From positions 1 to 36,289 of the forward strand of contig QZIJ01000017.1 in NCBI GenBank assembly GCA_003598975.1: a DNA stretch of 36,289 nt, written 5' to 3'. The stretch is from Anaerolineaceae bacterium (GTDB lineage Bacteria > Chloroflexota > Anaerolineae > Anaerolineales > Villigracilaceae). The position numbers were made by a program, and so were the translations under genes. Shown here in pieces: positions 1-36,289 of the stretch; positions within the stretch are counted from its first letter, which is position 1; every line of letters begins with the position of its first letter. The notes below the pieces were generated by a model. The model saw nothing but the letters and a program-made list of their open reading frames with translations, was not told the DNA's origin and ran no database searches.

Positions 1-246
1 ATCTTGTCCATCCCCGCCTCGATTTTGTTTGGCGCGTTGCTTGTGGGCGCAAACAGTATGCAGAGAGCCATGCAGGTCCCTTCGGCGCTGATCACTGCGT
101 TGAACGGACTGGTGGTGGTCTTCGTGGTCAGCAGTGAGATTTGGCGTCGCCGCAGGCAACGTCGCAGGTTGGCGGTTGCCAAAGATGAGGATACGCCTCC
201 GATGCAGAGTCCGCCTCAAGTCCAGAAAGAGGAGGCGGCGCGATGA
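1..246 (+). CDS. ABC transporter permease, C-terminal end only (BMP-type nucleoside importer)
   Basis: The reading frame is open from the first base of the window, so the start lies outside. The visible 81 residues hold one or two hydrophobic segments and then a basic, Arg-rich cytoplasmic tail. This is how the first permease of BMP-family nucleoside importers (YufP/NupP-like) ends. The family call rests mainly on context: a second permease follows with an ATGA stop/start overlap, then a BMP lipoprotein and a double-domain ATPase. The two permeases should form the membrane channel of the importer. The substrate cannot be read from this fragment. Confidence 0.75.
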   Translation: MLSIPASILFGALLVGANSMQRAMQVPSALITALNGLVVVFVVSSEIWRRRRQRRRLAVAKDEDTPPMQSPPQVQKEEAAR

Positions 247-1175
247 TATCCGAACTGTTCACCACCACCGTCCTGATCGGCATTCTGGCCTCGGGCATCC
301 GTCTCGCGACTCCGTATCTGTATGCCGCCATCGGTGAGGCATTCGGTCAGAAGAGCGGTGTGCTGAATTTGGGCGTGGAAGGACAGATGCTCCTGGGTTG
401 TTTTGCCGCTTTCTACGTGGCGCTCACCACTGGGAATCTGTGGCTTGGCTTGCTGGCCGCCATGATCGTTGGCGCGCTGATGGGATTGGCGATGGCCTTC
501 GTCACTGTCAATCTGCATGCCCAGCAAGGGATCAGCGGCATCGGCTTTTATTTGTTTGGTTTGGGGATGAGCGACTTGCTTTTTCAGAAACTGTTGGGAA
601 CGGTCGAAACCGTGAAAGGCTTTCCGAAGATTTACTTCCCCGGTCTGAGTGACATTCCTGGTATTGGCGAAATTTTCTTCAGTCAGAATATTCTTGTGTA
701 CGGTGCGTATCTGCTGGTGCCGTTGGCTTGGTTTGTTTTGAACAAAACCACGCTTGGACTTAAGATACGTGCTGTGGGCGAGAATCCCGACGCGGCCGAT
801 TCGCTTGGCGTGAGCGTGGCGCGCGTGCGTTATTTCACCATCGTCCTCGGCGGGACGCTTTCGGGGATCGCGGGTGCGTCGCTTTCGATTGCGTTGTTGA
901 ATGTGTTTCAGCAGAATATGACCAGCGGACTTGGATTTATCGCCGTGGCGCTGGTCTATTTTGGCGCGTGGAAACCAGTGGGGGTTCTGGCTGGCGCGCT
1001 GTTGTTCAGCATGGTTAATTCTTTGCAATTGTGGATCCAGGTTCTGGGCATTCCCGTTCCTTCAGACATCGCGGTGATGATGCCCTACATTCTCACGATC
1101 CTGGTTTTGGTTGCGACTGTTTCGAGGGTTCGCGCGCCATCGGCTTTGACGAAACCCTTTGAACGGGAAGACTGA
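243..1175 (+). CDS. ABC transporter permease (BMP-type nucleoside/purine importer, second permease)
   Basis: A 310-residue protein made almost entirely of hydrophobic helices, about 8 to 10 segments, typical of the BPD_transp_2 fold (YufQ/NupQ-like). The segment GQKSGVLNLGVEGQML near residues 37-52 is the characteristic N-terminal motif of this family. GLKIRAVGENPDAADSLGV near 176-194 is the cytoplasmic coupling loop that contacts the ATPase. The ATG overlaps the stop of the preceding permease, so the two are translationally coupled. Family members import nucleosides, nucleobases or related sugars. The downstream xanthine-dehydrogenase-like genes favour a purine substrate here, which is inference. 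Confidence 0.9.
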   Translation: MISELFTTTVLIGILASGIRLATPYLYAAIGEAFGQKSGVLNLGVEGQMLLGCFAAFYVALTTGNLWLGLLAAMIVGALMGLAMAFVTVNLHAQQGISGIGFYLFGLGMSDLLFQKLLGTVETVKGFPKIYFPGLSDIPGIGEIFFSQNILVYGAYLLVPLAWFVLNKTTLGLKIRAVGENPDAADSLGVSVARVRYFTIVLGGTLSGIAGASLSIALLNVFQQNMTSGLGFIAVALVYFGAWKPVGVLAGALLFSMVNSLQLWIQVLGIPVPSDIAVMMPYILTILVLVATVSRVRAPSALTKPFERED

Positions 1176-1271
1176 TTTGTTCCACGGAAGGAGGCCTGTT
1201 CAATTCGAGTACATCCAGAGTCCCATCCCATGAACCCCATTCCAATTTCACTCTATTCACAGGAGAAGATG

Positions 1272-2309
1272 ATGAAAAAGTTCGCTTTGTTGTTGACCGT
1301 TGTTTTAACCCTTTCGCTCGCGCTGACCGCCTGCGGCCCCAAGGCCACAGAAGCGCCAGTCATTGAGACGGCCGCGCCCGTCGTCACTGAAGCCCCCGCG
1401 GCTGAACCGTTCCGCGTGGCCGTTGTCATGCCAAGCGCCATCAATGACCTGGCCTTCAGCCAGAGCATGTACGATGCCCTGCTCCGCATTCAGGAAGAGA
1501 TGGGCGGCCCCGATAATTTCGAGATCGTCTATTCCGAGAACATGTTCGTGGTGGACGATGCCGCCGCGGCCATCCGTGACTACGCTTCGCAGGGCTTCAA
1601 CCTGGTGATCGCGCACGGCTCCCAATACGGCTCCTCCCTGCAGGAAATTGCCCCTGACTTCCCCGAGACCTCTTTCGCCTGGGGCACTACGGTTGACACC
1701 TTCGGTCAGCCCAATATCTTTGCCTATGAAGCAGCCTCCCAGGAAGGCGGCTATGTCAACGGTGTTTTGGCCGCGACCCTTTCCCAGACTGGGACCATCG
1801 GCGTGGTTGGCCCAATCGAGACTGGTGACGCGAAACTGTACGTGGACGGCTTTATGGCTGGTGTTGCCGCGACCAATCCCAGCATTACCGTGAACGTGAA
1901 CTACATCGGTTCGTTCTCCGATGTGGCGCTGGCCTCCGAAGCCGCCTCGACGCATCTCTCCGCGGGCGCGGACGTGTTGACCGGCACCGCCCAGATGGTT
2001 GTGGGCGCGATCGGCAAGGCGGAAGAAGCCGGTGCCTTGTGGTTTGGCACGCAATCCAACCAGTCCTCGCTGGCGCCGAGCATCGTGGTTGCCAGCCAGG
2101 TTTACCACTGGGAAGTTGCCCTGCGCGAGATGATTGCCCTGATCAAGGCGGGCACGCTTGGTGGGCAGTCCTTCGTAGCCAACCTGGAGAACGGCGGCGA
2201 GGTGATCGAGTTTAACCCCGATTACGCGATCTCCGATGAAGCCAAGGCGCTTGCTGAAAGCACCATCAAGGGCATCGTAGACGGAACCATCACGATTACC
2301 CTGCCTTAA
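1272..2309 (+). CDS. BMP family ABC transporter substrate-binding lipoprotein
   Basis: The protein begins with a lipoprotein signal peptide: MKK, a hydrophobic core and lipobox LTAC with Cys at residue 21. A short Ala/Pro/Thr-rich linker precedes a two-lobed binding domain of the BMP/Med type. Typical pieces are FRVAVVMPSAINDLAFSQS at the start of lobe 1, and EEAGALWFGTQSNQ late in the domain. An upstream in-frame ATG at 1230 exists, but AGGAG at 1261-1265 points to the ATG pair at 1269/1272; spacing is best for 1272. The protein captures the substrate outside the membrane and delivers it to the permeases. Length (345 residues) is normal for the family. Confidence 0.9.
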   Translation: MKKFALLLTVVLTLSLALTACGPKATEAPVIETAAPVVTEAPAAEPFRVAVVMPSAINDLAFSQSMYDALLRIQEEMGGPDNFEIVYSENMFVVDDAAAAIRDYASQGFNLVIAHGSQYGSSLQEIAPDFPETSFAWGTTVDTFGQPNIFAYEAASQEGGYVNGVLAATLSQTGTIGVVGPIETGDAKLYVDGFMAGVAATNPSITVNVNYIGSFSDVALASEAASTHLSAGADVLTGTAQMVVGAIGKAEEAGALWFGTQSNQSSLAPSIVVASQVYHWEVALREMIALIKAGTLGGQSFVANLENGGEVIEFNPDYAISDEAKALAESTIKGIVDGTITITLP

Positions 2310-2317
2310 TCAAATTC

Positions 2318-2350
2318 AGACCTCGGAGGTCTGTCAGACCTCCGAGGTCT
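2318..2350. repeat. Perfect 15-bp inverted repeat built of two near-palindromes
   Basis: The arm AGACCTCGGAGGTCT (2318-2332) is followed by a 3-nt spacer and its exact reverse complement (2336-2350). Each arm is itself palindromic around its central base, so the element can fold in more than one way. It lies in the 62-base gap between the binding-protein and ATPase genes. It could act as an intercistronic mRNA stabiliser or attenuator. There is no T-tract, so it is not a classic terminator. The same architecture recurs at 4664-4698. Confidence 0.85.
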
Positions 2351-2371
2351 ATCCTGAATAGGATGGCACAT

Positions 2372-3940
2372 ATGACTGAATCGAATCTGCTTCCCTCAGG
2401 CAAGCCGCGCATCGAAAGCCTCGAAATGCGCGGCATCACCAAGCGCTTCCCTGGTGTGCTTGCCAGCGACCACGTTGACTTCGACGTGAAATCTGGCGAG
2501 GTCCACGCACTGCTTGGCGAGAACGGCGCGGGCAAAAGCACGTTGATGAAAATTCTCTATGGCCTGTACCATCCTGACGAGGGTCAGATCCTCCTGAATG
2601 GCAAGCCAGTCACCATCTCATCGCCGAACGATTCGATCAACCTTGGTATCAGCATGATCCATCAACATTTCATGCTCGTGCCGACCCTCACTGTGGCCGA
2701 GAACGTCGCGCTTGGGTTGCCATCCTCCCGCGGCGCGCTCACCGACCTCGACCGCGTCTCGAATCGTATTCTCGAACTGGCAAAGATCTACGGCCTGAAA
2801 ATCGATCCCGACGTTTACGTCTGGCAACTTTCCGTCGGCCAGCAACAACGCGTGGAAATCATCAAAGCCCTTTATCGCGGCGCAGCCCTCCTTATTCTCG
2901 ACGAACCCACCGCCGTTCTCACCCCGCAGGAAGTGGACGAGTTGTTCGTCATCATGCGGCAGATGACCCGCGACGGGCACGCCCTCATTTTTATTTCCCA
3001 TAAATTGCATGAAGTCGTCGAAATCAGCAATCGCATCACCGTTCTCCGAGATGGACGGAAGATCGGGACGCGCCCCACCAGTGAGACCACGAAGCAGGAC
3101 CTCGCCAACTGGATGGTCGGCCGCGAAGTGGGGTTCGCCACCGATCGCGGCAAAACGGACCTCGGGGAGGTGCGCCTGCAACTGGACGGAGTCCAATGCG
3201 GAAGCGACCGCGGCACGCCTGGCTTGCGCGGTGTCAGCCTCGAAGTCCGTTCGGGTGAGATTCTCGGGATCGCGGGCGTTTCGGGCAACGGTCAACGCGA
3301 ATTGGCAGAGACCATCACAGGTCTAAGAAAGATCACGGGCGGGCGCGTCCGCCTCGAAGGGCAGAACGTCACCAACTTCCCGCCTGGGGAACTCACCGCG
3401 CGTATGTTGTCCTATATTCCAGAGGAACGGATGCGCGATGGTGTGATTAGGGAATTCACCGTTGCCGAAAACATGATCCTGCGCGAGCATCACAAACAGC
3501 CCTATTCACACAACGGACTATTGAACTTGCGCGGCATTGCTAGTCACGCCGATACATTGATCAAGGAATTTCGCGTGAAGACCCCTTCGCGTGACACGCT
3601 CGCTAAAAACCTTTCTGGCGGCAATATTCAAAAGGTGGTTCTGGCGCGCGAAATCTCGCGGGAGCCGCGCGTCATCCTTGCCGCGCAACCCACGCGCGGA
3701 CTTGACATCGGCGCGACAGAATACGTCCGCGGGCAACTGCTCGAACAACGCCGCAAGGGAGCGGCCATCGTGCTCATCTCGGAAGACCTCGATGAGATCC
3801 TCGCGCTCTCCGACAAGATTGCCGTCCTATACGAAGGCCAGGTGATGGACATCGTGCCGCGCGAAAACGCCACCCCGCAAATGCTCGGCTTGTTGATGGC
3901 GGGTGTGCATCCCGAAGAGGGCGCGGTTGCTGTAAAATAA
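2372..3940 (+). CDS. ABC transporter ATP-binding protein, two ATPase domains (nucleoside/simple sugar type)
   Basis: Two ABC modules in one chain of about 522 residues, as in NupO and RbsA-like importers. Module 1 has Walker A GENGAGKST near residues 49-57, signature LSVGQQQRVE and Walker B LLILDEPTAV. Module 2 has a divergent P-loop (GVSGNGQRE), signature LSGGNIQKV and a Walker B-like strand ending AAQPTRGLD, where the usual catalytic D-E pair is changed. Degeneration of the second site is normal for this subfamily. An in-frame ATG at 2363 is possible. AGGA at 2360-2363 sits 8 nt before the ATG at 2372, so I prefer that start. It powers the importer encoded just upstream. Confidence 0.92.
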   Translation: MTESNLLPSGKPRIESLEMRGITKRFPGVLASDHVDFDVKSGEVHALLGENGAGKSTLMKILYGLYHPDEGQILLNGKPVTISSPNDSINLGISMIHQHFMLVPTLTVAENVALGLPSSRGALTDLDRVSNRILELAKIYGLKIDPDVYVWQLSVGQQQRVEIIKALYRGAALLILDEPTAVLTPQEVDELFVIMRQMTRDGHALIFISHKLHEVVEISNRITVLRDGRKIGTRPTSETTKQDLANWMVGREVGFATDRGKTDLGEVRLQLDGVQCGSDRGTPGLRGVSLEVRSGEILGIAGVSGNGQRELAETITGLRKITGGRVRLEGQNVTNFPPGELTARMLSYIPEERMRDGVIREFTVAENMILREHHKQPYSHNGLLNLRGIASHADTLIKEFRVKTPSRDTLAKNLSGGNIQKVVLAREISREPRVILAAQPTRGLDIGATEYVRGQLLEQRRKGAAIVLISEDLDEILALSDKIAVLYEGQVMDIVPRENATPQMLGLLMAGVHPEEGAVAVK

Positions 3941-4138
3941 AATGTGAGGGTGACCCGCCAGGATGTTTTCGTTGCTTGATTAACCATCCAGGGTCGTCCC
4001 AACAATTATCCATCGGTTCGGTGGTCGCTGTGTGGTTTCGATATGAGCGGAAAATCACCGCCCTACTCAACCACCGACAGCGGCGTTGGGATTGCGAAGC
4101 ATCCCATCGAAAAGTGCCGCCGCATGAAAGGACACCAC

Positions 4139-5044
4139 ATGAACCTTTGGCAGGAATACAAACGACCGACTTCTGTCGCGGAGGCTGTGCAAGCCCTCGC
4201 GTCCGCGCCCGGGCCTGCGCTTCCCATTGCAGGCGGCACAGATTTGATTCTCGACCTGCGACAGGGCAACCATCTTCCCATCCATACTTTAATTGATCTG
4301 ACTTTCATCCCGGAGATGTCCGCGCTCGAGATGCGCGGCGACTCGCTCTACATCGGCGCGGCTGTCCCCGTCAGCCGCGTCGCACGGGACCCGTTGGTGG
4401 GCGCGCACGCCCAGGCGTTGACCGAGGCCGCGAATCTGATCGCGGGACCGCAAGTCCGCAATACGGCTACTCTCGGCGGAAATGTCGCCCATGCCCTCCC
4501 CGCCGCCGACGGGACCATCGCGCTCACCGCGCTGGATGCCATCGCTGAAGTTGCCGGTGCGTCAGGGACGCGAAAAATGCCGTTCACCTCGCTTTTTCTC
4601 GGCCCGGGCAAATCCGCAATCGATAAAACCAAAGAAATCATTGTCGGCTTTCACATTCCAGTGAAGACTTCCGAAGTCTCGGAGACTTCGGAAGTCTTGC
4701 GAGCCTCCTCCTGCTTCAAACGCATCATGCGTCCGCAAGGAGTAGCGTTGCCTATCTTGAATTGCGCCGTCTGGCTGGAGCGAAGTGGGGAAGTAGTGAA
4801 CGATATTCACATCGCCATTGGCCCAGGCGGTCCCGTTCCCTTCCGCACCACAGACGCCGAGTCCGCATTGCGTGGCCAGCCCCTCACCGACGCGGCCCTC
4901 ACCCGCGCCCTCGACGCGTTGCTCGCCCAGGCTAAATTCCGTGACTCCGCCCGCCGCGCCAGCGCGGACTATCGCCGTCACATTGTGGTTGGGCTGTTCA
5001 AAGATGTGTTGGAGACCGCGTGGAAACGCGCAGAACAGGATTAA
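4139..5044 (+). CDS. FAD-binding subunit of a xanthine dehydrogenase/CO dehydrogenase-type molybdenum hydroxylase
   Basis: A 301-residue protein of the CoxM/XdhB flavoprotein family. PIAGGTDLI near residue 31 and GPQVRNTATLGGNVAHA near residues 103-119 are the FAD-binding signatures. It passes electrons from the iron-sulfur clusters of the partner subunit to the external acceptor. The open frame extends upstream to 4043, but AAAGGA at 4127-4132 places the start at 4139. Oddity: residues about 176-187 (KTSEVSETSEVL) are encoded by a 35-bp perfect palindrome and look like an in-frame insertion between a conserved strand and the following SCFKR segment. The next gene starts 4 nt after the stop. 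Confidence 0.9.
   Translation: MNLWQEYKRPTSVAEAVQALASAPGPALPIAGGTDLILDLRQGNHLPIHTLIDLTFIPEMSALEMRGDSLYIGAAVPVSRVARDPLVGAHAQALTEAANLIAGPQVRNTATLGGNVAHALPAADGTIALTALDAIAEVAGASGTRKMPFTSLFLGPGKSAIDKTKEIIVGFHIPVKTSEVSETSEVLRASSCFKRIMRPQGVALPILNCAVWLERSGEVVNDIHIAIGPGGPVPFRTTDAESALRGQPLTDAALTRALDALLAQAKFRDSARRASADYRRHIVVGLFKDVLETAWKRAEQD
4664..4698. repeat. Palindromic repeat inserted in frame inside the FAD-subunit gene
   Basis: AAGACTTCCGAAGTCT (4664-4679), a 3-nt spacer CGG, then the exact 16-nt reverse complement (4683-4698). Each arm is palindromic around its centre. Layout and consensus (AGAC-Y-TC-S-GA-R-GTCT, twice, 3-nt spacer) match the element at 2318-2350, so both look like members of one short palindromic family. 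This copy is translated as a Thr/Ser/Glu/Val-rich stretch without breaking the frame. Confidence 0.85.
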
Positions 5045-5048
5045 TGGT

Positions 5049-7841
5049 ATGTCAAAGATAAATCTTACCGTCAATGATCAACAATACTCACTTGAAGCCA
5101 TTCCAGGCGAAACTTTATCTACCCTCCTGCGCGAGCGTTTGCGCCTGATAGGCACGAAGATCGGCTGTGAAGAGGCCGAGTGCGGCGCGTGTACCGTCCT
5201 CGTGGACGGCGAGCCGATGATGTCTTGCGTGTATCCAGCAGAACGCGCGGACGGGAAGACCATCGTCACCATCGAGGGACTGGCACAACGCGTCCACGAA
5301 GAGATGAAATTACATCCGCTTCAAGAGGCCTTCGTGGAGCACGGCGCGGTGCAATGTGGATTCTGCATCCCTGGGCAGATTATGACTGCCTACGCGTTGC
5401 TCAAGCGCAATCCGAATCCCAACAGCGATGATATTCGCTTTGCCTTGAAGGACACACTCTGCCGCTGCGCGGGCTACCCGTCCATCGAGAACGCCATCCT
5501 GGCCGCGGCGCAGGCTTTACGGACGGGCGAGCCTGTCAAAAAGCCGACGCACATCCCCAACTCGGCTCATAGTCACAAGACCGTTGGTCATTCCCACCTG
5601 CGTCCCGAAGCGGTGGAAAAGGTCACGGGCGAAGCCGTCTACACGGATGATTTGAAGTTCGACGGCATGTTGTATGCCAAGGTCAAGCGGGCAATGATTC
5701 CGCATGGCTTTTTGAAGAGATTGAATATTTCCAAGGCCAAAGCCTTGCAAGGCGTTATTGCGGTTTTGACTGCCGAAGATATTCCCGCCGAGAAGAACCA
5801 CGGACTGGTCATCTTTGACTGGCCTGTGATGGTCGGCCTCGGGGAACGCGTCCGCTACGTGGGGGACGCGCTTGCCATCGTCGCCGCGGAAACGCAGGAG
5901 ATCGCAGAGACCGCCATCAGTCTGATCGAAGCGGAATTTGATCTCCAGCCCATCATCGCGAATCCTGTTCAAGCGCGTGAGGCGGGAGTCCCACAGATTC
6001 ACGAGAACGGGAATCTGCTCAAGCACATCAAAGTCCGCAAGGGTGATATGGATAAAGGTTTCGCCGAAGCGGATGTGGTTCTCGAACACACCTTCCACAC
6101 GCCGACCACCGACCATGCTTTCATGGAACCTGAGTGTTCGATTGGCGTGCCGTTGCCCGATGGGCGCATGGAAATTTACGTCGGTTCGCAAATCCCGTAC
6201 CAGGATCGGACGCAGGTGGCGCGCGTGATGGGCTGGCCTGAGGAGCGCGTGCGCATCGTCGGGCAGTTGATGGGCGGTGGCTTTGGCGGCAAGGAAGATG
6301 TGATGGGACAGATCCACGTGGCCATGCTGGCGAATGTGACCCAGCGGCCTGTGAAGTTGCTGTTCGACCGCCGCGACAGTTTGATTGTCCATCCGAAGCG
6401 GCACGCCACGCAAATCCGCGTCAAGGTTGGTGCGAAGAAGGATGGGCGCATTGTCGCAATGGAAACCGAACTCTACGGCGACACGGGCGCGTACGCTTCG
6501 CTTGGCGAAAAGGTGATGACGCGCGCCACCACACACTCGGCGGGACCGTATGACATCGAGCACGTGCGTGCCGACTGTTACGCCATGTACACGAATAATC
6601 CGCCCGCGGGCGCGTTCCGCGGCTTCGGCGTGACACAGTCAGCCTTCGCGGTCGAATCGATGATGGACATGCTGGCCGAGAAACTTGGCATCGAGCGCGT
6701 CGAATTGCGCCGCATGAATGCGTTGCATGTGGGCAGCGTGACCAATACGGGACAAGTGTTGAATGAGTCGGTTGGGTTGACGGAGTGTATCGACAAAGTG
6801 GATGCGGAAATGCGGAAGCACAACCCGCGTCCGTTCGACCCCATAGCAGATGAGGCGGACCTGAACATTGTCCGCGCCTGGGGCTTGGCCGCGGCCTACA
6901 AGAACACAGGACTCGGCGGCGGCGCGCCCGACATCTCTGGAGCGGACGTGGAACTCTACGCGGATGGCACCTTCCAAGTCCGCAGTTCCGCGGCAGAGTT
7001 GGGGCAGGGACTTGTCACTGTGATGCGCTTGATTGTGGCCGAGGAGATGTCCATCCCGCCCGAGCAGGTGCACGTTCTCGTCATGGACACCGACCTGACT
7101 CCCAACGGCGGCCCGACCACGGCTTCGCGTCAGACATTTGTTACGGGAAATGCCTCGCGTTACGCAGCGAAGACCCTGCGCGACCAAATCTCCGCTTCAA
7201 TGGCAGAAAAATTCGACGTGCGCCCTGAACAGATTCGCTTTGAGAATGGGACTGTCCACGTCAACGGGCATTCGCTTTCGTATGCGGATGTCTACAAGGA
7301 AATGACTGCCCTCGGTCAGCAACCCCGCGTCAGGTACGAATATGAAGCGCCGAAGACAAAGCCGCTCGGAGAAGGCGGCGATATGCACTTTGCCTTCTCG
7401 TTCGCCACACAAGCCGCTGAAGTGAAAGTCAACAAGTTGACGGGTGAAGTGCGCGTCCTGCGCGTTATTGCCGCCAACGACGTGGGCATGGCAGTGAATC
7501 CGCTTGGCTTGCAGGGACAAGTCGAGGGCGGTGTGATGATGGGACTCGGCAATTGTCTCACCGAGGAATTCATCGTGGAGAACGGTAATGTGGTCACCGA
7601 CCATCTTGCCCGCTACCGCGTCCCCGGCATTATGCTCACACCCGAAATCACATCCATCATTGTGGAGCATCCCATCTCGGCGGGACCGTATGGCGCGAAG
7701 GGGGTGGGGGAGGTGTCCAGCATCCCGACCACTCCCGCGATTACGAACGCGATCTACAACGCGGTGGGCGTGCGGATTGATAAACTCCCCGTGGATCAGG
7801 AGATGATTGCGCGCGAATTATGGGAGAGGGAAGGAAAGTAA
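5049..7841 (+). CDS. Xanthine dehydrogenase-like molybdenum hydroxylase: 2Fe-2S domain fused to the molybdopterin subunit
   Basis: A 930-residue fusion. Residues 1-80 are a plant-type ferredoxin domain with Cys40, Cys45, Cys48 and Cys60. Residues about 80-160 are the second 2Fe-2S domain (CGFC and CRCAGY motifs). The rest is the large molybdopterin domain with GGGFGGKED, AFRGFGVTQ and GAKGVGE, the last carrying the conserved catalytic Glu. AFRGFG fits xanthine dehydrogenase/aldehyde oxidase rather than CO dehydrogenase, which has a Cys loop there. Most bacterial relatives keep the small subunit separate. AGGA at 5037-5040 supports the ATG at 5049; the longer open frame from 4818 is overlap with the FAD gene. 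Expected reaction: hydroxylation of a purine or other N-heterocycle. No XdhC-like cofactor-insertion gene is visible nearby. Confidence 0.9.
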   Translation: MSKINLTVNDQQYSLEAIPGETLSTLLRERLRLIGTKIGCEEAECGACTVLVDGEPMMSCVYPAERADGKTIVTIEGLAQRVHEEMKLHPLQEAFVEHGAVQCGFCIPGQIMTAYALLKRNPNPNSDDIRFALKDTLCRCAGYPSIENAILAAAQALRTGEPVKKPTHIPNSAHSHKTVGHSHLRPEAVEKVTGEAVYTDDLKFDGMLYAKVKRAMIPHGFLKRLNISKAKALQGVIAVLTAEDIPAEKNHGLVIFDWPVMVGLGERVRYVGDALAIVAAETQEIAETAISLIEAEFDLQPIIANPVQAREAGVPQIHENGNLLKHIKVRKGDMDKGFAEADVVLEHTFHTPTTDHAFMEPECSIGVPLPDGRMEIYVGSQIPYQDRTQVARVMGWPEERVRIVGQLMGGGFGGKEDVMGQIHVAMLANVTQRPVKLLFDRRDSLIVHPKRHATQIRVKVGAKKDGRIVAMETELYGDTGAYASLGEKVMTRATTHSAGPYDIEHVRADCYAMYTNNPPAGAFRGFGVTQSAFAVESMMDMLAEKLGIERVELRRMNALHVGSVTNTGQVLNESVGLTECIDKVDAEMRKHNPRPFDPIADEADLNIVRAWGLAAAYKNTGLGGGAPDISGADVELYADGTFQVRSSAAELGQGLVTVMRLIVAEEMSIPPEQVHVLVMDTDLTPNGGPTTASRQTFVTGNASRYAAKTLRDQISASMAEKFDVRPEQIRFENGTVHVNGHSLSYADVYKEMTALGQQPRVRYEYEAPKTKPLGEGGDMHFAFSFATQAAEVKVNKLTGEVRVLRVIAANDVGMAVNPLGLQGQVEGGVMMGLGNCLTEEFIVENGNVVTDHLARYRVPGIMLTPEITSIIVEHPISAGPYGAKGVGEVSSIPTTPAITNAIYNAVGVRIDKLPVDQEMIARELWEREGK

Positions 7842-7878
7842 GCGGAACTTTCATTACCCCTTTGGGTGATTTAGCCTA

Positions 7879-7907
7879 TTGATGTTTGCCACTCAGGTTG
7901 CTATGAT
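7879..7907 (+). promoter_or_regulatory. Sigma-70-type promoter for the zinc-ribbon membrane protein
   Basis: TTGATG at 7879-7884 and TATGAT at 7902-7907 are separated by exactly 17 nt. They lie in the gap after the hydroxylase gene and about 100 nt upstream of the ATG at 8007. The resulting leader would contain the hairpin at 7957-7987. Confidence 0.6.
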
Positions 7908-7956
7908 TTATAGTGACCGATGGCAATACAGATCAAAATTGCCCATCACGTTTCGC

Positions 7957-7987
7957 AACTCCCAACCTGTCGGTCAGGTTGGGAGTT
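7957..7987. repeat. 13-bp inverted repeat in the leader of the gene at 8007
   Basis: AACTCCCAACCTG (7957-7969), loop TCGGT, then the exact reverse complement (7975-7987), followed by TTATTGTTT. It could terminate transcription arriving from the operon upstream, or attenuate the gene at 8007. The weak T-rich tail leaves this open. It lies just before AAGGAGG (7997-8002 region), the ribosome-binding site of the next gene. Confidence 0.65.
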
Positions 7988-8006
7988 ATTGTTTCAAGGA
8001 GGAACG

Positions 8007-8654
8007 ATGGCTTCAAAAACCTGTCTTGATTGCGGCGCGGAGTTGACTTCGTGGAACCGTAACTGGGGATCACCGCGCTGCGCCGAATGTATGCGCGTGC
8101 CGTTGAGTCAATCGAAAGCGTTCTTCGAGAAGGCGCGTCCAACCGAGAGGGAGATTCAAGATTATCCCATCGCCAGTTTCATGGGAAAGTTGTTTGGGTA
8201 TGTCGCCATTATGCTGGCCGTGGTCACCCTGGGCGCGATGGTCGGCTATTCCAACGCGCGCTCGTTCGGTGGATTGGGATACGGCTTTCTTGGCGGCATG
8301 TTGACCGTTTACATCTTCCGCAAATTCATCGTCGCCAGGAATTCAGTGAATCCGTTGGATGCTCAGCGCTGGTACCACTTTGCTATCGTGTTCTCGTTAA
8401 CGTTCGTGCTGACGTGGGCGCTCGCGTACATGGGATTCATGCCCACAGACGGAATGCTGGGCGGCTCCTTGTTCTCCTTTCACGTTCGCATCACGCAGAC
8501 GTTACACATCGCCGCCTTCTGGCTGGTGACACTGATCGCTCTCGCGGCAGGCGTGATCGGAGGGCTGATTGGCTACTTCAACATCGTCCGCTCAGACAAG
8601 CACGATAAAGCCGTTGCCTTGATCCACTACCAACGCTGGAAACAAGCGGCCTAA
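8007..8654 (+). CDS. Membrane protein with N-terminal zinc ribbon, function unknown
   Basis: 215 residues. The N-terminus carries Cys6-x2-Cys9 and Cys25-x2-Cys28, a compact zinc-ribbon. About four hydrophobic helices follow, the last near residues 165-192. A strong AAGGAGG ribosome-binding site ahead of 8007 fixes the start; the frame is open upstream to 7920 but lacks a site there. I do not recognise a specific family. It has its own promoter and faces the iron-transport cluster, from which it is only 6 nt away tail to tail. A role in metal sensing or membrane stress would be a guess. Confidence 0.8.
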   Translation: MASKTCLDCGAELTSWNRNWGSPRCAECMRVPLSQSKAFFEKARPTEREIQDYPIASFMGKLFGYVAIMLAVVTLGAMVGYSNARSFGGLGYGFLGGMLTVYIFRKFIVARNSVNPLDAQRWYHFAIVFSLTFVLTWALAYMGFMPTDGMLGGSLFSFHVRITQTLHIAAFWLVTLIALAAGVIGGLIGYFNIVRSDKHDKAVALIHYQRWKQAA

Positions 8655-8660
8655 GCGACA

Positions 8661-10049
8661 TTACGCCCACCCAAGCAGGCGCGCCACGCTTGCCGTGAGA
8701 AACGTAACCAGGAACGCGGTTCCCAGTGTAATCACCACGCTCAATGTTGCCCACTTGTAGGATTTGGTCTCTTTGTAGATGGTCATGATGGTTGTCGCGC
8801 AAGGATTGTGGAGCAGGGCGAACAACATCAGATTGACTGCGGTCAGCATCGTCCAGCCGTTGCCGTTGACGAGCAGGTCGAAGATGGCTGCGCTGCTGGA
8901 AGGTCCGTCTACCATCATGCCCGCGCCCATGTACATCATCATCATGGTCGGGACGACGATCTCGTTGGCGGGGATGGCGATGATGTAGGCCAGCAGGATG
9001 ATGCCGTCGAGGCCGAGGAGAATGCCAAAGGGGTTGAGCCAGCCCGCTATCGCCGCGGCCAGGTTCGAGGTCCCGAATGGAACGTTTGCCAAAATCCAGA
9101 TGATCGCGCCCGCGGGGGCGGCTGTCTGCATGGCGCGCCAGAGAACGAAGATGGTACGGTCAATGATAGAGGTGTAGAGGATGCGGCTGACGTTGGGGCG
9201 GCGGTAGGGAGGCAGTTCGAGCGTGAACGCGGAGGCCTCGCCTTTGAGGACGGTGCGCGAGAGAATCCACGACATGAGGAAAGTAAACGCGACGCCGATC
9301 AGGACGATGCCCACGACTGTGCCAGATGCGATGATGGAAGTCAGCGCGGGGGAGAAGCCAGCCGCGACGAAAACAGTAGCCAGCATGATGAGAGTCGGGA
9401 AGCGCCCGTTGCAGGGGACGAAGTTGTTGGTGAGGATGGCGATCAGTCGCTCGCGCGGGGAATCAATCACGCGGGTCGCGACCACGCCTGCGGCGTTACA
9501 GCCGAATCCCATTGCCATTGTTAAAGACTGTTTTCCGTGCGCGCCCGCTTTCTTGAACATCCAATCCATGTTGAACGCAACGCGCGGCAGGTAGCCGAGG
9601 TCTTCGAGGAAAGTGAAGGCAGGGAAAAAGATCATCATCGGCGGGAGCATCACGCTGACGACCCAGGCCAGGCCGAGATAGACGCCATCCCAGATAAAGC
9701 CCGTGATCCACCACGGGACGTTCCAACCGACGAAAAGGGCGCGCGCCCATTCGCCGAAACCAAATAGGACGGTGGCGATGGCGTCGGAGGCCACGTTCGC
9801 ACCAGAGACGGTCAGCCAGATGATGATGGCTAATAGAAGCAACATGATCGGCAGACCAGTGAGCGGTGAGGTGACGAGGCGGTCTATTTTCTGGTCGAAG
9901 TCGTATCGTTTTTCGTTGGCGGTTTTTACCGCACGCTGGGCGATGGTCTCGGCTTCGGCGTAGAGCGATTTGACGATCTCGTCGCGAAAACCAGAGGAGA
10001 GATTATTGCGGAGGGTTTCTGCTTTTGCTAGTATGTCATTTGGATTCAT
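8661..10049 (-). CDS. feoB: FeoB membrane (Gate-domain) protein of a split ferrous iron transporter
   Basis: 462 residues with about 8 to 10 membrane helices and no G domain. It matches the C-terminal half of FeoB: GYLPRVAFNMDWMF, GFGCNAAGVVATR and VPCNGRFP, the last two carrying the conserved pore-lining cysteines of the two Gate repeats. The start at 10049 follows AGGAG with a 5-nt spacer; an upstream ATG at 10103 would translate a tandem repeat and is unlikely. The GTPase half is a separate gene 89 nt upstream. The two are expected to assemble into a Fe2+ importer in the cytoplasmic membrane. The NNFVPCNGRFP version differs from the E. coli type (PFMSCSARLP) and suggests a distinct FeoB subfamily. 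Confidence 0.88.
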   Translation of the reverse strand: MNPNDILAKAETLRNNLSSGFRDEIVKSLYAEAETIAQRAVKTANEKRYDFDQKIDRLVTSPLTGLPIMLLLLAIIIWLTVSGANVASDAIATVLFGFGEWARALFVGWNVPWWITGFIWDGVYLGLAWVVSVMLPPMMIFFPAFTFLEDLGYLPRVAFNMDWMFKKAGAHGKQSLTMAMGFGCNAAGVVATRVIDSPRERLIAILTNNFVPCNGRFPTLIMLATVFVAAGFSPALTSIIASGTVVGIVLIGVAFTFLMSWILSRTVLKGEASAFTLELPPYRRPNVSRILYTSIIDRTIFVLWRAMQTAAPAGAIIWILANVPFGTSNLAAAIAGWLNPFGILLGLDGIILLAYIIAIPANEIVVPTMMMMYMGAGMMVDGPSSSAAIFDLLVNGNGWTMLTAVNLMLFALLHNPCATTIMTIYKETKSYKWATLSVVITLGTAFLVTFLTASVARLLGWA

Positions 10050-10065
10050 AGTTACTCCTAAAAAC

Positions 10066-10113
10066 GTACACAGGTATACACGTACACAAGTACACAAGTA
10101 CACAAGTACACAG
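10066..10113. repeat. Six tandem copies of an 8-bp repeat (GTACACAA consensus)
   Basis: Successive octamers from 10066 are GTACACAG, GTATACAC, then three exact GTACACAA copies and a final GTACACAG. They fill most of the gap between the FeoB GTPase gene and the FeoB membrane gene, just upstream of the latter's ribosome-binding site (minus strand). A degenerate inverted copy follows near 10125-10139. A related four-unit array lies at 12723-12754 in the same operon. Confidence 0.8.
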
Positions 10114-10138
10114 GGAACGAGTTTACGTGTGTACCTGT

Positions 10139-10975
10139 CTACTGACGCCCTTCCACCGACATCTTCTTGCTGAAGTGGACATCTGCGCGCTGTTGGCGGC
10201 CAACGATATCAGCCAGTTCGCCGCTGGACAAAGCCTTCTGTACGCGCGTGTCGCCGTCGAGCAGACGGATTGCCAGCCAGCGCGCGTTGGGGATGCCAGG
10301 CGCAATTTGTTCGATCATTGGCGCGAGTTCGTTGACGGCTTTCTGAAATTCAGGCGTTCCATGCACGCGCAATGGTTTGGTGGCGACGAGTCCCTCGATC
10401 ACTTCGGAGACGGTTGTCAGCAAGGTGGACATCCCCTCGCCCGTGCGTGCGGTGATCGGGATGGCAGGAATACCGAGGTCGCGCGAGAGCGAGCGCGTGT
10501 CCACTTCGAGTCCTTTGCGGCGCGCCTCATCCATCAGATTGACTGCCACGACGACATGCGTGGTGATCTCCATCACTTGCATGACGAGATTCAGATTGCG
10601 CTCCAGCGCGGTCGCATCGGTGACGACGATGGTGCAATCGGGCTGACCGAATAAAATAAAATCGCGCGCCACTTCTTCATCTTGCGATGCGGAGAGAAGC
10701 GAGTAGGTGCCAGGCAGGTCAACGAGTTTATATTTCACGCTGTTGAACTGGTAGCCACCCTCGGCGCGCGTCACGGTTTTGCCAGGCCAGTTGCCCGTGT
10801 GCTGTTTGAGTCCCGTCAGCGCGTTGAAGAGGGTGGACTTGCCCGTGTTTGGGTTACCCGCCAGCGCAACGACGCGATCGAAGTCGCCCGTCTTGATTCC
10901 CATCTGCTCCAGTTGTGCGTACGCGGGGCAGGATTCGCAGTGTTCGGTTGGTAATGATATTTTGGTGTTGGTCAT
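10139..10975 (-). CDS. feoB: FeoB GTPase (G-domain) protein of a split ferrous iron transporter
   Basis: 278 residues carrying only the soluble half of FeoB. G1 is GNPNTGKS, G3 is DLPGTYSL and G4 is NLMD, followed by a helical region that fits the GDI-like spacer domain. The N-terminal extension has a CESC motif. GTP binding and hydrolysis here should regulate the membrane partner encoded next. ATG at 10975 follows a purine-rich GAGAG. A GTG at 10993 is less likely. The protein ends without any membrane helix, and the membrane gene is in a different frame after an 89-nt gap, so this is a true split rather than one frameshifted gene. Confidence 0.9.
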   Translation of the reverse strand: MTNTKISLPTEHCESCPAYAQLEQMGIKTGDFDRVVALAGNPNTGKSTLFNALTGLKQHTGNWPGKTVTRAEGGYQFNSVKYKLVDLPGTYSLLSASQDEEVARDFILFGQPDCTIVVTDATALERNLNLVMQVMEITTHVVVAVNLMDEARRKGLEVDTRSLSRDLGIPAIPITARTGEGMSTLLTTVSEVIEGLVATKPLRVHGTPEFQKAVNELAPMIEQIAPGIPNARWLAIRLLDGDTRVQKALSSGELADIVGRQQRADVHFSKKMSVEGRQ

Positions 10976-11044
10976 AGTTTCTCTCTTCACCACGAAGGAT
11001 TTCTTGTGGACTTAAAAACTTTGTGCACTTCGTGTCCTTTGTGG

Positions 11045-12049
11045 TTAGACTGGTTTGACCCAAATCTGCGCGGCCTGGTCTTTGCGAAGCGCGATCAGTG
11101 TCCCACGCACGCGGTAGCCGCGCGGGTCTCCGAAGAAGTTTTGCAGTTCGGGGTAGATGATGGTTCCAGGCGTCAGACCGAGATCTAAAAATCGTCGACG
11201 GGTGAACCCCTGTACGGCGTCGTCGAGCGTGACGATCTCGGCGCGGTGGTCGTGGGCGAGTTCAGTCAGCGGGACGGATTCGCGTTTGAGCAATTCATGT
11301 TCGGGGATTGGCGCGACCGTCACATTCGATGCGACGGCAGGCGCGAGACGATATTCATTTTCGCCATCGGATAAAACAACTCGTTGCGGCGTACGTTCGA
11401 GAATGCGGATGTCTTGTCCGAGACGGATTCCTGCCGCCAGGATTTGTTCGTAGGCCAGAGCGGGTTCGTCCTCGAGATGAACGATTCGCGCGGGACGATC
11501 GGCTTGCCACGCCGTCACGGGCGTTCCCTCCGCTTTAGGCAGAGTCCCCTCGCGCGTCGGGATGGGGTCGCCGTGCGGATCGCGCGTTGGGAATCCAAGC
11601 GCCGCGTCCAGTTCGTCGAGTTGCGCGTCGGTAAGATTATGCTCACGTCGGTGCGCTTCGCTGTGGATCTGTCCCAGTGGCATGCGCGCCTCGTCCGCGA
11701 GGTATCGCTCCCACAAACGGTGAGCGCGGACAACGTGCAATGCCCAGCGTTCGCCGTCCGCTGTGAGATGCAGCTGGTCACCACGCGATTCGACCAGCCC
11801 CTGCGTCTCCATGTCTTCGATGAGACCTGTCACTCGTGGCCGCGACAAGCCCAAGATCCCAGCGAGAGACTCGGGTGATGCATGGCGTCCAGCCTGTTCG
11901 CGGTCAAGGAGATGCTTGAGCGCGTCCTCCACCTGTTCGCGTTCCTGCGCGGCGCGGTAGGATTTGTATTGCGACCTCAGTCCGACGCGGGGGAGGAAGG
12001 TGATGAGTAGGATCACGGCAAGCACAATTAACCAGAATGTCATGTTCAT
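11045..12049 (-). CDS. Membrane-anchored DtxR-type regulator fused to two FeoA-like domains
   Basis: 334 residues. Residues 4-20 form a single N-terminal membrane helix. Residues about 38-100 are a winged helix of the DtxR/MntR type, and 105-165 its metal-binding and dimerisation domain. SH3-like domains follow at about 175-245 and 260-334; the second has the FeoA-like run FLDLGLTPGT. Metal-ligand positions of DtxR appear as Asp42, His110, Glu114, His129, His133 (Cys in DtxR), Glu136 and His137. A DNA-binding metalloregulator is normally soluble, so the anchor is unusual. FeoA normally contacts FeoB, and the split FeoB genes lie directly downstream. It may couple iron sensing to transporter activity at the membrane. 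Whether it still binds DNA is unknown. AAGG precedes ATG 12049. Confidence 0.82.
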   Translation of the reverse strand: MNMTFWLIVLAVILLITFLPRVGLRSQYKSYRAAQEREQVEDALKHLLDREQAGRHASPESLAGILGLSRPRVTGLIEDMETQGLVESRGDQLHLTADGERWALHVVRAHRLWERYLADEARMPLGQIHSEAHRREHNLTDAQLDELDAALGFPTRDPHGDPIPTREGTLPKAEGTPVTAWQADRPARIVHLEDEPALAYEQILAAGIRLGQDIRILERTPQRVVLSDGENEYRLAPAVASNVTVAPIPEHELLKRESVPLTELAHDHRAEIVTLDDAVQGFTRRRFLDLGLTPGTIIYPELQNFFGDPRGYRVRGTLIALRKDQAAQIWVKPV

Positions 12050-12067
12050 TGATTTACCTTTTCTGTG

Positions 12068-12088
12068 GGGCGGGATGGTGTCTCGCCC
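12068..12088. repeat. 8-bp hairpin upstream of the DtxR-FeoA fusion gene
   Basis: GGGCGGGA (12068-12075), loop TGGTG and TCTCGCCC (12081-12088) pair with one G-T wobble on the plus strand. On the minus-strand transcript one A-C mismatch interrupts the stem. It lies between the methyltransferase stop and the regulator start and may modulate readthrough. No T-tract follows on the minus strand. Confidence 0.4.
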
Positions 12089-12104
12089 TGCTTTTATAAT
12101 GCCG

Positions 12105-12698
12105 CTATCGAAACCTTGGTAAAAAGCGTCCTGTTCGTTTCATGTATTCGCGATACTCATCACCGAACTTTTCGATGAGGTTGGCTTCCTCTTTGGGCGT
12201 GCGGATCGCCATGGCGATGAAAGCCAGAACGGCGAGCAGGATGATGAACCAGTTGTCGGCCATCAAGCCGAAGGAGACGATGAGAGATGAACCGACGGTA
12301 TAGAGCGGATGACGCACCCAACGGTAGATGCCATGCGTGATGAGTTTGTGTTCCCTGCGGGTTGCGCTTACGGGAGTAATGCCACTGCCGATACTGCTGA
12401 ACAGCCAGTAGATGATAGGGATGCAGGTCAGGCCGAGCGCAACGCCAGACCAGCGGACAGGTTCGGATAGACCGAGCTTTGACCAGTTCATCCACGCGGG
12501 ATTGATCAGGTACACGATTGGGCTTAGCCAGAGAAGCAGGCCGAAAACACGGATGACCATCATCATTGGCGTCCCATCAGCATGACGGGACAGTTTTTCG
12601 CCAGAGTCGTGGTCGGCCTTGCGGCGGAAGGTGGTGGAGATGCCTGCGCCCGTGAAAAGCATGAGCGCGGCGAGGATGCGGAAAGTGGTTTCGTTCAT
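12105..12698 (-). CDS. ICMT/phospholipid-methyltransferase-like integral membrane protein
   Basis: 197 residues with about five hydrophobic segments. The C-terminal motif HGIYRWVRHPLYTVG, followed by an EE...FGDEYREYMKRTGRFLP tail, is the SAM-binding signature of the isoprenylcysteine carboxyl methyltransferase/PEMT superfamily. Bacterial members act on lipids or unknown small substrates; the substrate cannot be inferred. GAGG precedes ATG 12698; the frame is open to 12797 but overlaps the regulator gene. It lies between two metalloregulator genes, so it is probably co-transcribed with the iron genes. Confidence 0.8.
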   Translation of the reverse strand: MNETTFRILAALMLFTGAGISTTFRRKADHDSGEKLSRHADGTPMMMVIRVFGLLLWLSPIVYLINPAWMNWSKLGLSEPVRWSGVALGLTCIPIIYWLFSSIGSGITPVSATRREHKLITHGIYRWVRHPLYTVGSSLIVSFGLMADNWFIILLAVLAFIAMAIRTPKEEANLIEKFGDEYREYMKRTGRFLPRFR

Positions 12699-12722
12699 GG
12701 TTACCTCTAAATGATGTTGTTG

Positions 12723-12754
12723 GTACATAAGTATAAATGTGGACATGTACACAG
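12723..12754. repeat. Four degenerate copies of the 8-bp GTACACAA-type repeat
   Basis: In register from 12723 the octamers are GTACATAA, GTATAAAT, GTGGACAT and GTACACAG. First and last match the array at 10066-10113, and the period is the same. The position is also equivalent: between cistrons of the iron operon, shortly upstream of a ribosome-binding site on the minus strand. Confidence 0.55.
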
Positions 12755-12777
12755 ATTGCGATTGAAACGCGTTCCTG

Positions 12778-13449
12778 TTACTTATCCACCTCCACAAAAA
12801 TCTTTGTCGTGGTATTCAACCCAAGCACATGTGACTTTCTTCGGACCCTCACGGTCAGATTGTGATCGAATTCGGAATACGCGCTGACTTCGATCTCGAT
12901 GCCTGGCGTAAGTCCCAAATCATCGAGATGGCGGAGCAGGTTCGGGTCTTGCGCGTCGACACGCAGGATCGTCGCGCTCTGGCCGGGGCGCAGGGACGAA
13001 AGGGGAGTAGACTGGTCCGCGGGCATGGTCAAGTCTGCGCTGGGAATCAACTCGCCATGCGGGTCGCGGTTGGGATGCCCGAGTGCGGTCGCGATGCGCG
13101 CTTCAAATTCCTCCGAGATAACATGCTCGAGGCGGCAGGCCTCCTCGTGGACTTCGTCCCAGGTATAGCCCAGCGCGTTGACGAGGTAGGTTTCCAGCAG
13201 GCGGTGGTGACGGATGACCTCGAGCGCGGCGCGCAATCCCGCCTTCGTAAGTGTGACACCCTGGTGTTTTTTGTAAATCACCAGCGGCGGTTTGGCGGCG
13301 GCGAGTTTTTGCAGCATACCCGTTACGGAAGCGGGTGCGACGTTCAGCCGCGCGGCCAGATCGGTGGTGCTGGCGGGCTGGCTGCGCTCGGTCAGTTCGT
13401 AGATGTGTTTCAGGTAGTCCTGAATGGATTGGGTCAGGGGCTCTGTCAT
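12778..13449 (-). CDS. DtxR/MntR family metal-dependent transcriptional regulator
   Basis: 223 residues with the full three-domain DtxR layout: winged helix (about 8-72), metal-binding dimerisation domain (75-145) and C-terminal SH3-like FeoA domain (150-223). VHEEACRLEHVISEEFEARI supplies His101, Cys105, Glu108 and His109. His82 and Glu86 complete the ancillary site. The position equivalent to DtxR Met10 is Asp11, as in MntR, while Cys105 is DtxR-like, so metal preference cannot be assigned simply. It should repress iron or manganese uptake genes when metal-loaded. It is the first gene of the minus-strand cluster, with a strong promoter and a DtxR-like box in front, implying autoregulation and control of the feo genes. 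Confidence 0.9.
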   Translation of the reverse strand: MTEPLTQSIQDYLKHIYELTERSQPASTTDLAARLNVAPASVTGMLQKLAAAKPPLVIYKKHQGVTLTKAGLRAALEVIRHHRLLETYLVNALGYTWDEVHEEACRLEHVISEEFEARIATALGHPNRDPHGELIPSADLTMPADQSTPLSSLRPGQSATILRVDAQDPNLLRHLDDLGLTPGIEIEVSAYSEFDHNLTVRVRRKSHVLGLNTTTKIFVEVDK

Positions 13450-13458
13450 GGCTAATCT

Positions 13459-13477
13459 ATTATTTAGTCTAACCTAA
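13459..13477. promoter_or_regulatory. DtxR/IdeR-like operator
   Basis: On the minus strand the 19-mer begins TTAGGTTAG, then A, then CTAA, against the established DtxR/IdeR box TTAGGTTAGSCTAACCTAA. The upstream half-site matches 9 of 9 and the whole site about 14 of 19. It sits directly downstream of the -10 hexamer of the regulator's promoter, where bound repressor would block transcription. Confidence 0.7.
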
Positions 13478-13480
13478 ATT

Positions 13481-13509
13481 ATTGTAGCCCAGGGAGGTTT
13501 GCCTGTCAA
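13481..13509 (-). promoter_or_regulatory. Strong sigma-70-type promoter of the iron-transport cluster
   Basis: On the minus strand, TTGACA (13509-13504) and TACAAT (13486-13481) are separated by 17 nt. The -35 is the consensus hexamer. The start of the DtxR-family gene is about 32 nt downstream of the -10, with the operator between. Confidence 0.8.
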
Positions 13510-13513
13510 GGTG

Positions 13514-13519
13514 TAAAAT
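13514..13519 (+). promoter_or_regulatory. Putative -10 element of a leaderless promoter for the SIS gene
   Basis: TAAAAT ends 6 nt before the ATG at 13526, so transcription would start at or next to the start codon. No convincing ribosome-binding site or -35 is visible. The element is divergent from, and overlaps the upstream side of, the iron-cluster promoter. Confidence 0.4.
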
Positions 13520-13525
13520 AGAGAC

Positions 13526-14563
13526 ATGACCCTTCTTTCCGAAATCAACGAGCAGCCCGAACGGATACGCTCCCTGCTGGCTTCGCAGAAAAAGACCGTG
13601 GAGCGCATCGCCGTCGAGATCCAAAAGCGCGACATTCGGTACATCTTTCTCGCGGCGAGAGGCACATCTGACAATGCAGGGCGGTATGCAAATTACCTGC
13701 TTGGCGCGCTGAACGGGCTTCCGCTCGCACTGGCGACTCCTTCGCTCTTCACGTATTACAAACAGCCTCCGAAATTGAAGAACGCGCTGGTGGTGGGAAT
13801 CTCGCAATCGGGGAAGTCTCCTGATATTGTGAGCGTGCTGGAGGAGGGACGCCGTCAGGGTTGCGCCACACTTGCCATTACCAACGAGTCGGAATCATCC
13901 CTTGCCAGTTACGCGGATTTCCTCATTGATATTCGCGCAGGCGCGGAAAAAGCCGTGGCCGCCACCAAAACCTATACCACCGAATTAATGTCAGTGGCGA
14001 TGCTTTCCGCAGCGTTGCGCGGACATAAAAAACAATGGGATGAACTGGGGCGGGTGGCGGCGTGGATGAAAGAAACCCTGAAGCAAAGCGACTTCATCGC
14101 CCAGGCATCCCAGCGCTATCGCTACATTGACCAGACCGTTGTGCTGGGGCGCGGCTTCAATTACGCGACCGCCTTCGAGTGGGCCCTGAAACTGAAAGAA
14201 TTAACGTACATCATCGCTGAGCCCTATTCCTCCGCCGATTTTGCACACGGACCGATTGCGATGGTCGAAAGCGGATATCCCGTCTTTGCGGTGGCCGCAA
14301 AGGGCAAAGTCTTCCTATCGATGCTTGCCATGCTCGAGCGTTTGCGCTCGGACATTGACGCGGAACTGGTTGTGATCTCGAACGACAAACGCGCCTTGTC
14401 GCTGGCGCAAGTCCCCTTGAGAATCCCAACCGATGTGCCAGAATGGGTCTCTCCGATTGTGGGTATTCTGCCTGCGCAACTGTTTGCCTATCACCTCACG
14501 CGTGCCAAGGGCTACGACACCGAACAGCCGCGCAGCATCCGCAAGGTGACCGAGACGCGCTGA
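13526..14563 (+). CDS. SIS-domain sugar isomerase/deaminase-like protein (GlmS C-terminal-like)
   Basis: 345 residues with two SIS domains and no glutaminase domain. ARGTSDNAGRYANYLLG and ISQSGKSPDI in the first half are the phosphosugar-binding loops. KLKELTYIIAEPYSSADFAHGP in the second half is the typical GlmS/AgaS-type motif. Ending EQPRSIRKVTETR resembles the C-terminal tail of GlmS, which closes over the active site. The most likely role is amino-sugar phosphate isomerisation or deamination (NagB-II-like), perhaps linked to cell-wall recycling given the alanine racemase downstream. Exact substrate unknown. Confidence 0.85.
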   Translation: MTLLSEINEQPERIRSLLASQKKTVERIAVEIQKRDIRYIFLAARGTSDNAGRYANYLLGALNGLPLALATPSLFTYYKQPPKLKNALVVGISQSGKSPDIVSVLEEGRRQGCATLAITNESESSLASYADFLIDIRAGAEKAVAATKTYTTELMSVAMLSAALRGHKKQWDELGRVAAWMKETLKQSDFIAQASQRYRYIDQTVVLGRGFNYATAFEWALKLKELTYIIAEPYSSADFAHGPIAMVESGYPVFAVAAKGKVFLSMLAMLERLRSDIDAELVVISNDKRALSLAQVPLRIPTDVPEWVSPIVGILPAQLFAYHLTRAKGYDTEQPRSIRKVTETR

Positions 14564-14611
14564 AAGCGAGTCTGTCCTGCAATACTCTTCCTGTCCAAAA
14601 GGATTTTCTTC

Positions 14612-15115
14612 ATGCCATCCTCCGACCAGGGCATCACACCCGACCGCTACATGCTCATCCCGCGCGTACTGATCTTCCTCACCCGCGGCGATACCGTACT
14701 GCTTATCAAAGGCGCGCCGACCAAACGTCTCTGGGCGGACAAATACAACGGCATCGGCGGTCACGTGGAGCGCGGCGAGGATGCCCTCTCCGCCGCGCGG
14801 CGCGAACTGCTCGAAGAGACAGGTCTCAGCGCGGACTTAAGATTGGCTGGTACAGTTATCGTAGATGTGGAACAGACCATTGGCGTCGGTCTCTACGTTT
14901 TCGTTGGCGAGTTGGAGCAGAACTATGTGTCCGCCCAACCCAGCGCGGAAGGAATTCCCGAATGGCTGTCCCTCTCCGCCCTTGCCAACTACCCGCTTGT
15001 GGAAGATGTGGCCATTCTCCTCCAAAAACTCCAGTCAATGCGCCCCTCCGACCCGCCTTTCTCTGCCCGTTCGTTTTACAATACCGCAGGCAAACTCCAG
15101 GTTCGATTTTCCTGA
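14612..15115 (+). CDS. Nudix hydrolase
   Basis: 167 residues. The Nudix box is complete: GGHVERGEDALSAARRELLE followed by ETGL (GX5EX7REUXEEXGU), near residues 49-72, including the metal-binding REXXEE core. It hydrolyses a nucleoside diphosphate linked to another group; MutT-like 8-oxo-dGTP cleaning is one option but cannot be told from sequence alone. AAAAGGA about 8 nt upstream supports the ATG at 14612. It lies 48 nt after the SIS gene and 35 nt before alanine racemase. Confidence 0.9.
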   Translation: MPSSDQGITPDRYMLIPRVLIFLTRGDTVLLIKGAPTKRLWADKYNGIGGHVERGEDALSAARRELLEETGLSADLRLAGTVIVDVEQTIGVGLYVFVGELEQNYVSAQPSAEGIPEWLSLSALANYPLVEDVAILLQKLQSMRPSDPPFSARSFYNTAGKLQVRFS

Positions 15116-15118
15116 TCA

Positions 15119-15150
15119 TCCATCTTCCATTCTCCATTTTTCCATCCTCC
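15119..15150. repeat. Pyrimidine-rich CCAT-type low-complexity spacer
   Basis: Four or five imperfect TTCCAT/TCCATC units run directly into the alr start codon. They leave no ribosome-binding site, so alr may be translated by coupling to the Nudix gene or from a leaderless transcript. Similar short spacers are common between genes in several bacterial groups. Confidence 0.5.
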
Positions 15151-16260
15151 ATGCCCGAATCCCTCCGCCCCACCTATCTCGAAGTCAACCTTTCTCAACT
15201 GCGTAAAAACCTCGAAGCCATCCGCGCCTGGGTTACGCCTGCCCGCGTCATGCCCATCCTCAAGGCCAACGCCTACGGTCACGGGCTGGACGGCGTGGCA
15301 AAATACATCGCGGACTTCTCTGATTACCTCGGTGTGGCGACTCTTGAAGAGGGCATCCATCTCCGCCAGATCGGCGTGGACAAACCCATCCTCGTGATGG
15401 GCGGGACGCTTCCCGAACAGATTCCCTGGTTCCTGCGCTACGACTTGACCCTCACCGCCTCCTCCGCGGACCTTTTGCGGGCCGCCGACCAATACGCCTC
15501 TCCCTCGGGACAGAAAATCCGTGCCCACCTGAAAGTTGACACAGGCATGGAACGCGTCGGCGTGCGCGACTCAGAGGCGGTTCCCTTCCTTGAACTGGCG
15601 GCATCCTGCAAAAGTGTGGAAGTGGAAGGCATCTACAGTCACTTTGCCAATGCCGATTCCCTCGACCTCGCCCATGCCAAGCTGCAACTCGAACGCTTTC
15701 AAGAAGTCCTGCGTTTCTACGAACGAAGGAGTCTGCCGCCACCGCCTTTGCGTCACATCTCCAATTCGGGCGGCATCCTCCAGCTCCCCGAAGCAAATTT
15801 CGACCTGGTTCGGCCTGGCATCATGTTCTACGGCGTCTATCCCGCCCTCGACCTGCCCCGCACCGTGGACGTGAAACCCGCCATCACCTGGCGCTCGCGG
15901 GTCGCCTATTCCAAGGTCACACCGCCCGGGCGGCCGGTGAGTTATGGGTCCACGTGGCAGGCCGAACGTCCGACTCGAATCGTCACCGTCCCGTGCGGAT
16001 ACGCCGATGGTTACTTCCGTCGCATGAGCGGACGGGCGCGCGTCCTCATCCACGGGAAGTCTTATCCGCAGGTGGGGCGCATTTGCATGGATCAATTCAT
16101 GGTGGACGGGGGAGACGACGCCATTGCCCTCGGCGATGATGTTGTCCTGCTCGGCGATGGCATCACTGCCTACGACTTCGCTGAGTGGATGGGCACCAGC
16201 CCTTACGAAGTGTTGACGAGCATCAGCGCCCGCGTCCCGCGCGTGTTTGTCAATGAGTGA
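15151..16260 (+). CDS. alr: Alanine racemase
   Basis: 369 residues, normal length. PILKANAYGHG near residues 34-44 contains the lysine that binds pyridoxal phosphate. HISNSGGI and RPGIMFYGVYP are conserved barrel motifs. The C-terminal beta domain has VSYGSTW and CGYADGY, then RVLIHGKSYPQVGRICMDQFMVD. It interconverts L- and D-alanine for peptidoglycan. A much longer open frame reaches back to 14443, but that part overlaps the SIS and Nudix genes in another frame and is not conserved sequence. The ATG at 15151 starts the recognisable PTYLEVNLSQL segment. Confidence 0.95.
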   Translation: MPESLRPTYLEVNLSQLRKNLEAIRAWVTPARVMPILKANAYGHGLDGVAKYIADFSDYLGVATLEEGIHLRQIGVDKPILVMGGTLPEQIPWFLRYDLTLTASSADLLRAADQYASPSGQKIRAHLKVDTGMERVGVRDSEAVPFLELAASCKSVEVEGIYSHFANADSLDLAHAKLQLERFQEVLRFYERRSLPPPPLRHISNSGGILQLPEANFDLVRPGIMFYGVYPALDLPRTVDVKPAITWRSRVAYSKVTPPGRPVSYGSTWQAERPTRIVTVPCGYADGYFRRMSGRARVLIHGKSYPQVGRICMDQFMVDGGDDAIALGDDVVLLGDGITAYDFAEWMGTSPYEVLTSISARVPRVFVNE

Positions 16261-16360
16261 TGGTACAATCCGCCCGCTTCGCTGCCCTTTGACTTTGGGT
16301 CCCAACCTGCACTCGACCTTCCGCTCAGGGCAGTGGCTATTTGTAACAAACTGAGGTCTC

Positions 16361-16927
16361 TTGAAACGTAACTTTTTTACCTATCTGCCCCTCTTTCTTT
16401 TCGTCTCTCTCATCGTTGCGCTCGACCAGTGGACCAAGTGGCTGGTGCGCGAAAATATTCCCTTTGGCGACACATGGCTTCCTGAAGGCTGGGACTGGCT
16501 CATGCCTTACGCGCGCATCGTCCACTGGTCGAATACGGGCGCGGCCTTTGGCATGTTCCAGAATGGCAACGCGATTTTCACTGTCCTTGCGATTATTGTT
16601 ATCATCGTCATCTTCTACTATTATCCCCTCGTGGAGCGCGAAGATTGGAGCCTGCGCGTGGCGATGGGCATGCAGATGGCGGGCGCGGCGGGCAACCTGG
16701 TGGACCGATTGTCGCGCCGCGAAGTCACCGATTTCATTTCCGTGGGGACGTTCCCCGTCTGGAATGTAGCTGACGCCAGCATCACCGTCGGGGTGGCGGT
16801 TCTTTTGCTGGGCATCTGGCTCAAAGAACGTGCGGAGAGAAAGGCCAGCGCGCAGTCGTCAGTGAGTAGTGATCAGTTTTCAGTGTCTAACGACCAGTCT
16901 GAGACATCAGACTCGAAAGCCTCCTGA
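16361..16927 (+). CDS. lspA: Lipoprotein signal peptidase II, TTG start
   Basis: 188 residues with four membrane helices. NTGAAFG, AGAAGNLVDRL and FPVWNVADASI are the family motifs; the two catalytic aspartates are in NLVDR and NVAD. It cleaves signal peptides of lipoproteins in the membrane, consistent with the several lipoproteins in this window. The start is TTG at 16361 with GAGG 4 nt upstream; no suitable ATG exists before the first helix. The last 25 or so residues are a Ser/Asp/Gln-rich tail encoded by repeat-like DNA (see 16896-16913) and are probably not part of the folded enzyme. Confidence 0.93.
   Translation: MKRNFFTYLPLFLFVSLIVALDQWTKWLVRENIPFGDTWLPEGWDWLMPYARIVHWSNTGAAFGMFQNGNAIFTVLAIIVIIVIFYYYPLVEREDWSLRVAMGMQMAGAAGNLVDRLSRREVTDFISVGTFPVWNVADASITVGVAVLLLGIWLKERAERKASAQSSVSSDQFSVSNDQSETSDSKAS
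16896..16913. repeat. Small palindrome in the lspA 3' end
   Basis: AGTCTGA, loop GACA, TCAGACT. It follows CAGT/GATCAG-type imperfect repeats at about 16853-16890. All of this is translated as the Ser-rich tail of LspA. Confidence 0.6.
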
Positions 16928-16951
16928 CCTTCGACAACCTGTGTATCTCCC

Positions 16952-17881
16952 ATGACCGACCGAATCGAAACCTTCCCCTTTACGGACGAGACCCCCGAAC
17001 GATTGGACAAGTTCCTCGTCCGCGTCCTGCCTGAATTTTCGCGGGCGCGCCTGCAGGGACTCGTCAGCGACGGATTCGTATCCGTAGATGGTCAGCCCGC
17101 CAAAAAGTCGGGACAGATGCTCGAAGCGGGCGCGGTGATTGAGGTGCGCATCCCGCCTCCCGTCCCGAGCGGACTCGTCGGCGAAGACATCCCGCTCGAT
17201 ATCGTCTTCGAGAACGACGACCTGCTGGTGGTGAACAAGCCCGCGGGGATGGTGGTGCATCCCGCCGCGGGACACGCCACGGGGACGCTTGTCCACGCGG
17301 TGCTGGGATACGATCCCGAGATCGAGGGCATCGGCGGCGAGGAGCGGCCTGGCGTTGTCCACCGCCTCGATAAAGAGACCTCGGGGCTGATCGTGCTGGC
17401 GAAGAACGAACGCGCCCACCGTTGGTTGCAGGACCAGTTCCGCCTGCGAAGGGTGGAAAAGACCTACCTCGCCCTTGTGGACGGCGCGCCGCCAACCCCC
17501 GCGGGTCGCGTGGAAGCCGCCATCGGCCGCGACCCGAGTCGTCGCAAACAGATGGCCGTGCTCCCCGAAGGCAAGGGACGCGAAGCCGTCAGCGAATACA
17601 AAACACACGAATCGTTCACGAATCACACCCTGCTGGAATTTCATCCGCACACGGGACGGACGCACCAGATCCGTTTGCATTGTGCATTTTTAGGTTGTCC
17701 GATCGTGGGGGATATGGTCTATGGACGGAAGAAGCCCACCCTGCAGATTGACCGTCACTTTTTGCATGCAGCGAAATTGAAAATCATACTCCCCAACGAA
17801 AAAGAGCCGCGCCTGTTTGAAGCGCCGTTGCCTGAGGAGTTGGAGAGGGTGTTGGAGGAATTGAGGATGGGGGAGCGGTAA
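16952..17881 (+). CDS. rluD: RluA-family 23S rRNA pseudouridine synthase (RluD-like)
   Basis: 309 residues. An S4 RNA-binding domain lies at about 16-75 (RLDKFLVRVLPEFSRARLQ). The catalytic domain has VVNKPAGMVVHPAAGH and HRLDKETSGLIVLAK, whose Asp is the nucleophile. HPHTGRTHQIR near residue 230 completes the family set. Order S4 plus catalytic domain and length fit RluD, which modifies 23S rRNA helix 69, though RluB/C-type specificity cannot be excluded. It follows lspA by 24 nt, an arrangement seen in many bacteria. Confidence 0.92.
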   Translation: MTDRIETFPFTDETPERLDKFLVRVLPEFSRARLQGLVSDGFVSVDGQPAKKSGQMLEAGAVIEVRIPPPVPSGLVGEDIPLDIVFENDDLLVVNKPAGMVVHPAAGHATGTLVHAVLGYDPEIEGIGGEERPGVVHRLDKETSGLIVLAKNERAHRWLQDQFRLRRVEKTYLALVDGAPPTPAGRVEAAIGRDPSRRKQMAVLPEGKGREAVSEYKTHESFTNHTLLEFHPHTGRTHQIRLHCAFLGCPIVGDMVYGRKKPTLQIDRHFLHAAKLKIILPNEKEPRLFEAPLPEELERVLEELRMGER

Positions 17882-17910
17882 TGAACAAAACCATTATCTG
17901 TAAAGGCAAA

Positions 17911-18333
17911 CTATTCAATAGGAGTTGACAGCGACTCTCCAGTTTGTGCATCAATTATCTGGGTGCACTCATCCCAATAAGATGGTCCTGGATTGTCTTC
18001 GGCTGGTGGTGGACCGCCCACGAGAAGCCATTTTCCCTTTTTCATTCTTACAACATATACAGGTCTTTGGGCTTTGGAGGCAATGGGAGTGAATCCGCCG
18101 AACGCTTTTTCATAGGTGGTAATTTCGGTCTCAAACTCTGTTGGTTGCTCTACGGGTTGCAAACCATAAGCAGAATTACATGCTTCGATTGCATGCTGGA
18201 TCGCCTCTTCGCGACTGATGAGAACTGGCTGGCCCACCCAGTATTGCCAAAGCAGAAGGATGGCTAGTAAGCCCGCTATCACGAGCGCAATTATGACACT
18301 AATCTGATAGAAACTTTTACGACCAGTTTTCAT
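17911..18333 (-). CDS. Small membrane-anchored protein with a PepSY-like segment
   Basis: 140 residues: a short basic N-terminus, one hydrophobic helix at about 12-30, then an extracytoplasmic domain. SREEAIQHAIEAC near 40-52 and IIDAQTGESL near the end resemble the start and end of a PepSY domain, which in other proteins inhibits peptidases or propeptides. The similarity is weak, so the function stays unknown. It is convergent with the pseudouridine synthase and precedes nothing obvious downstream. The ribosome-binding site is weak (AAAG). Confidence 0.65.
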   Translation of the reverse strand: MKTGRKSFYQISVIIALVIAGLLAILLLWQYWVGQPVLISREEAIQHAIEACNSAYGLQPVEQPTEFETEITTYEKAFGGFTPIASKAQRPVYVVRMKKGKWLLVGGPPPAEDNPGPSYWDECTQIIDAQTGESLSTPIE

Positions 18334-18396
18334 AAACTGGCTTTCGATCTACTTGATTATTCGCATGTTGTTTGTTCAAACGCCCAATGGCTGCAC

Positions 18397-19134
18397 CTAT
18401 TTGATCTGGATCGAGTTCTGGATCTCGGCAATCAACTGCAGTTCGCTGTTACTGAGGATATGACCCTGCTTGTCCATGAACTCAAAAAACTTCAGCAGGA
18501 TTAATTCTTCCTCGCACAGGAACAGGACGGTGTAGGTTTGCGTGAATGTAGGATGGAGCATGCCTGGAACATTTTTCTTGAGTTTCAATGTCCCCAAGAC
18601 TGTCCCATACCCATTGGTGGTCAATCTCTGGTCAAGGACGGTGTCCAGGGGTTCTAATTCATCGGCAGTGTAGGCGTACAATTCGAGTTCCAGGCTGGCA
18701 TACTTTTGGGGCTGTGTGGAAAGCAACATGGTCAGGTTGGGATCGATAAACATCTCGGTGTCACGCTTGAGATTCGCCATCACGAAATTCGTCTCACCGA
18801 TGTCGATCTTCCACCCTGCTGATAGGATGAACTGGTATCCGCAAACCTGGTCCAGCACCAGCGTGTTGCCGTTTTCCTGAGCCTGGGTTTTGTAACGCGG
18901 GGGCACCAGTGTATTGGTAACAGTGGGGGGCGGCTCGATGGTTGGTGTGGAGCTGGGCGTAATGCTGGGTGTCAGAGTCTCCGTGGGAGTGAAGGTGGTG
19001 GTTGGCTCGGGGAGTAGCAGGACGGAAGAGAGCGAACAGCCTGTCGATGCGAGCAGAAAGACGGCAGCCATGCAAATAATCACCCGGATCGACGTGCTCT
19101 TTGCCTTGCCTTTGCTGGAAGGGGTCTGTCTCAT
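18397..19134 (-). CDS. Putative lipoprotein with Thr/Pro-rich linker, function unknown
   Basis: 245 residues. The signal peptide ends in LLASTGC with Cys33 as the lipidation site. A linker of about 40 Thr/Pro/Ser-rich residues separates it from a globular domain of about 165 residues with no motif I recognise. GGAG upstream supports ATG 19134. The layout (signal, Thr/Pro linker, unique domain) recurs in the lipoprotein at 24150-24812. Surface location on the outside of the membrane is inferred. Confidence 0.75.
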   Translation of the reverse strand: MRQTPSSKGKAKSTSIRVIICMAAVFLLASTGCSLSSVLLLPEPTTTFTPTETLTPSITPSSTPTIEPPPTVTNTLVPPRYKTQAQENGNTLVLDQVCGYQFILSAGWKIDIGETNFVMANLKRDTEMFIDPNLTMLLSTQPQKYASLELELYAYTADELEPLDTVLDQRLTTNGYGTVLGTLKLKKNVPGMLHPTFTQTYTVLFLCEEELILLKFFEFMDKQGHILSNSELQLIAEIQNSIQIK

Positions 19135-19461
19135 GATTAGTCTCTCCTCTCATGCCGGGGTGGGTAGATTTTTTGTTGTGCAAAACCCCTTACGGTAGCA
19201 GATGAAACATGCCTGAATTGTTGACCTGCGCCAGCTATATTCTTGCACAAATCTGCGCCGTTTTCAACAATCTTAAGTAAGACCTGACGAATATAACCAA
19301 TACTTTATGACATACTGCGACTATGGTTATTCAAAGATATCAAGAATCTCCCAACGCTCCAAAACCGTCTCGACTGTCCTCTCGAAAAACCAGGTAAATA
19401 ACCCCTTGCCAGTCTCTCGGGAATGTACTAGTCACTTGTGTAAAAATCTATAAGGGAAGCC
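19135..19461. other. 327-base AT-rich stretch without a gene
   Basis: No open frame with a ribosome-binding site, RNA gene or clear promoter is visible. It should contain the promoter of the lipoprotein at 19134 and separates it from the cassette-like array. Confidence 0.5.
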
Positions 19462-19653
19462 GCCCAATAGTTTGCGCTGACTTTACCCTGGCGGGCGTGG
19501 ACTCTGTTTGGGAGCAGAAAAAACTCGAAGCCAAAAAATGCTTGCGCGAAGCGTGGCGGCGAATCTTACCTGTCCAACATTTTGCGTTGACCTGCGTGTG
19601 GGCGGGGCGTGGACTCTGCTTGGAAGCAGGAAAAACCCGAAGCCGCTTTTCCT
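19462..19653 (-). repeat. Two truncated attC-like repeat copies
   Basis: Copy A starts GCCCAAT at 19462 and copy B GTCCAAC at 19572. Both continue TTTTGCG-TGAC or similar, then GGGCGTGGACTCTG, TTGG-AGCAG, AAAAAC and CGAAGC in the same order. The same inner blocks occur in the complete elements at 20285 and 21096. Read on the minus strand, copy B ends GTTGGAC, which fits the GTTRRRY recombination-site consensus. The distal (5' on minus) ends are not recognisable, so these copies look decayed or nested. Confidence 0.55.
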
Positions 19654-19704
19654 GGACAAACGTCAATTTTCAATTCACAGGCACTTTACCCTTGACACTG
19701 CTGT

Positions 19705-20265
19705 TTATCGGTGGGCAGTGCCTTTTCTTGAGCGTTTCTCTACATGTTTAGATTCGTCTTCACCAATGGATGGCAAGTTGACACCCTTTAAGATTATATC
19801 TCCTGCGCGTTTGAGATCTTCCATGTCTTTTTTCATAGCATCAAGTCCTGCTTGTGCCTCGGCGGGTAGTGAGAGATAATCCGCTGCTATATATGCTTTT
19901 TTGAAGGCGGATCGTGCCTCTGCCGAGAGATATAAGCAGTTCCTATTCCACCATTCTTGGCACTCTAGGATTAATTCGGTTGATTCCTTTTTATGTCGGT
20001 TAATAAAAAGAAGACGTTGCCACAATGTAAACGCTTCTTGATGAGCCTGGAGGCGTTTGTCGAGTGCGGCGAGCCTTAATTGTTGTTTGATATTTGTATC
20101 GGAAGTTACGAATTGAACGACTGCAGAAACAATTGAGCCAACGAATACCCCAAGAAATCCAATAACCGCTTCTGATGGAATGTTCTGAAAAAATATAAGC
20201 AATGCGAAAAGAATAAGAATAGCAATACTTGTGATGACGAGGTAGATTTTACCAAAAGTGTTCAT
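19705..20265 (-). CDS. Cassette-type gene: two-helix membrane protein, function unknown
   Basis: 186 residues. Two adjacent hydrophobic segments (about 7-27 and 33-53) are followed by a long helical, charged cytoplasmic or coiled region. No known domain recognised. GAGGAG seven nt upstream fixes ATG 20265; the longer open frame to 20436 runs through the repeat element. The start is only about 20 nt after the GTTGGGC end of the attC-like element (20291-20285 on the minus strand), as expected for an integron cassette gene. Composition is AT-rich compared with the core genes. Confidence 0.75.
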   Translation of the reverse strand: MNTFGKIYLVITSIAILILFALLIFFQNIPSEAVIGFLGVFVGSIVSAVVQFVTSDTNIKQQLRLAALDKRLQAHQEAFTLWQRLLFINRHKKESTELILECQEWWNRNCLYLSAEARSAFKKAYIAADYLSLPAEAQAGLDAMKKDMEDLKRAGDIILKGVNLPSIGEDESKHVEKRSRKGTAHR

Positions 20266-20284
20266 TTGTTGACTCCTCAGCACT

Positions 20285-20427
20285 GCCCAACGGTTTGCGT
20301 TGACTTGCGTGTGGGCGTGTCTCGACAAGCTCGACAACCAGGCGTGGGCAATGCTTGGGAGCGGGAAAAACTCGAAGCGAGGAAAATGCTGCGGAATCCC
20401 ACACGTCAGGTGCGCGCCGTGTTGGGC
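20285..20427 (-). repeat. attC-like element, complete (143 bp)
   Basis: Ends are GCCCAAC (20285-20291) and GTTGGGC (20421-20427), exact complements fitting RYYYAAC/GTTRRRY. Inside, CGTGTGGG (20308-20315) pairs exactly with CCCACACG (20398-20405). The segments between pair imperfectly with unequal lengths, as in attC hairpins with extrahelical bases. The centre carries the conserved GCTTGGGAGC-AAAAACTCGAAGC block. A TCTCGACAAGCTCGACAACC segment, absent from the other copies, lengthens this one. On the minus strand it follows the gene 20980-20477. Confidence 0.65.
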
Positions 20428-20476
20428 GGTTTGCACACGGGATACGCTTTATCGCTTAATTGCTCGTGTAGGATTT

Positions 20477-20980
20477 TTATATCTTTACCTGACTATCCTT
20501 TATCCAGCCAACCTTATGAGCGTCAGAACGATCATAAAATTTGTAAGATTTATAATTCGGATTAGCATCAACCAAGCCTTGTAATTCGCGCTTGAGTTTG
20601 TCCCGATCATGATAGTGCTTGATTAATGCTCGGTCACCATGTTGTGTCCAGAAAAAAGGGACATTGCTTATCCATAATAGACCAAGAGCTATTCCAGAAA
20701 AGAAAAGTCCTATGAGGAAATTGTTGATGAACTTACCATTAAAAACAGAGAAAATAGCAATGATTCCCACAACTACAATAGTTTTTTCAGAGAATAATAG
20801 ATTTTTGAGATAACAGCGGCGGCATACCCACCCCTCGATCTTGTTGTGCAGATACTGAGGGGTCTTATAGTGACGAACTTGAATATTTGCGCTTTCCAGC
20901 ACGGTTTCTCCAACAAACCCCGTAAAAAACTCATAAGTATTCCCTTTGTTGTGCTCTTCGTTACAAACTTCGCATTTCAT
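20477..20980 (-). CDS. Cassette-type gene: zinc-ribbon membrane protein, function unknown
   Basis: 167 residues. CEVC near the start and CRRC near residue 53 form a split zinc-binding pair. Two hydrophobic segments follow at about 67-85 and 88-106, then a charged, Lys/Asp-rich tail. AAGGAGACACGTT before ATG 20980 is a clear ribosome-binding site. No family recognised. Its stop lies about 50 nt from the attC-like element at 20427, so gene and element form one cassette unit. Very AT-rich. Confidence 0.75.
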   Translation of the reverse strand: MKCEVCNEEHNKGNTYEFFTGFVGETVLESANIQVRHYKTPQYLHNKIEGWVCRRCYLKNLLFSEKTIVVVGIIAIFSVFNGKFINNFLIGLFFSGIALGLLWISNVPFFWTQHGDRALIKHYHDRDKLKRELQGLVDANPNYKSYKFYDRSDAHKVGWIKDSQVKI

Positions 20981-21095
20981 AACGTGTCTCCTTTTTTTCT
21001 ATATTCTTGCTAGGCTTTGGTGCATGAAGATTTGACTAATGCGGCGGGAGTATGTAGATTTGGGTTTATGCCTAAACTCACAAGAACACACTCAC

Positions 21096-21224
21096 GCCCA
21101 ACGGCTGGCGTTGGCCGCAAGTGGGCGGGACGAGATAATGCTTGAGAGCAGTATAAACCCGAAGCCAGGAAAATGCCTGTAAAACGCGGCGACTCCCACT
21201 TGTCGGCTGCACGCTGTGTTAGCC
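21096..21224 (-). repeat. attC-like element, complete (about 129 bp)
   Basis: Begins GCCCAAC (21096-21102) and ends GTTAGCC (21218-21224), the latter not a perfect GTTRRRY. CAAGTGGG (21118-21125) pairs exactly with CCCACTTG (21194-21201); further out, GGC/GCC-rich segments pair imperfectly. The centre has GCTTGAGAGCAG and AAACCCGAAGCCAGGAAAATGC, shared with the other copies. On the minus strand the GTTGGGC end faces the gene 20980-20477, and the element follows the gene 21552-21283. Confidence 0.6.
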
Positions 21225-21282
21225 GCTTTGCTCAAGTGGATAAAATTCCCAGCAACCAATTATGCTATTAGCGTGGTGTATT

Positions 21283-21552
21283 TTAAGACAAAACATCCCT
21301 GTATTTCGATACCGCCGATGCAATTTCAACTTGCTCATTCATTGGCAGTGTTTCGCCTGCCATTATATATAACTCGCTTGGAACATGTGCCTTTAACGCC
21401 GAAGTTATGATTTTCAATGTTGCAATGTCCCCTGATTTTGCGGCCTTACCTTGCATTTTGATTAGTTTTACTATGCTAGCTATTGAGCCTTCCCTCGCTA
21501 ATGCGTTGATTTCATCCGTCTTGTTCCCAAACAATTTCTTGAAAAGACCCAT
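21283..21552 (-). CDS. Small cassette-type protein, function unknown
   Basis: 89 residues, starting GLFKKLFGNK, an amphipathic basic N-terminus, followed by predicted helices without cysteines or membrane segments. AAGGAG six nt before ATG 21552 selects this start over the upstream codon at 21588. The small size, helical content and position after an attC-like element suit a cassette gene. No function can be proposed. Confidence 0.65.
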   Translation of the reverse strand: MGLFKKLFGNKTDEINALAREGSIASIVKLIKMQGKAAKSGDIATLKIITSALKAHVPSELYIMAGETLPMNEQVEIASAVSKYRDVLS

Positions 21553-21661
21553 TTTTTTCTCCTTTTTATTGATACATATCTTGGGCATATGCAGCTTGAT
21601 ATCTTAGCAACTCAAGATTTTTTTATCAAACCTACTCTACTGAACATAATACAACTAACCG

Positions 21662-21988
21662 TTAATTTTTTGTGCCATCGGGGAGGATAGCTCCCATTAG
21701 GTTGGTTGCAATCGTGAATGCCCCAGTCATGTTCGCCCCGAACAGATTTGCTTCACTCAAGTTGGCTCCACGCAGGGTCGCTCCGTATAGGTTTGCTCCC
21801 TGAAGATCGGCCCCCTGCAAATTGGCTCTTTCTAAGGTAGCTCCTTTTAAATTTGCCTCGCGCAGATTAGCCTTTTCGAGATTAATTTCACTCAGATTTG
21901 TCCAACTCAGGTCTGCCTCGCGTAGGTCGGCATTGTTAAAATCTCGCTCTCCATGGGAATATCTTTGTTTCAATTCTTTTGCGTCCAT
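21662..21988 (-). CDS. Pentapeptide-repeat protein
   Basis: 108 residues, of which about 20-98 are consecutive pentapeptides of the A(D/N)LXX type (ANLREANLKGATLERANLQG and on). These fold into a right-handed quadrilateral beta-helix. Larger members mimic DNA and protect gyrase; most small ones have no known role. AAAGGAG precedes ATG 21988. The start is about 50 nt from the GTTGGGC site at 22043-22037 (minus strand). No attC-like element separates it from the 21552-21283 gene, so the two may share a cassette. Confidence 0.85.
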   Translation of the reverse strand: MDAKELKQRYSHGERDFNNADLREADLSWTNLSEINLEKANLREANLKGATLERANLQGADLQGANLYGATLRGANLSEANLFGANMTGAFTIATNLMGAILPDGTKN

Positions 21989-22036
21989 TTTAATATCTCC
22001 TTTCTCTACTATGGATTATACGTTTGGTACGCAAGC

Positions 22037-22043
22037 GCCCAAC
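22037..22043 (-). repeat. Isolated cassette-boundary core site at the head of the array
   Basis: GCCCAAC on plus, GTTGGGC on minus, identical to the recombination-end heptamer of the attC-like elements. It stands just upstream of the pentapeptide gene. No attC hairpin partner is visible beyond it, so it may be an attI-like or decayed site. Confidence 0.4.
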
Positions 22044-22060
22044 TAGGTATTCCACGTCAA

Positions 22061-22180
22061 CTTTCCGTGTAATACCCCTGTACGGGGGCTTATGCGGAAA
22101 CTTTCTGGATAACACCCCAATTTGGGGTATTGCGCGTCTTGTTTCGGTATAACCTGCTTGTGTGGGGTCTTATGCGTCAT
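22061..22180. repeat. Three tandem 40-bp repeats, each with an internal hairpin
   Basis: Units start CTTTCCGTGTAAT (22061), CTTTCTGGATAAC (22101) and GTTTCGGTATAAC (22141), exactly 40 bp apart, and each ends near TTATGCG or TTGCGCG. Within units, ACCCC and GGGGT/GGGGG face each other across a short loop, clearest in unit 2 (CCCCAATTTGGGG). They lie between the cassette array and the two-component genes. The rest of 21989-22298 holds no gene. Confidence 0.75.
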
Positions 22181-22298
22181 CACCCACAACTTCTCTAACT
22201 ATACAACCATTAGCGAATAATTGCAACGTCCATTTTTCTTTACCCTCCCTTTACAATTCCTTCTTGCCATCTTTGCCCGTTGCGGCTATCCTTGCGGC

Positions 22299-22985
22299 AT
22301 GACCAAAGCCAAAATCCTTGTCATAGACGACGAACCGAGCATCGTCAAACTCGTGGAGGCCTACCTCAAACCCGAAGGCTATGAGGTGCTGACAGCCTCC
22401 AACGGAGACGCGGGATTAAAGTCCGCGCGCGCCTTCAAGCCCGACCTCCTCATCCTCGACGTTATGCTCCCTGGCATGGACGGCATCGAACTGCTCTCCC
22501 GCCTCCGCCGCGAATCGGACGTGTACGTCATCCTGCTCACTGCGCGCACCGAGGAGACCGATAAGATCGTCGGCCTCACCGTCGGCGCGGACGATTACGT
22601 GACGAAACCGTTCAGTCCGCGCGAGTTGACGGCGCGCGTCAAAGCCGCGCTACGGCGCATCGAAACGGGAGCCGCCGCCAGGTCCGAAACGACCGTGCTG
22701 GCCTTCCGTCACGTGCGGATCGACTCGGGCGCGCGCACCGTCACCGTGGACGATCATCCCATCGAATTAACCGCCCTCGAATTCAACCTGCTCATGGCCC
22801 TCGCCGAAAACCGCGGCCGCGTCCTTACCCGCGAACAACTGCTCGAAAAAGTGTGGGGCGGCGAATACTTCGGCGAGACGCGCGTCGTGGATGTGCATCT
22901 CGGCCACGTCCGCCAGAAGATCGGCGAGCAGTTCATCGTCACCGTACGCGGCGTGGGCTATCGCTTCGAGGACGAGTCGTTATGA
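22299..22985 (+). CDS. OmpR/PhoB-family response regulator
   Basis: 228 residues. The receiver domain (1-120) has the acidic pair Asp10/Asp11, phosphoacceptor Asp54 in [10 protein letters not shown], and Lys in VTKPFSP. A winged-helix DNA-binding domain (about 132-226) ends VRGVGYRFE, the family hallmark. The frame is open to 22221, but the receiver fold begins at [12 protein letters not shown], so ATG 22299 is used. It overlaps the kinase gene by ATGA and forms its cognate pair. Confidence 0.93.
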
Positions 22986-24115
22986 TTCACGCCATCCGCC
23001 GCCGATTGGGCGCGAAATTATTTGTCGTCTTTATGCTGGTCATCGCCATCGGCATGGGGGTGCTGGTCGTTGCCATCCAGTTCACCGCGCCCACCGCGTT
23101 TGCCCGTCACATGGGCGAGGGGCTTGGACAAGGACAAGGGCAGGGAATGGGCATGGGGCAGGGGATGATGCCAGCATTTTACGAAGATTTTCGCAGCGGC
23201 GTCAACGAGGCGCTGGGCGTGGCCGCACTGGCCGCCGTGATCGTGGCGGTGGGCGTGAGTTTCCTGCTCAGCCGCGGCGTGGTTGCGCCCCTGCGCGAAA
23301 TGACATCTGCCAGCCGCCGCATCGCTGAGGGAAAATATGATGAGCGCGTGGCCGTGAAAAGCGCCGACGAACTCGGCCAGTTGGGCGAAAGTTTCAACCA
23401 GATGGCCGCGCAGTTGGAGCAGGTGGAAGCCATGCGCCGCCAACTCATCGGCGATGTCAGTCACGAACTCCGTACGCCCCTCACTGCCATCAAAGGTTCC
23501 ATGGAAGGGCTGATGGATGGCGTCCTGCCTGCGGACGTGGAGACCTATCAACAAATCCATGCCGAGGCCGACCGCCTCAGCCGCCTCGTGGATGACTTGC
23601 AGGAACTCAGCCGCGTCGAAGCGCACGCCTATCCGTTGGACGTTTCCGAAGTGGATTTATCCGCGCTGGTGGCGACCACCATCAAAAGGCTGACTCCCAA
23701 CGCCCGCGCCAAACGCATCACCCTGACCTTTGACGGACCGCGCCAACTTCCGCGTCTCCTCGCCGACGAGGATCGCCTCGGCCAGGTGCTGACGAATCTC
23801 ACCGCGAACGGAATCCAATACACGCCCGAAGGCGGCGCGGTCACGATCAGCGCGGAACATAAAAACAATGAAATTCAAATCACAGTGACGGATACTGGCG
23901 TCGGCATCCCGCCCGAACATTTGGCGCACATCTTCACCCGCTTCTACCGCGTGGACAAATCCCGCTCGCGCGCTTCGGGCGGCGGCAGCGGCATCGGCCT
24001 GACGATTGCGCGTCACCTCGTGGAGGCGCACGGCGGAAAAATTTGGGCGGAAAGCGAGGGGGAGGGGAAAGGCAGTCGCTTTGTGTTTACATTACCAGTT
24101 CACAAGCCAGATTAG
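22982..24115 (+). CDS. Sensor histidine kinase with short Met/Gly/Gln-rich sensor loop
   Basis: 377 residues: helix 1 (about 12-33), an extracytoplasmic loop of only about 40 residues, helix 2 (about 77-97), HAMP (about 98-150), HisKA with phospho-His161 in VSHELRTPL, and the ATPase domain with DTGVGIPP and GGGSGIGL. The loop includes [17 protein letters not shown] and several Met residues. Such Met-rich loops can bind Cu(I) or Ag(I), but this is only suggestive. The start overlaps the regulator stop (ATGA). The gene's TAG stop lies at the foot of a strong hairpin. Confidence 0.92.
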
Positions 24116-24146
24116 ACACCCGATTTCTCGCCGAAATCGGGTGTCT
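24114..24146. terminator. Bidirectional terminator-type hairpin between convergent genes
   Basis: AGACACCCGATTTC (24114-24127), loop TCGCC, exact reverse complement 24133-24146. It includes the end of the kinase stop codon and ends 4 bases before the lipoprotein stop on the other strand. There is no long T-tract. The AGAC...GTCT ends resemble the palindromes at 2318 and 4664. Confidence 0.7.
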
Positions 24147-24149
24147 GCA

Positions 24150-24812
24150 TCAAGGAATAGGTTGCACCGTTCCAATCGTTTCTGGCTTGAACGTGCCGAT
24201 TTCTCCGCAGGTCGCATTACTCATCGAGGCGGGAATCCCTTCGTTGGTTGTGACGTTCACGCTCACAATCGTATCCACCTGAAAGGTTGTGTCAATGGTC
24301 AGTTTGAGGGTCGTCTGTGTGCTGTTCGGCAGGGACGGGATGCAGGCTGTCTTGTCGGGGTGGGCGCGTCCCTCGTCCGCGGCGGAGAGGGTCGCGCAGA
24401 CCGTTGTCAGGTCCAGCCCTGAAGCGTTGATGAGGCTGACGTAGGCGTTGGTCACTTCGCCCATCCCGTGAGTCAGATCAAATCCCGTATCGCATCCGAG
24501 AAGCTGGATTTCCAGCGATGCAGGCAGGCTCGAGGCGGTGAGTGAAGGCGTGAATGTGTCGGTTGCGGTGTACGTTGGTGTGATTGTGGCGGACGGTTCT
24601 GGCGCGGATGTTTGGCTGGGCGCAGCGGACGCCGCCAACGTTGGGGTGATCGAGGCGGTGGGGTAAAGGAGGACGGGGGTTGGCGAGAGGATGGTCGGCG
24701 GGCGTGAGGGGGTGACTGCCAGCGGGTTGGGTACGGCAGTGACGGGTTTCAGATTCAGACAAGCCGTAAGGGAAAAGGCCAGAGTCGCCAGTGCGGTAAT
24801 TGACCGCTTCAT
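24150..24812 (-). CDS. Putative lipoprotein with Thr/Pro-rich linker, function unknown
   Basis: 220 residues. Signal peptide with lipobox SLTAC (Cys18), a linker of about 75 Pro/Thr/Ser/Ala-rich residues, then a domain of about 120 residues with four cysteines. LEIQLLGCDTGFDLTHGMGE and NVTTNEGIPASMS suggest a beta-sandwich, possibly FxLYD-like, but this is uncertain. AGGAGACAAA precedes ATG 24812. Convergent with the two-component operon. Confidence 0.75.
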   Translation of the reverse strand: MKRSITALATLAFSLTACLNLKPVTAVPNPLAVTPSRPPTILSPTPVLLYPTASITPTLAASAAPSQTSAPEPSATITPTYTATDTFTPSLTASSLPASLEIQLLGCDTGFDLTHGMGEVTNAYVSLINASGLDLTTVCATLSAADEGRAHPDKTACIPSLPNSTQTTLKLTIDTTFQVDTIVSVNVTTNEGIPASMSNATCGEIGTFKPETIGTVQPIP

Positions 24813-25044
24813 TTTGTCTCCTGTGGGGTTGTTATACCTTAATACTCAACCATGAGCATGGAACTTTATCGGAAATAATGTCAGCGAGCCTGATTTTGCC
24901 GCGAATTTTCTCTGGCTTTTCGTGAATTTCGCGGCTGAGAATATTCTTTTCTAGGGTATCTATACTATTATGACATGAAAATCGGCACTCTCATGTTCCA
25001 GATTGCGATTCCTGTTGTATGATAGTGGTAGGAGAACGAAAGTC

Positions 25045-27567
25045 GTGAACCAAGCGATGAGAGTCCTCATCTTGTGCAATGCATTTCGGATGCGCTGTGC
25101 TGTATTAGACATCCTGCAGGGATGGGACTATCCTTGTGAGTTGGTGACGACCGAAACCCTGTCAGACTTTCAGGAAAAGGCATCACAGGGGGGATTTGAT
25201 GCTGGTCTGGTTGATTTTCGTGCCTTGCCCGGAGAAGAGTCGGAACGTTTGCAGGCTCTCATGCGGCTGGGCTTCCAAAAACCGCTGATTCTCGTTGTCT
25301 CTGCACACGAGGAAAAACTGGCACTGGAGCTTCTGGGCGCAGGCGGAATTTGGGATTATGTAATCCGATCAACTGGGAAAATAGGGAAACTGCCTTTTTT
25401 GCTTCAGGCGATTAATAGGCGGGCTGTCGGTCTGGCGGAAGCGCAACGACGAGCGGATGAATTTGCGGCTTTGTACGAGATTTCGACCCAGCTATCGGGA
25501 GAGCGGGATATACAGTCCACCCTCTCTCTGATCGCGGATTCGATCCGTCAGACCATGCAGGTTTCCAGCGCGTTTATTTACTTGTACGATGAAAAACGCA
25601 ACTCCCTCGATCTGTCCGTTTCAAAAGGGATGGGTTATGCACACAACCTGTCCCTCCAATTGGGCGAAGGCCTGGCAGGACGAGTGTCCGTCACTCTGAA
25701 GCCGCTGATGCTGAAAAACTATCGAAAATGGAAGCATCGCGTTAAACTGCTGGATGGAATTACCTATTCATCGGTTCTCGAAGTTCCCATGCTGTTCGGT
25801 GGGATGCTGATCGGCGTAATGGGGGTGGCAGAGATCAAGAACGAGGCGCGGGCTTTCACAGGCCAGGATGAACGCCTGCTTTCCTTGTTCGCGGCGCAGG
25901 CGGCAGGCGCTGTCCATAATACAAACCTGTTCGAGGCCATCCAGCAAAGCAATCAGGAATTGAACCGTTTGTATCGGGCATCTGATGCACTGATCAGTGC
26001 GATCTCTTCCGATGTCGATATGATGTGTCAAAAGATCGCCCAGATTGTGGTTTCGGAATTTCGACAGTCCAATTGCAGTTTGTGGCTTTTGAAGGGAGAT
26101 ATTCCCTCCCTGCACCGGATGGCGCTGGCGGGGACGACCTCATCGGAAATTTACCTGAAGCCATTGACGGTGGATGGAACCGGCCTGATTCCAAAGGCCA
26201 TACGGACCGCCCAGATTGTCAATGTGCCCGATGTGTCGGCCGAGCCTGATTATCTGGCCGGGTGGACGGCGGCGCGGTCGGAATTGGTGCTGCCGTTGAA
26301 AAGCGGTGAGCGCGTCATCGGCGCGTTGGACCTGCAAAGTTCCGAACCAGGCGCTTTCCATGAGGATGAAGTGAGAGTGCTGTCCCAGTTTGCATCCCGC
26401 GCCAGTTTGATGTTGGAACATGCCCGCCTTGTCTCGGAGACCGAGCAACGCCTGCAACGTCTCTCTGTCTTGCACACAGTGGATATTGCGGTCGCCTCCA
26501 GCCTGGACTTACAGGTTACGTTAAAAGTATTTCTGGAACAGGTCACATCCCAATTGCATGTGGATGCCGCTGACGTTCTCCTTCTTAATCCATATCTGCA
26601 AGTATTGGAATTTGCGAGCGGGCGCGGTTTTCGTGGAACAGGAATCCGCCGCGTCGGGTTGCGGATCGGAGAGGATTTTGCTGGAAATGCCGCCCTTGAT
26701 CGCAAAATGGTCAGCGTCCCAAAGATTGATTTGGCAAAGATCGATATTTCCCACCCTGAACGAATCGCCGAAGAAGATTTTGTCAGTATCTATGCCGTTC
26801 CGTTGATCGCTCGGGGAAAGATAAAAGGGGTGATGGAGTTGTTTTTCCGAACTCAATTTGATGCCGATATGGAATGGCAAAATTTTGTGGAGACTTTGGC
26901 CCGTCAGGTGGCAGTGACCATTGATGATGCCCACCTGTTTGAACGGTTGCAACAATCTTATACGGAATTAACCCTTGCATACGATGCTGCAATCGAAGGC
27001 TGGGCGCGCCTTTTGGAACTGCGCCAATTTGAACCAAAGGGTCATGGTCATTATGTCTCTGAGATGGTGGTCGAATTGGCTCGCCGCATGGGAGTCTCTG
27101 AGCAGGAATTGAAAAATATCCATCGCGGGGCAATATTGCACGATATTGGTAAACTCGCCATTCCCGATCGGATTTTACTCAAGCCAGGTGGTTTGACGGA
27201 GGAGGAACGGGCGATTGTCAATACCCATCCCACGATCGCGCGCGACCTGCTTTCTTCTATTGACTACCTGCGCCCTGCGGCGATCATTCCATATGCGCAT
27301 CATGAAAAATGGGATGGGAGCGGGTATCCAATTGGATTGGCCGGGGAGCAGATTCCTTTGGCGGCCCGAATCTTTTCCGTCGTGGATGTTTGGGATACTC
27401 TCTTGCGAGACCAACCCTATCGTCCCGCGTGGAGCGAGGCGGACGCGGTGGATTACATCCGCTCACGGGCTGGCCTTGATTTCGATCCGCTGGTCACGAA
27501 TGCCTTTCTTGCCTTTATTCAAGATGACCAGAATCACATTGCGTCCCGGAGTGACGATAAGATATAA
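25045..27567 (+). CDS. HD-GYP cyclic-di-GMP phosphodiesterase with receiver-like and three GAF domains
   Basis: 840 residues, no membrane helix. Residues about 4-120 form an atypical receiver (the Asp in GLVDFRALPG could be phosphorylated; the acidic pair at the N-terminus is missing). GAF domains lie at about 138-290, 305-460 and 471-640. The HD-GYP domain from about 645 has HDIGKLAIPD near 698 and HHEKWDGSGYP near 750-760, with the metal ligands and GYP intact, so it should hydrolyse c-di-GMP. AGGAG at 25030-25034 points to GTG 25045; ATG 25057 and TTG 25003 are alternatives. The next two GGDEF-type proteins make signalling through c-di-GMP the likely theme. Confidence 0.9.
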   Translation: MNQAMRVLILCNAFRMRCAVLDILQGWDYPCELVTTETLSDFQEKASQGGFDAGLVDFRALPGEESERLQALMRLGFQKPLILVVSAHEEKLALELLGAGGIWDYVIRSTGKIGKLPFLLQAINRRAVGLAEAQRRADEFAALYEISTQLSGERDIQSTLSLIADSIRQTMQVSSAFIYLYDEKRNSLDLSVSKGMGYAHNLSLQLGEGLAGRVSVTLKPLMLKNYRKWKHRVKLLDGITYSSVLEVPMLFGGMLIGVMGVAEIKNEARAFTGQDERLLSLFAAQAAGAVHNTNLFEAIQQSNQELNRLYRASDALISAISSDVDMMCQKIAQIVVSEFRQSNCSLWLLKGDIPSLHRMALAGTTSSEIYLKPLTVDGTGLIPKAIRTAQIVNVPDVSAEPDYLAGWTAARSELVLPLKSGERVIGALDLQSSEPGAFHEDEVRVLSQFASRASLMLEHARLVSETEQRLQRLSVLHTVDIAVASSLDLQVTLKVFLEQVTSQLHVDAADVLLLNPYLQVLEFASGRGFRGTGIRRVGLRIGEDFAGNAALDRKMVSVPKIDLAKIDISHPERIAEEDFVSIYAVPLIARGKIKGVMELFFRTQFDADMEWQNFVETLARQVAVTIDDAHLFERLQQSYTELTLAYDAAIEGWARLLELRQFEPKGHGHYVSEMVVELARRMGVSEQELKNIHRGAILHDIGKLAIPDRILLKPGGLTEEERAIVNTHPTIARDLLSSIDYLRPAAIIPYAHHEKWDGSGYPIGLAGEQIPLAARIFSVVDVWDTLLRDQPYRPAWSEADAVDYIRSRAGLDFDPLVTNAFLAFIQDDQNHIASRSDDKI

Positions 27568-27568
27568 T
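27539..27568 (+). promoter_or_regulatory. Promoter for the degenerate GGDEF gene, leaderless
   Basis: TTGCGT (27539-27544), 18-nt spacer, TATAAT (27563-27568). The -10 overlaps the TAA stop of the HD-GYP gene and ends 6 nt before the ATG at 27575, so the transcript would begin at or within a base or two of the start codon. Confidence 0.6.
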
Positions 27569-27574
27569 CTGGCT

Positions 27575-28438
27575 ATGAACAATCTTAGAAACTCCATTGT
27601 CTTTCTCCTTTTTTATACGATCCTGGTTTTTGGTATCGGGCAGGTGGGTTACATCGAGCAAAATATCTTGAATTTCGAACCAGTATTCTTTATTTTGCTC
27701 GCCTTGACAGCATTGATGGGAATTTTTATCCCGCTCATTACACATCTTTCGATCTATTTCTATCTTGCATTTTGGGCTGTCGTTTATGTGCTGATCTGGT
27801 GGTTCTATTGGCGGTTCCAACCGCATCCCTCTACTTTCCAGGTTCTAGGTATCCAGTTCATACTGGTGACAATTTCGGCGGGCTTGGGCTTTGATGTCGG
27901 CCAGCATCTGCGCGCCATGAATATGTTGTTCGAGGGTTTGTCGGCGACGACATATCCAAATCGCACCCTGGAAATTGAGCATGCCGAGGACCGTATCAGC
28001 GCGGAATTGACCCGCTCCCGAAGATATCATCATCCGCTATCCCTGCTGATCGTGCAACTCGAAAAAGACAAATTCAAATACAGGCGTGAAAATCTCGACG
28101 GGCTTCAGAAGGACCTGCTTCAGCGCTTTGCCACAGCCCGCGTCGGGCAGATCATCAGTGAGGGTGCGCGCGAAACGGACCTGCTTTTGCGGGATCGGAA
28201 TGGCCGTTTTGTATTGCTCTGCCCTGAAACCGACAACGAAAGTTCGATCATTTTTGGAGAGAGGATTCGCAATGCTGTGGCGGAACGAATGGATACGGAT
28301 GTGGTATGGAGTTCCGCCTCTTTCCCCGATGAGGCGTTAACATTCGAAGAACTAATCGAACGGGCAGAGCAACGGCTTGCCAGCCCGGATTTTGCGCCGG
28401 CTACTCAGGCCCTGATGCGCTCACAAAAGGTTGAATGA
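27575..28438 (+). CDS. Membrane protein with degenerate GGDEF domain
   Basis: 287 residues. Three or four hydrophobic helices occupy about 5-105. A GGDEF-like domain follows (about 133-280): SRRYHHPLSLLIVQLEKDKF matches the region of the first metal-binding Asp, but that Asp is Gln. The GGDEF signature is replaced by RNGRF (208-212). The inhibitory c-di-GMP site RxxD is present as RETD (199-202), at exactly the right spacing before it. It is therefore unlikely to synthesise c-di-GMP but could bind it. The frame is open back to 27215 through the HD-GYP gene; ATG 27575 starts the first helix and follows a -10 box directly. Confidence 0.82.
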   Translation: MNNLRNSIVFLLFYTILVFGIGQVGYIEQNILNFEPVFFILLALTALMGIFIPLITHLSIYFYLAFWAVVYVLIWWFYWRFQPHPSTFQVLGIQFILVTISAGLGFDVGQHLRAMNMLFEGLSATTYPNRTLEIEHAEDRISAELTRSRRYHHPLSLLIVQLEKDKFKYRRENLDGLQKDLLQRFATARVGQIISEGARETDLLLRDRNGRFVLLCPETDNESSIIFGERIRNAVAERMDTDVVWSSASFPDEALTFEELIERAEQRLASPDFAPATQALMRSQKVE

Positions 28439-28499
28439 ACTTCCAGTGCATAGGAGTGCTTTCGACAATCAACCAATTAGTACAAAACCAGTCTTATTT

Positions 28500-28508
28500 T
28501 GGTATAAT
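28500..28508 (+). promoter_or_regulatory. Extended -10 promoter ahead of the exopolysaccharide genes
   Basis: TGGTATAAT is a perfect extended -10 (TGN plus consensus hexamer). It stands 62 nt before the ATG at 28571, and no strong -35 is needed for this promoter class. It is the first clear promoter ahead of the polysaccharide genes, which then follow with short gaps or overlaps. Confidence 0.65.
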
Positions 28509-28570
28509 GAATTGATTATTCGTAACCGACCCATTTTTTGCGTAATTAACGACTAATGAACTAGGTAACC

Positions 28571-29263
28571 ATGGAAACAAGCGTGAGAATGAGTCCAGTC
28601 ATGACTATTGATTATGCCTGGGTGAGGAAATTTGATCCCAAAAAACGGCTCCTGACGGGGCCTGCCTATCATTCTGTTAAAAGGGTGTTCGATCTGTTCA
28701 TTACCATACTCTCGGCCCCGGTGTGGATTCCGCTAATTGGCGTGATCGCCCTGATCATCAAAATCACCTCCCCGGGCGCCCCGGCGATTTTTGTGCAATA
28801 CCGAACCGGCAAGGGCGGCCAGCGTTTTCGGATGTATAAATTCCGTTCCATGGTTCCCAATGCCGAGGAACTCAAGGTTAAATATGCCCACCTGAACGAA
28901 CTAAAGTGGCCGGACTTCAAGATCACAAACGATCCGCGCATCACCCCGGTGGGACGGTTCCTGCGTAAAACCAGCCTGGATGAGATTCCGCAATTGTTCA
29001 ATGTCCTGCGCGGTGAAATGAGCCTGGTTGGGCCGCGTCCCACATCCTTTGGCCCGGATACCTACAAACTCTGGCATACCGAACGTTTGGATGTTGCGCC
29101 TGGATTGACCGGCCTTTGGCAGATCATTGGGCGGGCTTCCATGGAATTTGATGACCGTTTGCGCCTGGATATTGCCTACATCGAACGCCGCAGTATCTGG
29201 CTGGATACTAACATCCTCTTCCAAACTGTTTTTGCAGTATTCAAGCAACGCGGCGCGCATTAG
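28571..29263 (+). CDS. Initiating sugar transferase (polyprenyl-phosphate phosphoglycosyl transferase, small type)
   Basis: 230 residues, just the bacterial sugar transferase domain without the large N-terminal membrane region of WcaJ/WbaP. A hydrophobic re-entrant helix at about 38-62 is followed by MYKFRSMV, the catalytic Asp-Glu pair in KTSLDEIPQ, and SLVGPRP and PGLTGLWQI. It transfers a sugar phosphate from UDP-sugar to undecaprenyl phosphate, the first step in building the repeat unit. First gene of the polysaccharide cluster. Confidence 0.93.
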   Translation: METSVRMSPVMTIDYAWVRKFDPKKRLLTGPAYHSVKRVFDLFITILSAPVWIPLIGVIALIIKITSPGAPAIFVQYRTGKGGQRFRMYKFRSMVPNAEELKVKYAHLNELKWPDFKITNDPRITPVGRFLRKTSLDEIPQLFNVLRGEMSLVGPRPTSFGPDTYKLWHTERLDVAPGLTGLWQIIGRASMEFDDRLRLDIAYIERRSIWLDTNILFQTVFAVFKQRGAH

Positions 29264-29303
29264 ACCGTCCGCATTCAACCGACCGATATTTGGAGGCACC
29301 AAA

Positions 29304-30446
29304 ATGGAAATCCGACTTTATTTTCAAATGTTACAGCGTGGCTGGTGGGTCATTCTGCTGGCCGCATTGGTGTCGGTCTCAGTCTCGCTGGGATTGTCAT
29401 ACATGGCTGTTCCACAATACCAGGCGACGGCCAGTTTCATCATCACGCCCAGCGCGACCCTGACCGTTGGACGGGACGTTGTCAACAGCCTCGATACCCT
29501 GGACAGGCGTTCCATCGTTGCCACATTTGCAGAAGTAATGAACAGCCACCGCATTGTGAATACCGCGGCCGCTTCGGTGGGTTTGGATGAAAAGACCCTC
29601 GAGGATTACGAAGTCCTGGCCGTCGTTCTGCCTGAATCGAGCGTTCTGGAACTGGATGTTTCGGGGCCGGACCCGAAATTTGCCGCCGATTTGACAAATG
29701 CCATTGGCTCCGAAGCCATAAATTTCTCGCGCGGCTTCAACCAGGTATACGACCTGAATTTCCTGGATTACGCCGTTATGCCGGACCCGCAGAAACCCAT
29801 CAGTCCCCAACCGCTTCGGGACGCAGGGTTGGCACTTCTGTTGGGCGCCGCGGCCGGCGCGTTGCTGGTTGTGCTGAGCGAGCAGATTCGCATTCCGTTG
29901 GAATCCTATCGCCAGCGGGCGCGCATGGACAGCCTGACCGGCGTCTACAACGCTCGCTATTTCCGCACCATGCTGGAGGATGAACTGGCGCGTCGCCCGG
30001 ACGATGTATTATCAGTTGGCATTGTCGAACTTTATGGCCTGCACGATCTGCTGGAGACCGTTCCAGTGTCCGCGGCCCAGAGACTGCTTCGTACGATCAC
30101 TGATCGATTGCGAAAGGAGTTGCGTGGCAACGATGTGATCGGGCGCTGGAGCGAGACCAGCTTTATCGTCATGTTGCCTGCCACTGTGGGGTCCGCGGCG
30201 AACCGTACGTTTGACCGCATCTACCAGTCTCTGGTGCAATCCATCCCGCTTGAGGAATATGGTGTTACGGTCAATGCCGATCCACGTGTTGGCGGCTCGG
30301 TTTACAGCAACGACATCACCTCTACCGAATTGGTCGAACAGGCCGAGAGCGCCCTGGAGCAGGCCCGCAAGGATAATGCACACCCCATCTACGTTTGGGA
30401 GATGAAGAATCCATTCTGGGTGCGTAACGCTTCAGAGTCCGCATAG
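29304..30446 (+). CDS. Wzz-type chain-length/export protein fused to a degenerate GGDEF domain
   Basis: 380 residues. The N-terminal half is Wzz-like: helix 1 (about 14-36), a mainly extracytoplasmic domain starting VPQYQATASFIITPS, a Pro-rich stretch (PDPQKPISPQP) and helix 2 (about 172-192). In many relatives a BY-kinase domain follows. Here residues about 205-375 are a GGDEF fold: MDSLTGVYNARYF (208-220) is typical, but the metal-binding Asp residues are absent and the GGDEF motif is SETSF (283-287). RGND (274-277) keeps the RxxD inhibitory-site pattern in exact register. It is best read as a c-di-GMP receptor built into the polymerisation/export machinery. GGAGG seven nt upstream fixes ATG 29304. 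Confidence 0.85.
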   Translation: MEIRLYFQMLQRGWWVILLAALVSVSVSLGLSYMAVPQYQATASFIITPSATLTVGRDVVNSLDTLDRRSIVATFAEVMNSHRIVNTAAASVGLDEKTLEDYEVLAVVLPESSVLELDVSGPDPKFAADLTNAIGSEAINFSRGFNQVYDLNFLDYAVMPDPQKPISPQPLRDAGLALLLGAAAGALLVVLSEQIRIPLESYRQRARMDSLTGVYNARYFRTMLEDELARRPDDVLSVGIVELYGLHDLLETVPVSAAQRLLRTITDRLRKELRGNDVIGRWSETSFIVMLPATVGSAANRTFDRIYQSLVQSIPLEEYGVTVNADPRVGGSVYSNDITSTELVEQAESALEQARKDNAHPIYVWEMKNPFWVRNASESA

Positions 30447-30469
30447 CGGGCCCAATTCTTATGGCAGTT

Positions 30470-30498
30470 CATGTCCGCCCTCTTTCGGGGCGGGCATG
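30470..30498. repeat. Intercistronic hairpin before the polymerase gene
   Basis: CATGTCCGCCC (30470-30480) and GGGCGGGCATG (30488-30498) pair over 11 positions with one G-T wobble around a 7-nt loop. It could stabilise the upstream message or tune expression of the polymerase. No T-tract follows. Confidence 0.55.
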
Positions 30499-30515
30499 CT
30501 GATTTTGGTGATGTG

Positions 30516-32012
30516 ATGAGCGCTCAACAACCTGTGATATCTGATACCGTCCCCAGGTCTGCCCGCAAGGTGGACTGGTTGGGCTTATTTATTGTTATTC
30601 TATCGGTGGCGTTGTCCGCATTGATTGCGGTGGCCGTTGACCAGTTGGGATTGATAGCCATACTGGTCGTGCCGGCCGCGCTGATGTTTCTTGGGGCCAT
30701 CGGGAAACCCGAGTTGGGGTTGGCGGGCCTGCTTATCATTACCTATACCCAGCTTTCCAATGTAGGCATCGTTCATTTTGGTTTGCCTTCGATTGCACAG
30801 CCCCTGGCTGGGTTGTTGATCGTTGTCATTCTGATCCGTATTGCGGTTTATGGCGAGCGTCCACTGGGATGGGTGCGGGCTGGGCTGTTTCTTTTGATCT
30901 ATACCGTTTCCTGGCTGATCTCCCTGTTACATGCCGATGATTCGCTGGCCGCCAATATCGCTTTCATCGGCTTCGCGAAAGACGCGCTGGGAATGTTGAT
31001 TGTGGTGTACTTCATCCAACATCATGGTTCCCTGCGCCGCGCCGTCTGGGCTTTGATTGCCGCGGGTCTTTTTATGGGCACTATCAGTGCCTTTCAGTAC
31101 CTGACCAGCGATTTCAACAACATCTATTGGGGATTTGGCGGCTGGGAGCAACAGGTAAGCGGGGCGGTGGAACGACACCGCCTGACCGGCCCGTACAGCA
31201 ATCCCAATGCCTATGCCCAGATATTGGTGGTATTGGCGCCCATCGCGCTGGATCGCATCTGGCATGAACGGAATATCTGGTTGCGTGTCCTCGCAGCCTG
31301 GGCGTTGACCGCCATTGTATTGACCATTTTCTTCACTTTCTCGCGTGGCGGCTTTCTCAGCCTGGTGTTTGGCGTGGCAATTTTGCTGACCCAGCGCCGC
31401 TTCAACTTCGTCCCTGTGATCATGACTTTCGTGGTTGGCCTGGGATTGATCCAATTCCTGCCTGCCTCCTATTCCGACCGCATCAACTCTCTTTTTCAGT
31501 TGGTCCCTTCCGAAAATGACCAGGTGGTAGACACATCATTCCGGGGGCGGTTGAGCGAAAATACGGCCGCCATGCGGATGTTCCAGGACAACCCGATTTT
31601 TGGGGTGGGGTTGGGAAACTATCGCACAAATTACCAGGATTACTCCCGCAACCTCGGCCTTGACCATCGGCGCGAACCTCGCTCCCCTGCCAGCCTCTAT
31701 CTGGAATTACTTGCCGAACAGGGAATTGTTGGCATAATGATTTTTGCCGCACTGATGATTTATGTGTTCCTTGGGCTGCTTCGGGCGCGCAGTCATTTTG
31801 TCCTGGCAGGATTGCGCGATGAAGCCTACATTACCGCGGCCATCTTCGCTGGGCTCGCGGCGTACATGTTCGAAGCCATTTTCAAAAATAGCGCGTATTC
31901 CAACGTTTTCTGGATTTTGGTTGGAGTAGCGCTGGCGGCGATTCAGGTGGCACAAACCAGTTTCGACGCGGCGTCTGTAGGAAAAGACTCCGTTTTGAGG
32001 CAGAAGGTGTGA
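30516..32012 (+). CDS. O-antigen ligase/polymerase family protein (Wzy-like)
   Basis: 498 residues with about 12 membrane helices. The Wzy_C/ligase signatures are in order: RHRLTGPYSNPNAYAQ and FSRGGFLSL near the middle, then a large extracytoplasmic loop and GVGLGNYRTNYQDYS with the conserved SPASLYLELLAEQG. It should polymerise lipid-linked repeat units (or ligate them) outside the membrane. ATG 30471 lies inside a hairpin, so ATG 30516 is preferred. Its stop overlaps the GTG start of the flippase. Placed after the chain-length protein, which is expected to be its partner. Confidence 0.88.
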   Translation: MSAQQPVISDTVPRSARKVDWLGLFIVILSVALSALIAVAVDQLGLIAILVVPAALMFLGAIGKPELGLAGLLIITYTQLSNVGIVHFGLPSIAQPLAGLLIVVILIRIAVYGERPLGWVRAGLFLLIYTVSWLISLLHADDSLAANIAFIGFAKDALGMLIVVYFIQHHGSLRRAVWALIAAGLFMGTISAFQYLTSDFNNIYWGFGGWEQQVSGAVERHRLTGPYSNPNAYAQILVVLAPIALDRIWHERNIWLRVLAAWALTAIVLTIFFTFSRGGFLSLVFGVAILLTQRRFNFVPVIMTFVVGLGLIQFLPASYSDRINSLFQLVPSENDQVVDTSFRGRLSENTAAMRMFQDNPIFGVGLGNYRTNYQDYSRNLGLDHRREPRSPASLYLELLAEQGIVGIMIFAALMIYVFLGLLRARSHFVLAGLRDEAYITAAIFAGLAAYMFEAIFKNSAYSNVFWILVGVALAAIQVAQTSFDAASVGKDSVLRQKV

Positions 32013-33502
32013 GTTCAGCCACTCGTCGTCCCGATTTTGCAAGGGTGGCCATCCACGGCACAGCCTGGCGTTACTTGACTTTCTTTGGCGGCAAATTGAT
32101 GGTCTTCATCAGCACCATCGTTTTAGCGCGTCTGCTTGCCAAAGATGATTTCGGGCTGGTGGGTTATGCCATCACCACCATCAGTTTTCTGGACGTGGTC
32201 AGCGATTTCGGAATCGGCGCGGCGCTGGTTTACTATCCCGACGATAAACGCCGCGCCAGTACCGCCTTCTGGTTGAATCTCACCGTTCGAACCCTGCTCT
32301 TCGCGGCCAGTTGGTTCCTCGCTCCGCTCGCGGGTATTTATTTCCGCGATGAGCGCGTCGTGGCTGTGACGCGCGCCCTGGCGCTCACCTTTCCCATCGA
32401 CGCGCTCGGCGACATCCATGGCTGGATGCTGCGGAAGCGCCTCGAATTCAGCCGCACCGTCATCCCCGACTTTTTGTCTGCGGTCACCAAGGGACTGGCC
32501 TCCATCATCTTTGCCGCGCTGGGCTTTGGCGCATGGAGCCTCGTTTGGGGACAGATTGCCGGCGCAATGGCATCCTCCATTGTCATGTGGTTCATCACAC
32601 CGTGGAACCCGTCCTTTGAATTCGATTTCGGCATGGCGAAGGGATTGCTTTCCTATGGCGTTCACATTGTCGGCGTGGCCTTCCTCGCCATGCTCCTCCA
32701 AAACCTGGACTACCTACTAGTGGGGCGTTATCTCGGTGCGGAGGCCCTGGGTGTGTACACTCTCGCCTATCGTCTGCCCGATCTGGTCGTCCTCCAGTTT
32801 GCGCGCATCCTCAGCACCGTCCTCTTCCCGCTCTACACGCGCATGCGGGACATCCCTGGCAGTCTCGCGCGGGGATTCTATCTAACCACGCGCTACGTTT
32901 CGCTCGTCACTCTCCCGCTTGGCATTGGCCTTGCGCTGGTCGCGGAACCGTTCACCCTGGTGGTCTTCACTGATAAATGGCAGGAGGCTGTCCCTGTTCT
33001 GCAATCGCTCGCCATCTACTCGATGCTTCTCTCGCTGGCTTATAACGCAGGGAGTGCATATAAGGCCGAGGGCCGCCCACAGGTGCTGACGTGGCTGGGA
33101 TTCGTCCGCCTCGTCATGCTCTTCCCCGCGCTCTGGTGGGCGGTGACAACCGCGCATTCCATCGTGATGGTGGGTTGGATGCAGGCGCTCGTGGCCCTCA
33201 TCGGCGGGATCATCAATCTGTTCGCAGCCGCACGCCTGCTTGGTCTGCCCCTGCGCGAACTGGGCGACGCGATTTTCCCGTCCGTGATGGCCACTGCATT
33301 TATGGTCGCGGCCACTCTCGGCGTCCTGGCCTTGACCGCCTCCATGTCCCCGATCTGGCAACTCATCCTCGGTGTTCTGGCTGGCGGCATCGCCTACATT
33401 GGTTCGCTGTTGTTATTCAAACGCAGCATGATCGTCTCTCTCGTCAAAAATTTGCGCTCGTCCCTGCTCAGAGGTTCGGATGCGAATCGCGCAAATGCTT
33501 GA
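32009..33502 (+). CDS. Polysaccharide flippase (Wzx/MOP family), GTG start
   Basis: 497 residues, 12 to 14 membrane helices, MOP/PST exporter fold. GTAWRYLTFFGGKL and VLARLLAKDDFGLVGYA at the N-terminus are typical of the lipopolysaccharide-repeat flippase family. The middle QNLDYLLVGRYLGAEALGVY is its hallmark repeat. It should flip lipid-linked repeat units across the membrane. The GTG start overlaps the upstream stop (GTGA), indicating coupled translation. Confidence 0.9.
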   Translation: MSSATRRPDFARVAIHGTAWRYLTFFGGKLMVFISTIVLARLLAKDDFGLVGYAITTISFLDVVSDFGIGAALVYYPDDKRRASTAFWLNLTVRTLLFAASWFLAPLAGIYFRDERVVAVTRALALTFPIDALGDIHGWMLRKRLEFSRTVIPDFLSAVTKGLASIIFAALGFGAWSLVWGQIAGAMASSIVMWFITPWNPSFEFDFGMAKGLLSYGVHIVGVAFLAMLLQNLDYLLVGRYLGAEALGVYTLAYRLPDLVVLQFARILSTVLFPLYTRMRDIPGSLARGFYLTTRYVSLVTLPLGIGLALVAEPFTLVVFTDKWQEAVPVLQSLAIYSMLLSLAYNAGSAYKAEGRPQVLTWLGFVRLVMLFPALWWAVTTAHSIVMVGWMQALVALIGGIINLFAAARLLGLPLRELGDAIFPSVMATAFMVAATLGVLALTASMSPIWQLILGVLAGGIAYIGSLLLFKRSMIVSLVKNLRSSLLRGSDANRANA

Positions 33503-34640
33503 TACGCTCAACTGGGGCGGCGCGCAGAAGATGCAACTCTTCCTCGTCCAGTCGCTTTGTCCGCTGGGCGTGGATGTCACTGTCATCAGCCTGAACCGCT
33601 CGCTCAACTCACCGCTCCCCGCGCAACTTGAGGCGGCTGGTGCGCGCGTCGTGGTTTTCCCCTTCCCGAAACTTTTCAACCTGATTTCCTTCTTCAAGTT
33701 GGCTGGATTTTTGCATCGCGAACGATTCGACCTGGTTCACGGCTACCTGACCTACAGTAACATTCTCGGTTCACTCGCGGGACGTTTGAGCGGGACGCGG
33801 TTTTCTGGATCGTTCCGCAACGCTGGATACGACTCGGGGCGCATCAGCGCCCGCCGCGCCAAAATCGAATCGTTCTGTCTGCGCCATTTTGCGGACGGCA
33901 TCCTCGCCAACGGGTACGCCGTCGCGGAATTTGGACATCGGCAGGTCGGCGCGGATATTTCGATTGATGTGCTTCCCAACGCGGTGGACATGAACATCAT
34001 CCCGCAACTTTCCCGCGAAGAAAAACAATCCCTGCGCCGCGAACTTGTCGGCAACGCGGATCGGCCGCTGATTCTCTCCGTCGGACGGCTGACTCCCCAA
34101 AAGGGATTCGATCATCTCCTGCAAGCCTTCGCGCTTGTACGCAAAAAACATTCCAATGCCGCGCTCGCCATCGCGGGGGCGGGCCGCCAGCGCGAGGTGC
34201 TCGAAGCGCAGGTACGCGCCCTCGGTCTTGATGGACATGCCTTCCTGCTCGGTCAGCGCGATGACGCGCCGAGTTTGTTGGCCGTTGCCGATGTTTACGT
34301 CAACTCATCCCTGCTCGAAGGCACGCCTGTTTCCGTGCTCGAAGCCATGGCCGCGGGACTTCCCATCGTAGCAACCAGTGTCGGCGATACGCCGTACCTG
34401 TTGGAATCCGACGCGGGAATTCTTGTCCCGCCCGCCCAGCCAGAAAAAATGGCCGAAGCGTTAATCGAATTGCTTACCAATTCGGCACAACGCGATGCAC
34501 TGGGGAAATCTGCGAAGGCGCGTGCCCAGGAAAAATATAGCCCGCGAGTGTGGACGCGTAACCTGCTGACGTACTATGCCAAATTTACACCGACCGCGCA
34601 GGAACATTTAAAAAAACTCGACGAGGTGACACATGCCTGA
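33480..34640 (+). CDS. Glycosyltransferase, GT4-like (GT-B fold)
   Basis: 386 residues. The N-terminal Rossmann half starts MRIAQMLDTLNWGGAQKMQ with the usual GGA loop. The C-terminal half has ILSVGRLTPQKGFDHLLQAF and SSLLEGTPVSVLEAMAAG, the nucleotide-sugar EX7E motif. It adds a sugar to the growing repeat unit on the cytoplasmic side; donor and linkage are unknown. It overlaps the flippase by 23 nt and the next gene by 8 nt, so it is part of one tight operon. Confidence 0.9.
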   Translation: MRIAQMLDTLNWGGAQKMQLFLVQSLCPLGVDVTVISLNRSLNSPLPAQLEAAGARVVVFPFPKLFNLISFFKLAGFLHRERFDLVHGYLTYSNILGSLAGRLSGTRFSGSFRNAGYDSGRISARRAKIESFCLRHFADGILANGYAVAEFGHRQVGADISIDVLPNAVDMNIIPQLSREEKQSLRRELVGNADRPLILSVGRLTPQKGFDHLLQAFALVRKKHSNAALAIAGAGRQREVLEAQVRALGLDGHAFLLGQRDDAPSLLAVADVYVNSSLLEGTPVSVLEAMAAGLPIVATSVGDTPYLLESDAGILVPPAQPEKMAEALIELLTNSAQRDALGKSAKARAQEKYSPRVWTRNLLTYYAKFTPTAQEHLKKLDEVTHA

Positions 34641-35775
34641 TGGCGTGATTCACCTCATCAATGAATTTCCTCCCCTGTCCGTCGGTGGGGCGGAGCGGCA
34701 GGCCGAGCGGCTTTCGGGATGGCTGGCGGCGCGCGGCTGGAAAATCTCCGTGCTGACGCGCGGCGCGGCGAGCCTGCCCTCGCGCGAAATGCGGGATGGC
34801 TTCGAGATTTTGCGGATTCGCCCACGTGGGCCTGGCAAACTGAAATCGCTCACCTTCGTCTTCGGCGCGCTGTGGACTCTATTTCATCGACGAAATGAAT
34901 ATAGAATCTTGCATGCCCATTTATCGTTTGGTCCCGCGTTCGCGGCGGTGATCGCGGCGCGGTTGTTGGGGAAGCGTGTCATCGTCAAACTCGGCAACAG
35001 CGGAGAGTTCGGCGACATTCGCGTCTCACAGAAGACCCTGCGTGGACGCGTGCGCCTGTTTGCCCTGCGCCGCTGGGCGGACGCAGTCATCGCGCTTGAT
35101 GAAGCCATGAAGGCAGAAGCACTTGCAGCAGGTTTCGACCCGCGCCGTCTGCGCCGAATGAACAACGGCATTGAGTTCGCGTCTTTCTCTTTCAGCCGTA
35201 CAAAAGACGAAGCGAAGTCTTCATTGGGTCTGGATGGAAAAGTGATTGTGATGTTCATGGGCAGGCTTTCCGAACAAAAATCTCTGCCTACTTTGTTGAA
35301 TGCTTTTGACGCAGCACGAAAAAAATGTCCCGCGCTGCACTTGCTTCTGCTTGGGGATGGTCCCTCCCGCCGAGACTTGGAATTTCAAGCGGAGAATCTG
35401 GGCATCAATGCCAATGTCACGTTTGCAGGCACGCAGCGTGACGTGCATCCGTATCTCGAGGCCGCGGATGTATTCGCGCTTCCGTCTGTTTCGGAGGGAA
35501 TCTCGAACGCGTTGCTTGAAGCCATGTCCGCGGGGCTGGCGTGTGTCGCGACGCCCGTCGGCGGGAACGCGGAAGTGCTGGACGCGGGCGCGTGCGGAGT
35601 CCTGCTCCCGCCGCGCGACGAATCCGCATGGGGCGCGGCGCTGGCGGAGTTGGGGAACGACTCCCAGCGACGCGAACGCCTCGGAGCCGCGGCCCGCCAA
35701 AGGGTCCGCGCGCGATACGATTTCTCCGTCGTGGGCAGTCAATATGAATCCCTTTACCGCGAGTTGACGCGATGA
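34633..35775 (+). CDS. Glycosyltransferase, GT4-like (GT-B fold)
   Basis: 380 residues with the same two-lobed layout as its neighbours. FPPLSVGGAERQAERL begins the acceptor lobe. VMFMGRLSEQKSLPTLLNAF opens the donor lobe, and PSVSEGISNALLEAMSAG carries EX7E. It starts 8 nt before the previous stop and ends with an ATGA overlap into the next gene. Specificity unknown. Its GC-rich third positions match the rest of the cluster. Confidence 0.9.
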   Translation: MPDGVIHLINEFPPLSVGGAERQAERLSGWLAARGWKISVLTRGAASLPSREMRDGFEILRIRPRGPGKLKSLTFVFGALWTLFHRRNEYRILHAHLSFGPAFAAVIAARLLGKRVIVKLGNSGEFGDIRVSQKTLRGRVRLFALRRWADAVIALDEAMKAEALAAGFDPRRLRRMNNGIEFASFSFSRTKDEAKSSLGLDGKVIVMFMGRLSEQKSLPTLLNAFDAARKKCPALHLLLLGDGPSRRDLEFQAENLGINANVTFAGTQRDVHPYLEAADVFALPSVSEGISNALLEAMSAGLACVATPVGGNAEVLDAGACGVLLPPRDESAWGAALAELGNDSQRRERLGAAARQRVRARYDFSVVGSQYESLYRELTR

Positions 35776-36289
35776 AGAGTCTCCGCGTTTTGCAAGTCAT
35801 TGACGGCATGAATATCGGCGGCGCAGAAGTGTTGCTGGTGGATTTGGTCCGTAGACTACGCGAGGCGGGGCATGTGGTGCAGGTGGCGTACAGTTCGCCC
35901 GGGCCGATGGCCGCGCGTTTGGCGGAAATGAATGTGCCGCTCACGCGCCTGCCGCGCTTGGCGCGCGTCGACCCGATTCTGCTGTGGCGATTGATGCGAC
36001 TCATGTACCGCGAAAACCCCGATATCGTTCACACGCATTTATTTAAGAGCGACCTGCATGGACGCATCGCGGCGCGCTGGGCGCGCGTGCCTGTGGTGGT
36101 CTCCACCGCGCACAACAACGATGGTTGGGCGAAACGCGTCCCACTTGGATGGCTCTACGGACGCACGGCGCGCCTCGCGGATCGAATCATCGCAGTTTCG
36201 GAAGAGGTGCGTGAGTATCAGATGAAATACACCTTCGTGCCTCCCGAAAAAATTATGACGATTGACAACGGCGTGGACATGCGCCGCTT
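35772..36289 (+). CDS. Glycosyltransferase, GT4-like, N-terminal part (cut by window end)
   Basis: The frame is open from ATG 35772 to the last base, 172 codons. The start overlaps the previous stop (ATGA). VLQVIDGMNIGGAEVLLVDL is the usual GT-B opening with the GGAE loop. IVHTHLFKSDLHGRIAARWA and the later IDNGVDM segment fit GT4 enzymes of polysaccharide clusters. The donor-binding half is outside the window. Confidence 0.85.
   Translation, partial: MKSLRVLQVIDGMNIGGAEVLLVDLVRRLREAGHVVQVAYSSPGPMAARLAEMNVPLTRLPRLARVDPILLWRLMRLMYRENPDIVHTHLFKSDLHGRIAARWARVPVVVSTAHNNDGWAKRVPLGWLYGRTARLADRIIAVSEEVREYQMKYTFVPPEKIMTIDNGVDMRR

Follow-up and report, generated by a model that had tools for sequence, protein, structure and literature searches.

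A Wzz-type co-polymerase fused to a degenerate GGDEF domain in Chloroflexota Wzx/Wzy loci, a candidate c-di-GMP receptor

Gene content and recurrence of the locus

The window analysed here is one entire contig of a draft assembly (QZIJ01000017.1 of GCA_003598975.1; 36,289 nucleotides) from an Anaerolineaceae bacterium, and its forward strand carries, in this order, genes for an HD-GYP protein, P0002, a sugar-phosphate transferase, WzzG, Wzy, Wzx and two GT4 glycosyltransferases. The HD-GYP protein, P0003 (25003 to 27567, start codon uncertain), holds three GAF stretches and an HD-GYP domain in which both the HD and the HHEKWDGSGYP motif are intact, and is a probable c-di-GMP phosphodiesterase. 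Seven bases beyond its end begins P0002 (27575 to 28438), a protein of 287 residues with four N-terminal membrane helices (residues 2-27, 36-55, 60-81 and 88-124) and a catalytically dead GGDEF domain, which an earlier sequence-only reading of this DNA had not mentioned. The sugar-phosphate transferase (28571 to 29263; Bac_transf, PF02397, E 1.2e-63) is the initiating enzyme. It is followed by WzzG (29304 to 30446), a Wzz-GGDEF fusion of 380 residues counted from its ATG start; an alternative, longer TTG-start form would overlap the preceding gene. Downstream lie a polymerase of the Wzy-type/O-antigen ligase family (30471 to 32012; PF04932), a Wzx-type flippase (32009 to 33502; PF13440) and the two GT4 glycosyltransferases (33480 to 34640 and 34633 to 35775; both PF00534). 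A scan for promoters and terminators returned counts close to those of shuffled sequences.

This arrangement recurs. By counting listed ORFs, from which unmatched ORFs under 200 or 250 aa were excluded, we found the transferase to be the next ORF after a separate P0002 in 32 of 33 loci, with an intervening gene in the remaining one (L077). WzzG with Wzy and Wzx lies downstream of the P0002-transferase pair in many loci, those of a second lineage included, and the run from P0002 to GT4 is found again, in varied form, also outside the window's class, in genomes of 6-7 Mb (L184-L188, L193 and L194). In eleven loci a BcsB-like gene stands directly 3' of WzzG, and Pfam agreed (PF03170) in all four that were checked (L059:9878-12172, L061:5961-8381, L068:6578-8878 and L080:10338-13142); no cellulose synthase was found among the few neighbours scanned at the BcsB-bearing loci.

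The fusion itself is widespread. Full-length, in-frame copies occur in at least 29 of 396 Anaerolineae genomes, two more genomes having pieces at contig ends, and in at least 20 of 400 Chloroflexota genomes, in part the same ones; both counts are lower bounds, because no more than four candidates were scored in any one genome. A scan of close relatives found 11 loci that carry the fusion at 43-89% identity. The search for the Wzz plus GGDEF architecture across Chloroflexota, which had been proposed as a check, returned matches in Anaerolineae and in a second lineage, so that the fusion is present in at least two Chloroflexota lineages. That it might be a sequencing artefact absent from relatives, an assembly error or a frameshift, had also been raised; with 40 distinct full-length fusions available for comparison (WzzG included), the existence of full-length homologues in these genomes and loci refutes this explanation, the probability of which we regard as negligible.

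Some relatives have a shorter protein. Ten distinct homologues, one of which ends at a contig edge, lack the GGDEF domain, and so do L190-L192; L094, which ends at a contig edge, was scored as short. One homologue is broken by two in-frame stops (L098:9601-10308), in a genome (G278) that is 96% complete.

Domain architecture and lost active site of WzzG

The N-terminal half of WzzG is of the Wzz type. Pfam places a Wzz domain at residues 6-88 (E 7.8e-8, 33 bits vs a cut-off of 25.5), and two hydrophobic spans in the Kyte-Doolittle profile mark the membrane helices, of which the first covers residues 12-37 (29337 to 29414; helix 14-34 in the AF2 model) and the second residues 171-197 (29814 to 29894), also seen in the AF2 model. 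A second membrane helix rich in proline and glycine is a mark of Wzz-type co-polymerases, and in WzzG P165, P168 and P170 precede this helix while G181 and G185 lie inside it, all five being invariant in the 24 closest relatives (a core set chosen by us from the BLAST ranking). Together with the Wzx and Wzy genes beside it, the domain above its cut-off and the two helices identify WzzG as a Wzz-type co-polymerase. The model TIGR01006 also matches, with an E value of 1.7e-8, yet its 34.2 bits stand against a cut-off of 296.

The C-terminal half is a degenerate GGDEF domain (residues 206-358, 29919 to 30377), recognised by Pfam (PF00990) at E 1.2e-16 and 61.4 bits against a cut-off of 23.8. Both parts of the two-domain description given in the sequence-only reading are therefore borne out by Pfam matches over their cut-offs, and in the 33 aligned homologues the Wzz match was found in all 33 at E <= 0.001 and the GGDEF match in 32. 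In the AF2 model (a monomer built on 33 sequences, with mean pLDDT 84.7 and pTM 0.50), a single helix spanning residues 170-207 joins the membrane part to the GGDEF domain. Searching with this model, Foldseek returned c-di-GMP-bound GGDEF structures at target-normalised TM scores of 0.83 (3ign), 0.82-0.83 (6ttr) and 0.84 (4zmm); no PelD structure was among the best 50 matches, and Pfam found no GAF domain in WzzG or P0002.

The active site of this domain has been lost. The segment DSLTGVYNARYF begins at D209, where the sequence-only reading had seen it, and at the position of the GG[DE]EF signature we read SETSF, as had been reported (residues 283-287, 30150 to 30164), of which the F is the sole retained residue. 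The columns of the metal-site Asp, the guanine-site Asn and the signature Glu are occupied by E242, L250 and S286, respectively, while they are D, N and E in all 27 intact-GG[DE]EF cyclases that served for comparison. The latter were drawn from the window's own genome and from related genomes at the level of genus, family and order, the intact-motif filter having dropped 12 of 40 GGDEF loci (at least one intact domain, L011, among them) and a duplicate having been removed. The earlier statement that the metal-binding Asp residues are gone is correct, one of them having become Glu. None of the 40 distinct full-length fusions retains GG[DE]EF, and among the 24 closest relatives the signature columns G, G, D/E and E rank 128th, 101st, 161st and 40th in conservation out of 175. 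The F of the signature is present in 23 of these 24 and a Ser at the Glu column in 19; since S286 is fairly conserved, the signature loop may have another role.

It could be argued that, even with its altered signature, the domain still works as a diguanylate cyclase, because some proteins with degenerate motifs are active, as reported for the AGDEF protein VCA0965 (PMC3974145). In WzzG, however, both Gly residues and the metal-site, guanine-site and signature Glu columns are all replaced, so that neither GG[DE]EF nor the metal and guanine residues of an active cyclase were found, and the motif is missing from all 40 full-length fusions compared; we consider residual cyclase activity very improbable.

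I-site residues and what their retention means

WzzG carries the primary I-site motif RGND (R274-D277, 30123 to 30134), whose Arg lies nine residues ahead of where the signature begins; this is the inhibitory-site spacing that the sequence-only reading had pointed out. R274 and D277 are present in all 24 closest relatives, and RxxD is present in 34 of the 40 distinct full-length fusions, the set on which all I-site counts were made after exclusion of short homologues and duplicates. The exceptions are four loci whose R274 is replaced by P (L044-L047), one in which the motif is lost (L049) and one with H for R (L087). There are only ten invariant positions in residues 206-380 of the 24 closest relatives, and R274, G275, D277 and R281 are among them. 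A further residue, R305 (30216 to 30218), occupies the position of the secondary I-site Arg and is the counterpart of PleD R390; it is Arg in 23 of the 24 closest relatives, in 28 of 40 fusions overall and in 12 of 27 intact cyclases. R305 did not figure in the earlier description of WzzG.

RxxD by itself is ancestral and weak evidence, because it is also carried by 25 of the 27 intact cyclases, and we rejected its retention as sufficient proof of a receptor on the same ground. The other imperfect GGDEF domains of the window's own genome were tried as a control and set aside as not clean. Judged by eye, seven of them lack an exact GG[DE]EF; RxxD is present in the three with near-intact signatures (GGDEL in L005, GGDEM in L009 and SGDEF in L010) and in one of the four others, and it is absent from three. 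When all three residues are taken together, R, D and the third Arg coincide in 23 of 40 fusions vs 11 of 27 intact cyclases, which confines the strong three-residue pattern to the closest 24. The argument for a receptor thus rests on RxxD together with R305, both of which close relatives have retained after the loss of the catalytic motif.

The same counts bear on a different explanation, in which what is left of the GGDEF domain binds no ligand and serves for dimerisation or docking, tying the co-polymerase ring to some other protein, and RxxD is ancestral or structural. It would account for the presence of RxxD in nearly all intact cyclases and in four of the genome's seven other imperfect GGDEF domains, for the structural look of D277 and R281 (kept in 39 and 34 of the 40 fusions, respectively), and for the loss of the Arg or of the entire GGDEF domain in some lineages. 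It sits less well with the close relatives, where R274 and D277 belong to the few invariant positions while three signature positions drift, and where R305 is nearly universal although fewer than half of the intact cyclases have it. We therefore regard a purely structural remnant as unlikely.

Of the known systems that WzzG resembles, one is PelD of Pseudomonas aeruginosa and Bacillus cereus, which likewise has a dead GGDEF domain with RxxD and a third Arg and belongs to an exopolysaccharide gene set. R274, D277 and R305 of WzzG correspond to R367, D370 and R402 of PelD, and the Asp and the third Arg stand 28 residues apart in WzzG vs 32 and 29 in two PelDs. The two differ in build and setting, PelD having a GAF domain before its GGDEF domain and serving the Pel machinery, whereas WzzG has a Wzz-type half and lies in a Wzx/Wzy locus. 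PleD and other I-site-inhibited cyclases share with WzzG the GGDEF fold, the I-site residues and their spacing; PleD, however, has a receiver as its input domain, whereas WzzG is a membrane co-polymerase whose active-site motif is lost. In the B. cereus PelD, Ala at each of the three I-site residues is reported to abolish detectable c-di-GMP binding (PMC7112168).

WzzG combines the features of a degenerate-GGDEF receptor at the sequence level, namely the fold, a lost catalytic motif, RxxD and a third Arg. The earlier proposal of a c-di-GMP receptor holds to that extent, the three residues required in PelD being kept and the catalytic motif gone. From these features, we think it probable that the GGDEF domain of WzzG binds c-di-GMP.

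Two putative inputs to the Wzx/Wzy pathway

P0002 resembles WzzG in its cytoplasmic part. It carries the I-site motif RETD (R199-D202, 28169 to 28180), with RxxD in 20 of 23 homologues, its signature position reads RNGRF, and at the third-Arg position stands R230 (28262 to 28264; R in 12 of 23 homologues), which we take to be the counterpart of PleD R390. In build, it is likened to YdaK, the receptor of the ydaJKLMN exopolysaccharide operon: P0002 has 287 residues, four helices of which the last ends at residue 124, and R199, while for the B. subtilis protein 283 residues, four helices, a soluble construct from residue 112 and the I-site Arg R202 are reported (PMC7064775). Unlike YdaK, P0002 belongs to a Wzx/Wzy locus, where its neighbour is the sugar-phosphate transferase. 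In two sister genomes, the P0002-like part is even fused to the transferase (L081:5863-7554, 563 aa; L082:6033-7730, 565 aa). Pfam assigns Bac_transf to the L081 fusion at E 2.1e-63 and GGDEF, under the cut-off, at E 0.0027, and in its RxxD motif Y replaces R. These fused genes suggest that P0002 acts on initiation, which would make initiation a second control point.

The likeness to YdaK also admits a reading in which the I-site chiefly recruits a partner diguanylate cyclase, WzzG and P0002 being scaffolds for a local cyclase. The interaction of YdaK with DgcK is reported to depend on the I-site residue R202 (PMC7064775), P0002 is close to YdaK in size, helix number and Arg position, and the window's genome, with 17 GGDEF matches, eleven of them above 120 bits, offers candidate partners. 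No third GGDEF gene, however, was found among the ORFs of the examined neighbourhoods, and recruitment is compatible with ligand binding and does not exclude it; as the chief function of the I-site, we hold it to be quite improbable.

We compared the fate of the motif in the two putative receptors. In the tree of Wzz halves, from which the duplicate L028 and the disrupted L098 had been removed, the presence and absence of RxxD requires at least seven changes, four of which are forced by well-supported branches. Among 35 loci with both genes, RxxD is present in both proteins in 15, in P0002 only in 15, in WzzG only in five and in neither in none, a pattern with a Fisher p of 0.048 one-sided and 0.057 two-sided, calculated on loci that are related to one another. 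A tree-aware pair test of RxxD loss in WzzG and P0002 was not significant. That no locus has lost both motifs is a hint, and would fit if every locus must keep one sensor or more.

The sequence-only reading had further proposed that c-di-GMP replaces tyrosine-kinase control. WzzG resembles the PCP-2b and PCP-2a proteins (CpsC-CpsD and Wzc) in its two-helix half, in its Pro/Gly-rich second helix and in adjoining Wzy and Wzx, but the cytoplasmic partner of PCP-2 proteins is a BY-kinase, whereas that of WzzG is a GGDEF-fold domain. A BY-kinase query matched none of 52 neighbourhood sources (of unequal flank lengths, and with one contig present twice), compared with 30 of 30 positive-control loci. 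Locally, at the fusion locus, the proposal is thus supported by the gene content, which is consistent with replacement of the BY-kinase there. It does not stand for the genome as a whole, and we rejected genome-wide replacement, because away from the fusion locus TIGR01007 exceeds its cut-off in 23 of 29 fusion-bearing genomes, the window's own included. Such a match occurs in 33 of 39 genomes overall; the six without one (G345, G179, G314, G061, G234 and G355), of which four reach 95% completeness or more, are all fusion-bearing.

In the window's own genome, the TIGR01007 match lies on a different contig (L196:5228-6721); it is a 497-aa ORF that combines Wzz with a kinase-like part and exceeds the cut-off by 0.15 bit. 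Read by eye, the GEGKST of the kinase query is GQGAST in this ORF. It thus lacks the Walker-A lysine and may be inactive, perhaps a pseudokinase co-polymerase.

From the gene context of WzzG, we infer that c-di-GMP would control chain length or export, and perhaps the initiation of the Wzx/Wzy pathway as well. Wzz proteins form co-polymerase rings, and in PleD-type structures a c-di-GMP dimer bridges two GGDEF domains. In the mechanism we propose, the WzzG domain would no longer make c-di-GMP and would instead bind it at the I-site formed by R274, D277 and R305, where the ligand would probably cross-link neighbouring GGDEF domains within the ring. Since helix 2 runs on without a break into the GGDEF domain, ligand binding would act on the membrane helices or on how the ring assembles, and the changed ring or helices might then alter chain extension or release by the adjacent Wzy. 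P0002 would be a second c-di-GMP input, acting at the initiating sugar-phosphate transferase. Taken as a whole, WzzG as a co-polymerase whose dead-cyclase domain serves as a c-di-GMP receptor controlling Wzx/Wzy output is an account we moderately favour. The broader idea of a Wzx/Wzy pathway in Chloroflexota gated by two receptors, with clustering of dead GGDEF domains, driven by the ligand, doing the job that phosphorylation by a BY-kinase does elsewhere, is more tentative, and we hold it at somewhat short of even odds.

The receptor chemistry proposed here is known, and its place is new: the architecture is conserved, and we found no earlier description of it, no report of a Wzz-GGDEF fusion having been found by title or abstract opening in the open-licence literature, where a single paper mentions Anaerolineae, c-di-GMP and polysaccharide together. 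How c-di-GMP controls synthase-dependent polysaccharides is understood in detail, unlike its part in the Wzx/Wzy pathway. In the available portion of a review (PMC12220298), tyrosine-kinase partners are described for PCP-2 proteins and c-di-GMP appears only with synthase systems, and a 2025 paper, in the part available, calls the post-translational control of Wzx/Wzy incompletely understood (PMC12802240).

Chloroflexota are common in biofilms and sludge. Our comparisons of sequence and gene order suggest that in the WzzG-bearing bacteria the messenger may directly control the building of the slime coat. If this is true, it would constitute a direct link from c-di-GMP to the Wzx/Wzy machine, and an alternative to control by BY-kinases.
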